A stretch of DNA of 64,000 nucleotides from Flavobacteriales bacterium (GTDB lineage Bacteria; Bacteroidota; Bacteroidia; Flavobacteriales_D; Sanyastnellaceae), in assembly GCA_027491075.1 (NCBI GenBank), contig JAIXWX010000034.1, forward strand, positions 248,001 to 312,000. The letters are read 5' to 3'. The position numbers and the translations under genes were made by a program. Shown piece after piece: positions 1 to 64,000 of the stretch (positions within the stretch are counted from its first letter, which is position 1; the number at the start of each line of letters is the position of its first letter). The notes beneath the pieces were generated by a model that had not been told where the DNA came from, made no database searches, and was given only the letters and a program-made list of their open reading frames with translations.

Positions 1-1545
1 AGAAATTTTTTTATCGGACTTTAGAATTTCAACACGGAAAACGGCTTCTTCAGGAATGATCGTGGATACATCTACGCTATCTTGTTGGAGGTATTCGTAA
101 ATATTATCTCCAGCGGCTCTATTTGAATTCATACCGATGGAAGCCAATAGCTCTTGAGCATTATAGCCTTTCTTGGCGAATACTTCTTTATAAACTGCTT
201 TTTGTTTTACTAAACCAAGACTATCCGGAATGCTTCGCACTCCTAACACCACGCGGTGTGGGCCTTCTTGAAATGAATGTGTGACTTCAGGACCTACAAA
301 GTACTGATCATTGATCCACCAATGATAAGTCTGTATGTTGAATCTAGGTAAATACGTTTCTTTCGCATGCAGTACTACTACACTTTCCGAAGGTACGGTG
401 TCTGGGCAGCTTATGTACGGCTGTTCGATATCTAGAATTTCTAAATCATAGGATGCTTGACTAAAGAAAAGATCTTGAATCAATGTATCAATTATATTTA
501 GTTCAATGTGATAAAGGCCTGGTCCTGGAAAACAATATGAAATTTCTTTTCCTGGAATTTTGACGTTTTCTTCGACCGTCCATACATATTTTAAGGGGAG
601 GGTATCTATAGAAAATTCATTTTCGTCATATAAAGTATAGCAGTACGAGTTGACTTGTTGAATGGGAACTGGATCGAAAAAAGGTTGAGTGAGCAATACT
701 TGGAACATATCGTCGGAACCATTTCTATTGGTAGAAATTAGTCCACTATCGCGAGCTGCATTCAATGAGAACCCAAAATCGTCGCCGTCGCTGTTGATGG
801 GCGAGGGCAGAAGAACCGCTTTTTTTAATCCTGTTGAATCAATGGTGCTTTCGTAGATGTTTAGTCCTGCGAATTTTGACTTTCTTGAAGATGAAAAGAA
901 GATAGAGCCATCGGCGTGTATTGAAGGAAACAACTCACTTTCTGATCCATTGATTTCTTCACTAAGCAATACAGGTTTGCTCCAACCTCCTTGCGTTTTT
1001 TCACAAACATATATATCTGCCTTGCCAAAACCCCCTGGATAGTTTGCGCAGAAATATAATTTCTGTTCGTCTTTGCTCAGGGCTGGATGACCAACAGAGC
1101 AATCGGGACGATTGTATTTAAAGGGCATGGGCTCTGTCCAAACGCCTTCATTTAGGCATGAATAAAAGATGCCAAGGACGGGACCAGTATCACCAATATA
1201 GCTTCTCGTGAAGTATAGTTCATTGTTTTTAGAAATATCGAAAGGCCCTTCATCTACATGAATTTGGTCTAGATCCATCAATATTGGAGTTGATAGCGTT
1301 CCGTTTTCTTTTTTCTCAGAAAAATATATTTGTGTAAGTGGTTCTAAAGTTTCTGAGTTGATATAACTGATGAGCATATTGCTTCTTCGATTGGAACAAA
1401 ACAAATAACCGTTACTAAAAGGTTTTATTGAATATTCGCTGTGCGAAGAGTTTATTTTGGATAAAGGAAGAAGATCATACTTTGCCTGGCTCCATGATGA
1501 AATGGTGCTGATCAACAGGAATAATATGAACCATAGTTTTCTCAA
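1..1545 (-). CDS. PD40-repeat exported protein of a T9SS cassette (3' end cut by window edge)
   Basis: My own translation of the minus strand gives 515 open codons running off the left edge. The start is taken as TTG at 1545, which overlaps the stop of the PorP/SprF gene by four bases (TTGA). It is the only start that yields a signal peptide (MRKLWFILFLLISTISSWSQ); the next in-frame Met is about 59 codons later. Residues about 30-270 carry WD40-like PD40 strands, for example DEGPFDISKNNELYF, GHPALSKDEQKLYF and ELFPSIHADGSIFFSS. A PKD/Ig-like stretch follows. In T9SS proteins such as PorE, PD40 repeats are joined to a C-terminal OmpA peptidoglycan-binding domain; whether this protein has one lies outside the window. 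Position after the cargo and PorP genes suggests an envelope-anchored accessory of that cassette. The reading frame is certain; the role is inference. Confidence 0.8.
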   Translation of the reverse strand, partial: MRKLWFILFLLISTISSWSQAKYDLLPLSKINSSHSEYSIKPFSNGYLFCSNRRSNMLISYINSETLEPLTQIYFSEKKENGTLSTPILMDLDQIHVDEGPFDISKNNELYFTRSYIGDTGPVLGIFYSCLNEGVWTEPMPFKYNRPDCSVGHPALSKDEQKLYFCANYPGGFGKADIYVCEKTQGGWSKPVLLSEEINGSESELFPSIHADGSIFFSSSRKSKFAGLNIYESTIDSTGLKKAVLLPSPINSDGDDFGFSLNAARDSGLISTNRNGSDDMFQVLLTQPFFDPVPIQQVNSYCYTLYDENEFSIDTLPLKYVWTVEENVKIPGKEISYCFPGPGLYHIELNIIDTLIQDLFFSQASYDLEILDIEQPYISCPDTVPSESVVVLHAKETYLPRFNIQTYHWWINDQYFVGPEVTHSFQEGPHRVVLGVRSIPDSLGLVKQKAVYKEVFAKKGYNAQELLASIGMNSNRAAGDNIYEYLQQDSVDVSTIIPEEAVFRVEILKSDKKIS

Positions 1546-2483
1546 AATGGCATTCTAGAGTTAGCAGATTTTACTTTGAATCCAAGGGCATATTGCAGAG
1601 ATATTTCATGTGAACCATTGTTGAAGCTCCTTAGAGCATTAAATCCATAATCGAAGGCATACCCTAATCGTAGCTGCTCATTTACTTTGAATTCAAACAT
1701 AGCAACGACCGTTTGCTGATGGCGATACGAAAGACCGACTAAAAATATTTGATTAACTACTAGCTGGTTGTTAAAGTCAATAACAGAGCTCAATCCAGGA
1801 ATTGTTTTAGCTAAGAACGAAGGACGCCATTCTAATCGATCATTGATTTTTACCAAGTAGCCTGCTTGAAAAACAAGGTTCATTTGTTCGGGTTGAAAAG
1901 CAACTTTAATGTCTTCATCCAAAGGAATGAATCTGCGTTCTACCATGGTAGGAACAGAAATTCCAGCGAACCACTTTTTGTCCTGATAATAAACACCAGC
2001 CCCGATGTCTGGCGTAAGTCTGCTCCGGAAATCATAAGAGAATGCAGGGTCGTTTTGATCGTTGGTGATAACGTCAGTAAAATTTGCTGTTTGAAGAAAT
2101 GCACCACCAGAAAGTGCAAAGGTGAGTGATCGCTTGCCTCCAAGAGATGCGTTATCAGAAAGCGGGAGTTTGTAACCAATAATGGCCGAAAATGCAGTGT
2201 TGTTTGCTACTCCGTGACGATCATTATTTACAATCAGGCCAAGCACAACTCTGTCTTTTTTTGTGGGTGCATGAACACTGACCAATTGAGAAATGGGAGC
2301 TCCTTTAAATGATGCCCATTGTCTGCGATGCATAACGTTGGCGGTGAACACTTCTTTGCTTCCAGCGAAAGCAGGATTAATGACTACCCCATTCAAAAGA
2401 TAATGGCTAACTATTGGAGAATGCTGTGCATTCATACCATAGCTGGCAAATAACATAAGAATGATGAGTAAACGATTTTTCAT
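1542..2483 (-). CDS. PorP/SprF family type IX secretion outer-membrane protein
   Basis: A 313-residue protein with an N-terminal signal peptide (MKNRLLIILMLFASYGMNAQ) followed at once by the family hallmark HYLLNGVVINPAFAGS. The rest is a run of amphipathic beta strands typical of the PorP/SprF outer-membrane barrel (usual length about 300-340). In Flavobacterium johnsoniae, SprF-like proteins are needed for secretion or attachment of T9SS cargo with type B sorting domains, usually the cargo encoded next door. Here the gene lies 20 bases downstream of a 1188-residue type B cargo, and its stop overlaps the TTG start of a PD40 protein, so the three look like one operon. The specific pairing with the upstream cargo is inferred from position. 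Confidence 0.92.
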   Translation of the reverse strand: MKNRLLIILMLFASYGMNAQHSPIVSHYLLNGVVINPAFAGSKEVFTANVMHRRQWASFKGAPISQLVSVHAPTKKDRVVLGLIVNNDRHGVANNTAFSAIIGYKLPLSDNASLGGKRSLTFALSGGAFLQTANFTDVITNDQNDPAFSYDFRSRLTPDIGAGVYYQDKKWFAGISVPTMVERRFIPLDEDIKVAFQPEQMNLVFQAGYLVKINDRLEWRPSFLAKTIPGLSSVIDFNNQLVVNQIFLVGLSYRHQQTVVAMFEFKVNEQLRLGYAFDYGFNALRSFNNGSHEISLQYALGFKVKSANSRMPF

Positions 2484-2503
2484 GAATGGGTGGTGACGAG
2501 CGT

Positions 2504-5500
2504 TTAGCGATTGATAACGATATAACCCGTTATGGTCTCATCGATTTTATTTGATTTAATGACGCAATAGTATGTGTCTGATGGAAGCTCATTTCCGGAG
2601 GCTGAGAGGCCGTTCCAGTTATTTTGATAGTCATCTGCAGAGAATACTTCTTCTCCCCATCTGTTTAATACTTGAATGGATAACGGTGAAATGGACTCCA
2701 ATCCATCGATTTCAAAGAAGTCATTTATGTTGTCCGAATTGGGGGAGAAGCCAGTTGGTATTATCAGCTCCTTAATGGTAATTTTAACGGCATCACTCAA
2801 TGACGGGCAATTGCCGTTACGTACGGTCCAAGTGAAAATATATTCGCCTGCTTGAAGGTTGGTGGCGATGGTTGTTGGATCGTTGGCATTGGTAAAAGTG
2901 ATATCGAGATTATCACTCGACCATGTGCCCTCTCCAAAATCTGCAGGAGTTGCACCTAAGCTGATGGCTGTGGTATAAACAGAAGAAACGTCTTCTCCCG
3001 CGAATACACTAACAACGGGTTCAAAAACATTGATATTTATACTTGTTTCATCTTCGCATTCTCCCTGTTGTACGAACCAAGTAAACGTATAATTTCCCTG
3101 AGCAGGAACGGTTACATTCAAAGTAGGACTGCCTGCATTTCCATTTAGTATAACATTATCAGGAATGGTCCATTGCCCGTTGCCATTGGTAGGTACGGCA
3201 ACTAGGTCGAAGGTGAGTCCACAAATTTCGGGACTCAGATTGATGATAGCCTCTGGTTGTTCTACGAATGAAATCATTACTTCATCAGTCGGAATGCCGC
3301 ATGTGATATTTCCTTCTAGTTGGAAAACAAGGTTGACATTCCCCTGAGCTATTTCGCTCGCAGTTGGAATGTATGAAGCAGAGCTATTGCTTAAAATGAT
3401 TAAATCTCCTAAACCATTGGTAAGGTTAAAATCTAAATTATTAGAAGTGACAACATTCAAAGTGACTTGTGGATCATTGCTACAGAGTATTTCGTCAAGG
3501 GCAGTCACTTCAATGGTATTAAATGGGGTAAAGGTGATGATTACTTCATCGGAGAAGGAAACGCCTTCGTTGTCTGTGGCCGTGAGTGTGAGCGTAACGG
3601 ATCCATTGCTGTATTCAGATGCAGCGGGTGAATATGTCGGGTTTAAAATGCTTGGATCGCTGAAGCTGCCGATTCCTCCGCTCCAATGAAAAGCAGAAGC
3701 TCCGCTGACACTCCCATTCAAAGGAACGGTGAGTCCACTGCAGATTTCAATGGCATTCCCTGCATCGACTACAACAGTATTGGGATTGTTTACTGATAAG
3801 CTGAGCAGTGTTCCGCATGATGCGAAATTTCCGGAGGCATCTGTAATGGTCATGACTAGAAAAGATTCGCCTGCCAAGGTTTCATTGACGGAGAACTCCG
3901 AAGGGCTTATAGTCCAGTCGCTGCAATTGTCGAAGGAGCCATTGTTGACTTGGTCGATCTGTATCGTTGCAAGTTCTCCAGGCTCGATTTCCAGGCTGAT
4001 AGTAGCATGACATAGTGCTATGGGATCTTCTTCATCCAACACAGTAACTATCGTTTCGCATGTAGCGGTCTCTCCCGACTCGTTATCGGTCAAGTGCCAA
4101 AGTATGGAGGTATTTCCTACAGCGAAAAACTGATCCACTTCATTAGAGTCGTTGAAGTTATTTGTAATGCTTACGTCATCGCAAGTACCGATGTGTGGTG
4201 GAGCAAGTATTTTAGAGGTAATTCCACATTCTCCGGCGGAAGCGGTAAGTGTGATTGCCTCATCACAGATGAACGAGGCGGGGACACTTACGTTTTGTAC
4301 ATGGACAATTTGTGAGCATGTTTTTACAACACCTCTGCTATCGATCGCTGTCCATGTGATAGTGTTGTCACCAAAAGCTAGTGGTGCAGGCGCTTCGCTC
4401 GTCAGTGAGACCAAAAGACAGGGATTATCTATAAATGGTATCTGAGGAGTAAACCCAGTGGTTCCGCATTCGCTGTTAGAATTTACTGTGATGTTCTCTG
4501 GGCAAATGATATTAAAGTCAATTATTCCATCGTCAGGATCGTTAATGATTTTTCCATAGAAGCTGTTCTCGTTTCCCGGAGTTACAGGAGAACTGATTAA
4601 TCCAGATAAACTAGAGGCTGTTGTACCAGAAAAGAACAGGTAATCAAGACCATCTAGTGCCATACTTGTTATTTCATCATCTTCTGTTCCATTCAGTGTG
4701 TAGTTCCAAATGAAGGAACCGTTGTCATCCATACTGCGGATCCATCCGCCATTTGCGTTCATATCATTTACGTTCTCTGAAGGCGTTGCGGAGAACTTCA
4801 ATGAGTTTTCAAATCTTCCAGATAAGAATACTCTTCTGTTTTTATCAGAAGCAATATCTGTAACATAAGTTCTATCAGGACTTCCGGCACTAGTATATGC
4901 CTGTACTATTTGATTTACCCCAGATGCTGCAAACTTTTTAATGTAGAAAATGGTGGGAACACTTCCTTGTGTGAGGCTTGCGAGTTCTTCCACGTTGGCT
5001 ACTGGACTGTTGAGATTGGTTCCTATGGTTCCTGTGATGTATAAGAATTGACATTCCGCTGAAATGAATGGGCCTGAGGTAAATGGCGCTTCATCTGGTA
5101 TATAACTAATGTCCGCATAATTGTGTGATCCATCGAAATTGTAGGAGAATACTCCGAGCTTCTCTTCGTCGTCCGTCGGGAAGTCGATGATAATCCCAGC
5201 TGGAGTGTTGTTGTCATAACAAGTGTAATGACTACCACTTAAGAAATTGACGTGGAAGATATAGCTGGAGTTGGCAGCAACATCGGCACCGAGTTTTTGT
5301 GGATTCGTAAGGCTATAGTCAAAGTCAGGGCTTGTATATGCTTTGAACCATAAGCACTCTCCAGAATAATTTAGAAGTGCGACATATGATCCTAATTCTC
5401 CGTCTTCTGCAATCGGATGGCTGAAGATTGTTCCGTCACTATCATCATCACCTCCCGTGTTACCAAAAAGTCCCGAAACGACTATACCATCGCCACCTTG

Positions 5501-6070
5501 TTGAATAGACAGACCAATATTGTTATCTGAAGTTTGTACTTTACTTAACCATTCTAATGATCCCTCTGTGGAAAACGATAATACAACGGCGTCTTGAGTA
5601 TCACTTGATTGATAGTTGAAATCTTGGAACCCATTTCCGTATTGAATGATCGCACCGTCACTCATGCTTCCAGTAAGAACGACCTGACCAGTAGTAGTCA
5701 CTGCAACATCCATGAAGTAGTCATCCCCTTGTCCACTCATGGTGGCCATCCAGATCGGATTTCCCGAGTAATCCAATTTTATCAAGTATGCATCTTTTCC
5801 ACCTTGGTTTAATGTAGGTATTTCTACTGCGGGTACACTCACACTCGTAAGAGAGTTTGTAAAAAAGGAAGACAAACCCGTTAGACTGCCAGATCCTGCA
5901 TCATAGGCACCGCAGACATAAACATATTGCGATACAGTATCTAGGGCTATTCCATAGCTTTTGTCTGACCAAAGGTTATCTGATACCTGAAGTTGGTTTA
6001 AGTCTTGGGCAATTCCGACAAAACCACTGTAAATCAAGGATATGAGGAAGATGGTTAAGCGTTGAAACAT
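2504..6070 (-). CDS. Large secreted protein with HYR domains and T9SS type B sorting domain
   Basis: A 1188-residue exported protein. Residues 1-22 are a signal peptide ending in GFVGIAQ. Residues about 30-520 hold SBBP-like propeller repeats (DAYLIKLDYSGNPIWMATMS, GDDYFMDVAVTTTGQVVLTG). Residues about 525-775 hold HYR-type modules beginning ICPENITVNSNSECG, then Ig/PKD-like modules (VDAGNAIEICSGLTVPLNGS). The last ~85 residues are a type B (gliding-motility-associated, CHU_C) C-terminal domain: IPTGFSPNSDNINDFF, then IQVLNRWGEEVFSADDYQNN and a terminal TGYIVINR. This predicts T9SS export to the surface. It is followed by the PorP/SprF gene and preceded by a 64-base gap to murC on the same strand. 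Its substrate or ligand cannot be read from sequence. Confidence 0.93.
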   Translation of the reverse strand: MFQRLTIFLISLIYSGFVGIAQDLNQLQVSDNLWSDKSYGIALDTVSQYVYVCGAYDAGSGSLTGLSSFFTNSLTSVSVPAVEIPTLNQGGKDAYLIKLDYSGNPIWMATMSGQGDDYFMDVAVTTTGQVVLTGSMSDGAIIQYGNGFQDFNYQSSDTQDAVVLSFSTEGSLEWLSKVQTSDNNIGLSIQQGGDGIVVSGLFGNTGGDDDSDGTIFSHPIAEDGELGSYVALLNYSGECLWFKAYTSPDFDYSLTNPQKLGADVAANSSYIFHVNFLSGSHYTCYDNNTPAGIIIDFPTDDEEKLGVFSYNFDGSHNYADISYIPDEAPFTSGPFISAECQFLYITGTIGTNLNSPVANVEELASLTQGSVPTIFYIKKFAASGVNQIVQAYTSAGSPDRTYVTDIASDKNRRVFLSGRFENSLKFSATPSENVNDMNANGGWIRSMDDNGSFIWNYTLNGTEDDEITSMALDGLDYLFFSGTTASSLSGLISSPVTPGNENSFYGKIINDPDDGIIDFNIICPENITVNSNSECGTTGFTPQIPFIDNPCLLVSLTSEAPAPLAFGDNTITWTAIDSRGVVKTCSQIVHVQNVSVPASFICDEAITLTASAGECGITSKILAPPHIGTCDDVSITNNFNDSNEVDQFFAVGNTSILWHLTDNESGETATCETIVTVLDEEDPIALCHATISLEIEPGELATIQIDQVNNGSFDNCSDWTISPSEFSVNETLAGESFLVMTITDASGNFASCGTLLSLSVNNPNTVVVDAGNAIEICSGLTVPLNGSVSGASAFHWSGGIGSFSDPSILNPTYSPAASEYSNGSVTLTLTATDNEGVSFSDEVIITFTPFNTIEVTALDEILCSNDPQVTLNVVTSNNLDFNLTNGLGDLIILSNSSASYIPTASEIAQGNVNLVFQLEGNITCGIPTDEVMISFVEQPEAIINLSPEICGLTFDLVAVPTNGNGQWTIPDNVILNGNAGSPTLNVTVPAQGNYTFTWFVQQGECEDETSININVFEPVVSVFAGEDVSSVYTTAISLGATPADFGEGTWSSDNLDITFTNANDPTTIATNLQAGEYIFTWTVRNGNCPSLSDAVKITIKELIIPTGFSPNSDNINDFFEIDGLESISPLSIQVLNRWGEEVFSADDYQNNWNGLSASGNELPSDTYYCVIKSNKIDETITGYIVINR

Positions 6071-6101
6071 GCTATTGTTTTTGTGTATAATAACTTATAC
6101 G

Positions 6102-6109
6102 TAAAGATA
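6102..6109 (-). promoter_or_regulatory. Possible -7 element for the T9SS cassette
   Basis: On the minus strand the gap between murC and the type B cargo contains TATCTTTA about 32 bases before the cargo ATG. It differs from the Bacteroidota -7 consensus TAnnTTTG only in the last base. It would give the secretion cassette its own transcript rather than relying on read-through from the dcw cluster. No clear -33 TTG was found, so this is weak. Confidence 0.3.
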
Positions 6110-6134
6110 GCACTCAGGTTACGATTTTGTACAG

Positions 6135-7514
6135 CTATACCCGTAAAATACCCTTTAATTCTCTTACGAGTGTATCAATATCGCCAGCTCCCAATGTCAA
6201 AAGAACTTCTGCGGAGTGGTTTTTAAAGTAGGGAAGGACTTCCGATTTATGCAAAAGCTTTTTATTTGGTTTATTTATTTCCGCTAAGAGCTTTTCAGAG
6301 GTAATTCCTTCTATGGGTAATTCTCTTGCTGGATAAATGGGAAGTAAAATTATTTCATCAAGGAGTTCAAGGCTTCTTGCAAAGTCGTTTAGAAAGTCTC
6401 GCGTTCGAGAGTATAAATGGGGTTGAAAAATACCAGTAATTTTCTTTTCGGGAAAAAGTTCTTTGGCTGAAAGAATTGCGGCCGTCAACTCTGTTGGATG
6501 ATGGGCATAATCATCGATGTAGGTGATATTGGGAGTGGATATAATGTATTCAAACCTCCGTTGGACACCTCGAAAAGAAGCAAGGCCTTTTCTAATTTGT
6601 GCCTCATCACAACCGCATTTTAATGCCAGAATACAAGCCGCTGTGGCATTTTCTACGTTGTGTCTGCCGGGAAGTCCTACTTCCAAATCCAGAAATTCGA
6701 AATCGGGTCCTTTCAGATCGAAGATGTACTTTCCATTTTGTATTCGAATGTTATCTCCGGTATAGGTTGCCTTCTCAGAAATACTATACGTCGCAATATT
6801 TTTGGTATGGAGCAGCTCAGTATTTAGCGGCAGGTCTTTTTTATATAGAACGAATCCTTCTTTTTCAACTTTTTGAGCGAATAAATTAAACCCTTCTTTT
6901 ACATGAGTATCGTCTCCATAAACATCTAAATGATCGGCATCCATGCTTGTTATGACCGCCATTTTAGGACTAAGCGTTAAGAATGATCTATCAAATTCGT
7001 CGGCCTCAACGATGGTCCATGAATTTTTTTGTCCCAACAATAAGTTGGTTCCGTAGTTGGATGAAATACCTCCTAAGAAAGCATTACAGGAAATTTGAGC
7101 CGATTGAAGCAAGTGTGCAACGAGTGTGCTGGTAGTGGTTTTTCCGTGGGTGCCAGCCACTGCTACCGTTGGAGATTGAGCAGTGATGTACCCCAATACT
7201 TCACTTCTTTTCTTTAGAGAAAAATCATTTTGTATAAACCAATTTTTCTCAGCACTATCTTGTGGAATGGCCGGAGTGAATATTACTAGAATTTTTTCAT
7301 TTGAAGTTACTTTGAGCAACTGAGGAATTTCCAAAACAGAATCATCGTAGTGAATGGATATTCCTTCCATTTCAAGTTCGGAAGTAAGAGCGGTAGGTGT
7401 GCGGTCATAGCCCAATACTATTTTACCGTGGTGGTGAAAATAGCGTGCTAGAGCTGACATACCAATGCCGCCTATTCCTAAAAAGTAAACGATTTCAACT
7501 TTTTGTAAGTTCAT
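6135..7514 (-). CDS. murC: UDP-N-acetylmuramate--L-alanine ligase
   Basis: MurC joins L-alanine to UDP-MurNAc, the first amino-acid addition in cytoplasmic murein precursor synthesis. The N-terminal Rossmann motif YFLGIGGIGMSALARYF is diagnostic of MurC. The ATP loop GTHGKTTTSTLVAHLL lies near residue 115, and the Mur ligase central motif is seen at VEADEFDRSFL. I chose the ATG at 7514 (MNLQKVEIVYFLG). An upstream in-frame ATG at 7544 would add ten residues (MRLRIHSFAS) and overlap murG by 20 bases. With the chosen start the protein is 459 residues, close to the family norm. It is the last dcw gene here; ftsQ, ftsA and ftsZ, usual next genes in Bacteroidota, are not in the window. Confidence 0.96.
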   Translation of the reverse strand: MNLQKVEIVYFLGIGGIGMSALARYFHHHGKIVLGYDRTPTALTSELEMEGISIHYDDSVLEIPQLLKVTSNEKILVIFTPAIPQDSAEKNWFIQNDFSLKKRSEVLGYITAQSPTVAVAGTHGKTTTSTLVAHLLQSAQISCNAFLGGISSNYGTNLLLGQKNSWTIVEADEFDRSFLTLSPKMAVITSMDADHLDVYGDDTHVKEGFNLFAQKVEKEGFVLYKKDLPLNTELLHTKNIATYSISEKATYTGDNIRIQNGKYIFDLKGPDFEFLDLEVGLPGRHNVENATAACILALKCGCDEAQIRKGLASFRGVQRRFEYIISTPNITYIDDYAHHPTELTAAILSAKELFPEKKITGIFQPHLYSRTRDFLNDFARSLELLDEIILLPIYPARELPIEGITSEKLLAEINKPNKKLLHKSEVLPYFKNHSAEVLLTLGAGDIDTLVRELKGILRV

Positions 7515-7524
7515 AGAGGCAAAG

Positions 7525-8607
7525 CTATGAATTCGCAACCTCAATTATCTTCTGTGCTATGACTTCGTCGGCATTTTCTTTTCCCAGTGCCCTGATGTTT
7601 TGTGAAAGGGTATTCATGCTACGCTCATCTGAGAAGAGGGAGTCAATTGTTTCTATTAAGCGATCTCCAATTTCGTTGTCTTTTACAAGAAGTGCGGCCT
7701 CTTTCTGTACAAGGGCTAAGGCATTTTTAGTTTGATGATCTTCGGCTACATTGGGAGAAGGAACGAGAATCGAAGGTTTTCCTATCAGACACAATTCAGA
7801 GATGGACATGGCACCCGCGCGAGATACGATAATATCGGCACTGGCATAAGCGAGATCCATCTCTTTTATAAATGGAAGTATTTTTAATGAGGGATGACTT
7901 TGCAGAACAGAGTTAAAATTCTTGCCTGTCTGCCATATTATTTGATACCCTTTTTGAACCAGGTCTAATGCATTTTTTTCCAGAGCAAGATTGATGCTTC
8001 TTGCTCCCAGACTTCCTCCTATAACCAATATGGTTTTCTTTTCTTGAGAAAGATGAAAATGCAGCAATGCAGCCTCTCGCTTGTTGTGAACTTGCCAGAC
8101 CTCTTTACGTACTGGATTACCAGTAAGAATTATTTTGTCTTTTGGAAAAAATACTTCCATGCCTTCGTACGCTACACAAATGTTGGTAGCTTTAGGAGCG
8201 AGGAGCTTGTTGGTAATACCTGGATACGAATTTTGTTCTTGAATCAAGGTTTTTACGCCCATGAATCCAGCGGTTCGGAGCATTGGACCACTTGCATATC
8301 CGCCCACACCAATAGCAATATGAGGTCTGAAATCCTTTATGATTTTACGAGCCTTCAGAAGACTAGCAACAATTTTGAAAGGAACCTTGATATTCTTTAA
8401 GGTAAGACTCCTTTGAATGCCCATAATAGGAAGTCCTACGATGGAGTACCCTGCTTGAGGTACTTTTTCCATCTCCATCCGACCTTCAGCTCCTACGAAG
8501 AGAATTTCAATATCAGGTTGTATTCTCTTCAGGGCATTGGCTATTGCGATGGCGGGAAAAATATGACCTCCCGTTCCGCCTCCAGAAATTATTACTCGTA
8601 ATGCCAT
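7525..8607 (-). CDS. murG: UDP-GlcNAc:undecaprenyl-PP-MurNAc-pentapeptide GlcNAc transferase
   Basis: MurG is the peripheral membrane glycosyltransferase (GT28) that turns lipid I into lipid II. The 360-residue protein starts MALRVIISGGGTGGHIFPAI, with the GGTGGH donor/acceptor loop of the family. The C-terminal domain has VIGGSLGARSIN, the UDP-GlcNAc site SRAGAMSISELCLIGKPSIL, and VPSPNVAEDHQTKNA. Length is normal. The start codon lies 9 bases after the ftsW stop, and murC follows, consistent with a single dcw transcript. Confidence 0.97.
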   Translation of the reverse strand: MALRVIISGGGTGGHIFPAIAIANALKRIQPDIEILFVGAEGRMEMEKVPQAGYSIVGLPIMGIQRSLTLKNIKVPFKIVASLLKARKIIKDFRPHIAIGVGGYASGPMLRTAGFMGVKTLIQEQNSYPGITNKLLAPKATNICVAYEGMEVFFPKDKIILTGNPVRKEVWQVHNKREAALLHFHLSQEKKTILVIGGSLGARSINLALEKNALDLVQKGYQIIWQTGKNFNSVLQSHPSLKILPFIKEMDLAYASADIIVSRAGAMSISELCLIGKPSILVPSPNVAEDHQTKNALALVQKEAALLVKDNEIGDRLIETIDSLFSDERSMNTLSQNIRALGKENADEVIAQKIIEVANS

Positions 8608-8616
8608 TTTATAAGG

Positions 8617-9828
8617 CTATATAGGTTGAATAGTAACGGACTCTTCTTCCTCTTCTTCTTCTTCCAGTTTATCGTTTGATTCTGCTAGCGGATGGTCAAT
8701 TGCACTTCTGCTTATGCTGAGAATAATTCCGATGGTAATACATGTGAATATTGTACTTGTTCCACCCAAAGAAACCAAGGGCAATGGCTGTCCCGTTGTT
8801 GGAAATAGATTAACTGCCACTCCCATGTTGATCAATGCTTGAATAACGAGCAACATCGACAAACCGATGGCTGCAAGTCGCCCAAAGTGTTTCGGACACT
8901 TCGATGTAAAACGGACTGTTCGGAAGAAAAGAATGACGTAGAGTAACAACAAACCTGCACCTCCAAGAATGCTTCCATATTCTTCGATGATAAAGGCATA
9001 TACCATATCGGAATAAGGATGCGGCATAAAGTTTCTAGTAGTCGATGTCCCAGGTCCCTTAGGAATCATTCCTCCCTCATAGATAGCATATTTTGCAAGA
9101 TTGGATTGATAGTTTCCTTCACTGTCAGAATCTACTCGATTCATGATTCTGTTTTTCCATGTTTCGTAGCGGCCAATGGTCCCCTTCGGTGCGAGTTCTC
9201 CAACGGCAATAATGAAAAAGATGAATCCCACTCCGATTCCAATCAGTTTCATTAAATGTCTGCCAGGAACTCCAGCAATGAACATGAGTAGAAGACATAC
9301 CAATGCAAGCATGGCTGCGGTAGAGAAGTTCGATGGAAGTATTAGGCCACACACCAATGCGATATACCCGCACAGAGGAAGGATGGTCCTTTTAAAATCG
9401 TTGAGGCTTTCTCTTTTTAGGTTCAGCCAACGGGCCACAAAAAGTACCAAAATGATTTTTGCAAAATCACTGGTCTGAAAGGTCAAAGAGGTTCCAGGAA
9501 TTTTCAACCATCTTTCGGCACTATTGATGTTTGATCCAAAAATCATGGTGAGCACCAACAGTCCTATTGCGGCGTAAATCAGCAGGGCGGAGGCTTTGGA
9601 GAAGTATTTGAAGTTTCTTTTGTGAAAGAAATACATCAATCCATAGCCTGCAGCCAGCATGACAATGTGTTTTAGGAATACAGTATACCCTCCATGCTTT
9701 ACCGTGAGTGTAGTAACAGCACTAAATACGGCAAGTATGGAAAGCAGGCCGAGAAAGAAAGTTACCATCCAGATAACTTTATCTCCTTCCAGCTTACTAT
9801 AGAGTTGTCTGATTCCTTTCTGTACCAT
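8617..9828 (-). CDS. ftsW: FtsW-type SEDS septal peptidoglycan glycosyltransferase
   Basis: A SEDS-family polytopic membrane protein (403 residues, about ten predicted membrane spans) that polymerises lipid II at the septum with the partner penicillin-binding protein FtsI, encoded four genes upstream. Family signatures include ERWLKIPGTSLTFQTSDFAK early in the chain and the C-terminal NLFPTTGQPLPLVSLGGTST, the conserved SEDS loop. The tail is unusually acidic (a run of eight glutamates near the end), which is cytoplasmic and presumably unstructured. FtsW is preferred over RodA because of its place between murD and murG. Confidence 0.94.
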   Translation of the reverse strand: MVQKGIRQLYSKLEGDKVIWMVTFFLGLLSILAVFSAVTTLTVKHGGYTVFLKHIVMLAAGYGLMYFFHKRNFKYFSKASALLIYAAIGLLVLTMIFGSNINSAERWLKIPGTSLTFQTSDFAKIILVLFVARWLNLKRESLNDFKRTILPLCGYIALVCGLILPSNFSTAAMLALVCLLLMFIAGVPGRHLMKLIGIGVGFIFFIIAVGELAPKGTIGRYETWKNRIMNRVDSDSEGNYQSNLAKYAIYEGGMIPKGPGTSTTRNFMPHPYSDMVYAFIIEEYGSILGGAGLLLLYVILFFRTVRFTSKCPKHFGRLAAIGLSMLLVIQALINMGVAVNLFPTTGQPLPLVSLGGTSTIFTCITIGIILSISRSAIDHPLAESNDKLEEEEEEEESVTIQPI

Positions 9829-9830
9829 CG

Positions 9831-11171
9831 TTACAGACTCTTTACCGCTGCTTTAAATTGACGGCCACGGTCCTCATAGTTTTCAAATAGATCAAAGCTT
9901 GCACAAGCAGGAGACAATAGAACTACATCACCGTCTCTTCCTAAATCATAGGCAACACGTACCGCTTGCTCTGCCGAATTGGTATCGATGATTGTATCTA
10001 CTGAACTGCTGAATGCTGCTCTGATTTTAGAACTATCATTGGTGAGGCAAATAATGGCTTTAACTTTTGATCTAACAAGTTCCAATAGTTCAGAATAGTC
10101 ATTGCCTTTGTCTGTTCCGCCGGCAACCCAAATAACAGGCTTATCCATGCTTTCTAATGCATACCAAGCAGAGTTTACATTGGTGGCCTTGCTGTCGTTG
10201 ATAAATGAAATGCCGTGTACTTTGGCAACAAATTCCAGACGGTGTTCGATGTTTTCGAAGTGCTCGAGGCTTTCACGAACAGTTTCTTTTCTCAATTCAA
10301 GAATGCGGGCAGCCATACCAGCGGCCATGCTGTTTGCCAAGTTGTGCTTGCCTTGCAAAGCGAGTTCTGTAATTTTCATGTAGAGTGGATTATGATTAAT
10401 AAGAATGGTTAAACTTTCCTGGTTAGCGAATGCTCCTTCTTCTAGCTCTTTTCCAGATAGGGTAAAGGGATATAGCTTCGCTTGTGTATTGATTTTTGGC
10501 AGATATTCCATGGTAGCTGGATCATCCATATTGTATATGAATGCATCGGCCGAGGTTTGATTCTGGGTGATACGAAACTTGGAGCGTATATAATTTTCGA
10601 ATTGGTATTCGTAACGATCTAAGTGATCGGGTGTGATATTGGTTAGTATGGCAATGTCCGCTTTGAAGGCGTACATGTCATCTAATTGAAAACTAGAAAT
10701 TTCAAGAACGTAATAGTCATAATTATGCAGTGCTACCTGTAATGCGAAGCTCTGCCCAACATTTCCAGCGAGTCCTACGTTCAAACCAGCATTTTTGAGA
10801 ATGTGATAGGTGAGGAGTGTAGTAGTGGTTTTGCCGTTGGAACCTGTGATGCAGATTTTCTTTGCACCTGTGTAGCGTGCGGCAAATTCTAGTTCAGATA
10901 GGATAGGAATTCCGGCTTGGCGAATGCGTTGAATGAGTGGTGCTTTCTCAGGAATACCTGGAGATTTGATGATTTCATCTGCTTCAAGAATGCGTTCCTC
11001 GCTGTGTTGATTTTCTTCAAATGCGATATCTGAATCCTCAAGAAGTCGACGGTATTTTTCTTTCAGTGTCCCCTTATCCGACAGGAATACTGAATACCCT
11101 TGCTTTTTCGCAAGGATAGCCGAGCCATAACCGCTCTCACCACCGCCGAGTATGACTATTTTCTTGCTCAT
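9831..11171 (-). CDS. murD: UDP-N-acetylmuramoyl-L-alanine--D-glutamate ligase
   Basis: MurD adds D-glutamate to UDP-MurNAc-L-Ala in the cytoplasm. The 446-residue sequence begins with a Rossmann fold ([20 protein letters not shown]). The ATP loop [18 protein letters not shown] is near residue 110, the central segment [12 protein letters not shown] contains the FQL motif typical of MurD, and the C-terminal domain has [17 protein letters not shown]. The start overlaps the mraY stop by four bases and the ftsW start is two bases downstream, so translation is probably coupled. Confidence 0.97.
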
Positions 11172-12397
11172 CTCGTCTTGAGTGTGATGATGGTTACAAT
11201 GGCTAGAAGTATTCCGATGATCCAGAAGCGAGAAACGATTTTCGATTCATGGAGTCCTTTTTTCTGATAGTGATGGTGTAAAGGAGACATTAAGAAAATT
11301 CTCCTTCCTTCTCCGTATTTCTTTTTGGTGTATTTGAAATAGGAGACCTGAATCATTACTGATAAATTCTCAATAAGGAAAATACCGCAGAGAACTGGTA
11401 TGAGTAATTCTTTGCGTATCGCGATGGCGAATGTGGCGATGATACCACCCAATGCCAAGCTTCCAGTATCTCCCATAAATACTTGTGCTGGATAGCTGTT
11501 GTACCAAAGAAAACCTACGCAGGCACCTACAAACGCCGCAATGAAAATGGTAAGCTCTCCACTGCGTGGGATGTACATAATGTTGAGGTAGTCGGCGAAG
11601 ATGTAGTTACCAGAAACGTATGCTAGAATTGCAAGCGTCACTCCGATGATGGCACTCGTGCCAGTGGCTAAACCATCAATACCATCGGTGATATTGGCAC
11701 CATTCGATACAGCAGTGACAATAATCACCACAATAATGCAGAAGAGAATAAAAAGAGTTGTAGGTGATTCCCAGCTATCGGGCATCAACCATGCGTAGTC
11801 GAATTCATTGCCTTTAATGAAAGGAATGGTGGTCTTCAGTGTTTTTTCTTCCTGCCAAGCGCCGCTGGTTTCGGCAATGCTAGCGCTGTTATAATTGAAG
11901 GGCAGGTCATTGATTTTTTCTTTAATAGTTACACTATCATTCCAGTAGAGCATGCTGGCTACAATCACACCAACTCCGATTTGACCGATGATCTTGGAGG
12001 TGCCTGCTAGTCCTTTTTTGTCTTTCTTAAATACCTTTATATAATCATCAAGAAAACCAACGAACCCCAGCCATACGGTGGCAATGATCATCGTTTGGAT
12101 GTAGGCATTGGTAAGGTCTGCAAGAAGAAGTGTGGGAATAAGAATTGCCGCAAGTATGATCAAGCCTCCCATGGTAGGAGTTCCTGATTTTTCCATTTGG
12201 CCTTCCAAACCAAGATCGCGTATGGTTTCTCCAACTTGTTTTTTGCGCAGCCATTTGATCAATCGCTTGCCAAAGAGCAACGAAATCACCAACGAAATGA
12301 TAGCACTGGTTGCTGCACGAAAGGAGATGTATTGAAACAATCCGGCGCCTGCCAAATCATAGGCCTTATCAAGATATGTAAACAAGTGATAGAGCAT
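11168..12397 (-). CDS. mraY: Phospho-MurNAc-pentapeptide transferase
   Basis: MraY moves phospho-MurNAc-pentapeptide onto undecaprenyl phosphate, giving lipid I at the inner membrane. This is a 409-residue polytopic protein with the family motifs [27 protein letters not shown] (catalytic Asp pair), [15 protein letters not shown] and the C-terminal [19 protein letters not shown] (HHH loop). It is longer than the E. coli enzyme (360) because of a periplasmic insert around residues 155-210, a feature common in Bacteroidota. It lies one base from murE and overlaps murD by four. Confidence 0.97.
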
Positions 12398-12398
12398 G

Positions 12399-13859
12399 TT
12401 AGCGTGGGGTGGTTAAGGTTTCTTTAGCAATGATGAAATCATCAAAGGGGTGTTTTACTCCATTGATTTCTTGATAGTTTTCATGTCCTTTTCCTGCAAT
12501 AAGCACTATATCACCTGCGCTTGCAAAGCTGCAAGCGGCGCGAATTGCCTCTTTTCTATCTACTATACTGATGGTCTTTCTCATCAACGTTGGATCAAGA
12601 CCAGCTTTCATTTCTTCAATGATCGTTTCAGGTGACTCGCTGCGAGGATTGTCGCTGGTGAGGAACGTTTGATCGCTTTGGGCGGCAGCTATTTTTGCCA
12701 TCTCTGGGCGCTTAGTTTTATCGCGATCTCCTCCACATCCAATTACAGTAATCAACTTCTCATTTCCTTTTCTGATGTTCTCAATGGTTTCAAGTACATT
12801 CTTTAATGCATCCGGAGTGTGCGCATAATCTATGACCGCTGTGATGCCATTATCAGAAGTGAAATATTGGAAGCGACCAGCGGGAGCGTCCACTGTCGAA
12901 ATAGCGGTGAGTACTTCCATTTTATCCATGCCCAATTCAATCAAAGTGGCATACACAGCAAGGATGTTGTAGGCATTGAAACCTCCGATGAGCTTGGTAT
13001 ATAGGTCCTGCGCATCGAGGTGTAGATGCAAACCCGCAAAACTGCTTTCTACCACTTTCGCGCGGTAATTGGCCATGCTTTGTAGCGCGTATGTTTTGAA
13101 TTTGGCTTTCGTATTTTGAATCATCACCTCTGCATGGCGATCATCATTGTTGATCAATGCGAATGCACTTCCGGGGAGCGTATCAAAAAGAATTTTCTTT
13201 GCCTTGATATACTCGTTGAACGTTTTATGGTAGTCGAGGTGGTCGTGCGTTATATTGGTAAATATGGCTCCTGACAATTTGGTTCCAGTCAAGCGATGCT
13301 GGTGCAAGGCATGGGATGAAGCTTCCATGAAACAGTATTCACATCCACTTTCTACCATATCAGCAAGTAGTTTTTGAAGACTGATTGCGTCTGGTGTGGT
13401 ATGCGTAGATGGAATTTCTTTCTCGTTGATCTTATTGACTACTGTGGAGAGCAAACCAACCTTTTTGCCTAAAGCACGACATACTTGATAGAGTAATGTA
13501 GCCGTAGTGGTTTTTCCATTGGTGCCCGTAACCGCCACCATTTGTAGCGATTCAGAAGGGTTATCATAGAAATTAGAAGCGATGTATCCTAGTGCTTCTG
13601 CGCTATTGCTTACAACTACATAGTTTATGGAATCGAGAAGCGATGTAGGAAGTGTTTCGCAAACAATAGCTACTGCTCCAGATTCTATTGCTTTCGTAAT
13701 GTAGTCATGACCATCGGATGAAGTGCCCTTTACTGCTATGAAGAGGCTAAAAGGTTTCACCTGACGAGAGTCCATGGTGATCGATTCCACTGCGGTATTC
13801 GTAGAACCTTGCACATGCGTGATACGGCAGCGATACAATATGTCTTTTAGCAGCTTCAC
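12399..13859 (-). CDS. murE: UDP-MurNAc-L-Ala-D-Glu--meso-diaminopimelate ligase
   Basis: MurE adds the third stem-peptide residue. The 486-residue protein has the ATP loop [16 protein letters not shown] near residue 110, [12 protein letters not shown], the carbamylated-lysine region, and the motif [12 protein letters not shown] near residue 403. DNPR is the established signature for meso-diaminopimelate rather than lysine, so this organism should make a DAP-type murein. The start overlaps the ftsI stop by four bases. Confidence 0.97.
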
Positions 13860-15976
13860 GATAATTCGATGGTGATGTATGGATTGGATTTGGAAGGGGC
13901 ACCAGGTGTAGTGCTTTGTTTTTTTACTGTTCCTACCCCAATGATTTGTACTTTAATACCTTCTTGTTCTAAAAGGAATAGAGCATCCCTCAGTCCCATT
14001 CCAACCACATTGGGAACAGTTCCTTTTTTGGAGTTTCCTCTTTCTGTGAGCACTACTTTACCATGTTCTGATTTAGTGGATGCGTATGTTTGACTTGCTC
14101 CTATCGATTGTATTTGTAGTGCCTTGTAGACGGTATTTAATTCCTTAGCGGATCCGTCTTTAGATATGGGTACCACTGCATTTGCTAAAGCAAGTGAATC
14201 TGGTTTGCTAGAATTTTCATGAAACTCCAAGCGAGTCGCATAAATTTTATCGGCGAGTTCTTTGAATACAGGCGCGGCAACAGCACTACCGTAGTATTTG
14301 CCGCCCTTGGGTCGGTGAATAACAACGATGCAGCTGTACTTGGGTTGATCAGCGGGGAAGTATCCAACAAAGGATGCTCGGTATGAATTGTCTTCATATC
14401 CTCCGTTGTCATTGACACGTGCTGTACCTGTTTTTCCAGCCACTTTGTAAGGTGAATCAAGAAATACCTTATCCGCAGTGCCGCCGGGCTCCATTACACC
14501 TTCCATCATTTTGCGGCATTTCGCAAGTGTTTCTTTTTTGCAGATTTGTTCGTTCAACACCACGGCACCTTTGCGCTCTATGGTTCTTCCATTCTTTTTT
14601 ATTTCTTGAACAAAAAGTGGACGTACGAGCTTTCCTTCGTTGGCCACGGCATTATAAAAGGACAGAATTTGCAGTGGCGTAAATTGCGTTTCGTATCCGA
14701 TAGCAATCTGCGTTAGTGATAAAGCACTCCAACCTTTGTTTTTTGTGGAGGTATAAATTTTTGGAGCTGGCTCTCCTAAGAGTTCTAATTGCAGTGGCTT
14801 GCCTAAACCAAATGATTGCAGTTTGTCAAGAAACTTCTGAGGAGATTTTTCAAAGGCTCTTTTTGCAAGAAGGGCCGTGCCGACGTTGGATGATTTTTCA
14901 AATACTTGTTCTGCCGATATCGTACCATTTCCTCCTGTTTCAATATTTGAGTCGGTAAGTACTTGGTATCCTAGATCCAGACTTCCATTTCCTGTAGCTA
15001 CGCTGTCGGTAAGTTGAATGTTCCCTTCATCGAGCATCGCCATGATGGAGGGCAACTTGAAAGTAGATCCAGGTTCTACGCTTTGGGCAATGGCAATATT
15101 GAGCATCTCGTCGTATGCTCCAGAGGAGGTATTCAATGTGAGATTAGCAATGGCTCTTATATAGCCAGTCTCTACTTCCATCACTGCCGCACATCCCCAA
15201 TCTGCTTGTGATTCTTGGAGTTGGCGAAGCAGCGCATTGTGCGCTACATCCTGCAGATGCACGTCAATGGTTGCTACGATATCATTTCCAGGTTCGGGTT
15301 GCTCAACGTACTCATCGTTCATGGGGCGCCATTCGCCGCCTGCCATTTTCTCTTGAAGTTGCTTTCCTTTTTTTCCAGACAACAACGCATCATAGGCAAG
15401 TTCCAGTCCGACTTGATTGTCTTCTCTGTTTAAGCCGATAGTCCTAGCGGCGAGGTTGCCAAAAGGTTTTTTTCTCTTGCTTTTTTGAGGAAAGAAGAAA
15501 CCACTTTTATAGCGACCCTTGTTGATGAAGGGAAGTTTTTTGATTTCTTGAAGTTGATTGTAGTCTATGTTCTCGGCCAGCTTAAAGTAGCGCTCGTTGT
15601 TTGCTTTCGCACTTAATAGAGCCTTTTTGTATTCCGCTTTGGTTTTATCTCCTAGAACTCTGTGCAGTCCATCGCAAAGTGAGTCCAATTTTGATTTCCA
15701 TTCTTTAGCATCGAATTTGGCTTTGCTATCCCAACGTATTTCATAGATAGGAACACTGGTTGCGAGCAGGCTTCCATCGGAAGAATAAATTTGCCCTCTG
15801 GTGGGTGCAATTTCTGCAACGCGGTAGGCTTTACTTTCACCGAGTTTAAGTACCTCTGCATCTGGCATCGCTTGCAGGGCTATGATTTTAGCGAATATGA
15901 TCAATGCGATCAATGCTAGGATCATAGCAACAGCATAGGCCTTTTTTGATGTATCTTTTGCTAAATCTTCGCTCAT
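13856..15976 (-). CDS. ftsI: Septal penicillin-binding protein with PASTA domain (FtsI/PBP3-like)
   Basis: A class B transpeptidase (706 residues) that cross-links septal peptidoglycan with FtsW. One N-terminal membrane span (YAVAMILALIALIIFAKIIA) is followed by the dimerisation domain (APTRGQIYSSDGSLLA) and the transpeptidase domain. Active-site motifs are STFK near residue 303 (VEPGSTFKLPS), SSN (EKSSNVGTALLA) and KTG near residue 515 (VAGKTGTARVND). A C-terminal PASTA domain (TVPNVVGMGLRDALFLLEQE) is present, as is usual for Bacteroidota FtsI but absent from E. coli FtsI. It overlaps both ftsL-like and murE by four bases. Confidence 0.95.
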   Translation of the reverse strand: MSEDLAKDTSKKAYAVAMILALIALIIFAKIIALQAMPDAEVLKLGESKAYRVAEIAPTRGQIYSSDGSLLATSVPIYEIRWDSKAKFDAKEWKSKLDSLCDGLHRVLGDKTKAEYKKALLSAKANNERYFKLAENIDYNQLQEIKKLPFINKGRYKSGFFFPQKSKRKKPFGNLAARTIGLNREDNQVGLELAYDALLSGKKGKQLQEKMAGGEWRPMNDEYVEQPEPGNDIVATIDVHLQDVAHNALLRQLQESQADWGCAAVMEVETGYIRAIANLTLNTSSGAYDEMLNIAIAQSVEPGSTFKLPSIMAMLDEGNIQLTDSVATGNGSLDLGYQVLTDSNIETGGNGTISAEQVFEKSSNVGTALLAKRAFEKSPQKFLDKLQSFGLGKPLQLELLGEPAPKIYTSTKNKGWSALSLTQIAIGYETQFTPLQILSFYNAVANEGKLVRPLFVQEIKKNGRTIERKGAVVLNEQICKKETLAKCRKMMEGVMEPGGTADKVFLDSPYKVAGKTGTARVNDNGGYEDNSYRASFVGYFPADQPKYSCIVVIHRPKGGKYYGSAVAAPVFKELADKIYATRLEFHENSSKPDSLALANAVVPISKDGSAKELNTVYKALQIQSIGASQTYASTKSEHGKVVLTERGNSKKGTVPNVVGMGLRDALFLLEQEGIKVQIIGVGTVKKQSTTPGAPSKSNPYITIELS

Positions 15977-16395
15977 TCTTTTTCTTGGAAATAGCCTGGT
16001 TCAACATCAATGAATTGGGGAGGCGTGCGTAACTCTTGCAGGCCGAGTGCTTCTATATCACGCGCTACAGCACTTTGTTGTTTTTTCGTTTCGAGATTCG
16101 AGAGGGTCGTATTGTATTCAGAGCGGAGTTCTTCTATTCTTTCTTTCGTATCGCTTATTTGGCGATGTGTACTTTCGAAGAAATACATCAGAGCGATGTG
16201 AATGAAAAATAGTATGGCGAGGAAGGTGATGAAAGGAAGATGATTGATAAGACTTTCGCGGGTGAGGAATTCTCCGCTCAGAACTGTTCTGACCGATTTG
16301 GCCACCTTCCCTGATTTGCGGGGAGGTTGTACTGGAGCCTGCACAGCAGGTTCTTCCATTGGTTGGAGGTTGTCAGGTAGTTTAAATCTATTCAT
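15973..16395 (-). CDS. FtsL-like bitopic division protein
   Basis: A 140-residue protein with a proline-rich cytoplasmic N-terminus (residues 1-45), one membrane span near residues 52-73 (LPFITFLAILFFIHIALMYF) and a periplasmic coiled coil (ISDTKERIEELRSEYNTTLS and following heptads). This layout and its place between rsmH and ftsI are those of FtsL, which bridges the FtsQ/FtsB complex and FtsW-FtsI. Primary sequence of FtsL is poorly conserved, so the call rests on topology and context. The stop overlaps the ftsI start by four bases. Confidence 0.85.
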   Translation of the reverse strand: MNRFKLPDNLQPMEEPAVQAPVQPPRKSGKVAKSVRTVLSGEFLTRESLINHLPFITFLAILFFIHIALMYFFESTHRQISDTKERIEELRSEYNTTLSNLETKKQQSAVARDIEALGLQELRTPPQFIDVEPGYFQEKE

Positions 16396-16434
16396 CTCGC
16401 TTCCCGATGTAGTGCGGGGTGCTTTATAAAAGCA

Positions 16435-17328
16435 TCACAGTTTTTCTGCGATGCGCAGTTTGGCACTGCGAGCCCTTGTGTTTTCATTTATCTCTTCTTC
16501 AGAAGGAATAATGGGTTTGCTGTGTGTTGGCTTCAATGGCCTCAACAGATTTCCGAAGAAGTCTTTTTGGGGTTCGCCTTGAAAATTTCCCGTTTTGAAA
16601 AAGTCTTTTACTAAACGGTCTTCAAGGCTGTGATAACTGATCACGGAAAGTCTTCCGTTGGGTTTTAGAATGTCGCACGCTTGCTGTAGCATTTGCTTGA
16701 GCACCTCGAGTTCTTCATTGACTTCAATTCGCAACGCTTGAAATACTTGCGCTTGAAACTTGTGTTCTTTCATTTTCGGCGCAAAGGCGTTTACGATTTG
16801 AATGAGTTCGCCTGTAGTATTTACAGGACGAGCCGCAATGATGGCTCTAGCGATCTTGTGAGGCTGTTCTACTTCTCCATAATACTTGAGAAGATGTGTG
16901 AGCGCTTTTTCATCATACTGATTCAGAATATCCGCAGCAGTTTTTTTTCTTTTTTGATCCATTCGCATATCGAGTGGAGCGTCAAATCGAATAGAGAAAC
17001 CTCGTTTGGAGGAGTCGAACTGATGGCTACTTACACCGAGATCGGCGATGACACCATCTACTTGTCTGAATCCACACAAACGAACCCAGTTTTTGAGGAA
17101 TTGAAAGTTCTGATCTACAAAAACAAATCGTGGGTCGTTTATCTTATTCTTCACTGCATCGGGATCCTGATCAAATGCGATCAGTTTTCCTTGTGTCCCC
17201 AGTCGTTTCAATATTTCGCGGGAATGACCTCCACCACCGAAAGTCACATCCACGTAAACCCCGTCAGGTTTAATTTCTAAGCCATCGACCGATTCATGTA
17301 GAAGCGCAGGTTGGTGGTACTCGCTCAC
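16435..17328 (-). CDS. rsmH: 16S rRNA (cytosine-1402-N4)-methyltransferase
   Basis: RsmH (MraW) methylates N4 of C1402 in the ribosomal P site with S-adenosylmethionine. The 297-residue sequence starts EYHQPALLHESVDGLEIKPD, has the SAM loop VDVTFGGGGHSREILKR near residue 28, the motif GVIADLGVSSHQFDSSKRGF, and NEELEVLKQMLQQACDILKP, all standard for the family. It lies 12 bases after mraZ and 39 bases before the ftsL-like gene, the near-universal dcw order. Confidence 0.97.
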   Translation of the reverse strand: MSEYHQPALLHESVDGLEIKPDGVYVDVTFGGGGHSREILKRLGTQGKLIAFDQDPDAVKNKINDPRFVFVDQNFQFLKNWVRLCGFRQVDGVIADLGVSSHQFDSSKRGFSIRFDAPLDMRMDQKRKKTAADILNQYDEKALTHLLKYYGEVEQPHKIARAIIAARPVNTTGELIQIVNAFAPKMKEHKFQAQVFQALRIEVNEELEVLKQMLQQACDILKPNGRLSVISYHSLEDRLVKDFFKTGNFQGEPQKDFFGNLLRPLKPTHSKPIIPSEEEINENTRARSAKLRIAEKL

Positions 17329-17340
17329 TGGTCGATGCGG

Positions 17341-17817
17341 TTATTGGTTCATGTTTCCTAAATCCCTTTGTACGATCTCTGCAATGGCTGCGAAATCATC
17401 TGGATTGTCGCTTACCGTACTGTTGTAGTTATCCGAGCTCCATATCTCCATCTTTTCCAATGCACCGATAAGCACCAATTCGTTGTTGGCCTTTAAGTCA
17501 ATTTGAGCGTAATTCAATAGGGTAGATGGAAGTAGCAATCGCCCTTGATTATCCAGCTCTAGCACTGTAGCACCGTTGAGAAAACGACGAATGAACTCGC
17601 TATGCACTTTGTTATATCGATTGAGCTTTCCAAAATCCGCTTGAACACGATCCCATTCAGGCTTCGGATACAGTACCAAACTCTTCGTGTAGATATCTCG
17701 ATTGATCACCAAGCCATGATGAATGACTTCCTCGAGCTGCTTGCGCAACTTCGATGGAAAGAGCATTCGGCCTTTGTTATCCACCTTACAGATATGTTCA
17801 CCGAGAAGGTTTAGCAT
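17341..17817 (-). CDS. mraZ: MraZ transcriptional regulator of the dcw cluster
   Basis: A 158-residue protein with two SpoVT/AbrB-like halves: residues about 5-55 (CKVDNKGRMLFPSKLRKQLE) and about 80-125 (ATVLELDNQGRLLLPSTLLN). MraZ forms a ring-shaped oligomer and in E. coli represses its own operon by binding direct TGGGN repeats spaced by five bases. It is the first gene of the cluster here, and a matching site lies just upstream at 17859-17873. Length is slightly above the typical 145-155. Confidence 0.95.
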   Translation of the reverse strand: MLNLLGEHICKVDNKGRMLFPSKLRKQLEEVIHHGLVINRDIYTKSLVLYPKPEWDRVQADFGKLNRYNKVHSEFIRRFLNGATVLELDNQGRLLLPSTLLNYAQIDLKANNELVLIGALEKMEIWSSDNYNSTVSDNPDDFAAIAEIVQRDLGNMNQ

Positions 17818-17841
17818 GTGTGCGATTCCCTAAGGACGCAG

Positions 17842-17849
17842 CGAAAATA
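17842..17849 (-). promoter_or_regulatory. -7 promoter element of the dcw operon
   Basis: The minus strand reads TATTTTCG, matching the Bacteroidota -7 pattern TAnnTTyG, 25 bases before the mraZ start. A TTG lies upstream at a shorter than usual spacing of about 14 bases. It is the best promoter candidate in the mraZ/hydrolase intergenic region for leftward transcription. Confidence 0.5.
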
Positions 17850-17858
17850 AGCAGAAAT

Positions 17859-17873
17859 TACCACAAAGTCCCA
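17859..17873 (-). promoter_or_regulatory. Candidate MraZ operator (TGGGA-N5-TGGTA)
   Basis: Reading leftward, the sequence is TGGGACTTTGTGGTA: a perfect TGGGN box, a five-base spacer and a TGGTA near-match, with TGCTT at the third expected position. This is the arrangement of the MraZ target known from E. coli. It sits directly upstream of the -7 element of mraZ, where binding would block transcription. Recognised by eye only. Confidence 0.5.
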
Positions 17874-18059
17874 CCAGATTGCATATTTTACGATTTTGTT
17901 AATAAGTCAATTTTTTTGTTTTCTTTAAAAAAGTGTAAAAACGCCAATAAAATAAGTGCGTTTGGACCGTTTTTTAAATTTTTAAATCGAAGGGTAAAAA
18001 GTGGGAAGGATTGTTAAGATGTGGGAAATTTACTGTTTTCGAACCGCATGGTTTTTAGC

Positions 18060-18067
18060 TACCTTCG
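18060..18067 (+). promoter_or_regulatory. -7 promoter element for the alpha/beta hydrolase gene
   Basis: TACCTTCG fits the Bacteroidota -7 element and lies 23 bases before the ATG at 18091. It supports that ATG as the true start, because the longer reading frame from GTG 18001 would begin upstream of the promoter. Confidence 0.5.
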
Positions 18068-18090
18068 CCGTTGAAGATGAGATATCGCTT

Positions 18091-18852
18091 ATGGATTACC
18101 AGTTAAAAGAATCAGGTCAGTTTAAGTACATTGAAGAGGGTCAGGGAAAGCCGCTAATTCTTCTGCATGGCCTTTTTGGTGCGTTGAGTAATTTTCGGGA
18201 TGTAGTGGAACATTTTTCCAAAACACATACCGTGGTTATCCCGATGTTACCTCTTTACACCATGCCTGTGCTCAATACAGGAGTAAAGAGTCTCGCTCAC
18301 TTCTTAAGAGACTTTATTCAGTATAAGAAATACGATAAGGTGAATCTCCTGGGCAACAGCCTCGGTGGTCACGTAGCATTGGTCTATACAAGAGAGTTTC
18401 CTGAAAAGGTAAGTTCCCTTATTCTCACTGCAAGCAGTGGTCTCTACGAAAATGCTTTCGGATCAAGCTTTCCAAGAAGAGAAGACAAGGAGTTTATTCG
18501 TAAGAAGGTGGCGGTAACCTTTTTCGACCCCAAGCATGCGACCGATGAATTGGTAGACGAGTGCTTTGAGGTCGTGAATGATCGCAACAGAGTATTGCGC
18601 ATTTTGGCTCTTGCGAAAAGTGCGATTCGTCATAATATGGCCAAGGACCTCCCAGATATGAAAATGCCGTCGTGTTTGATCTGGGGAAAGAATGATACGA
18701 TCACTCCTCCTGAGGTGGCCGATGAATTTCATCAGCTATTGTCTAACTCGGAACTGTTCTGGATAGACGAATGTGGGCATGCTCCAATGATGGAACATCC
18801 GCAACTGTTCAATAGTATTCTTGAGAAGTGGATGAAGGATAAAAACCTCTAA
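18091..18852 (+). CDS. Alpha/beta hydrolase
   Basis: A 253-residue cytoplasmic alpha/beta-hydrolase with oxyanion loop LILLHGLFGALSNF, nucleophile elbow LLGNSLGGHVALV (Ser in GNSLGG), acid residue in IWGKNDTITPPEVAD, and histidine in WIDECGHAPMMEHPQ. The catalytic triad is complete. I place the start at ATG 18091 (MDYQLKESGQFKYIEEG) because a promoter-like TACCTTCG lies just upstream; the frame is open to GTG 18001. Two bases after its stop... the engB ATG begins, so the two are probably co-transcribed. This hydrolase-engB-gldC-gldB-nadE neighbourhood is recurrent in Flavobacteriia. Substrate unknown. Confidence 0.9.
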   Translation: MDYQLKESGQFKYIEEGQGKPLILLHGLFGALSNFRDVVEHFSKTHTVVIPMLPLYTMPVLNTGVKSLAHFLRDFIQYKKYDKVNLLGNSLGGHVALVYTREFPEKVSSLILTASSGLYENAFGSSFPRREDKEFIRKKVAVTFFDPKHATDELVDECFEVVNDRNRVLRILALAKSAIRHNMAKDLPDMKMPSCLIWGKNDTITPPEVADEFHQLLSNSELFWIDECGHAPMMEHPQLFNSILEKWMKDKNL

Positions 18853-18853
18853 C

Positions 18854-19456
18854 ATGATTACTTCTGCTGAATTTGTAAAGTCGTCGGTGGAGTTGGACAA
18901 GTGTCCAAAACCGATTCACCCGGAGGTGGCTTTCATTGGAAGAAGTAATGTGGGAAAAAGCAGTCTCATCAATCGCTTGGTCAATAAAAAAGGTTTGGCA
19001 AAAACATCGGGCAAGCCTGGAAAGACACAAACTATCAATCACTTCATTATTAATGAAGGTTCTTCAAAGCCATGGTATCTCGTAGACTTGCCAGGATATG
19101 GATACGCTAAAGTGGCAAAGACCTCTAGAAAGGCCTGGTCGCGTTTTATTGAAGAATATCTAAGAAATCGTGAGAACTTGTATTGTACGATGGTTCTTGT
19201 TGATTCCAGACTAGAGCCTCAAAAGATAGACCTTGAGTTTATAACCCAGTTGGGAAAATGGCAATTGCCTTTCTGCATTGTTTTTACCAAAGCAGATAAA
19301 ATGAAACCGGGCGGACTTAACAATACCGTGGAACTCTATAAGAAAGCTCTTTTAGAAATCTATTCCGAATTACCAGGAATCTTCATTACTTCGGCCGACA
19401 ACGGACTGGGAAAAGATGAACTTCTGGCTTTCTTAGAAAAAGCAGCGCGAGGATAA
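18854..19456 (+). CDS. engB: Ribosome biogenesis GTPase EngB/YsxC
   Basis: A 200-residue TrmE-Era-EngA-YihA-type GTPase that acts in large ribosomal subunit assembly. G1 is GRSNVGKSSLINRLVNKK, the G2 threonine is in GKTQTINHF, G3 is LVDLPGYGYAKVAK, G4 is VFTKADKMKP and G5 is ITSADNGLGKDE. Length is typical. Its stop codon directly abuts the stop of the convergent gldC with no base between, leaving no room for a conventional terminator. Confidence 0.97.
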   Translation: MITSAEFVKSSVELDKCPKPIHPEVAFIGRSNVGKSSLINRLVNKKGLAKTSGKPGKTQTINHFIINEGSSKPWYLVDLPGYGYAKVAKTSRKAWSRFIEEYLRNRENLYCTMVLVDSRLEPQKIDLEFITQLGKWQLPFCIVFTKADKMKPGGLNNTVELYKKALLEIYSELPGIFITSADNGLGKDELLAFLEKAARG

Positions 19457-19777
19457 TTATTTTATCTCCAGTTTTTCTGCATAATATTCACAGAAATCAC
19501 GCATGGTATCGGCCATCTTCTTTTCTCCTGTGGCGCGTTCAAATGAATCGGCCAAGGTGAGAATGGTTTGATGAACGAAACGCTTCATTTCTTCCACTTC
19601 CATTTCTTTGTTCCAAAGGTCGATGCGTAAGGTGTTTCTTTCTTCTTTGTCCCAAACCGAAAGAATCATCGCTTTAGCTTCAGCGGTTTTTCCGCCGTCT
19701 TTGGCGTTCCAAATGATGCGCTCAGGAATGTTATTCTCGTCGAGTTCTATATCGAAATGTATATCTGTCTTTTTCAT
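19457..19777 (-). CDS. gldC: Gliding motility protein GldC
   Basis: A 106-residue soluble protein without signal peptide. The conserved opening TDIHFDIELDENNIPERI and the stretch RFVHQTILTLADSFERATGE match GldC of Flavobacteria. In F. johnsoniae GldC is a small accessory needed for full gliding, and gldB sits upstream, as here (two-base gap). Biochemical role is not established. Confidence 0.93.
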   Translation of the reverse strand: MKKTDIHFDIELDENNIPERIIWNAKDGGKTAEAKAMILSVWDKEERNTLRIDLWNKEMEVEEMKRFVHQTILTLADSFERATGEKKMADTMRDFCEYYAEKLEIK

Positions 19778-19779
19778 GA

Positions 19780-20814
19780 CTAGGGTTTTCTTGGCTTTTT
19801 AAACGCGGTCAAAAATGCTTGGGGATCTGATTGTGCAATGAGTTGTTCTACGCTTAAATCAGGATGTGCAGCAGCATAATCTCTTACCATTTTCCATCCA
19901 ATCCAAATGCCTAATTGAGGCGGCGACTCTTGTGGTATTCCAGCAGCGTTGGTAAAAGGTCCATAGTCTACCCACTTCTTATTTTCTGCGGGCTTGGTAC
20001 CGAAGAGCACTTTTTCATTTGCCAGTGCCATCCAAATATTGTAGTAAGCGTTTTCAGCCCACGCATACTGTGTCGCGCTCCAGTTCATCTTGGTAGAGTC
20101 TGCAGCTTCTGGCATTAGAGCGTCCATCATATACATCACTTTTCCGTGATGAATCATACTGGAAAGAAGATCTTTCTCCAAGCGAAGAGAATCTTTCTCA
20201 TTGCAATAGGCCCAGCAGAAATCTTTGATGCTATTTACTACCAAGTAATCTTCACGCATGTCTTCTTTGAAATAAAGCGGAAATGGGAAGAGCTGTACCA
20301 AACTGTCTTCGGGTCCGAGATAAAAATCCAGCCCTACTGCGATGATGCTATCGGTTGAGAATGCGGAGAAATTTAATCCGGAATGCATGTACACAACACG
20401 AGGTAATATTTCTTTTGGGAAAAAATGATGATAGCGCTTCAATGCATCTGTGAAGGACGCATTGATTGTTTGTATTTTTTCGTCCGGAAATTTTTTCTGA
20501 ATGTCTTGATAAATCGCAACCATGTTTTGGAAAGTGACAAATCCCTGTAATGCACCGAAATTGCTATCCGGTTGGCAAGGTGCTGCTTGCAGGATGTATT
20601 CAATGTAGTCGCAATAGAAGTCTCCGTATTTTCGGTACAGTTGTTGACCTGCGGCCGCGGGTTGAGAGAAATCGGCACCGAAGACCTCTCGATCAAAGCG
20701 ATCAAAGGTGATTTCCACTGAAGAGTTCGAAACGTCTACCTGTTTAAGGGGATTGGTTTCGCAGGATACTAAAGTGGCTACTGTTAGCAAGAAAAAGTAA
20801 GGTAATATCCGCAT
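19780..20814 (-). CDS. gldB: Gliding motility lipoprotein GldB
   Basis: A 344-residue lipoprotein: signal peptide MRILPYFFLLTVATLVSCET with lipobox LVSC and Cys18. The body contains GldB-type segments such as PRVVYMHSGLNFSAFSTDSI and VGLDFYLGPEDS. GldB is a core gliding protein of Bacteroidota and is essential for gliding in F. johnsoniae. The sequence also resembles Zn-binding DUF2268-type proteins, but no full HExxH motif is visible. Co-transcribed with gldC downstream. Confidence 0.93.
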   Translation of the reverse strand: MRILPYFFLLTVATLVSCETNPLKQVDVSNSSVEITFDRFDREVFGADFSQPAAAGQQLYRKYGDFYCDYIEYILQAAPCQPDSNFGALQGFVTFQNMVAIYQDIQKKFPDEKIQTINASFTDALKRYHHFFPKEILPRVVYMHSGLNFSAFSTDSIIAVGLDFYLGPEDSLVQLFPFPLYFKEDMREDYLVVNSIKDFCWAYCNEKDSLRLEKDLLSSMIHHGKVMYMMDALMPEAADSTKMNWSATQYAWAENAYYNIWMALANEKVLFGTKPAENKKWVDYGPFTNAAGIPQESPPQLGIWIGWKMVRDYAAAHPDLSVEQLIAQSDPQAFLTAFKKPRKP

Positions 20815-20828
20815 ATTAAAATGTTTGT

Positions 20829-20836
20829 TAGTTTTG
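20829..20836 (+). promoter_or_regulatory. -7 element for the barrel protein-nadE unit
   Basis: TAGTTTTG matches TAnnTTTG and lies 45 bases before the ATG at 20882, in the short divergent gap after gldB. No convincing -33 TTG was seen at the normal distance. Confidence 0.4.
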
Positions 20837-20881
20837 TCTTGTACTAACCAGTTGCAATGTTAAGGCAGTAAATTTACCCTT

Positions 20882-21658
20882 ATGAAAAAAATAACATTAA
20901 TTACTATTCTTACGGTGTTAATCACCAGTGCTTTTGCGCAAGACTTCCAAAAGTATAAAATCGCGCCCGTGGTAGGAGCTGGAATCGGTTGGCTCAATCC
21001 CGATTCTAAGTTTATCACCAATGAAGGAAACATGTTTCGTTTTGGTTATGGATTAGCGGTAGATATTCACTTCACTGAAAATTACGCCATCGGAACAGGG
21101 CTCAATGTATCCAACTTCGGAGGTACGCTTAGCTTTAAAGAGTCAGGTCGTTCCAATAACCAACAGTTGATTTGGCAAACTACCAGAGACTTCGATCTTC
21201 GCTATGTAGAAATTCCATTGTCGTTGAAGCTCCGCACCAACGAAATTGGTTACATGACGTACTGGGGTCAGTTCGGACTCATCGCAGGTGTAAACATTCG
21301 TGCACGTGGTGACAGCGAAATCGACTTTGAATCGGTCAAGTTAGAAACGGAATCTGGAGTAAATTGGGTGAAGTCCGATTTACCATCACTTACCTCAGAA
21401 GACGACGACATAAAAGACGATACTCAAATCTTCCGTGTAGGACTTTTGATCGGAGCTGGTATTGAGTATGGGCTTTCTGGTAATTCAGCAGTAGTAGTGG
21501 GAGTGACCTACAACAACGGTTTCACCAATGTGTTGAAAGGCGAGGTTGTTCAGACCGACGATCGCGATGAAGTAGTTTTTGAAAGTCAAAATCCAAAAAC
21601 ATCCAAGCTGAAGGCGATGTCACACATTGTATCCTTGAACGTTGGATTCAAGTTTTAA
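20882..21658 (+). CDS. Outer-membrane beta-barrel protein (PorT-like family)
   Basis: A 258-residue exported protein. Signal peptide MKKITLITILTVLITSAFAQ, then alternating strands with features of a small eight-strand barrel: PVVGAGIGWLNPDSKF, GYGLAVDIHFTENYAIGTGL, and terminal aromatic MSHIVSLNVGFKF. It resembles the PorT/DUF2490-like 'porin family' group of Bacteroidota; PorT itself takes part in T9SS function, but sequence alone does not place it as PorT. Its TAA stop overlaps the nadE ATG (TAATG), so the two are translationally coupled. Confidence 0.8.
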   Translation: MKKITLITILTVLITSAFAQDFQKYKIAPVVGAGIGWLNPDSKFITNEGNMFRFGYGLAVDIHFTENYAIGTGLNVSNFGGTLSFKESGRSNNQQLIWQTTRDFDLRYVEIPLSLKLRTNEIGYMTYWGQFGLIAGVNIRARGDSEIDFESVKLETESGVNWVKSDLPSLTSEDDDIKDDTQIFRVGLLIGAGIEYGLSGNSAVVVGVTYNNGFTNVLKGEVVQTDDRDEVVFESQNPKTSKLKAMSHIVSLNVGFKF

Positions 21659-22467
21659 TGCAACATCAAAAAATAGTGGAGCACATGGTAGCATGGCTGA
21701 AGAGTTATGCAGACAGTGCTCGTGTCAATGGTTTTGTAGTGGGTGTCAGCGGCGGAATAGATTCGGCGCTGACATCTACATTATGCGCGATGACGGGCAA
21801 GGATACGTTATTGTTAGAGTTGCCCATTTATCAAGCCGTCAGTCAAGTGTCTAGAGCGCAAGAGCACATGCAGTGGCTTGCCTCGAAATATTCCAACGTC
21901 AAGACCCATCGCGTGGAGCTCACTCCCGTATTTGATGGATTTATGAAATCCGTTCCAGCCACAGAGAGTGAAGAATTGCTTCATTTAAGTTTGGCCAATA
22001 CCCGATCTCGATTGCGGATGATGACTCTGTATTATTTCGCAGGCATTCACCGCTTATTGGTTGCAGGCACTGGCAATAAAGTTGAGGACTTTGGAGTAGG
22101 ATTTTACACCAAGTACGGCGACGGTGGAGTAGATGTTTCTCCCATTGCCGACTTGATGAAAACAGAAGTGTATGCCCTCGCTCAGTATTTAGGAGTAATT
22201 GACAGCATTCAAAAAGCAAAGCCCACAGATGGTTTATGGGGCGATGATCGCAGCGATGAAGATCAGATAGGCGCCTCCTATCCTGAGCTCGAGTGGGCGA
22301 TGGTAGAAATAGCAAACAACGAGAACACGTTTCCTTCACTGGATTCTTATACTGAAAGACAAAAGACCGTTCTTCAAATCTATTGGAGAATGAATCGAGC
22401 CAATCAACACAAGATGAATCCTATTCCAGTGTGCCTCATTCCTGAAAATCTAAAAATTAGTCACTAG
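21658..22467 (+). CDS. nadE: NAD+ synthase, ammonia-dependent
   Basis: NadE amidates nicotinic acid adenine dinucleotide to NAD+. The 269-residue protein has only the synthetase domain: ATP pyrophosphatase loop VVGVSGGIDSALTSTL near residue 30, RSRLRMMTLYYFAG, the motif GTGNKVEDFGVGFYTKYGDG, and PTDGLWGDDRSDEDQIG. Absence of a nitrilase-type glutaminase domain indicates use of ammonia. The last codons and the TAG stop are provided by the first units of a TAGTCAC heptamer array, so the extreme C-terminus (ISH) comes from repeat sequence. Confidence 0.96.
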   Translation: MQHQKIVEHMVAWLKSYADSARVNGFVVGVSGGIDSALTSTLCAMTGKDTLLLELPIYQAVSQVSRAQEHMQWLASKYSNVKTHRVELTPVFDGFMKSVPATESEELLHLSLANTRSRLRMMTLYYFAGIHRLLVAGTGNKVEDFGVGFYTKYGDGGVDVSPIADLMKTEVYALAQYLGVIDSIQKAKPTDGLWGDDRSDEDQIGASYPELEWAMVEIANNENTFPSLDSYTERQKTVLQIYWRMNRANQHKMNPIPVCLIPENLKISH

Positions 22468-22520
22468 TCTCTAGTCTCTAGTCTCTAGTCACTAGTCACT
22501 AGTCTCTAGTCACTAGTCAC
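22458..22520. repeat. Heptamer tandem repeat (TAGTCAC/TAGTCTC, nine copies)
   Basis: Nine head-to-tail seven-base units fill 63 bases. The order of the variable base is A,T,T,T,A,A,T,A,A in TAGTCwC, with no other change. The array begins inside nadE and supplies its stop codon. Each unit carries TAG, and with a period of seven the TAGs rotate through the three frames, so any frame entering it is stopped within 21 bases. Such heptamers expand by slippage; copy number probably varies between strains. Confidence 0.95.
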
Positions 22521-22550
22521 TATGCTACCCCCCGAAGCTATTTACTTGAT

Positions 22551-22558
22551 TAATTTTG
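22551..22558 (+). promoter_or_regulatory. -7 element for the serine hydrolase gene
   Basis: TAATTTTG fits TAnnTTTG, seven bases before the ATG at 22565 and 34 before the alternative ATG at 22592. If real, the transcript would have a very short leader or would favour the later start. Confidence 0.35.
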
Positions 22559-22564
22559 CTGAGA

Positions 22565-23638
22565 ATGATGCAAAAAACATTTGGGCAAATGACTACGGAA
22601 AAAGAGACTTCGCTTCAAACCATTCTTGACAAAACAGTTGATGGTAAAAAGGTGTTTGGGACATCTTTCGCCATAAAAAAAGATGTACTGGTTTGGTTCG
22701 GGGCGTCGGGCAATTTGTCAATAGATCAACCTTATTTCATTGCAAGCACTACCAAATTGTTTACAACGGCAATCATCCTAAAACTGAGAGCCAATGGTAA
22801 ACTTCGTCTTGATGACAACATCAGTCAGTACATTGAGAAATCAATTTTATCAGGACTTCACTTCTTCAACGGGAAAGATTATTCAGAAGTACTCACCATT
22901 AGACATCTGCTATCTCATACTTCTGGTTTACCTGACTATTTCCAAGGAAAAGGAACAAATGGAAGCAGCTTAGAGAATGAAATAACAGCGGGGAATGACC
23001 AGTTCTGGTCTTTTGAGCAATCTATTGAAAGAACAAAGCAAATGAAACCGCTTTTTGTACCCGGGACAAAAAGGAAAGCAAATTATTCAGATGCGAATTT
23101 TCAACTTTTAGGAAGAATCATAGAGCATATAACGCATAAGTCGTATTCTGATAACTGTAAAGAATTGATCATTCAACCGCTTGGTTTGACCCATACCTAT
23201 CTCTATCAAAACTCAACGGATAAAACACCAAAGACACTTTTTTACAAGAGCAACGAACTGAATATACCGAAAGCAATGTCCTCTTTTGGAGCGGACGGCG
23301 GAATGGTTTCCACTTCAAGCGATATGCTCACATTTATTGAAGCATTTTTTATGGGAAAGATATTCCCCAAAGACTACATCAGCGAATTGCAAGAATGGAA
23401 TAGAATATTTTTTCCGATGAAATCGGGAATTGGAATTCACTTGTTTAAACTTCCATGGCTTTTTAATCCGACAGGTGCTGTTCCTTATTTCATTGGACAT
23501 TCAGGACTTTCTGGGGCATTAGCATACTACAGCCCTAAAGAGAATATTTTTGTAGTGGGTACGGTAAATCAGGTGGCCCATCCTGACATTTCCTTCAGGA
23601 CCATGATTAAATTGACTCAAGAAGTCATGAAGAAATAA
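22565..23638 (+). CDS. Serine hydrolase of the beta-lactamase/PBP4 (class C) family
   Basis: About 357 residues. The class C fold motifs are present: nucleophile STTK near residue 61 (FIASTTKLFTTAIILKL), tyrosine motif YSD (KANYSDANFQLLGRI), RHLLSHTSGLPDYFQGK, and HSGLSGALAYYS in place of the KTG/HxG box. No signal peptide is visible, which suggests a cytoplasmic enzyme. The frame is open to TTG 22556; ATG 22565, 22568 or 22592 are all possible starts and I use the first ATG. The role may be peptidase or esterase; antibiotic hydrolysis cannot be inferred. It stands alone after the heptamer array. Confidence 0.88.
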   Translation: MMQKTFGQMTTEKETSLQTILDKTVDGKKVFGTSFAIKKDVLVWFGASGNLSIDQPYFIASTTKLFTTAIILKLRANGKLRLDDNISQYIEKSILSGLHFFNGKDYSEVLTIRHLLSHTSGLPDYFQGKGTNGSSLENEITAGNDQFWSFEQSIERTKQMKPLFVPGTKRKANYSDANFQLLGRIIEHITHKSYSDNCKELIIQPLGLTHTYLYQNSTDKTPKTLFYKSNELNIPKAMSSFGADGGMVSTSSDMLTFIEAFFMGKIFPKDYISELQEWNRIFFPMKSGIGIHLFKLPWLFNPTGAVPYFIGHSGLSGALAYYSPKENIFVVGTVNQVAHPDISFRTMIKLTQEVMKK

Positions 23639-23915
23639 GAAGTACAGGGTGTTTGCCAAACCCCATTTATGCTTCGTTAGGGTTGTATCTATCATCCAGA
23701 TAACAAAAGTTTAGATTTGTTAAAGTATCTTTTTTTATGTTTTCCACGAGAACGCGGTGATTAAATTCACACGGAGAAAATGATTAACTCATTTCAGTTC
23801 TAATGTCGATATAAGGACAACGTGAAGCACGATGGATCTTTCTTAAATATGAGAACAAGTCCAAGCAAAAGCGGAAGACCTTTGAGACTTGAGGGAAATT
23901 TAAATCAGAAATAAA
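23639..23915. other. Intergenic stretch with no recognised gene
   Basis: The largest gap in the window (277 bases). I found no RNA gene, no ORF with a plausible start and no clear promoter. A weak bulged hairpin (GGGTGTTTGCCAAACCCC, 23651-23668 approximately) follows the hydrolase stop but has no T tract. Confidence 0.4.
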
Positions 23916-24536
23916 ATGAAGACAAAGAACTACTTAGTATTAGCTTTTGCTTGTATGATCGTTTTTCCAATGAACTTGTTTGCTCAAGATGATAATGAAG
24001 CAAGCACACTTTTTGGGGATGGAAAAGGAATTAGTGCCAAAGATTTAGGATTCATAGTGGCTCCGAGTTATGGTTTAACTGAGATGGATGGTAGCACAAC
24101 TTCACTGTTTAACCTACGTGTTGGGGTGAATCTTAAAGACCGGTTTTCACTTGGCGCTTACTATAGTACCTCATTAAATGAGATAAGACCACAGAGCGAA
24201 AGTCTTCAGAATATATACATGGACTATTGGACAGGAGGTGGCTTTGTAGAATATACTTTGTTTTCAAAGAAATTGGCTCACTTGACTTTTCCGCTTTATG
24301 TTGGTTATGGAGAAGTAGAAATGGACAATGAACCGGATAATATTGAACTTGGAGAAGCTAATTTTTTTCAAGTTGAGCCATCGGCTTTATTAGAAATCAA
24401 TTTGCACAAATACGTGCGGTTTAATATAGGAGCAGGCTATCGCTTTGTTGGACAAATGAATTATAGAAACTTTGATCAATCACATATTTCAGGATTGACA
24501 GGTTACATTGGATTGAAATTCGGACTTTTCAAATAA
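23916..24536 (+). CDS. Predicted outer-membrane beta-barrel protein of unknown role
   Basis: A 206-residue exported protein with signal peptide MKTKNYLVLAFACMIVFPMN and cleavage after LFAQ. Strand-like segments FIVAPSYGLTEMDG, NLRVGVNLKDRFSLGAYYST, FFQVEPSALLEINL and the terminal TGYIGLKFGLFK (aromatic last residue region) suit a small eight-strand barrel. I recognise no specific family. It is the first of several small exported proteins in a loosely packed block. Confidence 0.7.
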   Translation: MKTKNYLVLAFACMIVFPMNLFAQDDNEASTLFGDGKGISAKDLGFIVAPSYGLTEMDGSTTSLFNLRVGVNLKDRFSLGAYYSTSLNEIRPQSESLQNIYMDYWTGGGFVEYTLFSKKLAHLTFPLYVGYGEVEMDNEPDNIELGEANFFQVEPSALLEINLHKYVRFNIGAGYRFVGQMNYRNFDQSHISGLTGYIGLKFGLFK

Positions 24537-24570
24537 AGAACTACTATTGCCAAACCATAGCTTAATCTTC

Positions 24571-25101
24571 ATGAAACGATACTACAGGATATATTTTTTT
24601 CTTATGACAGTAGTATTTTTTCATAGTCGTTGTGCAAGCAATGCGGGAAAGACCTTGTCTGCTAGTTGGTATGAATTTACAAAAGCTGAAATTTTAAAAC
24701 AAGCTGATCTCAGCCCTGATAGTATTATCTCTAGTTATAATGAGGATCGCTCTTTCAAAAAGGAACATTACTTTTCGGGGGGGCACGAATATTTGATTAG
24801 AGGATATGACAAAGGAATTCTATGTATAGAGACGCATTTCAGCAAAGAAGGAAGCTTTGAACTAAGACGAGAACTTTGCGATAATGGTAATTTAACTTTT
24901 GAAGGTATTGCGTACAAAAAACATTTTTACGGACTTTCAACGTGGCGTTATTGTGACGGACAATTAATGCAGCAAGGCGTTCGATACGATGATAAGAAAG
25001 TGGGTGTTTGGAAGACATTTGATCAGAAAGGAAGACAAATAGAAGAAACAGACTATAGAAGCATTGCTCAACTTGACTCCATGCCTACCTTCACCAATTA
25101 G
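24571..25101 (+). CDS. Exported MORN/YwqK-like repeat protein
   Basis: About 176 residues. The frame is open to TTG 24547, but ATG 24571 gives a proper signal sequence (MKRYYRIYFFLMTVVFFHSR). The cysteine that follows (RCAS) is not in a good lipobox. The second half has MORN/YwqK-type strands, for example FEGIAYKKHFYGLSTWRYCD and KKVGVWKTFDQKGRQIEETD, which resemble repeats in 'toxin-antitoxin system YwqK family' proteins. That label is historical; nothing nearby looks like a toxin. Function unknown. Confidence 0.65.
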   Translation: MKRYYRIYFFLMTVVFFHSRCASNAGKTLSASWYEFTKAEILKQADLSPDSIISSYNEDRSFKKEHYFSGGHEYLIRGYDKGILCIETHFSKEGSFELRRELCDNGNLTFEGIAYKKHFYGLSTWRYCDGQLMQQGVRYDDKKVGVWKTFDQKGRQIEETDYRSIAQLDSMPTFTN

Positions 25102-25148
25102 TTTTCTCAGCTTTAAGGTAGATAATGAAATAATACATCTATGTGAAG

Positions 25149-25187
25149 GGTCATTTTATTATGATGGTTGTGATTTATAAAGTGACC
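25149..25187 (+). other. Long inverted repeat between two exported-protein genes
   Basis: GGTCATTTTAT at 25149-25159 pairs with ATAAAGTGACC at 25177-25187: eleven pairs including one G-U, around a 17-base loop. No T run follows, so it is not a standard terminator. It could be an mRNA processing or stability element for the gene at 25239. Confidence 0.45.
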
Positions 25188-25238
25188 ATTATGCCCAAGC
25201 TGTGACGAGAAAATGGACAACATAAGAATGCTAGTAGA

Positions 25239-25931
25239 ATGAAGAAAGCACTTTTTATCTTAGCTGTTTCGACCTTAACCGCATTTGTTGGAACAACTGC
25301 TCGTAGCCTAGAGGTTGGGAATTCCTTGAAGGAGGAAACATGTCAATCAGTTGACACAGTGAAGATCCATTATGTTCATTCTGTTATTGAAAGTATATTT
25401 TATGATCTCCCTCTTGAGAAGTCTCGTTTAGAGCTTCGTGAGCGAATGTTGCATGATAAAAGATTTATTCTGACAGACAGTACTTTCAATGACTTTAAGC
25501 CCTCGACCTTTTTCAAGGGTATCACCGCAGACAAAGGTCTTCTCAAGTCAGATCCCGACTCTATTGAAGTGATGTTGATTTATGGTAATGCAGCACTTGT
25601 AACGGAGAAGGGCGGACAAGCGGATTTTAATAAGAATCCCATGATTCTAGAGTGTAAGTATTTCTTTTCCAATAAAGACAAGGCGGAGTTAGAATATGGA
25701 CGAATATTGAATTTGGTTCGTCCTATTTTCACGGATACCAGCTCCATAAAGGACGATGAATGGGAACTACAATATTCTAAAGGTACAGAAAAGTGCACTG
25801 GGAAAATATTCGATCACTTTGATCCATACTATAGAGTCGCTATAGCACACATATCTTTTAAACCTGTGAATGGCGATGAGTCTATATTTATACTTGATAT
25901 AGCATTTAGTAAAGAAGATAAAAGAGAGTAA
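25239..25931 (+). CDS. Exported protein of unknown function
   Basis: A 230-residue protein with signal peptide MKKALFILAVSTLTAFVGTT. The mature part is mixed alpha/beta and has no motif I recognise; it includes one cysteine early (EETCQSVDT) and several acidic patches. It is flanked by other small exported proteins without a shared family. The ORF is supported by its length, the signal peptide and codon character. Confidence 0.65.
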   Translation: MKKALFILAVSTLTAFVGTTARSLEVGNSLKEETCQSVDTVKIHYVHSVIESIFYDLPLEKSRLELRERMLHDKRFILTDSTFNDFKPSTFFKGITADKGLLKSDPDSIEVMLIYGNAALVTEKGGQADFNKNPMILECKYFFSNKDKAELEYGRILNLVRPIFTDTSSIKDDEWELQYSKGTEKCTGKIFDHFDPYYRVAIAHISFKPVNGDESIFILDIAFSKEDKRE

Positions 25932-26116
25932 GCACCTGGCGGCATATTGCTTAGTCAATTTTGTGGCTGAAATGTTTCTATGAAATATCAGTGCTAGGTT
26001 GAACAGCATTAGCTCGAATAAACTTTAGTGTTTCAATTATGCTTCTTTATTAAGTATGCTTTGGTGTAACCGGTTATGAACTGCAACATTAGTTTTAATC
26101 AAATGATGTGTTATTG

Positions 26117-26872
26117 ATGATTAAAGAAATGAAACATTTTGAATTGTTCGATTACTTTATTAGGAGAAATTGTAAATACATAGTTATTGCAATTATAGTT
26201 ATTGGAGGTTTATCTTCTTGTAATACATTGGAAAAGGCTTCTCTTCATGGATTGAATAGTGGATATTACAAATTGAAATATGATACTATAAAAACACAAA
26301 GTGTTTATTTAGATGTTACAGAAGAAAAGATCGATCTATACCATCACATAAATCATACATTGAACGGAAAGCAATTTTTGACCATCCCTTTAAACACAAT
26401 TAATGACAGTGTTTTCATAAATGGAATGGTATTGAAAAAGCAAAGTCTTGATGTGGATATCACTTCAGTTTTATTGAAATATCGGCCATCTGTTTATGGA
26501 TTGCCCGCACAGTTGACAACAGACCTGAGCATGGCTTTATATGTGGGCTGGAGGCATGACTACTTTCACCTCAGGAGTAAAAAAGATCCATTGGGCAAGA
26601 GTCATCGTAAAATTAGTAATAGGGGCTTTGACTTTGGCGTATTTGCGGGTCCAGGCACGACATTGATTAGTCCCTTTACTACGCGAAATAATAGGACCGA
26701 TGAGTACAACGGCATGATTATTCAGACGGGGGTTGCTGGCTTTATAGAATCAAACGTCGCTAGTTTTGGATTAGCGGTTGGCTACGATTATCTAATGAAT
26801 CCTGACAGAGAGATATGGATTTATTCGAATAAACCTTGGGTAGGATTTATAGTAGGTATTGCGTTGAACTGA
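26117..26872 (+). CDS. Putative lipoprotein with C-terminal barrel-like strands
   Basis: About 251 residues. The membrane segment YIVIAIIVIGGLSSCNT ends in lipobox LSSC (Cys35 from the chosen start), so the mature form is probably a lipoprotein. The second half has strand-like stretches DFGVFAGPGTTLISPFTTRN and terminal PWVGFIVGIALN, as in small outer-membrane proteins. The frame opens at GTG 26108; ATG 26117 and ATG 26129 are both possible, and the latter gives a shorter n-region. I recognise no family. A perfect ten-base palindrome TAACCGGTTA lies about 40 bases upstream (26067-26076). Confidence 0.68.
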   Translation: MIKEMKHFELFDYFIRRNCKYIVIAIIVIGGLSSCNTLEKASLHGLNSGYYKLKYDTIKTQSVYLDVTEEKIDLYHHINHTLNGKQFLTIPLNTINDSVFINGMVLKKQSLDVDITSVLLKYRPSVYGLPAQLTTDLSMALYVGWRHDYFHLRSKKDPLGKSHRKISNRGFDFGVFAGPGTTLISPFTTRNNRTDEYNGMIIQTGVAGFIESNVASFGLAVGYDYLMNPDREIWIYSNKPWVGFIVGIALN

Positions 26873-27021
26873 ATAAGTAGTTATTATAAAACGGCCATCG
26901 CGAGACTTGGAACAGTTAGAATAAGCAAGCTCTTTGAACACATCCACGGTAGGATCACTTCTGAAGGTGACATATATCATATTCCTTTTGAAAGAAAAGG
27001 TAGTCCTTTAGAAAAAAAACA

Positions 27022-27510
27022 ATGGATCAAACACACATTCACTTAGTCATAACCCATCTGCCAATTTTTGGTTCTATTTTAGGTGGGTGTGTTCTGTTTT
27101 ATGGCCTTTGGACAAAAAGCGATGAGACTAAAATCGCCGCTTATGGTTTGTTCATTATTTCTTCGATAGGTGCGAGTATTGCATATTTAACGGGAGAGGC
27201 AGCAGAAGAGCGTGTTGAACATTTGCCAGGGATTATTGAAACGACCATCGAAAGGCACGAGGATTTTGCAATCTACGCATTGGTTTCCCTTATCATTTTA
27301 GGTCTATCCTCCATTTTAAGTTTATTCTTGACTTTGAGGAAGTCACCTGCGACAAGAACGTTGGCATTTGTTGTCCTCTTTGTTTCATTAGTTAGTTTCG
27401 GTCTTGTAGCAAGAACGGGATATTTAGGAGGACAAATAAGACATTCCGAGATTTCTAACGTTCCAGCTGCGCCAGTAGATAATACAGAAAGTGAAGGAGA
27501 CGATGAGTAG
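27022..27510 (+). CDS. Small membrane protein (DUF2231-like)
   Basis: A 162-residue inner-membrane protein with four predicted spans and no signal peptide. The N-terminus has histidines in the pattern MDQTHIHLVITHLPIFGSIL, resembling the HxxxHxP start of DUF2231-type proteins, which may bind haem or metal. Further conserved-looking parts are AYLTGEAAEERVEHLPGI, ERHEDFAIYALVSL and ARTGYLGGQIRHSEI. The acidic tail is cytoplasmic or periplasmic. It lies 47 bases upstream of a P-type ATPase on the same strand, so it may be an accessory to that pump; this is inference. Confidence 0.75.
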   Translation: MDQTHIHLVITHLPIFGSILGGCVLFYGLWTKSDETKIAAYGLFIISSIGASIAYLTGEAAEERVEHLPGIIETTIERHEDFAIYALVSLIILGLSSILSLFLTLRKSPATRTLAFVVLFVSLVSFGLVARTGYLGGQIRHSEISNVPAAPVDNTESEGDDE

Positions 27511-27557
27511 ATAAAGTTAGCAAAGTCGTTTTTTCTATAAATAAGCTAGCTTAAAAG

Positions 27558-30056
27558 ATGTCTATAAATCAATTTGGAGTTAAAGGATTAGATAGTAATC
27601 AAGTCAATTTATCGAGAGAGAAATTTGGAAGTAATAGACTTGATTACAAAAAAGAGAATACCTTTTTAAATGTTTTATTTCGGGTAGTTAAAGAGCCTAT
27701 GACCATCTTGTTGTTGGTGGCCTCTGCTATCTATTTTATTAGCGGAGAAACAGGCAACGGTGTTTTCATGGTTGTGGCGATCCTATTTATCGCTTCTATT
27801 TCTTTATATCAGGATTCCAGAAGCAAGAATGCGCTTGAAAGATTAAAAGATCTGTCTCAGCCCCATTGCCAAGTCATTCGCGATGAAGCCCTTGTAGAAA
27901 TGAAAAGTGAAGAGTTGGTAGTGGGGGATTTTTTATTAGTAGAAGAAGGCACCTCCATCACGGCAGATGGAATCATAGTGCACTCTAACGATTTCTCCGT
28001 TAATGAATCCATCCTTACAGGCGAGTCGCTTCCTGTTTTTAAGAATAAAGATAAAGAAGACCGATTTGTTTATAACGGGACCATTGTGTCAAGTGGCTTG
28101 GCAATTGCTGAAATAACCGCCATCGGCAACGAAACCAAACTAGGAAAGATTGGGAAGAGTTTAGAAAGCATCATCGAAGTGAAAACACCCCTGGAAATTC
28201 AGGTGACCAATTTTGTAAAGTGGATGGCTATCGTGGGGGCTATCGTTTTTGTGCTAGTTTGGGTTATAAATTATTGGCAATCAAAACATGTATTAAACAG
28301 CTTGTTGCATTCGCTTACGCTTGCTATGAGCATTTTACCAGAGGAGATTCCTGTGGCTTTTACCACCTTTATGGCACTCGGGGCTTGGCGTTTAATGAAG
28401 GTGGGTATTGTAGTAAAACAAACGAAGACAGTAGAGACTCTTGGAAGTGCTACGGTAATCTGTACAGATAAGACCGGAACAATTACTGAAAACAAAATGA
28501 GTTTGGCAAAACTGTTTGTGTTAAGAAACAATAGAATTGTAAGTCCTGAAGAAGAATTAAACGAGTATGATAAAGAGCTTGTGACGTTATCGATGTGGGC
28601 AAGTGAGCCCATCCCGTTCGACCCAATGGAAGTGGCATTGCATCAGGCTTATAAAGATCTTAATATAAATGACGAACGACCTTATTATAAACTCGTTCAT
28701 GAATATCCTTTGGAAGGTTTGCCTCCAATGATGACACACATTTTTTTAGGCAGTAATGGTCATAGAATAATTGCGGCTAAAGGAGCACCTGAAGCATTAA
28801 TCCATATATCCAAACTCAGCGAAATTGAATTACAACAAATTCTTACAGCCTTAGGGTTTTTGGCGAATGAGGGATATAGAGTTTTAGGTGTAGGTGTTTC
28901 GAGTTTTGGAGGTGATGTTTATCCTTCTCAACAGCATGATTTGCCTTTTGAGTTTAAAGGACTGATTGCCTTTTACGATCCGCCAAAAAAGAATATGCAG
29001 CGAGTATTAGAAGATTTTTATAACGCGGGCATAGACGTAAAAATCATAACAGGAGATAATGCTGCCACCACAATTTGCATTGCGAAGCAGGTTGGGTTTA
29101 GAGATTATGGCAAAACTATTTCGGGAGTTGATTTGATGGCGCTATCCGAAAAGGAGTTGCAAAGCTGTGTGAAGAATACTGCTGTTTTTACCAGGATGTT
29201 TCCTGAAGCCAAATTGAGAATTATCAACGCTTTAAAGTCAAACAATGAAATTGTAGCGATGACTGGAGATGGCGTAAATGATGGTCCCGCTTTAAAGGCG
29301 GCACATATTGGCATTGCAATGGGAAAGAAAGGAACAGAAATAGCCAAGCAGGCAGCTTCCTTGATTTTGTTGGAAGATGACTTGTCCAAAATGGTGAATG
29401 CAGTGGCAATGGGAAGGAGAATATATTCCAACCTAAAAAAGGCTATTCAGTACATTGTTTCTATTCATATCCCAATCATCCTGACAGTGTTTACTCCTTT
29501 GGCTCTTGGATGGATTTACCCGAATATTTTTTCACCAATACACATTATTTTTCTGGAGTTAATCATGGGCCCAACATGCTCTATAATCTACGAAAATGAG
29601 CCAATGGAACCTCACACTATGTTTCAAAGGCCGAAACCACTGTCTACGACATTCTTTAATTTGAAAGAACTTTCCGTTAGTATCGTTCAGGGGTTATTCA
29701 TTACAGTTGGAACACTGTCTGTATACCAGTACGCAGTTACAAACGATTACAGTGAATCCTTAACACGAACAATGGTTTTCACTGTTTTAATTACGGCAAA
29801 TATTTTTCTTACGTTAATCAATCGGTCATTTTATTATTCCGTTTTAACGACCTTGAAGTATAAAAACAATATGGTTCTATTTATAGTGTTTATGACCGTC
29901 GCTCTCGTAGGACTAATTCTATATGTACATCCTTTGACCGTATTCTTTGAATTCGAGACGTTGAGTGGATATCAACTTATGATCTGTATTGTAATCGGTT
30001 TTGTTTCCGTTATTTGGTTTGAAGGAGTAAAAGCCATGAAGAGAATAAGTCGCTAG
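27558..30056 (+). CDS. Cation-translocating P-type ATPase
   Basis: An 832-residue pump of the P2-like cation ATPase group. Visible parts are the actuator loop NESILTGESLPVFKN (TGES about residues 154-157), the phosphorylation motif CTDKTGTITENK (Asp304), nucleotide-domain KGAPEALIHI, and the hinge MTGDGVNDGPALKAAHIGIA. The fourth membrane helix reads SILPEEIPVAFTTFMALG: PEEIP replaces the PEGLP of classical calcium pumps. A PEE(F/I)P subgroup exists among bacterial P-type ATPases with unassigned ions. There is no N-terminal heavy-metal domain. The transported ion cannot be fixed from sequence. The preceding small membrane protein may belong with it. Confidence 0.93.
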   Translation: MSINQFGVKGLDSNQVNLSREKFGSNRLDYKKENTFLNVLFRVVKEPMTILLLVASAIYFISGETGNGVFMVVAILFIASISLYQDSRSKNALERLKDLSQPHCQVIRDEALVEMKSEELVVGDFLLVEEGTSITADGIIVHSNDFSVNESILTGESLPVFKNKDKEDRFVYNGTIVSSGLAIAEITAIGNETKLGKIGKSLESIIEVKTPLEIQVTNFVKWMAIVGAIVFVLVWVINYWQSKHVLNSLLHSLTLAMSILPEEIPVAFTTFMALGAWRLMKVGIVVKQTKTVETLGSATVICTDKTGTITENKMSLAKLFVLRNNRIVSPEEELNEYDKELVTLSMWASEPIPFDPMEVALHQAYKDLNINDERPYYKLVHEYPLEGLPPMMTHIFLGSNGHRIIAAKGAPEALIHISKLSEIELQQILTALGFLANEGYRVLGVGVSSFGGDVYPSQQHDLPFEFKGLIAFYDPPKKNMQRVLEDFYNAGIDVKIITGDNAATTICIAKQVGFRDYGKTISGVDLMALSEKELQSCVKNTAVFTRMFPEAKLRIINALKSNNEIVAMTGDGVNDGPALKAAHIGIAMGKKGTEIAKQAASLILLEDDLSKMVNAVAMGRRIYSNLKKAIQYIVSIHIPIILTVFTPLALGWIYPNIFSPIHIIFLELIMGPTCSIIYENEPMEPHTMFQRPKPLSTTFFNLKELSVSIVQGLFITVGTLSVYQYAVTNDYSESLTRTMVFTVLITANIFLTLINRSFYYSVLTTLKYKNNMVLFIVFMTVALVGLILYVHPLTVFFEFETLSGYQLMICIVIGFVSVIWFEGVKAMKRISR

Positions 30057-30088
30057 AAATTTTTACGTCACTGCGGGATAAGAAGGCA

Positions 30089-31978
30089 TTAACGGATTAA
30101 AAGAATAGAACCCTTCAAATCATGTAAAATCAACTCACCCGTTAATGACGGTGAATCGGCATTGAGCACCCAATGGTAGATACCGTCTTGCGCGAAATAA
30201 TCAGATCCTTTAGTCGCCTCCCCAATCCATGCTTCATTGGGATCTTTGCTTTCAAAAACCATATCTCCCCATCTATTAAATATTTTGAACTCATAGCGTT
30301 GAAAACCGCAGGCACATATTGGAAGAATAGCATCATTACTACGGTCGTTGTTGGGTGTAAAGGAATTGGGTACATAGACTTCACAATCACAGTTTGCCTC
30401 CTCTACGTTGACCTCGAAACTGCGCACGCCACAATCATCCGTTACTTGAAATAGGTATTGTCCCGCATCGTTCACTCTTCGTGGAAACAGTTCTTGTTCA
30501 TCGTCCAACCACGTAAAATTCTGTGTGTTCGCAATCTGAGGACCAATGGTCAAATTCTCCGTATCGCAGGTCACCACGTTAGAGACAAATTCGGGTACAA
30601 GGATGCTGCCATCGGTAACTACGATTTCATCTTCGTCTGTCGAGCATGTAAAAGTCACCTGGACGGCATATGTTCCGGGTTCGGTGATTTCAACACTTGG
30701 CGTAGTCCGAGCATCGCTCCACAGATAACTTGTTGCACCAGATATTTCGGCGTCAATAAGAAGAGTTTCGCCAGTACAAATAAGCACATCTGGTCCCAAG
30801 TCAAGAGGATTTGGTGTGGGATAAACACTGACTAGAAGGGTATCTGCATCCGTTGTACCATTGATATCCGTCACCTCCACAATGTAGGCGACGTTTTCGG
30901 AAGTGGAAGTGGTAATGCTTGCAACATTCAGAAAATTCCCAGGACTCCATGAAAAAGTATAGGGCCCCAGACCTCCTGCGACCGCTGCATCCAAGGAGAA
31001 AGGATCTCCCGGACATACCATCAAGTCGGACCCTAAATCGACATTCAATGGAGGGCAATCTGTGATTAGAATAGAGTCGGTGGCGGAGTTACATTGTCCA
31101 AAAACTTCGACAATGTATAATCCTGGGGAAGTAACAACAAGAGATGCCGAAGTCGCCCCTGTATTCCATGCATAGGCATTGGCGTTCGGATCTGCACTGT
31201 TTAGAGTGATGGATGTAGAACAGAGGGTCTGGTCTGGTCCTAGATTTACAGTAACATCACTTTGATTGTTGTCTTCCAGAATAAAATCGTCCACAAAAAT
31301 ATAGGCCAAAGAAATAAATTCTTGTACACCATATTCGACAATGGTTTGTTCCTCATCTGACAGGAAATTACCGAATGTGAATTGATCATACGTTTGATCC
31401 GCAACGAAGGTGAAAGTAAATGTTTGCCAAGCTTCTGAAGAAAACACTTCAGGAATGAGTTGCTGGTAACCGGCGGCATTGATCAACCCATTGGTTCCTG
31501 CGGGTTGAAAGACTGGACCAGTGCTAAGTAGGAATCCCCATCCGTTGGTATATAAGCCTCCTACTTGTGGCGTACCAATGGCCATGGAGAAAGAGAGGGT
31601 ATATTCATTACCGATGACCAGTGGGCTAGTGAGAGGAATTGAAATGTACTCGCGCGCATCTGTCACCAAATTGACATTGCCTCCCAAACCCATCACAGCC
31701 TCGCCTTCAAAAGGCTGGATATTGCTGTAGTAATTAAGCGGTAGGGCGGAAAGATCACCAGTTCCTTGAAGGTGAAAATAGTCCGGTGTGCCGTTGCTGG
31801 TATTGCATTCGGAGCTGGTAGCAGCATTGGTCCATCCCGTTGCGAGAGCCCAACCGCAATCGTCGTTCGGAAGAGAGGAGTAGGTTTCAAAACCCCCATT
31901 GGGAATAAGCGAGGGACATTGGGCAAAGACATCTTTGCATGATATAACGAACGCAAGAATCACTAAAAAACGCAACAT
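30089..31978 (-). CDS. Secreted protein with T9SS type B sorting domain
   Basis: A 629-residue protein with signal peptide LRFLVILAFVISCKDVFAQ. Residues 20-240 form a jelly-roll-like carbohydrate-binding-type module (CPSLIPNGGFETYSSLPND, WQTFTFTFVADQTYDQFTFG). Three or more short Ig-like modules follow, each opening LGPD or LGSD and ending in a 'PGLYIVEV'-type strand. The last ~95 residues are a type B C-terminal domain (VPNSFTPNNDRSND, FKIFNRWGDMVFESKDP). It should be exported by the T9SS and attached or released at the surface. No PorP/SprF gene adjoins it. An inverted repeat lies seven bases before its start codon. Confidence 0.92.
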   Translation of the reverse strand: MLRFLVILAFVISCKDVFAQCPSLIPNGGFETYSSLPNDDCGWALATGWTNAATSSECNTSNGTPDYFHLQGTGDLSALPLNYYSNIQPFEGEAVMGLGGNVNLVTDAREYISIPLTSPLVIGNEYTLSFSMAIGTPQVGGLYTNGWGFLLSTGPVFQPAGTNGLINAAGYQQLIPEVFSSEAWQTFTFTFVADQTYDQFTFGNFLSDEEQTIVEYGVQEFISLAYIFVDDFILEDNNQSDVTVNLGPDQTLCSTSITLNSADPNANAYAWNTGATSASLVVTSPGLYIVEVFGQCNSATDSILITDCPPLNVDLGSDLMVCPGDPFSLDAAVAGGLGPYTFSWSPGNFLNVASITTSTSENVAYIVEVTDINGTTDADTLLVSVYPTPNPLDLGPDVLICTGETLLIDAEISGATSYLWSDARTTPSVEITEPGTYAVQVTFTCSTDEDEIVVTDGSILVPEFVSNVVTCDTENLTIGPQIANTQNFTWLDDEQELFPRRVNDAGQYLFQVTDDCGVRSFEVNVEEANCDCEVYVPNSFTPNNDRSNDAILPICACGFQRYEFKIFNRWGDMVFESKDPNEAWIGEATKGSDYFAQDGIYHWVLNADSPSLTGELILHDLKGSILLIR

Positions 31979-31985
31979 GACCGAT

Positions 31986-32011
31986 GAACAAATCCCTTTG
32001 GGGAATTGTTC
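31986..32011 (-). promoter_or_regulatory. Inverted repeat in the leader of the type B cargo gene
   Basis: GAACAAATCCC at 31986-31996 pairs with GGGAATTGTTC at 32001-32011 around a TTTG loop, with one mismatch in eleven. On the minus-strand mRNA it ends seven bases before the ATG at 31978, so it could cover the ribosome entry region or serve as a protein-binding palindrome. No T tract is present. Confidence 0.5.
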
Positions 32012-32077
32012 GAGGCGCCGGTTACATTTAACATGCCAACGATGTTGAATGAAGTTTGTCGTGTTGTTCTCCTGTAT

Positions 32078-32431
32078 TTAAGCTTTTCGTGACCCTTTGG
32101 CTTTATTCATAATATTTTTCGTGCCCCATTTTTCCATTTCATTAAGCACAGGAGAAAGACTTTTTCCTAGTGCAGTTAATTCATATTCCACGCGTGGAGG
32201 AATTTCATTGTATTGCTTCCTTGTTAGCAATCCATCTTTCTCAAGCTCCTTCAGTTGTTGAGTTAATACCTTTCTAGAAAGGCCTGGAATGCGGGCAGAG
32301 ATTTCACCAAAACGTCTTTTATCAGACCGAATACAATACAAGATAACGGGTTTCCATTTTCCACCAATTATTTGAAGTATGCCTGTTATTGGGCATTTAA
32401 TTTCTCCTGTTTTCACGGTGTTTGTTACCAT
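32078..32431 (-). CDS. HxlR-family transcriptional regulator
   Basis: A 117-residue winged-helix protein of the HxlR/YodB type. Conserved points are the N-terminal cysteine in EIKCPITGILQIIGGKWKPV (Cys13), RRFGEISARIPGLSRKVLTQ (recognition helix region), and the wing NEIPPRVEYELTALGKSL. In YodB-like members the equivalent cysteine senses electrophiles or oxidants. It is divergent from an NAD(P)H-binding reductase-type gene with two palindromes in the 113-base gap, so it most likely represses that gene and itself. Confidence 0.93.
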   Translation of the reverse strand: MVTNTVKTGEIKCPITGILQIIGGKWKPVILYCIRSDKRRFGEISARIPGLSRKVLTQQLKELEKDGLLTRKQYNEIPPRVEYELTALGKSLSPVLNEMEKWGTKNIMNKAKGSRKA

Positions 32432-32452
32432 TTTGTTACTGCTGTTTTCAAT

Positions 32453-32468
32453 GTTACCAAAAGGTAAC
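32453..32468. promoter_or_regulatory. Palindromic operator GTTACC-N4-GGTAAC
   Basis: A perfect inverted repeat of six bases per arm, 22 bases upstream of the HxlR start. The GTTAC core recurs several times in this gap and in the second palindrome at 32492-32510, pointing to a HxlR dimer site that controls its own gene. Confidence 0.6.
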
Positions 32469-32491
32469 CTGTTACTTTTTAAAACAAATGA

Positions 32492-32510
32492 TTGTTACTT
32501 TGTGTAACAA
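32492..32510. promoter_or_regulatory. Palindromic operator TTGTTAC-N5-GTAACAA
   Basis: A perfect seven-base-arm inverted repeat with the same GTTAC/GTAAC core as the site at 32453. It overlaps TTACTTTG, a near-match to the -7 element for the rightward gene, so occupancy would block its transcription. Confidence 0.62.
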
Positions 32511-32544
32511 AAGTAATAATTTAATTTTAAAAAGAAACAAAAAG

Positions 32545-33426
32545 ATGATTCTAGTAACAGGAGCAACAGGAAATTTTGGAAAGACAACAATTGACTTTCT
32601 TTTAAGAAATGGGATTTCTTCAACCCATATCTCTGCGTTGGTAAGAGACGAAGAGAAAGCGGCTGATTTGAAGAATAAAGGAGTAGCATTGAGGATTGGT
32701 GATTACAACAATTACGCTTCCTTGTTAAATGCTTTTAGGGGTGTAGAAAAATTACTCTTTGTATCAGGAAGTGATATTCTAAACCGCAGTGCTCAACACC
32801 AGAATGTAATAGAGGCAGCCAAAGAATCAGGAGTGAAACAGATAGTTTATACCAGTTTCCAAGGAAAAAATGAAACGGAATCTTCACCGCTTTGGCTCGT
32901 TTCTCAATCGCATTTGCAGACAGAAGCGTGGTTGAAAGAAAGTGGTGTAGATTATACTATTTTGAAGAATACGCTATACATGGACTTTATTCCGGCTTTT
33001 CTTGGTGAAAAGGTGATAGATACCGGCTTAATTTATTTGCCTGCTAGCAAAGGAAAAGTCGGAGCCGTTTTGCGTTCTGAGATGGCAGAGGCAACGGCGA
33101 ACATACTTTCAAGTTCTGGTCATGCGGGAAAAGTGTATCGATTTACCAATTATGAAGCGTTTTCTTATCATGATGTCGCCAGTCAACTTTCTGAAATATC
33201 CGGTAGAACTATTAATTATATTTCTCCAGCGGCAGACGAGTATATGCAGACCCTAACAGAGCACGGCGTGCCAGCTGACTTTATTGGTTTGTTTTCCAGT
33301 TTTGCCGTTGCTCAGGCGAATGGGGAATTGGAAACGACTGGTGCAGACTTAGAAAATCTATTGGGCCGGAAACCAACTTCCTTAAAGACATTTTTGACTC
33401 AGGTTTATGGACCATCGGGTAATTAA
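32545..33426 (+). CDS. NmrA-type NAD(P)H-binding protein (atypical SDR)
   Basis: A 293-residue protein starting MILVTGATGNFGKTTIDFLL, with the GATGNFG dinucleotide loop of NmrA/HSCARG-like atypical short-chain dehydrogenases. The middle has KQIVYTSFQGKNETESSPLW and EAWLKESGVDYTILKNTLYM, standard in the family related to NAD(P)H:quinone oxidoreductase QorB. The frame is open upstream to 32422, but that part lies over the operator region, and ATG 32545 starts exactly at the Rossmann strand. A quinone or electrophile-detoxifying role fits a divergent HxlR regulator. Confidence 0.92.
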   Translation: MILVTGATGNFGKTTIDFLLRNGISSTHISALVRDEEKAADLKNKGVALRIGDYNNYASLLNAFRGVEKLLFVSGSDILNRSAQHQNVIEAAKESGVKQIVYTSFQGKNETESSPLWLVSQSHLQTEAWLKESGVDYTILKNTLYMDFIPAFLGEKVIDTGLIYLPASKGKVGAVLRSEMAEATANILSSSGHAGKVYRFTNYEAFSYHDVASQLSEISGRTINYISPAADEYMQTLTEHGVPADFIGLFSSFAVAQANGELETTGADLENLLGRKPTSLKTFLTQVYGPSGN

Positions 33427-33634
33427 GTATCTGGAATCGAGAGAATAGCGGTTATAATCTCCCCAAGAATTTGGAATTGAGGTATAACGTTAAGTCGGTT
33501 AGTCATACCGTGCTAGTTGAAAGCATGGATTTGGCTACGTCTTGATCGTTGAAGTGCCACATTAATTTAATAATTTTACAGCACATCCTTTTCTAACCGA
33601 GGGGAGGTTACACCACGACCTCGTCAAAAAGTAA

Positions 33635-34492
33635 ATGAATCAGACAATATACAAGGACGAACAAAGGAACGCTATTCGGCTTTCGAAAATCAAAAAGATT
33701 GAGGCAGAGGTACAGTTTACCGGCTTCGGTATAAAGTATGTGGCAGCGGGAGAAGAGGAATACTTTATCAATCAGAAAAAATTTACAGTTAAAGAGGGTG
33801 AGTACATTGTCGGCAACGATTTCACAAAATCTATTGTAAGGATCAATCATGAACAGCCTGTAGAAGGAATATGTATTGATGTGTCCGCAGAAATTGTATC
33901 TGAGGTAGCTGCTTACCACGACTTGAATGGGTCTGAAATAAGTGAGTTCTTGCTATCGGATCAGTTTTTTGTGAATCGCTACAACATTAAAAACACTAGC
34001 TTGGGCTACACTTTGCAGGAGATCAATCAAAAATTAATTTCTGGAAATCTCAGCAACGATCTTCTTCGAAATGAACTGTTTTATAGTCTCGCAGAATCCG
34101 TTATTACCGATCAGCGTTTTGTATTTGACCACTTGTCTAAAATGAATTTTAAAAGATTCATTACCAATGAGGATGTTTTCAGAGCGTTGCTGGCTGCTCA
34201 GTCTTACATCGATGAGCATGTATTAGAACATCTTTCATTAGAGCAAATTGCGATGCAGGCGCACATATCGAAGTATCATTTTATTCGCATTTTCAAACAG
34301 GTGTTTGGAATTTCGCCATACCAATACCAAAAGAGAAAGAGATTGGAAAGAGCAAGACATGAACTCATGCAAGGTCGCTCTGTTTTTGATACTGCCATTT
34401 TGATAGGCTATCCTGATATTCCGTCTTTTTCAAAGGCGTTTAAACAAGTGTATGGACAAGCGCCTAGCCATTATGTAAAAAGCAATTTTTGA
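33635..34492 (+). CDS. AraC-family transcriptional regulator
   Basis: A 285-residue regulator. The N-terminal ~175 residues form a cupin-like sensor with no family I can name. The C-terminal ~100 residues are an AraC double helix-turn-helix: LSLEQIAMQAHISKYHFIRI for the first and VFDTAILIGYPDIPSFSKAF for the second, with the usual FKQVFGISPYQYQKRKRLER between them. Its nearest downstream gene, 45 bases away on the same strand, encodes the PDZ-hydrolase-propeller protein, a possible target. A small inverted repeat (CGAGG...CCTCG) lies just before the start codon. Confidence 0.92.
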   Translation: MNQTIYKDEQRNAIRLSKIKKIEAEVQFTGFGIKYVAAGEEEYFINQKKFTVKEGEYIVGNDFTKSIVRINHEQPVEGICIDVSAEIVSEVAAYHDLNGSEISEFLLSDQFFVNRYNIKNTSLGYTLQEINQKLISGNLSNDLLRNELFYSLAESVITDQRFVFDHLSKMNFKRFITNEDVFRALLAAQSYIDEHVLEHLSLEQIAMQAHISKYHFIRIFKQVFGISPYQYQKRKRLERARHELMQGRSVFDTAILIGYPDIPSFSKAFKQVYGQAPSHYVKSNF

Positions 34493-34537
34493 CAAGCTAC
34501 GTTTTTCCTTAAACTGTTTCTTCGCCAAAAAAAGGAT

Positions 34538-36892
34538 ATGATTCGATTAGTTTTCCTGTGGTTGCTACTTTTTCTGAGTTTTACTGGGTATTCCCAACTT
34601 CAACGTAAAGTTCAATTTGGCGCGCACATAGAATATACGACCGAGAATGGTGTTTCGGGTTGTAAGGTATTGCAGGTTGTCAGAGGAACTAGCGTAGTGC
34701 TTCAGTTGCAAGAAATGGATTTGATTTTGAAAATTGGTGCTGCAACGTTTACATCGACGGACGAATTCATACGTCTGTTTACAGGATATTCTCCCGATCA
34801 GGAAGTACAATTGACGGTAATGAGGGGTAAGAAAAATATTGTTTTAAAAGCAAAAGCGGTTGCGCGTCCTTTTGAAAAAGATGACAACGCGAGTGTGATT
34901 TATGACGAAGCCAATTACAAAGGTGGACAGCTACGTGTGATTATCAATAAACCTTACAAGGAAAGTAAGATGCCAGCTATGTTGTTCATTCCCGGTTATA
35001 CCTGCAGTAGTATTGATGATTTGACAAACGATCATCCCTACAAGCGAATCATCGATGCATACGTTGATGCAGGTTACGTTACACTGCGCATCGAAAAGAG
35101 TGGCTTGGGGGATAGCAAGAACACTCCATCTTGCGAGGATTGTGACTTGCTAGATGAAATTGAAAATTTTGAAGTCGGCTTGAAAAAGCTAAAGTCATTG
35201 CCCTATGTTGATACCAATCAAATTATCATTTTTGGGCACTCAATGGGTGGAATCATCGCTCCAGCCATTAGCGCGAAGAATCAAGTTGCGGGTGTGGTGG
35301 TATATGGAACAGTGGCAAAATCATGGTTTGAGTATCAAATAGAAATGTACCGCACGCAGAACGCCCTTGCAGGTATGAATCCTATTGAAGTGGAGAAGTC
35401 GGTGATCGAACAATACGATTTGAATTATCGCTTTTTCGTGAGAAAAGAGAAACTGGAAGAAATGGCGATTGATCCATTGGCTGACAGTGTGTTGAGAACT
35501 GCGTGGCAGTACGACGGTAAAGGAAAAATCTATTCGAGAAATGCGGAATACTGGCGACAAATTCAAGACTTTCCGCTGCTCGAGAACTGGAAGAACACAA
35601 CAGCAAAGGTGCTAGTGCAATTTGGAGAATCGGATTTTCAAGCTTTCTCAAAAGCAGATCATCAACAAATAGTCAATACCGTCAACTTTTTTCATCCCGG
35701 AAATGCCATCTTGAAAACCTATGCTTCGACGGATCATTATTTTGCAAAGTCAGGAACAATGCAAGAGGCCTATAACAAATTTGCTAATGGTCAAATTCAA
35801 GAAATCTTTAATGAATACAACCAAGAAGTTGGTCTTTCTGCTGTGCAATGGAGTAATGATGTCTTAAAAAAAGAAATCGATAGCAAGCCCAATGAACAAG
35901 GGTGGCGGAAATTAAACACGGAACGCTATCCAGGTAAGCAAGACGACATCTCATTTATAAATGAAAACGAAGGCTGGTATGTCAATGGTTATGGAACGAT
36001 TTATCACACGAGGGACGGTGGTGAGAACTGGGAAAAACAGTTAGAACAGAAAGGAACATTTTTTAGATGCATTGCATTCGTGGACAGTCTGCGGGGGTTT
36101 GCAGGAACTGTAGGAACGGATTATTTCCCAAACGTAAGTGACACCATACCGCTGTATGGAACTATAGACGGTGGAAAAACGTGGAGTCCAGTTTCGTATA
36201 AAGGGCCCTACGTAAAAGGTCTTTGTGCGATAGATATTGTGAAAGAACCGTTCATCAATCACGGAAAAACGGATTACAAAGTGCATATTTACGCAGTTGG
36301 TCGGGTGGGTTCGCCTGCTAACATGATGGTCTCTCACGATGGAGGTTTGACTTGGTCATCCAATAGCATGGATCAGGATTGCAAAATGCTATTTGACATT
36401 AAAATGTTTGATAAGAATACTGGTTTTGCCTGCGCTGCTACAAGTGAAGATATTTCTCAATCCAATGCGTTAATCTTAAAAACAACTGATGGAGGCAAAA
36501 CATGGAAAAAAGTATATCAATCCAATCGTCCGTTTGAAACCACTTGGAAAGTTTCTTTCCCCAGCGAAAAAGTAGGGTATGTAACTATTCAATCCTACAA
36601 TCCAGACCCAAGTGCAAAACAACAGCGCGTCGCCAAAACTACAGATGGAGGGGATACATGGAAAGAGATAAACTTGGTGGAAGATGCGGGTGCAAGGCAG
36701 TTTGGGATTGGATTCATAGATGAAAATCACGGATTTGTTGGTACTATGAATTCAGGCTATGAAACCAAAGACGGTGGTCTCACCTGGAAGCCCATCCAAT
36801 TAGGTATGGCTTGCAATAAAATCAGAATTTATAAGGATGAGAAAGGCAATACTTATGGCTATGCCATTGGTGTAGATGTTATGAAATTTTGA
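34538..36892 (+). CDS. Exported PDZ / alpha-beta hydrolase / Asp-box beta-propeller fusion
   Basis: A 784-residue protein of three joined parts. Residues 1-19 are a signal peptide (MIRLVFLWLLLFLSFTGYS). Residues about 25-105 look like a PDZ domain (GVSGCKVLQVVRGTSVVLQL, LQEMDLILKIGAATFTSTDE). Residues about 115-440 are an alpha/beta hydrolase with MPAMLFIPGYTCSS, nucleophile FGHSMGGIIAPAI (Ser235), acid in FGESDFQAFS and histidine in YASTDHYFAKSG. Residues about 455-784 hold at least six Asp boxes (TRDGGENW, TIDGGKTW, SHDGGLTW, TTDGGKTW, TTDGGDTW, TKDGGLTW) of a Ycf48/sortilin-type propeller. Likely an envelope serine peptidase or esterase; the substrate is unknown. Confidence 0.88.
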   Translation: MIRLVFLWLLLFLSFTGYSQLQRKVQFGAHIEYTTENGVSGCKVLQVVRGTSVVLQLQEMDLILKIGAATFTSTDEFIRLFTGYSPDQEVQLTVMRGKKNIVLKAKAVARPFEKDDNASVIYDEANYKGGQLRVIINKPYKESKMPAMLFIPGYTCSSIDDLTNDHPYKRIIDAYVDAGYVTLRIEKSGLGDSKNTPSCEDCDLLDEIENFEVGLKKLKSLPYVDTNQIIIFGHSMGGIIAPAISAKNQVAGVVVYGTVAKSWFEYQIEMYRTQNALAGMNPIEVEKSVIEQYDLNYRFFVRKEKLEEMAIDPLADSVLRTAWQYDGKGKIYSRNAEYWRQIQDFPLLENWKNTTAKVLVQFGESDFQAFSKADHQQIVNTVNFFHPGNAILKTYASTDHYFAKSGTMQEAYNKFANGQIQEIFNEYNQEVGLSAVQWSNDVLKKEIDSKPNEQGWRKLNTERYPGKQDDISFINENEGWYVNGYGTIYHTRDGGENWEKQLEQKGTFFRCIAFVDSLRGFAGTVGTDYFPNVSDTIPLYGTIDGGKTWSPVSYKGPYVKGLCAIDIVKEPFINHGKTDYKVHIYAVGRVGSPANMMVSHDGGLTWSSNSMDQDCKMLFDIKMFDKNTGFACAATSEDISQSNALILKTTDGGKTWKKVYQSNRPFETTWKVSFPSEKVGYVTIQSYNPDPSAKQQRVAKTTDGGDTWKEINLVEDAGARQFGIGFIDENHGFVGTMNSGYETKDGGLTWKPIQLGMACNKIRIYKDEKGNTYGYAIGVDVMKF

Positions 36893-37006
36893 ATCGAATA
36901 AAGAATAAAAAAACGTATTGGCGACTTTGTTCTATCTTTAAGATTAAAACGAAATTGGGAACGGAATCTCGCAGTCCTCTAATTTGTTTTTAACTTAAAA
37001 AAGAAC

Positions 37007-37531
37007 ATGAAAAATAGGATCAGCTGTTTTAAGAATGCGGTGCCATTTGTTTTCTTGATACTCTTTTCGCTGAATGGCCATGCCCAATATACTGTGGAGA
37101 AAGAAATATACAATCATCGGGATTATATCTATAACGTAAATGATAGATATCATCCAGCCATTGCTGGAGTTGCGTCCTGTTTTATTCCCGGATTGGGTCA
37201 AATTTATTGCAATGAGAACAATAGGGGATTACGTTTTTTATTGGGGTATGGTGGCGGAATTTTAATAATGATGTCAGGTGCCATAATTTCCACTTCTAGT
37301 GAATTGGATGATGGCAATCCATCTGCATTAGGGACGGGATTGATTGTCGGAGGCTTCATGCTGACAAGTGGAGTTCAAATATGGTCGACAGTGGACGCGG
37401 TGAGAGTAGCCAAGGTAAAGAACATGGCACTTCGAAGTAATAATGGTGTAGGAATGTCAATTTCATTGAGTCCTAGTGTAATTCTAACGCAGAAGCAAAC
37501 ACTTGGCTTGACACTGGCAGTACGATTTTAA
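37007..37531 (+). CDS. Exported membrane protein with glycine-rich helices (DUF5683/TM2-like)
   Basis: A 174-residue protein with signal-like N-terminus (FVFLILFSLNGHAQ) and the stretch HPAIAGVASCFIPGLGQIYC, which resembles the 'PGLGQxY' motif of DUF5683 and TM2-type proteins. Two membrane spans follow (LLGYGGGILIMMSGAIIS and TGLIVGGFMLTSGVQIW). The C-terminus ends in a strand-like LGLTLAVRF. No pathway can be assigned. Confidence 0.7.
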   Translation: MKNRISCFKNAVPFVFLILFSLNGHAQYTVEKEIYNHRDYIYNVNDRYHPAIAGVASCFIPGLGQIYCNENNRGLRFLLGYGGGILIMMSGAIISTSSELDDGNPSALGTGLIVGGFMLTSGVQIWSTVDAVRVAKVKNMALRSNNGVGMSISLSPSVILTQKQTLGLTLAVRF

Positions 37532-37577
37532 AATTTAATCTTTAACTTCACACTTCGATTCATTTTTTCGAGACTCA

Positions 37578-38216
37578 ATGAGAAAGATCTTGGTGGTGGG
37601 TATTTTCTTAACCCTGGTTTCCGGCCTTTTTACGGGTGCGATATATTCCTTAGTTGAAGAACATCGTCATTCGTTGGCGAGATACGCTCCATCAACGGAA
37701 GAGGAGCTTTTGAAGAGCGAAAGAATGGGACCTGTGCGACTTTCCAAAAGAGAAGTGGATGAACTACTATTGCTGTGGAATCGGGAACTGATAGAGTTGG
37801 AAAGACTTCAATGGATATTCACGGCCTCTTTTTTCATCGGAGTTGTATTCATTTTTGCTATCCTTCTAAAAAGGGGATCCATGGTAAAGAAATTCGATGG
37901 TCTTTTTTTATGGATTATCACATGTTGTATGGTGTCGGTCGAATGGGTAATAGACGTCTTTAGCGACAAGTATTACGGAGGGAGAAGTGCAATAATGGAT
38001 TTGAGTATCGGAATATTTGTAGGTACAATTATAGTTTTACCCATTTTATTCTTTGCAGCATATAGAACGAATCAACATGAGTTGGCGTTAAAACTTCATC
38101 GCCAAAAATGGGTTTCCTATCTATCCATAACTTTTGCGGTTTTGAGCTTATTGCTCGCTTTAGTGATCGGTGTTGGTGTGTTAATGACCCCCGATCTTAG
38201 CGGAAATATTACTTAA
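37578..38216 (+). CDS. Membrane protein of unknown function
   Basis: A 212-residue protein with about five hydrophobic helices: residues 3-24, 80-100 (WIFTASFFIGVVFIFAILL), 108-128, 140-162 and 180-205. A basic-acidic extramembrane region links the first two. No motif is recognised. It lies 46 bases after the DUF5683-like gene and is closed by a good terminator hairpin, so these two probably form one transcript. Confidence 0.68.
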   Translation: MRKILVVGIFLTLVSGLFTGAIYSLVEEHRHSLARYAPSTEEELLKSERMGPVRLSKREVDELLLLWNRELIELERLQWIFTASFFIGVVFIFAILLKRGSMVKKFDGLFLWIITCCMVSVEWVIDVFSDKYYGGRSAIMDLSIGIFVGTIIVLPILFFAAYRTNQHELALKLHRQKWVSYLSITFAVLSLLLALVIGVGVLMTPDLSGNIT

Positions 38217-38239
38217 ATGAGGAGAAAGAACTCATTGCT

Positions 38240-38283
38240 AGCTGCAACTTCTAAAGGGAGTTAACAGCTTTTTAGCTTTTTTT
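38240..38283 (+). terminator. Rho-independent terminator
   Basis: AGCTG at 38240-38244 pairs with CAGCT at 38265-38269, and AACT pairs with AGTT inside, followed by TTTTTAGCTTTTTTT. It is 24 bases after the stop of the 212-residue membrane protein and separates that unit from the next gene. Confidence 0.65.
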
Positions 38284-38355
38284 CTCACATGAGTCTGAAG
38301 GAACATACGCATCTTTATGTCTGTGTTATTGTTTGAATCTGTATTCTATAGACTT

Positions 38356-40227
38356 ATGAAGAATCTTCTCCACGTTGTGTTTTTTCTATTAACATCCCAA
38401 GCAGTGCTCGGACAAGAACCCAGTTGGGTGACGACCAGGCCCAATAGTTCTGAACATTTTATTGGTATTGCTTCAGCCAGTAAGAACAACTCGAACTATC
38501 AAAAGGCGGCGAAGAAAAACGCTTTAGATGATTTGCTCAGTGAGATTCGAGTGACGGTTCAAAGTGTTTCGATTTTAAGTCAAATGGACAACAATAAAGT
38601 TTTCACAGAAGAGTATCAGTCCATTATTAAGTCAACAGTTGCTGATGAAATTGAGAATCTCGAATTGGTCGGGACGTATGAAGATGAAAAGGACTACTGG
38701 GTTTTCTATCGGATTCAGAAGGTGGAATATGAAAATCAGAAACAACGCAATCGTGAACAAGCACAGAAAATGGCACTTCAATTTTTTGAAAAGGCGAAAG
38801 AAGTTTCCCTGACCAAAGATTATGTCACTGCCATTGATTTTTATTTGCAATCTCTTCTTTCTATCAAGAGTTACTGGGGTGAAAATATCGAAGTGAATTA
38901 TCAAGGAAAGCCAATGTTTTTGGCCACTGAGGCATATACGCAGCTGCAACGACTCCTGGACAGTATTCATCTTGTGTCAGATGTGCAAACGATACAATTT
39001 TCATCCAGGGTAGAGAATAAGCAAGTATTGATTCAGGCGAAAGGAACGGAGAACATTGCAATTCCTAAGGTTCCTTTATTGGTAACCAGCTTGCCAGAAA
39101 GAGCAAATGCCAAGAACTATTTCACTAATGAGAACGGTCAGGCGAGCATTGTTTTAACACTGGCGAACAGTGTTACTATTGATCAAGTGGAAGTGGTTTT
39201 GAACCTTAAGAATTTCTCGAAAGGAAGTTCAGACGATCGGTTTTATCAATACTTAATGCAGAGTTTGCGATGTCCAGCGCAAAAAATTGATGTGATTGTT
39301 CCTGATCAATTAGCATTGGATATAAATCGTGTAGACGGCGATTTGTTTCCATTTCATTTTGATTATGTTAATGTAGATTTCAGCAATGCTGAGAAGTATA
39401 CATTTCGGAATCTCAAGCTCATTCCTATACGCTCCAAAGAGAACTTTAGGCGTGTTATAGGCGATATGGGGTATTATATTACTTTACAACAAGCAATAGA
39501 TGCTGATAAAGTGGTTATTAATGAAGTTAGCAATAGCGGAACGGTGAATACACTTTTGGTAAGAAATCTATCGACCGATACCCTTTTTGTAATGTCGGGT
39601 GAAATATTGATTGGAGGAAAGCAGGATCGCGTGGTAGCAAGAGATATGTTGATACCGCCTAATAGTGGACAAATGAAGTTGCCAGTGTTTTGTGTGGAGC
39701 AAGGACGTTGGCAGTATAAAAGTGACGGTACAAAATTCACCGAGTATTATGGTATGGCCAATGAGCATCTTCGGGATTTAATTGATCATAATGGAGGACA
39801 ACAAGCAGTATGGAATGAAGTTTCGAAAACCAATCAAAAGGACGGAGTGTATAGCGCTACAGATGCGTATACCGCGCATGCCAGTAAGATAGAGTACAGA
39901 AAAATTGAGCAAGAGTATGTCGACTTTTTCGAGAATGTATTCAATGATCAAAACGATGTAATCGGTGTGCTCGCCATAACAGGAAACGTTATTGAAGGAG
40001 CGGATCTATTTGTTTCCAATATCCTATTTACCCAAGAGTATCGCAAGTTAATGTATTCTTACATCGACGATGCCATTACTTACGGAGCACCTGTGAATAT
40101 TGAAAAAAACACAATAGATAACTACCTGAATCAATTGTTTACGCCGGAATTACAGCAACGATTTGTTCAAGAAAGAGGTCAGGCATTTCGCAGAGGCAAT
40201 CAGGTGATTCACATTGCGGTGTATTAG
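38356..40227 (+). CDS. Exported protein with LPP20-like and ARPP-1-like domains
   Basis: A 623-residue protein; ATG 38356 gives a clean signal peptide (MKNLLHVVFFLLTSQAVLGQ), while the frame is open to ATG 38317. Residues about 20-130 match the LPP20 lipoprotein-type fold (PSWVTTRPNSSEHFIGIASA, AKKNALDDLLSEIRVTV). A helical middle (EQAQKMALQFFEKAKEVS) and Ig-like strands follow. The C-terminal ~290 residues resemble the ARPP-1 (DUF6569) domain: NLSTDTLFVMSGEILIGGKQ, DRVVARDMLIPPNSGQMKLP, VFCVEQGRW and HASKIEYRK. ARPP-1 has been linked by comparative genomics to rhodanese/phosphatase and ADP-ribosylation contexts; its activity is unknown. Domain assignments are by recognition only. Confidence 0.8.
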   Translation: MKNLLHVVFFLLTSQAVLGQEPSWVTTRPNSSEHFIGIASASKNNSNYQKAAKKNALDDLLSEIRVTVQSVSILSQMDNNKVFTEEYQSIIKSTVADEIENLELVGTYEDEKDYWVFYRIQKVEYENQKQRNREQAQKMALQFFEKAKEVSLTKDYVTAIDFYLQSLLSIKSYWGENIEVNYQGKPMFLATEAYTQLQRLLDSIHLVSDVQTIQFSSRVENKQVLIQAKGTENIAIPKVPLLVTSLPERANAKNYFTNENGQASIVLTLANSVTIDQVEVVLNLKNFSKGSSDDRFYQYLMQSLRCPAQKIDVIVPDQLALDINRVDGDLFPFHFDYVNVDFSNAEKYTFRNLKLIPIRSKENFRRVIGDMGYYITLQQAIDADKVVINEVSNSGTVNTLLVRNLSTDTLFVMSGEILIGGKQDRVVARDMLIPPNSGQMKLPVFCVEQGRWQYKSDGTKFTEYYGMANEHLRDLIDHNGGQQAVWNEVSKTNQKDGVYSATDAYTAHASKIEYRKIEQEYVDFFENVFNDQNDVIGVLAITGNVIEGADLFVSNILFTQEYRKLMYSYIDDAITYGAPVNIEKNTIDNYLNQLFTPELQQRFVQERGQAFRRGNQVIHIAVY

Positions 40228-40238
40228 AGCGTTCTGCC

Positions 40239-43001
40239 TTATTTAATTTCAAACGAACAGGACATGACACTTAGATTTCCTTTAGGTAAATGAAAGTTTG
40301 AATCTTGTTTGATTTGGAATTTTTCCCATGTATTGTTGGTATTGGGAAGCTCTATCTTGGCGACTGTTTTTCCGTCTTCTGTTTTAAATTCTAGGGTTTC
40401 TACTTTTTGTGATTTGTACAAGAAGTCAATGGTGTTTTCGGGTGCATCAAACCAATTTGGAGAAGTATCTTCTAAATCTTTGTATCGATAAGTAGGCTCG
40501 AATACTAACGATAAATTTTCTTTTTGAGAATGACGAACAGCGCGAAGATCTATTTTCCACAAAGACCTTCCATGAGTAGCAACTACGAGCTCTTGTTCTC
40601 TTTTTTGAATTACTAAGTCATGAATGGCTACGTTGGGAAGATTTCCCAGTTCCATAAAACTTAAACCTCTGTCTATACTTATATAAAGTCCGTTGTCAGT
40701 ACCAACATACAGCATATTTTCATTGGTGTCATCTTCGCGAACAACGTTGATCGGTTCAAGTGGTAGGCTGGAAGCTATGTTTCTCCAAGTTTTACCGAGA
40801 TCATCACTCACGAATAAATAAGGCTTCATATCGTCGTTGCGGTACCCGTTTAAAGAAACATAAATTCTTTTTTCTTGATGAGCCGATAGCACTATTCGAC
40901 TTACGTATTGTGTTGGAAGTCCACTTGCGATGGAAGTCCAAGTGGCTCCAGCATCTTGCGTTATGTGAACACTTCCATCATCGGCGCCTGTGACAAGCAT
41001 TCCAAAACGAAGGGGAGATTCTGAAATCGCAGTGATGGTTCCAAAGGGTACATCGCCTGGAATACTTCCTTTAGTTAAATCTGGGCTGATGGTACTAAAG
41101 TTCTTCCCAGCATCTAAACTACGATGAACACGATTGCTGCATATATAAAAGATATCGGGTTGATGGGGAGATATCAAAATTGGAGTTTGCCAATTGTATC
41201 GAAGGGGTTTTTCACCGAATGAATGTTCGGGATGAATTTCTAAATAGTCTTTGGTGTTAAGTTCCAATCGCGCGTAATTGCCAAATTGATATCCAGTATA
41301 TACTCTGTTGGCGTCTCGCGGGTCCACTTGTACTTGCATGCCATCACCTCCCATGATGAACTGATAAGGATAACGTCCTTCGTAAGTCCAATTTCGGTTG
41401 GGTTCGTTGTTGGAAGGCCCTTTCCAAACACCGTTGTCTTGCAATCCTCCATATACGTTATACGGTTCTTCATTGTCTACTTGAACGGTATAAAATTGTC
41501 CTACAGAAACAGTATTGCAGTTGACGAAGTTCTTTCCGCCGTCTTCGCTGTATTGCACTCCACCGTCGCTTCCATTCAATAGCCAGTCGGGATGCTGGGG
41601 ATGCACTTTAAGCACGTGGTGATCTACATGGACATTCCCCGGATTGATTCCTTTCCATGTTTTGCCGCCATCTGTACTTTTAATGAGTGGTACTCCGCAG
41701 GTGTATAGTTCATCCGGTCTGGAAGGATGTACTTCCATCATTCCAAAATAATAGCCGTAGGAATATACCACGTTGTCTGAATATCCATCGTGCGTTTTTT
41801 TCCAAGTTCCTTCATCGAATGAATACACATATACTTCAAGGCCGATTACTGGTGTATTGAAAAGATCTTCATTCGCATCAAAGAGGTAGTCGTAAATGGC
41901 GCTCGGGCGGTATCTGTCTGAAGATATCAAGCTACGGATACTATCTTTGGAAAGGGTTCTTGGAAAGGCATTTTCTTTCAGAAACAATGAAAATCGAGCA
42001 GTATCCAAGGCAAGAAACTCTTCTTTGGTCATATTGAGAAAGTCGATTTTTTTTAAATTGGACTTTGTCGAATCAGGCTTTGCATCGTTGGGACGAGGAT
42101 TTTGATTATCTAATGAGGCGTACAAGTATTTTTTGTTGTTCATCATGGCAAGAGCGAGGCCGATGCGTCCTGTTCCAATTCCTTTAGGAAATCCATTCAT
42201 GAAAACCTGCCAGGTTTTTCCTCCGTCCATTGATTTATAGATTCCACTTTTTTCTCCTGCTTCTTGAAAGTTCCAAGCACGGCGAGAACGATGCCAAATA
42301 GCTGCATAAAGTTCATCAGGGTTATCAGAATTCAATTCCAGGTCAATCGCACCAGCGTTTTCATCTACAAATAGTTGATGTGTCCAATTACTTCCTTCAT
42401 CGGAAGAAAAGTAAATACCTCTCTCTTTATTGGGTGTATATAGATGACCAAGTACTGCTACCCATATTTTATTTGGATCTGTGGGGTGAAGTACAATTTT
42501 TCCTATGTGATGTGACTCAGGAAGTCCTTTGTAAATCCACGTTTTTCCATTGTCTTTAGAAGAGTACAAACCGACCCCGCTGTAGCTAGAGCGACTGCTA
42601 TTGTTTTCTCCAGTTCCTACCCAAATGGTGTTGGTGTTCCAATCGACAGCAATAGCCCCAATCGTCATGGCCGCGAGATGGTCCATTAAAGGTTCGAAGG
42701 TGACGCCATGATTTTTTGTTTCCCACAATCCTCCAGAAGCATAAGCGACATACCAGTGAGATGGATCCTTGGGATCCCACGCTAGATCTGTTACTCGGCC
42801 GCTCATTACAGTGGGACCAATGCTAATCGCAGGGATTTTCGAAAAGAGCGCATTCATTTCTGATCGCTTTTCAAAAGACTGAATACGTTCAATACCCGAC
42901 GTAGAAGAACTTTGCAAGTTATTCGTTTTTCTTTCTTTTTGAGAAAAGGCGGATAGCGTTAAAATGAAAAGGAAGACGGCGAGTTTAAAAGACTTTGTCA
43001 T
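40239..43001 (-). CDS. Exported sortilin/VPS10-like beta-propeller protein
   Basis: A 920-residue protein with signal peptide MTKSFKLAVFLFILTLSAFS. Nine or more Asp-box strands are visible (SSKDNGKTW, SSDEGSNW, SMDGGKTW, STDGGKTW, SEDGGKNF, SLDAGKNF, TQDAGATW, SDDLGKTW, SIDRGLSF), which indicates one or two multi-bladed propellers as in the sortilin/'glycosyl hydrolase BNR' group. An insertion rich in charged residues lies near residues 300-360. The last ~120 residues are a separate beta domain and no T9SS sorting domain is evident. Role unknown; it is divergent from the LytTR regulator gene. Confidence 0.87.
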   Translation of the reverse strand: MTKSFKLAVFLFILTLSAFSQKERKTNNLQSSSTSGIERIQSFEKRSEMNALFSKIPAISIGPTVMSGRVTDLAWDPKDPSHWYVAYASGGLWETKNHGVTFEPLMDHLAAMTIGAIAVDWNTNTIWVGTGENNSSRSSYSGVGLYSSKDNGKTWIYKGLPESHHIGKIVLHPTDPNKIWVAVLGHLYTPNKERGIYFSSDEGSNWTHQLFVDENAGAIDLELNSDNPDELYAAIWHRSRRAWNFQEAGEKSGIYKSMDGGKTWQVFMNGFPKGIGTGRIGLALAMMNNKKYLYASLDNQNPRPNDAKPDSTKSNLKKIDFLNMTKEEFLALDTARFSLFLKENAFPRTLSKDSIRSLISSDRYRPSAIYDYLFDANEDLFNTPVIGLEVYVYSFDEGTWKKTHDGYSDNVVYSYGYYFGMMEVHPSRPDELYTCGVPLIKSTDGGKTWKGINPGNVHVDHHVLKVHPQHPDWLLNGSDGGVQYSEDGGKNFVNCNTVSVGQFYTVQVDNEEPYNVYGGLQDNGVWKGPSNNEPNRNWTYEGRYPYQFIMGGDGMQVQVDPRDANRVYTGYQFGNYARLELNTKDYLEIHPEHSFGEKPLRYNWQTPILISPHQPDIFYICSNRVHRSLDAGKNFSTISPDLTKGSIPGDVPFGTITAISESPLRFGMLVTGADDGSVHITQDAGATWTSIASGLPTQYVSRIVLSAHQEKRIYVSLNGYRNDDMKPYLFVSDDLGKTWRNIASSLPLEPINVVREDDTNENMLYVGTDNGLYISIDRGLSFMELGNLPNVAIHDLVIQKREQELVVATHGRSLWKIDLRAVRHSQKENLSLVFEPTYRYKDLEDTSPNWFDAPENTIDFLYKSQKVETLEFKTEDGKTVAKIELPNTNNTWEKFQIKQDSNFHLPKGNLSVMSCSFEIK

Positions 43002-43139
43002 TTTTCTTTATATAAAAATAAAATAGCATTGCTTGGCGGTAGTGGCGTCAATTTGCTTTCCTAGTTTAAAAAGATTCCGTTATGAGAATCCTTTGTTTTC
43101 TATTCGGCTTTATGGATGCACTAGTCACTCGAAATTGAC

Positions 43140-43147
43140 TACGTTTG
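43140..43147 (+). promoter_or_regulatory. Possible -7 element upstream of the LytTR operon
   Basis: TACGTTTG matches TAnnTTTG and lies 97 bases before the response regulator ATG, just upstream of the LytTR-type direct repeats. If it is the promoter, the repeats would lie in the transcribed leader, which fits autorepression better than activation. A CACTAGTCACT match to the heptamer repeat is at 43119-43129. Confidence 0.35.
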
Positions 43148-43162
43148 CGAAGGTAAGGTATC

Positions 43163-43198
43163 AAATTCTCAAAAAAGTATATCGATTTCTCAAAAAAA
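43163..43198 (+). promoter_or_regulatory. Candidate LytTR binding site upstream of the response regulator
   Basis: Two direct half-sites, TTCTC-AAAAAA at 43166 and TTCTC-AAAAAA at 43187, start exactly 21 bases (two helical turns) apart. LytTR proteins such as AgrA bind paired direct repeats with this geometry. A closely similar site is found at 46902, upstream of the next large gene. Confidence 0.6.
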
Positions 43199-43236
43199 GA
43201 GTGCACCTTGGAGGTTCGACTTTTACATTAGTTCGT

Positions 43237-44013
43237 ATGGTGAAATGTGTGGTTATTGATGATGAGAAAAATTCTAGAGACTTTTTGGTAAATCTGATTG
43301 GTCAGTATTGTCCAGATATTTCGGTGATTGGCACTGCTAGTGGTGGGGTTGAGGGACTTCAAACGGTGGCGGAGCTGAAACCGGATGCGGTATTCTTGGA
43401 CATTCGCATGAGCGATATGGATGGGTTTACTGTAATGCAACGATTGCCCGAGCCGCGGCCCATGGTCATTTTCGTCACTGCGTATCAAAAATATGCCCTT
43501 CGAGCCATCAAGGCCAGCGCAATTGATTATCTGCTCAAGCCAGTAAATATTGGTGAATTACAAGATACTTCAAGAAAATTGAAGCAATTGCATGAACTCC
43601 GGTTTTCCAATCCTCATTTTAGAAATGAATACAATGACGCACTGAAATTGGTGATGCAAAGTGCCAGTGAATCCCAGCCATTGCGCATTGCATTGCCTCA
43701 TCATAATGGATATCGATTTGAACGCATGAATCAAATCGTTCGGCTGGAGAGTGACAGCAATTATACCACCGTGTTTTTAGAATCAGGAGAGAAAGTAATG
43801 GTGAGCAAGCCGATGAAGCATTTTGAGGATTTTCTAGATGAATCGATGTTTATTCGCATACACAACTCGCACATCATTAATATGAAGTTTTTAAAAAGCT
43901 ATAACAGAGACAAAGGAGTAGCTGAATTAGAGGGACAGAAGGAAATTCCTATTTCCAAAAGAAGATTAGCCGTTTTTATGGAAGCGATGAAGAAAACCTT
44001 TTACAAACCTTGA
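43237..44013 (+). CDS. LytTR-family response regulator
   Basis: A 258-residue regulator. The receiver domain starts MVKCVVIDDEKNSRDFL, with acidic pair Asp9-Asp10, phospho-acceptor Asp55 (AVFLDIRMSDMDG) and lysine in YLLKPVNIGEL. The LytTR DNA-binding domain spans about 150-258 (IVRLESDSNYTTVFLESGEK, FIRIHNSHIINMKFLKSY). ATG 43237 is chosen because it begins at the receiver's first strand; the frame is open further upstream but over the regulatory region. The stop overlaps the kinase start (TGATG), so both are made together. Confidence 0.95.
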   Translation: MVKCVVIDDEKNSRDFLVNLIGQYCPDISVIGTASGGVEGLQTVAELKPDAVFLDIRMSDMDGFTVMQRLPEPRPMVIFVTAYQKYALRAIKASAIDYLLKPVNIGELQDTSRKLKQLHELRFSNPHFRNEYNDALKLVMQSASESQPLRIALPHHNGYRFERMNQIVRLESDSNYTTVFLESGEKVMVSKPMKHFEDFLDESMFIRIHNSHIINMKFLKSYNRDKGVAELEGQKEIPISKRRLAVFMEAMKKTFYKP

Positions 44014-46901
44014 TGCAAAAAATGCGCTTTATTTTTATTTGTCTATTTGTGTTTGCGTATTGTAGCGCCTCAACGCAGAATACGATTGGATTTTCATATA
44101 CCAATTTTAATGCATCGAACGGATTGCCGAGTTCCCAAGTTCAGGGCTTGTTTCAAGACAGTCATGGTTATATCTGGGTGCTCACTGATAGAGGTGTTGC
44201 ACGTTATGACGGTTATGAGTTTAAGATTTATTCTAGCGAGAATGGATTACATTCTCCAAGTATACTCTTGATAAATGAAGACGCGCATGGGAATATTTGG
44301 GTAATGACCAATGAGGGGAAGTATTACCATTTGGATCATGATTTTTTTAAAGAGTATAAGGGAAATAAGCGTATCGCAGCGTTGTTGAAGGACAAACTTC
44401 CAGGACCATTTTTTTTCGATGATGATAACGTTATGTGGGCGACGACTTTTTCGGGTACGCAGCTTTTCAAATGCGTTGAAGACAGTGTAGAAGAGTATCA
44501 ACCAGAATGGCCGAATAATCAAGCCAAACCTACTTATTTTTTGAAACAAGTGAATGATCGCTTGCTTAACCTTCGTGTTGGCGAGGTCAAGGAAGTAAAT
44601 GAGATTCAAACGGCTCCTGATCTTACCTATCTGTTGAATGTTGCAGGTGAGTGTAAGTTGGCTTGTTCAGTGCAGGTAGAAAGCAATAAGTGGGTGGTTA
44701 GCGGTCCCGGTGGATATGTTGTTTTTAGCGATAAAGGTGAAATCGTTGCATTGTTCGAACCATCTCCGTATGTGTTTGGAAGTATGGATCGCGATCGCTC
44801 AGGAAATCTTTGGACAACAGACAGCCATGGGGCTCATCTAATTCATGATTATTCTAATCCACGAAATAGAACCACTTATTTTGAAGGTCGATTTATTACC
44901 ACGGTGATACAAGATCAGCAAGGTAACTATTGGTTAGGAGATCGGGATAATGGGGTTTACTTAGTTCCTAGTCTGAATATTTCAGTGATTAGAAGTAGAG
45001 AAAATGCTAGCAAGAAGCAAAAAATTACTTCACTGAAAGAGTGGAATGGACAGATTTACGCGGGGGATGCATCAGGTCAAGTGCATGTTTTGAAAGGAAA
45101 AGACTTGATTCCAATGATGGTAAGTGAATTAGAAAGTGAGGTGTCGGTGGACTTTTGTGTGCTGCCAAATGGAGATCTGCTCACTGGAAGTAAGCCGAGC
45201 ATTTATTCGGTTCAATCAAAACGTTTTTCTCAACCGATAACCGATAAAGTTATGCGGGGTGCAACCTTACTTAAAGATAATACGGTAGCAATCGCGACGC
45301 CAACAGGAATATTGATGCGATCTCCAGAGGGCGATGTAATTAGTGTCAGTGAAGGTCGATTCAAGGAGCGGACGAATAAGATTTACGAGGGTGGTGACTC
45401 GGATAGATGGGTAGGTACCAATTCAGGACTATTTCAGTGGTACAACGATTCAATCTATTCAGTTGCAATTTTGAATGAACTAAAGCCTCGGGTATTTGAT
45501 ATATGTGAGTGGAAGGATTATTTGCTTTTAGCTACACGTAATCTCGGACTTATAGTGTTTCATAAAGAAAGCGGAAGTTATTTTGTATTGAATCATGCCA
45601 ATGGATTACTTTCTTCAATAACGGATGCTGTATGTGTGGATGCTGAGGATAGAATCTGGTTGGGCCAACAAGGAGGTGTTCAACGCGTCACTTATGATTC
45701 TATGTTGATGAAATTCCATTTTCATACGTTGAACGTCAGTAAAGGACTATCTTCTAATGAGATCAACGATTTGTTAGTATTAAATGATACGGTGTATGCT
45801 GCAACGAATGATGGAATTTCCATTTGGCCAGCACGTCTTATCAATGCTGCACCCGAAAGCAATGTCTTGATTCATACGTTTCGAACTGGGGAAGAAGAAC
45901 TGGCATTAGTGGATAACCCCGAGTTAACCTACGATAGAAACAACATTTCCATATCGTTTACCGCCTTGAATTTTCGAACTGGAGTAAATACCCAATATAG
46001 ATATCGCTTGAATGGCTACAATACGGAGTGGGTAGTTACTGATGCAAGAACCATATTTTATTGGCAGTTACCTCCTTCTAGTTATACCTTCGAGGTGCAA
46101 GCGATGAATGAAGATGGTATATGGAGCGAATCGAGCATCTTATCATTCAAGGTACTTCCGCATTTTTCTCAAACCATTTGGTTTAAGGTACTATCTGCTA
46201 TAAGCATTATTGCTTTGGTACTTTTTTTCAGTTTTTTATACCATAGGAGGAAGAGGGAAGAGTTGAATGTACGCACCAAAATGACGGAATTGAAGCAACA
46301 AGCTTTGAACGCGAATATGAATCCTCATTTTATATTCAATGCACTCAATAGCATTCAACATCTGATCAATTCGGGGAAGTCTGTGGAGGCCAATGAGTAT
46401 CTTTCTTCTTTCAGCGCTTTGGTGAGAAAGAATTTGGAGTCGATACGATATGCTATGGTATCGCTGGAGGATGAGCTCGAACGGTTGGATTTATATATCA
46501 AATTGGAGCAGTTGCGTTTTGGGGATAGAGTACGCTACGTGGTAGATATTGATGAGAAAGTACACCCTTACGATTTAGAGATTCCGCCCATGCTGCTTCA
46601 ACCGTACGTGGAAAATGCATTGCTTCATGGAATTCTCCCAGAAGAGAGGCAAGGAACAATATTGCTTTCCATCCGCATTTTCACTACGAAATATATTATT
46701 TCTATTAAGGATGATGGAGTAGGAATAGAGCATTCTCGATTGAACAAGCGAAGCGACCATGAAAGCATGGCCCTGAAGATGAATGAAGAGCGGATGAGTC
46801 TAATTCGATCTGCCGAAGGCGCCGATTTTGGGGTGGTGATTTCAGACTTGTCTGTGAAAGGAGAAAAGGGAACGGAAGTGATTATTACGCTTCCTATTTG
46901 A
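44013..46901 (+). CDS. Propeller-sensor histidine kinase (LytS/His_kinase type)
   Basis: A 962-residue membrane kinase paired with the LytTR regulator. Signal peptide RFIFICLFVFAYCSAS; residues about 25-640 form ligand-sensing propeller blades of the Reg_prop type (SQVQGLFQDSHGYIWVLTDR, ITDAVCVDAEDRIWLGQQGG); about 645-715 is a Y_Y_Y domain (QYRYRLNGYNTEWVVTD). One membrane span near residues 725-745 is followed by a His_kinase domain with NANMNPHFIFNALNSIQHLI (phospho-His) and an ATPase domain with QPYVENALLHGILPEE and DDGVGIEHSRL. Such architecture usually senses periplasmic polysaccharide or polymer fragments; the ligand here is unknown. ATG 44013 overlaps the regulator's TGA. Confidence 0.94.
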   Translation: MQKMRFIFICLFVFAYCSASTQNTIGFSYTNFNASNGLPSSQVQGLFQDSHGYIWVLTDRGVARYDGYEFKIYSSENGLHSPSILLINEDAHGNIWVMTNEGKYYHLDHDFFKEYKGNKRIAALLKDKLPGPFFFDDDNVMWATTFSGTQLFKCVEDSVEEYQPEWPNNQAKPTYFLKQVNDRLLNLRVGEVKEVNEIQTAPDLTYLLNVAGECKLACSVQVESNKWVVSGPGGYVVFSDKGEIVALFEPSPYVFGSMDRDRSGNLWTTDSHGAHLIHDYSNPRNRTTYFEGRFITTVIQDQQGNYWLGDRDNGVYLVPSLNISVIRSRENASKKQKITSLKEWNGQIYAGDASGQVHVLKGKDLIPMMVSELESEVSVDFCVLPNGDLLTGSKPSIYSVQSKRFSQPITDKVMRGATLLKDNTVAIATPTGILMRSPEGDVISVSEGRFKERTNKIYEGGDSDRWVGTNSGLFQWYNDSIYSVAILNELKPRVFDICEWKDYLLLATRNLGLIVFHKESGSYFVLNHANGLLSSITDAVCVDAEDRIWLGQQGGVQRVTYDSMLMKFHFHTLNVSKGLSSNEINDLLVLNDTVYAATNDGISIWPARLINAAPESNVLIHTFRTGEEELALVDNPELTYDRNNISISFTALNFRTGVNTQYRYRLNGYNTEWVVTDARTIFYWQLPPSSYTFEVQAMNEDGIWSESSILSFKVLPHFSQTIWFKVLSAISIIALVLFFSFLYHRRKREELNVRTKMTELKQQALNANMNPHFIFNALNSIQHLINSGKSVEANEYLSSFSALVRKNLESIRYAMVSLEDELERLDLYIKLEQLRFGDRVRYVVDIDEKVHPYDLEIPPMLLQPYVENALLHGILPEERQGTILLSIRIFTTKYIISIKDDGVGIEHSRLNKRSDHESMALKMNEERMSLIRSAEGADFGVVISDLSVKGEKGTEVIITLPI

Positions 46902-46938
46902 CAAATTCTCAAAGAAATCTATCATTTTCTAATTCACC
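46902..46938 (+). promoter_or_regulatory. Candidate LytTR binding site upstream of the 1185-residue cargo
   Basis: CAAATTCTCAAAGAA at 46902-46916 repeats the first 15 bases of the site at 43162 with one change. The second half-site TTCTA begins at 46927, again 21 bases after the first TTCTC. The site ends about 52 bases before the ATG at 46991, and GATATTTG (46963-46970), a near -7 element, lies between, the arrangement expected for an activator. Confidence 0.6.
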
Positions 46939-46990
46939 GCATGAATACTTGAAAAGTCTAAAGATATTTGGCTATCCAAAAAGAAGCAAT

Positions 46991-49900
46991 ATGAAATCAA
47001 TATTGATAGCGACCATTTCAGTCCTCCTCACCGCATCCGCTTTCGGACAATTGATCATCACCGCACCGGTGGATGCCAATCCCTCTGGTGTGTCTGGTGT
47101 GAGTTCTTATATTCTCAACACCAAAATTTGCCAGGAAGGATCGCTGAACCACTGTATACAAGTTAGTGGAACGGGAAGTAACTATTCTATAGCCTCCTTT
47201 AACGCTTCCTCAGGAACAATTCTTCCCGTTGCTGGAACTTGTTTTAATTATACAGCGGCACCTGGATTCTCTGGAGTTGCTTCTCTGTTCTTTACGCTTC
47301 AAAATAATTTGGGAGAAACAGCGAATCTCACGGTCAGTATTGAAGTAGTCAATCAGTTTCTACCCGTGAACGTTGGAGCAAATGTTTTTTTATACAATGA
47401 GTACGAATACACCATTACTTCGGCGGTAGTGAATCCTCAAGTCAATGGCTCATGGACAGAAATCCAAGATGGAGTGATTTTGTCGGATGTAAATTCTGCA
47501 AATACTACTTTCTCAAACTTGCAACCCGGGGGGAATTATTTTGTGTGGACGCAAGTGTTGCCTTGTCAAACCATACGTGATCGATTCATGATTTTTGTGC
47601 ATGATCACATAGAGCCGAATCTTCCAGCGTCAATTACTGTAACGCAATTCAATGAAGTGCTGGATAATTGTTCCGATGAGGACGATTTGCCGATCTCGAG
47701 CTTTAGTTCTTCTTGTCCAGTAAATGTAGAAACCACCGTCACATCAAGTCCTATTCAATATTGCGAAGTAGAAGACGCGTCAGATCAAGGGTCGTGTTTA
47801 TACAGTTCTCCGTGGTCGATGGCATTCTTTGCGGGATTTAATAGCACTTATAGATATTCTCAAAAGATAGATTTGAGATTGCTTCAGCATCCTGGAGGAG
47901 ATATTCAATTGAAGGGAACTGTTCATCTATGGAATCGTCCTCAGGCGATTTTCGAGGTGGACGCTTGGTTTTACAATGCTAAAACTTGGACCGAATGGTC
48001 GAATCAGTGGTCCCTCTCTTCATTTAAGGCGGATTGTAGCGGAATAGCAGGCAATCATCCCGATTGGATGTATTATATGATGGCCTACGGAAAACTAATA
48101 GGCCGTGGAGAACTCGAAGGAACAGTGTTGAATTTGGTACATGCACCATCGAATTTCTTTTTTGGCTTTCAGATGGGAGAAGGAGCGAACAATGTTTCCT
48201 CGGGCTATGGATTTGGAGGCTGGTTCAATGTGACGGGACAGCTAGTCGATATTCCATTAAACGTCAATCAGAGTGTTAGTGGGGCTGGTGATTTTGCAGT
48301 AGAAATGAATTGTTGCAGCGGACAATCGTATGATGTGAATTACAATGTAACGGATGAGTGTGGGAATATTGGAACTTGGCACGACCAATTCGAAGTAAAC
48401 GATGCCACTACTCCTGTACTCACAGATACTCCTCCGACAATACTGAGTTGTGAGACTCTAGATTGGACGGGAACATGGCAAGATGCATGCAGTGAAGTAT
48501 CCATAAATGTTATCCCGAATTATTTAAGCGTGGAGGACGGAAATGATGTTTACACTGCATTCATCACTGCCACAGACGCTTGCGGAAATTCAAGTAATTA
48601 TGAATTTGTACAAGAGGTATTTGATGAGGCATGCGAATCGCTTGGTTGCACTCAGGAAACAGCAATAAACTTTGATCCAGCGGCAATTATCGATGATGGA
48701 AGTTGTCTGTTTGAAGGATGCCTTGATCCCAATGCGACGAACTACGACGAGAACGCTAGTATAAGTGCGCCTTGTTTTTACAATCCTGGAATATTCGTTT
48801 TCCATGACTTGAATATGGATGGAGTATATCAGGAAGGAGAACCAGGACTGGAAGGGTTCGCCGTTCAATGGAACAACGGAGCCGTTTACTTCTATACCAA
48901 TGAGAACGGGAATGTAGAGACAGAATTTGCCGAGGGAGAACATGAGTTTTTCTTGGTACTCAACGATATGACTTGGACCAACACAACTCCATTGTTGGTG
49001 AGCTACACTAGTGCGGAACCTGTTCAGGTGATGTTCGGTTTGAGGTTATCTGACTTAGCAGAGAATACAAGTTATGAAGTGTTTTTTGATTTATCGGGAG
49101 TTGCATTCTGTGAGCATTCAACTATAGCAGGCGCAGTAATTCACAATTCAGGTACAGAGTCGATTTTCATTCAGGCCAACGTGACAATGTCTTCAGAAAT
49201 TCAAATTAGTACTGATGTACAAGCCGAGTTTCCTGGCATGCAAACCGACAATAGTATTTCTTGGAATTCAGTAGAAGTAGTGCCCGGTGATTGGATTAAT
49301 TTATATGCATTGATTCCTGAGCAAGGGATTGCTTCTGCAGGTGTTACGGCCCAGGGTGAAATTTCCATACAGGTGATGGACGAGGCGAATTCACTCTTAG
49401 AAGAGTTAAATGCGAGCGAAGTATTCACCGTTTTTTGCGAAGAAAATGCTGTAACAATGCAGGTGGAACCAATAGGTTATAGCACCGAGCATTTTATATT
49501 GGCTGGCGACCAATTGCATTATAAGGTGACATTTTTTAACCAAGGAAATAATGTGATTCAGAATGTGAAGGTGGAGGATTTTCTTGAAGAAGAAATCTAT
49601 GACCTTTCAACGCTACAGCCAGTTGTAGCAAGCGATTTATCCTTGTTCTGTTTACACGATGATGGAATGATCGATTTATTTTTCAACGATATCAATTTAG
49701 CACCTGGTGCTACCGGATATGCGATATATGCAGTGAACGTGAGAGAAGATTTAACTCTTGGCACTTTGGTACTGAATGATGCTACTGTTGTTTTCGATGA
49801 GGCACAAACCACTGCTACGAATAGTGTTTTTAACACCATTTTTGATTGTGATGTGTTTTTAGATATAGTGGCGCAAGAAGAGTTGTGTTTGGGAGATGCT

Positions 49901-50548
49901 ATTAGTATATCTATGATTCAACCCTATGTAGAATCCTATGCTTGGTATATTGATGAGGTACTTGTATCTAATTCATCGGAGTTGCTTTTTGATGAGTTTG
50001 TTTTAGGAGAAAATACCATTTCGGTCACCGTGGAGAATCCATTGTGCTCTAAAACGTTGTATCATACTGTGAATGTGAATCCCCAACCTGGAGATCAGAT
50101 TGTATGGGATGAAGGGACTGAGGCACTTCAAGCACCAGACGGTAATGCTTGGGTGTGGTATTATGAAGGATTCTTAATAGAAGGAGCCAATGATCAATTC
50201 TTTTCTGATGTAATGAAAGGCAGCTATACTGTCGTTGTTACCAATGAATGGGGTTGCACGCAAGAATCGGAGCCTTTTGTTATTACTAGTTCCACAGCTG
50301 CAATAGGCGACAAGTTAAGGTTGTATCCTAATCCTGCCAATGAGTTCGCGCGCGTTGAGTTGCCTGAAGGAGTTTGGGAAGTGGTTGTAGTGGATATATC
50401 AGGAAAGAGGGTTACTGCGAGCAGAAAGATGCAAGGAAATTCAATGTTAGATCTTTCCGAGTTATCTGCTGGTTCATACGTTGTACAGATTCGAGGTGAA
50501 AGTGACTACTTTGCTATACCGTTACAAAAACTATTTGGGGAGAAGTAG
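46991..50548 (+). CDS. Large secreted multidomain protein with T9SS type A sorting domain
   Basis: A 1185-residue cargo; ATG 46991 gives the signal peptide MKSILIATISVLLTASAFGQ, although the frame is open to 46898. The middle holds two copies of a Cys/Asp-rich unit (GCTQETAINFDPAAIIDDGS and GCLDPNATNYDENASISAPC), then an SdrD-B-like module (FHDLNMDGVYQEGEPGLEGF) and a DUF11/DUF7619-type module (GDQLHYKVTFFNQGNNVIQN). The last ~75 residues are a type A sorting domain (LRLYPNPANEFARVELPEG, VVVVDISGKRV, LSAGSYVVQIRGE). It lies 90 bases after the kinase gene with a LytTR-type site in between. Function probably adhesion or matrix; no enzyme motif is seen. Confidence 0.92.
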   Translation: MKSILIATISVLLTASAFGQLIITAPVDANPSGVSGVSSYILNTKICQEGSLNHCIQVSGTGSNYSIASFNASSGTILPVAGTCFNYTAAPGFSGVASLFFTLQNNLGETANLTVSIEVVNQFLPVNVGANVFLYNEYEYTITSAVVNPQVNGSWTEIQDGVILSDVNSANTTFSNLQPGGNYFVWTQVLPCQTIRDRFMIFVHDHIEPNLPASITVTQFNEVLDNCSDEDDLPISSFSSSCPVNVETTVTSSPIQYCEVEDASDQGSCLYSSPWSMAFFAGFNSTYRYSQKIDLRLLQHPGGDIQLKGTVHLWNRPQAIFEVDAWFYNAKTWTEWSNQWSLSSFKADCSGIAGNHPDWMYYMMAYGKLIGRGELEGTVLNLVHAPSNFFFGFQMGEGANNVSSGYGFGGWFNVTGQLVDIPLNVNQSVSGAGDFAVEMNCCSGQSYDVNYNVTDECGNIGTWHDQFEVNDATTPVLTDTPPTILSCETLDWTGTWQDACSEVSINVIPNYLSVEDGNDVYTAFITATDACGNSSNYEFVQEVFDEACESLGCTQETAINFDPAAIIDDGSCLFEGCLDPNATNYDENASISAPCFYNPGIFVFHDLNMDGVYQEGEPGLEGFAVQWNNGAVYFYTNENGNVETEFAEGEHEFFLVLNDMTWTNTTPLLVSYTSAEPVQVMFGLRLSDLAENTSYEVFFDLSGVAFCEHSTIAGAVIHNSGTESIFIQANVTMSSEIQISTDVQAEFPGMQTDNSISWNSVEVVPGDWINLYALIPEQGIASAGVTAQGEISIQVMDEANSLLEELNASEVFTVFCEENAVTMQVEPIGYSTEHFILAGDQLHYKVTFFNQGNNVIQNVKVEDFLEEEIYDLSTLQPVVASDLSLFCLHDDGMIDLFFNDINLAPGATGYAIYAVNVREDLTLGTLVLNDATVVFDEAQTTATNSVFNTIFDCDVFLDIVAQEELCLGDAISISMIQPYVESYAWYIDEVLVSNSSELLFDEFVLGENTISVTVENPLCSKTLYHTVNVNPQPGDQIVWDEGTEALQAPDGNAWVWYYEGFLIEGANDQFFSDVMKGSYTVVVTNEWGCTQESEPFVITSSTAAIGDKLRLYPNPANEFARVELPEGVWEVVVVDISGKRVTASRKMQGNSMLDLSELSAGSYVVQIRGESDYFAIPLQKLFGEK

Positions 50549-50587
50549 TCAGGTAATTCGTATTGGTAGGAGAGTTGCCTTCAATTT

Positions 50588-50911
50588 TCACAATTTGGGA
50601 TTCTCGAGATGGCGGGTGCTGTCTCGAGATGTTTTCTTCTCGATATTTTTTTCGAAAGCTGTGGTCAAATCAACTCCTGTTTGATTGGCGAGACATATCA
50701 ATACCCAAAGCACATCAGCCATTTCATCGCCTAGGTCTTTATTTTTATCACTTTCTTTTTCACTTTGTTCACCATATCGGCGGGCGATGATTCTTGCCAT
50801 TTCTCCAACTTCCTCCGTAAGCATGGCCATATTGGTGAGTTCTGAAAAATACCTCACCCCATATTTTTGAATCCATTGATCTACTTCTTGTTGAGCTTGC
50901 TTTATTGTCAT
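50588..50911 (-). CDS. MazG-like nucleotide pyrophosphohydrolase
   Basis: A 107-residue single-domain all-alpha NTP pyrophosphohydrolase. The metal-binding pattern is visible as LTEEVGEMARIIARRYGEQS and LGDEMADVLWVLICLANQTG (EExxE and ExxD). Enzymes of this type cleave (d)NTPs or modified nucleotides to NMP and PPi and may clean the pool. I use ATG 50911 (MTIKQAQQEVDQW); the frame opens at TTG 50920. It is convergent with the preceding cargo gene and stands alone. Confidence 0.93.
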   Translation of the reverse strand: MTIKQAQQEVDQWIQKYGVRYFSELTNMAMLTEEVGEMARIIARRYGEQSEKESDKNKDLGDEMADVLWVLICLANQTGVDLTTAFEKNIEKKTSRDSTRHLENPKL

Positions 50912-51036
50912 GATTTTCAAATAATTAAGGTCATCAACGAGATATTCGTCGAATAAATAGAAGGATTAGTTGTTAAAAAACCACGTTTTGACGTAATTAT
51001 TTAACATTCCTTGCGGATGTAAAGGTATTTGATTAT

Positions 51037-51044
51037 TATTTTTG
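51037..51044 (+). promoter_or_regulatory. Promoter of the 15-repeat adhesin
   Basis: TATTTTTG fits TAnnTTTG, with TTG at 51011-51013 upstream (23-base spacing). It leaves a leader of about 60 bases before the ATG at 51108. The gene therefore seems to be transcribed on its own. Confidence 0.45.
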
Positions 51045-51107
51045 TACAACTTACGCGTGACTTATTCGTAAGCGCCTCCTTGTTGGAGTTACCAACACCA
51101 ATAGATA

Positions 51108-54100
51108 ATGAAACTAACGCGGTTATTTGGAAATATAGTTTTGCTTTGTTTGACGCTGCTGCTTTCTTCGTCAGTTGCATTAGCAAACAATTTACCTCCA
51201 GTAGCGAATGGTGATGAGAACTTTGGTCCAGAAGGCACCGTTCTTACAGGTAACCTTGCACTCAACGATTCTGACCCCAACAACGATGTACTAACATATT
51301 CCGTTGTTAGCGGACCTTCCAGTGGCACATTTACTTTGCAACCCAATGGTCAGTACTCCTACGCGCCGCTTCCTGAGTTCAATGGTTTTATATTCATTAC
51401 CTACCAAGCTTGCGATCCTGGTGGACTTTGTGATCAGGCGACCCTTGAGATTGCAATGACGTTTGTCAACGACTTACCCGTGGTGAACGATGATGTTTAT
51501 TACATGAGCTTGAATACCACGTTGACAGGCAATCTTACCAATAACGATACAGACATTGATATCGAGCCGATATTCACCAATGTCCTTATTCCTCCAGCAG
51601 TTGGAACGTTAGCATTGAATAACTTCGGAGTTTTTACCTATACACCACCTGTAGGTTGGACTGGAACTGTCACGTTCACTTATCGCGGATGCGACCCGTG
51701 CGAAGTGTGTGACCAAGGATTGGTAACAATTTTTGTCACGCAGCCCAACGTACCACCGGATGCGGTCAATGATAGCCGTTTCATGGGCGAAGATCAAACC
51801 CTCTCGGGCTCTGTGGCTACTAATGATAGTGACCCAGAAAACATGACCCTTACATTTTCGGTCGTCAGTGGTCCGTCCAACGGTAACTTCATTTTAAATC
51901 CGAACGGTTCGTTTAGTTATACTCCTGCTCAAAACTTTTCAGGTACTGTTTCTATTACTTACCGGGCATGCGATCCATACAATGCATGTGATCTTGCCAC
52001 TTTGGTAATCACAGTATCAGAGATCAATGATCCTCCAATTATCAATGGGGAAACCGTTATTGGCAATGAGGATCAAATTATTTTCGGAAATGTTTTTGCC
52101 AACGATATAGAACCGGATGGCGAGCTTATTTTTTATCAAGTGTTTCAAGGCCCAAGTGCGGGTACTATAAGCATGTTTAACGATGGTTTCTTTAGCTATA
52201 CTCCACCAGCAAACGTTTCAGGCACATTTACAGTAACCTACTTCGCTTTTGATCCTTGTGGAGAGGGAAGTACTGCTGTTTTGACCATTGTTATCAATCC
52301 GGTAAATGACGAACCATTTTGTGATAACGATACATTTACTATGCAAGAAGATGGAAGTCTTGCTGGCAATGTATCTTTGAATGACTTCGATATTGAACCA
52401 GGAACATTGACATTTGAAGCTATTAGCGATCCAGAATCGGGGGTGTTTTCCATGAATAGCAATGGCACTTTTACTTATGTGCCCGCAGCCAATTATTTCG
52501 GAACGATTTATATCGATTATGTGGGATGTGATGCCGGTGGGTTGTGCGGAATGGCCACGATCACCATCACGGTGAACGGAGTGAACGATGCTCCAGTGGT
52601 GAGCGGTGATAATTTTACTACTCAAGAGGATGTTGCAGTAAGCGGAAATGTATCTACCAATAATTCTGATGCAGATGGAGATGTAATAACCTATTCCGTT
52701 TCTCAAGCACCTGCCATGGGAACATGGAGTCTCAATGCCAATGGGACATTTCTTTATACTCCAGCTCCCAATGATAATGGAGTTTATACAGCTCAGTACA
52801 TGGCTTCTGATGGAAATGGAGGAGTGGCATTCGGTACGGTTACCTTTATTGTGAACGGAGTAAATGACGCTTTAAATGCCAATGATGACTCCTTCAGCAT
52901 GAACGAAGATGCAGTGCTTTCAGGAAACGTAGCACTGAATGATTCGGATCCAGAAAACGATCCACTTTCTTATACGTTGGTAGTTGCTCCTTCATCAGGT
53001 GTATTGAGCGTGTTATCGAATGGCGTGTTCAATTACTCACCGACTTCTAATTTCTTTGGAACTGTTACCGCGAGCATTCAAGTTTGCGATAGTCCCAGCA
53101 GTTGTGAGGTGACCTTACTTACCATTCAGGTGAATGCGGTCAATGATTCACCAGTAGCAACAGCAGATGTTGTTGCATCTAATGAAGATCAAACTGCAGT
53201 TGGAAACGTGAGTATCAATGACTCTGATGTTGATAGTAGTCCGCTTACTTATACAATATTGAATGCACCCGCTTTAGGCTCATTGGTCATGCAAACGGGC
53301 GGAAGTTTTGTATACACCCCATCCGCAAATGCTTTTGGAGTTTACAATGCTACTTACCAAGTTTGCGATGCGCAAGGTGCCTGCAGCAGCGCAACTTTAA
53401 CGATTACAGTGCAAGCAGTAAACGATGCACCTGTTGCCAATGATCAGAATATCTCCATCGCTGAAGAGACTGTGCTGAACAGCAACGTCAGCACCAACGA
53501 TGTAGATATCGATGGAGGAGTGTTGGTGTACTCATTGATTCAAGGACCATCGTCAGGAAATCTGAGCTTTAATTCCAATGGCACATTTGTTTATACTCCC
53601 GCAAATAACTTCTTTGGTAGTGTAACATTTACCTATCAGGCATGCGATGCCGGTGGATTGTGTGACAATGCAATAACGACGGTAGCTATTTCAAATGTCA
53701 ATGATTCACCTGTGGCTACCAATGATTCTTTCACGGTATTAGAAGATGGAATTATTGGAGGAAATGTGGCCATCAATGACACTGATGCGGACAACGATCA
53801 ACTCACCTTTACACTGATTTCAGGACCTACTAGTGGCACCTTTACGTTGCAGTCTAATGGTGCATTTGTATATGTTCCAATTGCAAATTATCATGGAGGT
53901 CAGCAGGTTCAATACCAAGTGTGCGATGGTTCAGGAGCATGTGATACAGGGTTGTTAATTCTAACCATTGTATCCGTTAATGATACCCCTGTAGCCAACA
54001 ATGATGCTTTCGGTATCTTGGTGAATACAACACTCGAGGCTAGCGTCGTGAACAATGATAGCGATGTAGACTTAGCTCAGCTTATCTATTCGTTAGTAAA

Positions 54101-56111
54101 TGAGCCGAATAATGGCGTCGTAGTATTTAATGCAGATGGAAGTTTTGTTTATACGCCGAACGAATTCTTTTCGGGTTCGGATATATTTACTTATCAAGCG
54201 TGTGATAGTCCAGGTGCTTGTGATCAAGCAATAGTTAATATTGCGGTGATCAATAACAATGTTGCTCCTGTGGCATTCGATGATTCGTATTTAACGTTAG
54301 AAGAAAACGGTTTTCAAACATCCGTTGCACTCAACGATCAAGATGAAAATGGCGGTCCGCTTTCATATTCTATCGTCACCATGCCCCAGCACGGAACGCT
54401 GGTCATGAGCTCAGATGGAACCATTCAATACAATCCTGATTTCGATTACTACGGCTCTGATTCATTTACATATCAAGTTTGTGATCCTTTTGGTTTGTGT
54501 GATCAGGGTAGTGTTACCATTTCCATTGGAAATGTAGAGGACAACCCTAGACTTTTCAGTGATGATTACGATTTGTTGGAAGATGAAAATTTCTCCGGTA
54601 ATGTCGCGGAGAACGATGTGAGTCCCGATGGAGACTTGCTTTTATACAGTGTTTGGGATGGTCCTTTCCACGGTGAGATTACATTGTTCAACGATGGCTA
54701 TTTTGTCTATACGCCCGATCCAGATTTTTATGGAATGGATTCTATAGTTTACAGAGCTTGCGATCCGTGTGGGCTTTGCACGAACAGTATCGCGCGATTT
54801 GACGTTCAATTTGTAAATGATTGGCCAGTAGTTTCAGGAGAGACATTTGTTGCGTTGCAAGATGAATTTATAACTGGTGATCTGTCAACCAACGATGTAG
54901 ATCTTGATTTGGAAATTCTACTATACTCTACCGAGAACCCAGGACAAAATGGAAGCTTTACTCTGTTTAATGACGGTACGTTTTCATTTTTACCGAACGA
55001 CGGATGGGTTGGTACGGAGACGATAGAGTACATCGCATGTGATCCATGCGGCGCTTGTGATATGGGAAGTGTAACCTTTATTGTTTCAGAACCCAATCAT
55101 CCACCTATTGCGTTGAATGGAAGTTTGGAAATGTGTGCCAATGATTTATTGGAGATAGATATCACTCCTTATATCGATGATGAAGAAGAGTCCGTTATGA
55201 GTCTTTCTTTATTCAATGTAGAAGTCGCGCAGGGATTAGTAGTGGTTGACGACTTCAATAAGATGTTGACATACACGCCGCCGATTGGTTTTGAAGGTTT
55301 AGCAACCATCACCTATCAAATTTGCGACAATGGTTCACCTTCCCTTTGCGCCGAGGCCGCTATTGACGTTGCAGTTATTCATCATGCTCCACCAACTATA
55401 GTGTCATCCGAAGTTCAGCCCGTGTCGTGTTATGGTGGCGCCGATGGATCCATTTCTATCGAGGCGGTGGGAGTGGGAGATTTAACTTATGAATGGGGTT
55501 GGTTGACAGAAGGAACTACAATCCAAGAGAATTTGACGGTTGGAGAATACTATTTGAGCATTGTCGACAACGCAGCTTGTGGTTCGGTATTGACGGCTTT
55601 CTTCGAAGTAGAAGGTCCAGATGCGCCTTTGGTATTGCAGAGTTTAGTAGGTGATATGATTGATGAAACTCCAGGAGGTTCAGGCAGTGTGCAAGTTTCA
55701 GGGGGTACCGAGCCATATTCATTCGAGTGGACCAATAGCAATGGAAACATCATTTCGACAGAGGCCGAGTTTGGTGGACTTATAGACGCGTCGAATGTTG
55801 GAATGTATTATTTGAACGTAATAGACGCGAATGGGTGCAGTGTTTCTGGTAGCATTACTATAACGGGATTAGAGGATATTGAGAAAAACAATAAACTCAG
55901 CGTTTATCCAAATCCCGCAAATGAATGGATTCAATTGATGCAACCAGATGCCAGTATTCAGCCTTTTGCGATTTATGATATGAAGGGATCGTTGGTGATG
56001 CGGGGATTAACGCAGGGAGAGCGAACGCTTATTTATGTGGATTCTTTAAGTGCTGGCATATACCATTTACAAATTGGCTCTAGCAATTTAAAAGTGGTAG
56101 TAAAGCGCTAA
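51108..56111 (+). CDS. Giant repeat adhesin with T9SS type A sorting domain
   Basis: A 1667-residue surface protein. Signal peptide LFGNIVLLCLTLLLSSSVAL is followed by 15 tandem cadherin/Ig-like units of about 93 residues (roughly 30-1430). Each runs NDxPVAxxD, GNVxxNDxDxD, a GxFxYxP strand and a YxxCDxxGxCD ending. The paired cysteines are kept in most units, lost in units 4 and 6, and altered in 7. The NDxD patches suggest calcium at domain joints. Two SprB-like modules follow (VSCYGGADGSISIEAVG, IDANGCSVSGSITI), then a type A sorting domain (LSVYPNPANEWIQLMQ, LSAGIYHLQIGSS). Likely a long adhesive fibre. Ligand unknown. Confidence 0.94.
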   Translation: MKLTRLFGNIVLLCLTLLLSSSVALANNLPPVANGDENFGPEGTVLTGNLALNDSDPNNDVLTYSVVSGPSSGTFTLQPNGQYSYAPLPEFNGFIFITYQACDPGGLCDQATLEIAMTFVNDLPVVNDDVYYMSLNTTLTGNLTNNDTDIDIEPIFTNVLIPPAVGTLALNNFGVFTYTPPVGWTGTVTFTYRGCDPCEVCDQGLVTIFVTQPNVPPDAVNDSRFMGEDQTLSGSVATNDSDPENMTLTFSVVSGPSNGNFILNPNGSFSYTPAQNFSGTVSITYRACDPYNACDLATLVITVSEINDPPIINGETVIGNEDQIIFGNVFANDIEPDGELIFYQVFQGPSAGTISMFNDGFFSYTPPANVSGTFTVTYFAFDPCGEGSTAVLTIVINPVNDEPFCDNDTFTMQEDGSLAGNVSLNDFDIEPGTLTFEAISDPESGVFSMNSNGTFTYVPAANYFGTIYIDYVGCDAGGLCGMATITITVNGVNDAPVVSGDNFTTQEDVAVSGNVSTNNSDADGDVITYSVSQAPAMGTWSLNANGTFLYTPAPNDNGVYTAQYMASDGNGGVAFGTVTFIVNGVNDALNANDDSFSMNEDAVLSGNVALNDSDPENDPLSYTLVVAPSSGVLSVLSNGVFNYSPTSNFFGTVTASIQVCDSPSSCEVTLLTIQVNAVNDSPVATADVVASNEDQTAVGNVSINDSDVDSSPLTYTILNAPALGSLVMQTGGSFVYTPSANAFGVYNATYQVCDAQGACSSATLTITVQAVNDAPVANDQNISIAEETVLNSNVSTNDVDIDGGVLVYSLIQGPSSGNLSFNSNGTFVYTPANNFFGSVTFTYQACDAGGLCDNAITTVAISNVNDSPVATNDSFTVLEDGIIGGNVAINDTDADNDQLTFTLISGPTSGTFTLQSNGAFVYVPIANYHGGQQVQYQVCDGSGACDTGLLILTIVSVNDTPVANNDAFGILVNTTLEASVVNNDSDVDLAQLIYSLVNEPNNGVVVFNADGSFVYTPNEFFSGSDIFTYQACDSPGACDQAIVNIAVINNNVAPVAFDDSYLTLEENGFQTSVALNDQDENGGPLSYSIVTMPQHGTLVMSSDGTIQYNPDFDYYGSDSFTYQVCDPFGLCDQGSVTISIGNVEDNPRLFSDDYDLLEDENFSGNVAENDVSPDGDLLLYSVWDGPFHGEITLFNDGYFVYTPDPDFYGMDSIVYRACDPCGLCTNSIARFDVQFVNDWPVVSGETFVALQDEFITGDLSTNDVDLDLEILLYSTENPGQNGSFTLFNDGTFSFLPNDGWVGTETIEYIACDPCGACDMGSVTFIVSEPNHPPIALNGSLEMCANDLLEIDITPYIDDEEESVMSLSLFNVEVAQGLVVVDDFNKMLTYTPPIGFEGLATITYQICDNGSPSLCAEAAIDVAVIHHAPPTIVSSEVQPVSCYGGADGSISIEAVGVGDLTYEWGWLTEGTTIQENLTVGEYYLSIVDNAACGSVLTAFFEVEGPDAPLVLQSLVGDMIDETPGGSGSVQVSGGTEPYSFEWTNSNGNIISTEAEFGGLIDASNVGMYYLNVIDANGCSVSGSITITGLEDIEKNNKLSVYPNPANEWIQLMQPDASIQPFAIYDMKGSLVMRGLTQGERTLIYVDSLSAGIYHLQIGSSNLKVVVKR

Positions 56112-56129
56112 TTTCTCAAAGAACACAGC

Positions 56130-56167
56130 GTTCCCTCGTTCCCGTTCCCGTTCCCATTCCCGTTCCC
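56130..56167. repeat. Hexamer tandem repeat at the carB 3' end
   Basis: Five contiguous RTTCCC hexamers (GTTCCC x3, ATTCCC, GTTCCC) occupy 56138-56167, with one more GTTCCC at 56130-56135. The last base overlaps the carB TAG stop. A second array of the same unit lies at 59211-59234, on the other side of carB. Confidence 0.85.
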
Positions 56168-58983
56168 TATTTCGACAAGTAAAGGTTCCTTTCGCTATAA
56201 ATCTGTCTGAAGAATGGATCACGTAAGTCTTTGATGAAACGGATCGCTTCACCGGTACTCTTCATTTCGGGTCCTAGTTCCTTGTTTACTTCAGGGAACT
56301 TTTCATAGCTGAATACAGGAATTTTAATTGCATATCCGTTGCGCTTAGGTGAGAAATTGAAGTCCTTTACTTTCTTTTCTCCAAGCATCACCTTAGTAGC
56401 AAAGTTCACGTAGGGCTCGTCATAAGCTTTTGCAATAAATGGGACCGTACGACTTGCTCTAGGATTGGCTTCGATGATGTAAACGGTATCGTTTTTAATG
56501 GCGAATTGAATGTTGATCAATCCAACAGTGCCTAAGGCAACAGCGATGGCCTTCGTGTGTTCCTCAATTTGTGTGATGATAAAATCACCAAGATTGTAAG
56601 GCGGAAGCACCGCGTAAGAATCTCCGCTATGAATACCTGCTGGCTCGATGTGTTGCATTACACCAATGATGTATACATCCTTCCCGTCGCAAATGGCATC
56701 CGCTTCTGCTTCTATTGCTCCTTCGAGAAAATGGTCGAGTAGGATCTGATTGTCGGGCATATCACGAAGAATGTTTACAACGTGTTGCTCCAATTCATGT
56801 TCATTGATTACGATCTTCATCTTCTGTCCGCCCAGGACGTAGCTGGGGCGAACTAGAAGTGGGAAACCCAAATCGCGTGATAACTCTATGGCTTGTTCGG
56901 CACTTTCTACGACTCCAAACTTTGGATAAGGAATATTCATTTCCTTCAACAAGTTAGAGAATCGGCCTCTATCTTCAGCGAGGTCTAGACTATCGTAGCT
57001 TGTGCCTATAATTTTGATTCCAAACTTATGGAGTTTCGCAGCGAGTTTTAATGCAGTTTGACCGCCTAATTGCACTATAACCCCTTCTGGTTTTTCGTGC
57101 TGAATGATGTCGTAAATATGTTCCCAAAAGACGGGCTCGAAGTAGAGTTTATCTGCCGTGTCAAAGTCTGTAGAAACGGTTTCGGGATTGCAATTGATCA
57201 TGATTGTTTCATATCCGCATTCCTTTGCCGCCAAAACACCGTGAACGCAACTGTAGTCGAACTCTATGCCCTGACCAATTCGGTTGGGACCGCTGCCGAG
57301 TACTACAATTTTCTTTTTTTCAGAAACGACACTTTCGTTTTCGTCCTCGAAAGTGCTGTAGTAATATGGTGTTTTTGCTTCAAACTCCGCAGCACAGGTA
57401 TCTACTAATTTATAGACACGGTTGATACCCAGTTCTGTTCTTTTTTTATGTACTTCACTTTCGAGACAGCGCAACAAATGAGCGATTTGTCTATCCGCAT
57501 ATCCTTTTTGTTTTGCTTCAAAAAGAAGATCTTTTGGAATGGTGTCGAGAGTAAACTTTTCTATTTTTCTTTCAAGAAGAAGAAGTTCCTCTATTTGTTT
57601 TAAGAACCAAAAATCGATGCGTGTTTTTTCTTGAATGGTCTTGAAAGGAATTCCCAGTTTTATAGCATCGTAGATATGAAACAAACGGTTCCAACTCGGT
57701 CTTTCGAGCGATTTTAGTATTTGGTCTTGATCGCGAAGTTCTCTTCCATCCGCTCCTAAACCATTGCGATTTATTTCGAGCGACTGACAAGCCTTTTGCA
57801 GTGCTTCTTGGAAACTTCTGCCTATCCCCATTACCTCTCCCACACTTTTCATTTGCAGGCCAATCTCCCGATTGCTACCTGGAAATTTATCAAAATTCCA
57901 GCGAGGTATTTTCACAATCACATAGTCCAAGGTGGGTTCGAAAAAGGCCGAAGTAGATTTTGTGATTTGATTTTGGAGTTCATCCAAATGATATCCAATG
58001 GCCAATTTAGAAGCGATTTTAGCAATAGGATATCCTGTTGCTTTTGATGCCAATGCAGAGGATCGAGAAACGCGAGGGTTGATTTCGATGGCAATAATGT
58101 CTTCCTTGTCGTCAGGACTAACGGCGAATTGCACGTTGCAACCTCCTGCGAAATTTCCGATGGCTCTCATCATTTTGATCGCCATGTCTCTCATTTTTTG
58201 ATACGTTGTATCGCTCAAAGTCATGGCAGGAGCAACGGTAATGCTGTCACCTGTATGAATTCCGATGGGATCAAAATTCTCGATACTACAGATAATCGTT
58301 ACGTTGTCATTTTTATCTCGAAGTAATTCCAGCTCAAATTCTTTCCAACCCATCAGCGCCTTGTCAATCATCACCTCATGAATGGGAGAAAGATGAAGAC
58401 CTCGAGTGAGAAGGCGATCAAAGTCTTGTTGGTTGTATACGAGCGCCGCGCCACTTCCACCAAGCGTGTAGGAAGGACGTATACAAAGAGGGAAACCAAA
58501 TTCTTGGGCTATTTCTTTTCCTTCTAGAAAACTCTTAGCGGTGAGCTGCGGGGCCATCGGGATATCGATTTCACCCATGAGTTTTCTGAAAGCTTCTCTG
58601 TTTTCAGTGATTTCAATGGCGTGAATATCTACCCCCACCATTCGCACGCCATATTCTTCCCACATACCCATTTCTTGGCATTGAATGGCCAGGTTGAGAG
58701 CTGTTTGTCCTCCCATGGTAGGGAGAACCGCGTCAATCTTATGATTTTGGAGGATTTTTTCGATGGAAGCCGGCTCGAGCGGTAACAGATAAACATTATC
58801 CGCAACCACCTTGTCGGTCATGATAGTAGCAGGGTTGCTATTGATGAGTGTTACCTCGATACCTTCTTCTCTGAGGGAGCGTGCTGCTTGAGAACCGGAA
58901 TAGTCAAATTCGCAAGCTTGACCAATGACGATGGGGCCGGAGCCGATGATAAGGACAGAACCAATGCTTTTGTCTCTTGGCAT
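56167..58983 (-). CDS. carB: Carbamoyl-phosphate synthase large subunit
   Basis: CarB makes carbamoyl phosphate from bicarbonate, ammonia and two ATP for pyrimidine and arginine synthesis. Both ATP-grasp halves are present: the first starts IGSVLIIGSGPIVIGQACEF, the second KIVVLGSGPNRIGQGIEFDY. Catalytic loops include IEINPRVSRSSALASKATGY and IEANPRASRTVPFIAKAYDE. The protein is 938 residues; it ends soon after the second grasp domain (GPEMKSTGEAIRFIKDL) and lacks the C-terminal allosteric MGS domain of the 1073-residue E. coli enzyme, as in other Flavobacteria. ATG 58983 starts MPRDKSIGSV; the frame is open to 59070. carA is not adjacent. A strong hairpin lies in the leader. Confidence 0.96.
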   Translation of the reverse strand: MPRDKSIGSVLIIGSGPIVIGQACEFDYSGSQAARSLREEGIEVTLINSNPATIMTDKVVADNVYLLPLEPASIEKILQNHKIDAVLPTMGGQTALNLAIQCQEMGMWEEYGVRMVGVDIHAIEITENREAFRKLMGEIDIPMAPQLTAKSFLEGKEIAQEFGFPLCIRPSYTLGGSGAALVYNQQDFDRLLTRGLHLSPIHEVMIDKALMGWKEFELELLRDKNDNVTIICSIENFDPIGIHTGDSITVAPAMTLSDTTYQKMRDMAIKMMRAIGNFAGGCNVQFAVSPDDKEDIIAIEINPRVSRSSALASKATGYPIAKIASKLAIGYHLDELQNQITKSTSAFFEPTLDYVIVKIPRWNFDKFPGSNREIGLQMKSVGEVMGIGRSFQEALQKACQSLEINRNGLGADGRELRDQDQILKSLERPSWNRLFHIYDAIKLGIPFKTIQEKTRIDFWFLKQIEELLLLERKIEKFTLDTIPKDLLFEAKQKGYADRQIAHLLRCLESEVHKKRTELGINRVYKLVDTCAAEFEAKTPYYYSTFEDENESVVSEKKKIVVLGSGPNRIGQGIEFDYSCVHGVLAAKECGYETIMINCNPETVSTDFDTADKLYFEPVFWEHIYDIIQHEKPEGVIVQLGGQTALKLAAKLHKFGIKIIGTSYDSLDLAEDRGRFSNLLKEMNIPYPKFGVVESAEQAIELSRDLGFPLLVRPSYVLGGQKMKIVINEHELEQHVVNILRDMPDNQILLDHFLEGAIEAEADAICDGKDVYIIGVMQHIEPAGIHSGDSYAVLPPYNLGDFIITQIEEHTKAIAVALGTVGLINIQFAIKNDTVYIIEANPRASRTVPFIAKAYDEPYVNFATKVMLGEKKVKDFNFSPKRNGYAIKIPVFSYEKFPEVNKELGPEMKSTGEAIRFIKDLRDPFFRQIYSERNLYLSK

Positions 58984-58996
58984 TTTTTTTTTATCC

Positions 58997-59028
58997 GCCG
59001 GGAATCTAGCCTTTAGGCGAGATCCGGC
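58997..59028 (-). promoter_or_regulatory. Structured 5' leader hairpin of carB
   Basis: GCCGG at 58997-59001 pairs with CCGGC at 59024-59028; inside, ATCT (59004-59007) pairs with AGAT (59020-59023) and GCC with GGC around TTTA. On the carB mRNA this twelve-pair stem ends about 13 bases before the start codon and is followed by GGAT and a run of A. It may affect ribosome access. No T tract follows in the reading direction, so it is not a standard terminator. Confidence 0.5.
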
Positions 59029-59057
59029 AGAGAGTATGTAGCCGAAAAATTTCGCCG

Positions 59058-59065
59058 CGAAAATA
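59058..59065 (-). promoter_or_regulatory. -7 promoter element of carB
   Basis: The minus strand reads TATTTTCG, the same octamer as at the dcw promoter, 74 bases before the carB ATG. This gives a leader of about 65 bases that contains the hairpin, and explains why upstream in-frame starts (to 59070) are unlikely. Confidence 0.5.
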
Positions 59066-59210
59066 GACAAAATTCTAAATGAAAAGAGGTAAGAGACGCA
59101 AACGGACGACCCATAGTATGAGACTAATTGGCGCTAAGACGTTGAGAATGTCGATAAAACGAGGCGGTGTTTTGGGCGTTCGTTTTTATTCACAATTTGT
59201 TCACGCTGCC

Positions 59211-59234
59211 ATTCCCGTTCCCATTCCCGTTCCA
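59211..59234. repeat. Hexamer tandem repeat upstream of carB
   Basis: Four RTTCCC units (ATTCCC, GTTCCC, ATTCCC, GTTCCA) lie ten bases past the stop of the serine hydrolase at 59245. It is the same unit and orientation as the array at 56138-56167. Confidence 0.8.
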
Positions 59235-59244
59235 TTATCCTGCG

Positions 59245-60342
59245 TTAAGCTCCGGCAGCCAGCGCGTTGAAAATTCCCCACCAATCGGCAGAGCCCTCTT
59301 TCTTTCCAAGACGAACGATAATGAGATTTTTTGGAGGATAAACGTAAACAAATTGTCCAAGGATACCTTCAGCCATGAAAGCCCCCCAACCATTGGGTAT
59401 CCACCATTGATACTGGTAGTACCATGGGCTATTTTCGGATTCGTCGAGAGAAGTAGATTTGGCTACCCAGTTTTTATTCACTATTTGTTTTCCATTCCAG
59501 TTTCCTTCGTTTAAATACAATCGGCCAATCTTTGCAAAGTCGCGCGCAATGGCATTTACACAACAAAAAGTTTTTTCTACTCCGTCTTTTTTATCCAAGC
59601 TCCAGCTTGCATCGGACTCCATTCCCAAAGGCGTCCATATCTTTTCTTGTAAGTAATAGGTGATCGATCTTTCTTTTAATACGGATTTAAGGAGGAGTCC
59701 TAATAGCTGAGTGTCGCCAGAAACGTAATTGAATTGTGTCCCCGGCGTGTTTTTCACCTTCAGTCTTGAACAGTATTTTTCTAAGTGACGACCGTAGTAG
59801 AATAAAGCAGCTTCACCAAACGGATTGACATAACTCTCATTGAAGTCGATACCACTGGTCATTTGTAAAAGGTGCTTAATTTTTACCTCAGACATTTTAG
59901 GGTCTTTGAAACCTTTCACATAGTCAGTTATGGCATCTTCATCGCTGCGAATCAAACCGTCATCAATGGCACAACCTATTAGAATGGATGTAATACTCTT
60001 AGCCATAGAGAAAGATGCTACAATGTCATTTTGAGAGTAACCATTATAGTACTTCTCAAAGAGCATGGTATCATTTCGAATGATTAAAAAGGCAACCGTT
60101 TTTTGATCCGTTAGGTAATTCTCAAAGGATAGATTTTTTCCATCAATGGTGAAGCTTTTTAGCTCGAATTGTCTCTCGGGCGGGATAAACTTGAAAGGCT
60201 TTTCAGGAGCGAGGAGTGTCCTATCAGGAAATTTCTTATAATCGGTAATATTGGCGAAATTATAAATGAAGAATCTTCCGACATGACAACCGCTCAATAG
60301 AATGAGAAGGGTGAATACGATAATGAGTTTTCTTTTTTTCAT
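59245..60342 (-). CDS. Class C beta-lactamase-like serine hydrolase, lipoprotein
   Basis: A 365-residue lipoprotein: MKKRKLIIVFTLLILLSGC with lipobox LSGC and Cys19. The serine hydrolase motifs are SMAK (ASFSMAKSITSILIG, about residue 110), YVSGDTQLLGLLL for the tyrosine box, and IKHLLQMTSGIDFNESYVNP. The third box is not a clear KTG. Such envelope enzymes are usually peptidases or esterases. Seventeen bases separate it from the upstream DUF1853 gene, so they are likely co-transcribed. Confidence 0.9.
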   Translation of the reverse strand: MKKRKLIIVFTLLILLSGCHVGRFFIYNFANITDYKKFPDRTLLAPEKPFKFIPPERQFELKSFTIDGKNLSFENYLTDQKTVAFLIIRNDTMLFEKYYNGYSQNDIVASFSMAKSITSILIGCAIDDGLIRSDEDAITDYVKGFKDPKMSEVKIKHLLQMTSGIDFNESYVNPFGEAALFYYGRHLEKYCSRLKVKNTPGTQFNYVSGDTQLLGLLLKSVLKERSITYYLQEKIWTPLGMESDASWSLDKKDGVEKTFCCVNAIARDFAKIGRLYLNEGNWNGKQIVNKNWVAKSTSLDESENSPWYYQYQWWIPNGWGAFMAEGILGQFVYVYPPKNLIIVRLGKKEGSADWWGIFNALAAGA

Positions 60343-60359
60343 GATTCGCAGTTTTTAAA

Positions 60360-61265
60360 TTAAACCACCAATGCTCGGTGTGATTCTATCCAATAACCCT
60401 GTTCATTCTGCTCCACTTGAGCGACAAGTTTCGTGGCGTATTCTTTTTCTGCATGGAGTAAATCCACCATTTCTCGTCCTGAGTATATTGGTAGCTCATT
60501 GTTTTGAGAAGAGTAGGGTGCAAGCCAACTTTTCTTTGGAAGCACGCACCATTGTCTTCCCGTATCTGCTAATATAGGCAAATCATTTAAGGGCAGACAC
60601 CATCCTGCACAGTGATGAGAGCTGCTCCAGCGCGGCGCCAGGGCTTTTTCTAATAAATTATAAGGATAGAAGAAATAGCCTTTCAGTAACACCACGGAAG
60701 GTATGGATGGAATGCCGCAACTATTTAGGATTTTCCTTCCCTGAGCACTTTTGATTAATGAGGTCTGACGACGAAACTTCTCCATTTTGAGCGACAGTTT
60801 ATCTTGGTGATTGGGTCCCCACCAAGAGTTCCAATCGGGCTGGTTGAACTTGGAGTAGTAATATTTGCAGGCTACTTCGAGGTGGTAGGTTTCTTCTGAA
60901 AAGGTATCGTTTAAAATAAAATCGATCTCTCCAAGGGTTTGTTGAGCATCTTTTACCTGCACATTAGAAAGAACCAATTCAAAGTCCGGGTGATGTGTAA
61001 ACCAGAACTCTAACAAAGACTCGAAGTACTTTCCAATCAAAGCATCGTTTTTTTTATTAAGAAAAGAAAGGAGTGAAAGAGGGTTTTCATCTATACCTTG
61101 AAGCCATTGATAATGCCTCACATATCGGTCTTCTACCCATTGATTATCAATCATGTTGAATCCAAGACGGCCGCTTGGAGCCTCCAATAATACACTGCTG
61201 CCTATGGCCCACGCCAAATCACGTACTGACGGATGTGTAAAAGTTGTGAATTTAGTTAAATCCAT
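60360..61265 (-). CDS. DUF1853 family protein
   Basis: About 301 residues from ATG 61265 (MDLTKFTTFTHPSVRDLAWA); the frame is open to 61334, but that part would overlap the divergent gene and its promoter. The sequence fits DUF1853: VRDLAWAIGSSVLL, YFESLLEFWFTHHPDFEL, LGEIDFILNDTF, YHLEVACKYYYSK, NQPDWNSWWGPNHQDKLSLK and FFYPYNLLEKALAPRWSSSH. The GEID...LEVACK pattern recalls a PD-(D/E)XK nuclease core with a shifted glutamate. No signal peptide. Function is not established. Confidence 0.82.
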   Translation of the reverse strand: MDLTKFTTFTHPSVRDLAWAIGSSVLLEAPSGRLGFNMIDNQWVEDRYVRHYQWLQGIDENPLSLLSFLNKKNDALIGKYFESLLEFWFTHHPDFELVLSNVQVKDAQQTLGEIDFILNDTFSEETYHLEVACKYYYSKFNQPDWNSWWGPNHQDKLSLKMEKFRRQTSLIKSAQGRKILNSCGIPSIPSVVLLKGYFFYPYNLLEKALAPRWSSSHHCAGWCLPLNDLPILADTGRQWCVLPKKSWLAPYSSQNNELPIYSGREMVDLLHAEKEYATKLVAQVEQNEQGYWIESHRALVV

Positions 61266-61297
61266 ACTCTTCTTATGTTTGCTAAGAAACGAAATCC

Positions 61298-61305
61298 TAC
61301 CTTTG
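61298..61305 (+). promoter_or_regulatory. -7 element directly before a start codon
   Basis: TACCTTTG is an exact TAnnTTTG and ends four bases before the ATG at 61310; TTG at 61279-61281 lies upstream (16-base spacing). The transcript would begin at or next to the start codon, so the downstream gene may be read as a leaderless mRNA or from Met 61358. Confidence 0.5.
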
Positions 61306-61309
61306 CCGC

Positions 61310-61555
61310 ATGAGGTTAGTTGCCAACATTCCACACCCTAAGTTAAAGATATCCATCATGGCCTATATGGACAAGTGGATCATTGAGCTGGAAGGTGGAG
61401 CGTACAAACAGACCTACAAAATTTCTCAAGAGGCAATTCCTTCTATCGAGGATGTAAAGCGACTGGTTTCTGATTCGCTTCTTGAAAATTCCATGGAGAG
61501 ATTCAACGGAATGCACAAGGACTTTGCTCAGGCCTTTGAATTAATTAAAAAGTAG
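61310..61555 (+). CDS. Small conserved protein of unknown function
   Basis: An 81-residue soluble protein (MRLVANIPHPKLKISIMAY, then WIIELEGGAYKQTYKISQE and an alpha-helical end). It resembles small uncharacterised Bacteroidota proteins that share the IPH start and a beta-sheet EGGxYKQTYKI motif; the N-terminal conservation supports ATG 61310, but Met 61358 is possible. It sits nine bases before the Skp/OmpH-like gene, which may form an operon with it. Confidence 0.75.
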   Translation: MRLVANIPHPKLKISIMAYMDKWIIELEGGAYKQTYKISQEAIPSIEDVKRLVSDSLLENSMERFNGMHKDFAQAFELIKK

Positions 61556-61564
61556 AATATAATT

Positions 61565-62194
61565 ATGTTGTCGAAAATTGCTTTGGGGTTAAATGTTTTA
61601 CTAATTGCTGCAGTGACCTATTTATTTTTTCAAGTAAATAAGAATAAGGTAGTGGACACTACCGATGCGCTGCCATCTACATCAGTATTTAGTTCAGCCG
61701 ACTCCGTAAAAGCTCCGATCATGGCCTATATCAACGGAGATTCTCTGAACAGTCAATACAAGTTCATTGTGGATCGATCAAAGGCTTTGGAGCAAAAATA
61801 TAGAGATGCTGATGCCAAAGTAAAAAGAGAATATCAGCAAAGACAAGCGGAGGTGAATGATTTGATGTCGTATGCTCAGAAAGGAGATTTACCTGATGAT
61901 GAAATGCGAACCATTGAGAACAGGTTGCAGCAATTGGAGATGGAGATTCAACAAATTCAGCAGCAGGAAAGCGACAGAGTTATGAAGAAGGAACAAGAAC
62001 TGCAAGTAGAGCTTCAAGAGAAAGTGCAAAACTTCTTGAAGGGCTATGCACGAGAAAAGGGTATTGATTTTATTGTGAACTACCAACCTGGAACACAGGT
62101 TATATTGTATGCAAATAATGCATACGATGTAACCTCAGAGGTGATAGCTCGATTGAATGCGGAGTACGAACAAGAACAGGCGGAGAAGAAATGA
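61565..62194 (+). CDS. OmpH/Skp-family periplasmic chaperone-like protein
   Basis: A 209-residue protein with an N-terminal membrane anchor (LGLNVLLIAAVTYLFFQV). After a short linker comes APIMAYINGDSLNSQYKFIV, then a long coiled coil (about residues 75-160, rich in Gln/Glu) and the closing VNYQPGTQVILYANNAYDVT, the OmpH/Skp order of strand, tentacle helices, strand. Skp-type proteins hold unfolded outer-membrane proteins. Here it appears anchored rather than freely periplasmic. The stop overlaps the DUF4924 start by four bases. Confidence 0.88.
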   Translation: MLSKIALGLNVLLIAAVTYLFFQVNKNKVVDTTDALPSTSVFSSADSVKAPIMAYINGDSLNSQYKFIVDRSKALEQKYRDADAKVKREYQQRQAEVNDLMSYAQKGDLPDDEMRTIENRLQQLEMEIQQIQQQESDRVMKKEQELQVELQEKVQNFLKGYAREKGIDFIVNYQPGTQVILYANNAYDVTSEVIARLNAEYEQEQAEKK

Positions 62195-62739
62195 CGATTG
62201 CGGAACAAAAGAAGTCAGAAAATATAGCGGAGTATGTACTTTTCCTTTGGCAGATGGAAGATTTGGTCAGGGCGCTTTACTTCGACGTGGATTCCATTGC
62301 GGAGTTTGTAAAGTCTTTTACTCCTCATAGTTTTGCCTATGAGAAGGAAATAGTATGGTTCAAAGATCTTATTCGCAGAATGAAGTCAGAGCGCGTGGAA
62401 CAAAAGGGACATATTTCAGAAATTCACGAAGTAATTTTTGAGTTGAATTATCTGCACAATACCCTTTTGCATGTGCTGAAAGATAAAGGCTACACTGCGC
62501 TACACGCCGCTGCGCAAACTAATATTCAGGAGTACATCAATCGATCAGACGGCAAGTCGACCAACGATGTGGAGGTGTGTTTAACGGCACTATACGGTTT
62601 GTTGGTATTGCGTTTAAAGAAGGAACCTATTTCTGATGAAACGGAGTCAGCGATGAAGAGTTTTTCTGGACTGATGGCACGCTTATCTCACCACTACAAG
62701 TTAATGAAACAAGGAGAAGCGAATTTCTCAATGAATTGA
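62191..62739 (+). CDS. DUF4924 family protein
   Basis: A 182-residue cytoplasmic helical protein. The start MTIAEQKKSENIAEYVLFLW and the segment EIHEVIFELNYLHNTLLHVL match the DUF4924 group, found mainly in Bacteroidota and usually beside an OmpH/Skp-type gene. Function unknown. It overlaps the upstream gene by four bases and its 3' end overlaps the convergent MFS gene by 12. Confidence 0.85.
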   Translation: MTIAEQKKSENIAEYVLFLWQMEDLVRALYFDVDSIAEFVKSFTPHSFAYEKEIVWFKDLIRRMKSERVEQKGHISEIHEVIFELNYLHNTLLHVLKDKGYTALHAAAQTNIQEYINRSDGKSTNDVEVCLTALYGLLVLRLKKEPISDETESAMKSFSGLMARLSHHYKLMKQGEANFSMN

Positions 62740-63987
62740 TTTCGCTGCATGTTCTGCGGTTGATTTATTCACTTTCTTCATTCTTCTCACTACCACTAAT
62801 GCGATCAGCGTGGCTGTGATAGCTAGGTAGCCAACATATTCGTAATTCTTCAAAGGAGCGTGTTCATTTTCTTGTGAAATGATCAATCCAGCGATTGCGG
62901 CAGATGAACCGCTAGCAATAGACATCGCTGAGGAGTTAAGGCTCATAAAGCCCGCTCGGTTTTTTGGATCTACAACGGCGGAAATAATGGTATTGGCAGG
63001 TATCATTCGGCCAGAGATGACCATGAAGAAGAATCCTGCATTTAACAACACTGCCCATAGTTCTGTTTTCCCAATATTCGTGGCGACCAGAATGGGAATA
63101 AACGAAAGGATGGCGAATACACTGAATATTCTATACCGGCCAAATTTGTCTACGAGTCGTCCTATAAACATTCCGCTGATAACTGTGCAAATGCCTCCAA
63201 CTAAGTAGATGTATTTCACGTCACTCTGCTTCAGTCCAACATTATTGATGTTATATGGAGTGAGAAAAGAAATCACTGTAAACTGTCCGAGGACCAATAA
63301 TACCGTGAACAGCAGCGCATTTCTTTGTTCAATGCTGCTTAATGCAAAGCGGAAAGTAGCAAAACGATCATATCCATCTTTATGATGATGAAGGTGTGCG
63401 TTGAGAGGCGGTATTGCCTTCAAGGCAAGAATCCATATGGGCAAGCTCAAAGCACTCACTGCAAAAAATGGGATGTGCCAATTTCCACCGAATGAATCTA
63501 CCAACATAAGAGCCAATGGTACACCGAAAATGGAAGCTAAAGAAAATGCTATGGTAACAGTGGCCATGGCTTTGCCTCGTCTTTCCAATGGAATGGTATC
63601 CCCCACGATACTAAGCACTAATCCGCCTAAAAGCCCGCCTGTTACTCCAGTTAAAATTCTTGTTCCTATAAAGAGAAAATAGTTGAGTGAAGCATTATCC
63701 GTATTGGGCACAATAGCGCTGCTCAGTGTTCCAATCATAAAACCCAAGTAGGCCATTAACAGTGCTTTCTTACGATCTAGGTTATCTAAGTAAAATACCC
63801 CAAGAAAAGAAGTAAAACCTGCAGCTAGACCATAAGAGCTGACGAGCCATCCATATTGACCTGGGGTAATATCTAACTTCTTTTGCAGAATATCCCCCAT
63901 GGGCATCATGATCATAAAGTCTACAATGTTTGTGAACTGGATGGCTGCTAGAATGAAAAGCAGTAGTTTCTCATTGTTAGACTTCAT
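62728..63987 (-). CDS. MFS transporter
   Basis: A 419-residue major facilitator with about 12 predicted spans. Visible features are MPMGDILQKKLDITPGQYGW near the N-terminus, the motif-A-like loop YLDNLDRKKALLMAY between helices 2 and 3 and its second copy GRLVDKFGRYRIFSVF in the C-terminal half. The pattern resembles AraJ/purine-efflux-type drug:H+ antiporters (DHA1). Substrate unknown. The gene is convergent with DUF4924, overlapping it by 12 bases; its promoter lies beyond the right edge. Confidence 0.92.
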   Translation of the reverse strand: MKSNNEKLLLFILAAIQFTNIVDFMIMMPMGDILQKKLDITPGQYGWLVSSYGLAAGFTSFLGVFYLDNLDRKKALLMAYLGFMIGTLSSAIVPNTDNASLNYFLFIGTRILTGVTGGLLGGLVLSIVGDTIPLERRGKAMATVTIAFSLASIFGVPLALMLVDSFGGNWHIPFFAVSALSLPIWILALKAIPPLNAHLHHHKDGYDRFATFRFALSSIEQRNALLFTVLLVLGQFTVISFLTPYNINNVGLKQSDVKYIYLVGGICTVISGMFIGRLVDKFGRYRIFSVFAILSFIPILVATNIGKTELWAVLLNAGFFFMVISGRMIPANTIISAVVDPKNRAGFMSLNSSAMSIASGSSAAIAGLIISQENEHAPLKNYEYVGYLAITATLIALVVVRRMKKVNKSTAEHAAKSIH

Positions 63988-64000
63988 GTGAGTAGCGAGG

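Follow-up and report, generated by a model that had tools for sequence, protein, structure and literature searches.

In the window, by which we mean the whole stretch of 64,000 nucleotides that was analysed, the NAD(+) synthase gene nadE runs into an array of tandem heptamers and stops there. The gene (21658–22467, + strand; 269 codons plus stop) is identified by the NCBIfam model TIGR00552 (165 bits against a cutoff of 64). As reported in the first-pass annotation of this DNA, nine TAGTCwC units begin within its coding sequence and occupy 22458–22520 on the + strand; they are arranged head-to-tail, measure exactly 7 bases each and comprise five TAGTCAC and four TAGTCTC. Tandem Repeats Finder extends the array to 22522 (period 7, 9.3 copies, 93% matches) and scores it highest of all arrays in the window. 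The 3′ end of nadE, which enters the array by 10 bases, reads AAA ATT AGT CAC TAG: the last two codons (Ser-His) are taken from unit 1, whose own TAG is out of frame, and the stop codon (22465–22467, + strand) is the TAG of unit 2, so that the final residues and the stop are indeed repeat-derived, as had been proposed. The next open reading frame downstream (22556–23638, + strand; 360 codons) has its called start 33 bases past the array.

A seven-base period places TAG in all three forward frames, as was also noted earlier, and since CTAG is its own reverse complement the TAGTCwC array closes all six. Matches to two consecutive units, with up to two mismatches, number 10 in the window compared with a shuffle mean of 1.0, and none of 100 shuffles reached 10. 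Single TAGTCWC sites lie outside the array at five places besides 43119. At the latter, CACTAGTCACT (43119–43129) had been suggested as a seed or remnant of the array; it is an ordinary coding match inside a 326-codon gene (43033–44013). The window also contains a CGTTCC hexamer array of 5.2 copies at 56137–56167 (Tandem Repeats Finder).

The first-pass annotation had named uniqueness of the array as the finding that would speak against its reading, and had proposed counting such arrays relative to gene ends; the nadE array proves to be one of many. In the window's genome (G000; 3.02 Mb in 34 contigs), exact double units of TAGTCNC are found on nine contigs, and six contig ends consist of TAGTCNC-type arrays, of which three read outward and three inward, the pattern expected had three long arrays broken the assembly. 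A list that is not exhaustive comprises 14 heptamer arrays or array ends (C1 start, C1 end, C2 start, C5 end, C11, C15 start, C15 at 4367, three on C19, C22 with nadE, C24, C25 and C26 end). The A/T alternation, described as the only variable position, holds within the nadE array but not elsewhere: long arrays mix TAGTCAC, TAGTCGT, TAGTCTC, TAGTATC and TAGATAC. A stretch of 63 bases is identical between the arrays at the C5 end and the C1 end, with several unit types in the same order. A second heptamer family, TTTGGAA/TTTAGAA, occurs on C15 and C25. Adjoining the TTTGGAA heptamers between two genes of C25 (~313950–314065; ~13950–14065 of locus L181) is a tandem array of ~14-base units, CCTGATTCGCAAAA and variants, and copies related to it come after the cutC array on C15.

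Most of the known G000 arrays end a gene. At nine of the 14, a total of 10 genes run in and stop on an array TAG; family searches identify nadE, acs, a gene for a T9SS-sorted protein, pdhA, aspS, brx with the convergent gatC, an agmatinase-like gene and a weakly matching radical-SAM protein, and we take the remaining 241-codon gene, from its sequence, to be cutC. A single four-unit array stops both brx and gatC, from opposite sides, which so short an array can do because CTAG is its own reverse complement. The other five arrays supply no stop: those on C24 and C25 lie 16 nt and 8 nt after a TGA, respectively, one on C19 lies 69 nt before a start, and those at the C1 start and C26 end sit at contig ends, upstream of genes. 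TAG is the stop of just 69 of the 339 genes with a stop in C25 plus the window. Family profiles reach the last positions, or nearly so, in acs, aspS, brx, gatC and pdhA, and protein lengths differ from those of 1:1 orthologues in the genomes G001 and G002 by −3 to +5 residues, the exception being nadE of G002 (−6). Protein lengths are thus nearly constant, and the array therefore starts where the ancestral stop lay and not well downstream of it.

Placement was also assessed by a scan, blind to sequence, for any array of period 4 to 12 in stretches of G000, G001, G002 and G013, which were chosen regardless of arrays with the exception of the window, so that the nadE array is among those counted; here and in the comparisons with orthologues below, genes were called with a home-made codon-score caller, not taken from curated annotation. 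The four genomes yielded 73 arrays with a period of 7 or 8: 10 of them overlap a stop codon and another 13 start 0–10 nt past one, with the next three bins of 10 nt holding four, one and one. An array lies within 10 nt of 23 of the 64 flanking 3′ ends, compared with four of the 70 5′ ends (p = 1e-5); a smaller pool analysed earlier agreed (19/56 versus 4/63). The other 41 of the 64 3′ flanks are more than 10 nt from the array, so that many arrays sit away from stops. When the 70 nt behind G002 stops were shuffled, no arrays arose in 564 trials. Array-bearing gene ends number 2 of 338 in the G000 sample (C25 plus the window), 1 of 336 in G001, 12 of 397 in G002, 17 of 300 in G013, and 1 of 818 at nadE loci; for G001 the initial stretches were the longest contigs, which are array-poor, and shorter ones were added before the final base rate.

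In G013 the stop-proximal unit often carries the stop, and the distal units differ at that very base (GGTAGAC then GGTGGAC; GTTAGTG then GTTCGTG; GGCTAAAA then GGCGAAAT). This fits either selection for a single stop in an otherwise drifting array or an array that was copied out of the stop region and later homogenised. The idea of a family that uniquely keeps TAG was dropped: TAG arrays are frequent among relatives (32 of 120 genomes), yet in several the control word read backwards, GAT, is at least as frequent, and the pattern search by itself is therefore no proof of a bias towards stops. A search pattern for the 5′ borders of arrays (a non-T seven bases upstream) matched only five places, since the base at that position is often T. 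In G119 and G134, period-7 runs were seen whose neighbouring units share little but TAG (e.g. TAGTTCG, TAGGGGT, TAGGTGG, TAGCTGG); they may reflect pressure on the arrays to retain TAG, or may result from the TAG pattern used in the search.

A period of seven prevails in some of these genomes. In 400 kb of G013, 36 arrays have period 7 and six have period 8, with none at the other periods from 4 to 12; 553 kb of G002 hold 25 of period 7, one of period 8 and two of period 9. Period 7 is not over-represented in G001 (three arrays versus four of period 8), and the G000 stretches (C25 plus the window) contain two of period 7, none of period 8, two of period 6 and one of period 12. At the nadE loci of relatives and other Flavobacteriia (911 kb), there are 11 arrays of period 7, whilst no period within 4–24 other than the multiples of 7 has more than four. 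Three exact units of TAGTCwC are present in 11 of 200 genomes; a spread by kinship was not taken as vertical descent, genomes of other families carrying TAGTCwC too.

Comparison with relatives reveals different arrays at the same stops. The first-pass annotation had held that its reading would suffer if strains without the array shared the nadE C-terminus by chance only; relatives in fact end the gene differently. The sister species G002 ends nadE, six residues shorter, on a TAGGGGT array in place of TAGTCwC; in G022 (another genus of the same family) nadE ends on the octamer TGATTGGG/T, in G010 it has no array, and the G001 contig ends inside the gene. Of the 109 nadE orthologues that have a stop followed by 40 nt or more, only three (G000, G002 and G022) have an array there, and nadE is therefore no special target. 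Elsewhere, the agmatinase-like gene has a heptamer end in G000 and an octamer end (RTAATAGG) in G001; brx of G001 ends on an octamer array and its cutC on another 7-base unit, and the radical-SAM gene of G002 ends on the octamer TTGAGGAG.

At a fixed array score threshold of 12, five of 17 orthologous gene ends bear an array (three of eight in G001 and two of nine in G002), and in all five its sequence is a different one. This exceeds the rate for all gene ends of these two genomes (13/733; p = 2e-5), although the G001 assembly is 69% complete and may be fragmented at repeats, possibly depressing its base rate, and also the rate for gene ends with a spacer of at least 60 nt (12/228; p = 0.003). 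The other 12 of the 17 ends have no array at threshold, so that arrays come and go; for the pdhA and gatC arrays of G000 none was found at threshold in the sisters examined. Arrays seen by eye but below threshold, at acs (G001 and G002), aspS and brx (G002) and gatC (G001), are outside the five. Rows whose gene end lies off the contig were dropped (nadE of G001 and one part of brx of G002), and the T9SS protein, whose relatives are paralogues, was for that reason excluded from the 17; of its two relatives in G001, one has a score of 18, which would make it array-bearing. G010, also outside the 17, has an array at threshold in one of seven scored orthologues (acs). Arrays present in one genome only were found at genes that are presumably PCCB-like (G001), cytochrome-c-peroxidase-like (G002) and EamA-like (G000), the names being read from their sequences alone. 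On contig C42 of G002 (L207, L227), the convergent genes brx and aspS have TAGTGAC-type arrays in inverted orientation in the spacer between them; the arrangement of the two genes differs from that in G000.

The nadE array is a real feature and a dispersed heptameric repeat of a known kind. Like other heptameric simple sequence repeats of bacteria, the arrays described here consist of 7-base head-to-tail units at many, mainly non-coding, loci per genome, with period 7 in excess except in G001. The STRR heptanucleotides of heterocystous cyanobacteria, also seven-base repeats in tandem and spread over many intergenic sites, are of the same repeat type, but differ in sequence and host. The REP/BIME elements of enterobacteria, longer imperfect palindromes that go with a RAYT transposase and can fold as RNA, resemble the present arrays in their location at gene 3′ ends and in RNA folding, but are not 7-base head-to-tail arrays.

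Two published systems come closer. The TAACTGA direct repeats of marine Beggiatoaceae, cyanobacteria and some Bacteroidetes (MacGregor 2015, PMC4679880) are likewise tandem heptamers at many loci that supply three-frame stops when read forward, and 13 sets overlap the stop of the upstream gene; long arrays are present in some Bacteroidetes and missing from close relatives, and contigs end in repeats (PMC4679880). The unit differs from the TAGTCAC and TAGTCTC of nadE, however, and TAACTGA closes one strand only, whereas the CTAG-bearing TAGTCwC closes both. Most TAACTGA sets also sit just before a start codon, commonly by a few bases (PMC4679880), unlike the arrays here, which lie within 10 nt of few starts and many ends. 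The G-rich heptamers GGGAATC of Xanthomonas and GGGGAYT of Nostoc (Rehm et al. 2015, PMC4692102) are dispersed and intergenic; many lie up to 50 nt from a stop on the coding strand or overlap it, and their length varies between relatives. The same paper mentions an STRR case in Calothrix, and cites a 2007 report of heptamer over-representation in bacteria as well as previous studies of polymerase slippage (PMC4692102). Those units contain runs of at least three G, whereas TAGTCwC has no G-run and so would form no G-quadruplex.

That heptamers overlap stops and close three frames has thus already been published for other repeats (MacGregor 2015; Rehm 2015). The portion of the TAACTGA account drawn on here contains no swap for an unrelated array at the same stop (PMC4679880), and the corresponding portion of Rehm et al. 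pools positions over 0–50 nt, with neither array-derived stops as a rule nor sequence exchange at one stop (PMC4692102); a search of open-licence full texts found no report of the exchange of unrelated arrays at the same stop. What looks new is how sharply the arrays peak at the stop, that sister species have one array in place of another at the same stop, and that octamers behave likewise. The last codons and stop of housekeeping genes can be a simple repeat that is swapped between species with hardly any change in protein length, and annotated C-termini in such genomes are therefore partly repeat-encoded. An old question, why 7-base repeats prevail in bacteria and gather at gene ends, also becomes testable.

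The nadE array is probably one locus of a set of dispersed short tandem repeats that grew by slippage and settled at the 3′ edges of genes. A repeat would arise at, or be copied to, the region of a stop codon, and the array may then lengthen and shorten by slippage and swap sequence with other arrays of the genome. Since three does not divide the period, a unit containing TAG, TAA or TGA would close every frame of its strand within about seven codons, and one containing CTAG or TTAG would close the opposite strand too. The native stop could be lost and the array stop take over, with a few C-terminal residues changed; because a 7-base stop-bearing unit stops all frames, this replacement would come at little cost. 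The array would be passively tolerated at the gene end, rather than selected for, and the gene would come to rely on it for termination. Exchange between arrays, to which the 63 bases common to the C5 and C1 ends point, may explain why one family is common to many genes of one genome.

Slippage, exchange and cheap stop replacement are enough to account for the nadE case. Passive settling alone does not account for the precision with which arrays start at the stop when the whole spacer is available; a mutational bias at the stop or an insertion process may be the cause. We also entertain, tentatively and with less confidence, that the stop-codon region is a recurrent birth site, where unrelated arrays of period 7 or 8 are born, spread and are replaced at the same gene ends; the position would then be older than the sequence, perhaps since DNA just past the final translated codon is more prone to breakage or mispairing. 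If so, array instability should track the transcription and translation of the upstream gene.

Other explanations have to be weighed against this reading. That short spacers put any array near a stop by chance is very improbable: the samples are ~89–93% coding, but 19 of 61 arrays are near a stop where uniform placement in spacers of the real lengths predicts 7.1, or 10.1 when the 50 nt before every start are barred (p = 0.00035), and with no matching peak at gene starts the position counts already contradict it. The arrays might instead be selected as fail-safe translation terminators, their all-frame stops catching readthrough or frameshifted ribosomes between close or convergent genes. The closure of six frames, the array that ends brx and gatC from both sides, and the G013 arrays, in which proximal units have TAG or TAA and distal ones often do not, as if the stop were kept where needed, agree with such a role. 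The G013 pattern is, however, also what one required stop would produce; with 9 to more than 50 units the arrays are far longer than any such function demands, stop-free TCCGGCG arrays abut stops as well, and most genes have no array (2 of 338 gene ends bear one in C25 plus the window). We therefore regard this explanation as unlikely. The description of the nadE array as a ‘universal stop’ is borne out insofar as it provides the stop of nadE and closes the frames; a selected role of this kind is possible, but lies beyond the reach of sequence data.

A shade less likely is insertion of the arrays by an element or repair process aimed at stops or at the edge of ribosome cover, where naked RNA, R-loops and breaks might seed repeats. 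The peak of array starts around the stop and the different arrays of sisters at the same stops would be expected from it, and the sense strand is the G-richer in 20 of 25 uneven arrays (p = 0.004), in line with the Xanthomonas and Nostoc repeats of Rehm et al. Against this, the analysis identified neither an element nor a target duplication nor an enzyme, R-loops enter as conjecture only, and the TAGTCAC family itself occurs in both orientations relative to the gene. It is distinctly unlikely that the arrays are 3′ RNA elements comparable to REP/BIME, with a folded transcript that protects or ends the mRNA. Positions 22440–22560 of the window are predicted to fold at −27.9 kcal/mol (z −4.24; lower than in any of 200 shuffles), and z is −2.25 or lower at nine of the 10 G000 gene ends. 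Folding comes with the CTAG palindrome, however, and among 26 stop-hugging arrays chosen blind to sequence only eight have z < −2.2, so that it is not the common denominator; the RTAATAGG octamer (z 0.6) and TCCGGCG (z 0.3 to 1.8) fold no better than shuffles. An intrinsic terminator was likewise rejected, as no terminator-like site, that is, a G+C-rich hairpin followed by a T run, was found within 22300–22800.

Two further kinds of 3′ sequence were observed. Behind T9SS paralogues on C18 and C25 of G000 (L297, L300) and behind the agmatinase-like gene of G002 (L210) there is another 3′ element, which starts at a TAG stop and contains the short hairpin-like words ACTCGCTCCGCTCGGGGAG and TTCGGCGAG. 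At three loci of G002 (L236, L252 and L255), hairpin words such as TTCTCGGC...GCCGAGAA lie amid or after TGACAAA heptamer arrays behind genes.

Follow-up and report, generated by a model that had tools for sequence, protein, structure and literature searches.

Candidate tandem LytTR repeats upstream of a propeller-kinase two-component operon and an adjacent T9SS cargo gene in a Flavobacteriales bacterium

Background

The hybrid two-component systems (HTCS) of Bacteroides have a periplasmic Reg_prop/Y_Y_Y sensor that feeds a cytoplasmic histidine kinase. The locus described here encodes the same type of sensor joined to a histidine kinase. However, the sensor, kinase, receiver and DNA-binding domains of HTCS reside in one polypeptide, whereas here the kinase and the regulator are encoded by two genes, so that the locus is not an HTCS. 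The output domains differ as well, being of the AraC type in HTCS and LytTR here.

A LytTR site is a pair of 9-11-nt repeats with a spacer of 11-13 nt, and such sites have no common consensus (PMC4847170). In Streptococcus mutans the autoregulatory LytTR repeats lie 4-11 bp upstream of -35 (PMC6193735), and the promoter-proximal repeats of AgrA are centred near -60 (PMC4227749). The repeats predicted in Bacteroides have the form TCCGGTATTCA-11-ACCGGAAATCA and are followed by the -7 box TATCTTTG (PMC6193735).

AgrA of Staphylococcus aureus and YpdB of Escherichia coli resemble the system considered here in that the regulator combines a receiver with a LytTR domain, and direct repeats two helical turns apart lie just upstream of the core promoter; the essentially single target of YpdB can be counted as a further likeness (PMC4847170, PMC4227749). 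In contrast to both, the kinase here has a propeller/Y_Y_Y sensor, the half-site is (C)CGAATTCTCA, the predicted target is a T9SS cargo protein, and the promoter contains a Bacteroidota -7 box. The LytTR Regulatory Systems (LRS) share with our locus tandem LytTR repeats, autoregulatory in LRS and predicted to be so here, upstream of the operon promoter. However, the LRS regulator is paired with a membrane inhibitor, whereas its partner here is a histidine kinase, and thus the locus is not an LRS. The LRS-like repeats of Bacteroides have the same xCCG...TCA frame and -7 box as the sites described below (PMC6193735). Their period is 22 rather than 21, and no secreted-cargo target has been reported for these operons, whereas a T9SS cargo is predicted here.

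Our literature search, which covered few subscription journals, yielded no link of LytTR regulators to T9SS cargo promoters and no half-site of this kind.

The locus and its two sites

The window, G000:C22:248001-312000, that is, the whole stretch of 64,000 nucleotides analysed, contains the following features.

43162-43192, plus strand: site A, CAAATTCTCAAAAAAGTATATCGATTTCTCA, with 44 bp between the site end and the regulator start codon
43162..43171, plus strand: distal (first) half-site of A, CAAATTCTCA, found by pattern and matrix searches
43183..43192, plus strand: proximal (second) half-site of A, CGATTTCTCA, 21 bp 3' of the first
43224..43231, plus strand: predicted -7 box TACATTAG, 5/6 of TAnnTTTG, 40 bp from the core start of the proximal repeat of A
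43237..44013, plus strand: response regulator P0003, receiver and LytTR domains, 258 aa (Pfam)
44013..46901, plus strand: sensor histidine kinase P0001, Reg_prop propeller, Y_Y_Y and His_kinase domains, 962 aa (Pfam)
46902-46932, plus strand: site B, CAAATTCTCAAAGAAATCTATCATTTTCTAA, with 58 bp between the site end and the cargo start at 46991
46902..46911, plus strand: first half-site of B, CAAATTCTCA, starting one base past the kinase stop codon
46923..46932, plus strand: second half-site of B, CATTTTCTAA, degenerate, 21 bp 3' of the first
46963..46970, plus strand: predicted -7 box GATATTTG, 5/6 of TAnnTTTG, 39 bp from the core start of the proximal repeat of B
46991..50548, plus strand: secreted protein P0002, DUF7619 and Por_Secre_tail domains, 1185 aa, the predicted target (Pfam)

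The preliminary description, made from the sequence of the window, had named these genes as a LytTR response regulator, a propeller kinase and a T9SS cargo, and the Pfam domains bear this out. P0003 contains PF00072 (E 4.4e-21) and PF04397 (E 4.9e-15) and retains the phospho-acceptor Asp55, Thr81 and Lys101; in a search of solved structures, the matches listed span the receiver domain. The two genes belong to the same operon, the kinase gene starting on the last base of the regulator stop codon; the kinase contains PF06580 (E 3.9e-21) and His772. Judged by its domains, the locus thus qualifies as a candidate LytTR two-component system: a regulator with receiver and LytTR, a PF06580 kinase in the same operon, and repeats with a period of about 21-22 bp upstream of the target core promoter. 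P0002 is a putative T9SS cargo, as it has a C-terminal sorting domain (Por_Secre_tail, residues 1111-1171, E 2.2e-9) and the genome encodes a T9SS (SprA_N, E 1.7e-161).

A stretch of the cargo, residues ~211-484, recurs with 30-44% identity in many large proteins of the family that otherwise differ. No Pfam model matches this region, which is an undescribed secreted-protein domain. On the other side of the operon, a 920-aa Sortilin-Vps10/BNR-repeat protein is encoded on the minus strand (40239-43001), divergently from the regulator. Site A lies ~160 bp away from the start of that gene, which it might influence as well.

The TTCT cores are at 43166 and 43187 in site A and at 46906 and 46927 in site B. 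This confirms the spacing of exactly 21 bases claimed previously for both sites, and the likeness to LytTR direct repeats two helical turns apart also holds, the geometry being equal to that of the described sites (PMC4847170, PMC6193735). The two 30-mers are identical at 24/30 positions. The window contains no better further match to A than one of 20/30, in agreement with the earlier claim that there is no other paired copy. Both sites are diverged copies of the conserved half-site, and the second half of B is degenerate relative to the CGAATTCTCA consensus. No Rfam family was found over the region.

Proposed mechanism

We suggest, with a probability of about 0.8, that the propeller-kinase/LytTR system activates both itself and the adjacent T9SS cargo gene. 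The membrane kinase, sensing through its periplasmic propeller/Y_Y_Y domains, would phosphorylate the LytTR regulator encoded just upstream. The phosphorylated regulator would then bind the tandem (C)CGAATTCTCA-type repeats, one protomer per half-site, 21 bp (two helical turns) apart. Since a constant distance separates the repeats from the -7 box downstream, the bound regulator could recruit RNA polymerase to two promoters. At site A this would raise transcription of its own operon, creating positive feedback, and at site B it would turn on the adjacent T9SS-secreted DUF7619 protein. The phosphorylation step and binding by this particular regulator are inferred, and so is activation, from position only. 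Among the observations that count against this explanation, the second half of site B is weak, B alone scoring 13.9 with the matrix described below, and similar sites are present in genomes that lack an orthologue of the regulator, where other proteins may read them.

Conservation and distribution of the sites

Another genus of the family contains orthologues of the system (G010, G040, G049 and G064; 57-63% identity for the regulator, 40-46% for the kinase). The kinase is truncated in G029 and decayed in G009. In the two other species examined from the genus to which the window belongs, the system was not found, the best regulator there being 41% identical. The preliminary description had named as a check that the motif be conserved upstream of orthologues. 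It is: a paired site occurs 66-76 bp before the start codon of 4/4 orthologous regulators of the other genus. Moreover, G010 repeats the second position, with a site just after the kinase, 80 bp before a DUF7619/T9SS cargo gene, that is, placed as B is; a third site precedes a second DUF7619 cargo gene by 56 bp. The motif is, by these alignments, an island of conservation amid diverged flanks: between A and the G010 regulator site the identity is 71% in the motif and 16% and 35% on either side of it, and between B and the G010 cargo site it is 56% in the motif and 28% and 34% on either side.

In all, 30 regulator loci were scanned. Sites were found at five orthologues, the window included, and none above score 10 at the 25 loci of regulators with ~35-41% identity, and thus the site follows this orthologue group. 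Conservation is weaker for the cargo link than for autoregulation, since in G029 and G071 a DUF7619 cargo gene lies beside the system with no site detected by the matrix scan. Its support comes from two genomes, the window and G010. No orthologue of the cargo was found among 150 relatives, the matches being at the domain level, and its conservation was therefore assessed from gene position and domain content. In G009 (C76, L069, 3224-4424), an intact perfect paired site lies on the opposite strand beside the decayed kinase fragment; this is apparently a remnant of a lost system.

Elsewhere in the order, strong sites were observed upstream of large proteins with signal-peptide-like N-termini. 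These are PKD-rich proteins (G035, G013/G032, G022), an SprB-repeat protein (G008), a Fib_succ_major protein (G077) and an endonuclease I with Por_Secre_tail (G097). The cargo gene of G013 is convergent with a LytTR gene. The same repeats occur at LytTR operons of two other families, none of them a close orthologue: in G117 they precede a kinase-LytTR operon by ~100 bp and have a TATCTTCA box at 38; in G107 they come just after a kinase-LytTR pair; and in G122 they come after a LytTR gene. Since further LytTR systems and genes for secreted proteins have these repeats as well, the code extends beyond this pair; it is patchy, as a strict match was found in 18/399 genomes sampled from the order.

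An alternative is that a different, more widespread LytTR regulator reads the repeats and controls many secreted proteins in the order, the adjacent regulator being one of its targets. Strong sites in genomes without a close regulator orthologue are in favour of this. However, the present genome has only two sites, at this system and its neighbour; the regulator loci with and without a site separate as described above; and some of the other sites adjoin LytTR operons, as would fit a local reading of related sites by related regulators. We consider this alternative unlikely, and prefer local control by the adjacent system.

Two of the distant loci have additional features. In G122 (C2:33800-45800, L106; minus strand, 9399 to ~5960) LytTR-like repeats come directly after an unrelated pair of a kinase (278 aa) and a LytTR gene. 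Beyond two small genes lies a second array, of three to four repeats spaced by 21 bp, which has a perfect TAACTTTG box; this is possibly an independent LytTR regulon. In G107 (C94, L248; minus strand, ~7497 to 7320) the paired repeats come directly after the kinase-LytTR operon, with an intrinsic-terminator-like hairpin within ~170 bp and no obvious reading frame, and could drive a small RNA.

Half-site consensus and promoter phasing

The consensus is CCGAATTCTCA-N10-CCGAATTCTCA with period 21. When GAATTCT pairs with gaps of 4-34 were collected from the 150 relatives, this period was the commonest (16/67), followed by 18 (10/67).

A 5/6 match to the Bacteroidota -7 box TAnnTTTG was found to start 38-40 bp downstream of the first base of the second GAATTCTCA at 9/9 system-linked sites, namely A, B, three in G010, and one each in G040, G049, G064 and G071. 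With six representatives, none of 1501 shuffles placed all six boxes in one 3-nt window. Sites with a third repeat (G097, G122, G008) have the box 59-60 bp from the second repeat, which is 38-39 bp from the third. No strong -33 elements were identified at these promoters. With this fixed distance the regulator would sit immediately upstream of the polymerase, like its counterparts at the described LytTR-activated promoters.

Position alone cannot prove activation, and AgrA can act from other positions. Thus the bound regulator could instead be a repressor, its phosphorylated form shutting off both itself and the cargo. However, the repeats lie entirely on the upstream side of the -7 box, at the fixed 38-40 bp, a distance that in three-repeat sites grows by one or two repeats, and the described LytTR-activated promoters have the same arrangement (PMC6193735, PMC4227749). 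Repression is therefore quite improbable, and activation by the adjacent system is retained.

Specificity of the sites in the genome

The genome comprises 3.02 Mb in 34 contigs, and genome-wide counts were obtained by pattern searches. The pattern RAATTCTC-N13-RWWTTCTM has exact matches at sites A and B only, so that the concern raised in the preliminary description, random genome-wide occurrence of the paired motif, does not materialise. With a looser pattern, whose gap is allowed to vary by one base, a single extra, out-of-phase match appears on another contig. With a matrix built from sites of other genomes only, A and B rank first (29.2) and second (13.9) in the window. Of 300 second-order Markov copies of the window, none reached a score of 29, and eight reached 13.85; the chance of a B-type score inside the 89-bp gap that holds B is ~4e-5.

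In the 150 relatives the paired-repeat pattern has 68 matches, compared to 13 for the reversed pattern, and at most one mismatch leaves 18 compared to none. Many two-mismatch matches fall within coding sequence or are microsatellites; those were left out of the site counts. Although short TTCT pairs are common, the region is A/T-rich and B is degenerate, these counts, the two exact matches and the conservation in another genus despite diverged flanks make a chance resemblance of A/T-rich promoter sequence very improbable, and for site A it is already refuted.

Short arrays of a seven-base-type repeat, AAATTCTAAACTC(C/T), are scattered in the genome; they are low-complexity look-alikes of the half-site.

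G000:C15:4394-4443, AAATTCTAAACTC(C/T) repeat array
G000:C17:68110-68159, AAATTCTAAACTC(C/T) repeat array
G000:C17:94954-94982, AAATTCTAAACTC(C/T) repeat array
G000:C32:261620-261648, AAATTCTAAACTC(C/T) repeat array

Implications

Conservation, spacing and promoter phasing support the initial prediction of an autoregulated propeller-kinase/LytTR system with the neighbouring cargo as its target. An autoregulated LytTR two-component system is a functional kind already known. What appears to be new is the half-site together with its constant spacing from the -7 box, and a T9SS cargo as the target. There is about an even chance that part of this order, whose members have a T9SS, shares a LytTR promoter code, in which large secreted proteins as well as LytTR operons are controlled by (C)CGAATTCTCA repeats, two to four of them spaced by 21 bp, with the final repeat a fixed 38-40 bp from the -7 box.

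These bacteria have numerous kinase/LytTR systems, yet the literature searched yielded no account of the DNA sites or the targets of such systems. A half-site, a promoter geometry and a predicted direct target, all derived from sequence, would make such regulons predictable from genomes. If the order does share such a code, dedicated propeller-kinase/LytTR systems would switch single surface or secreted cargo proteins. The locus also hints that individual T9SS cargo proteins are under dedicated control that responds to a signal.
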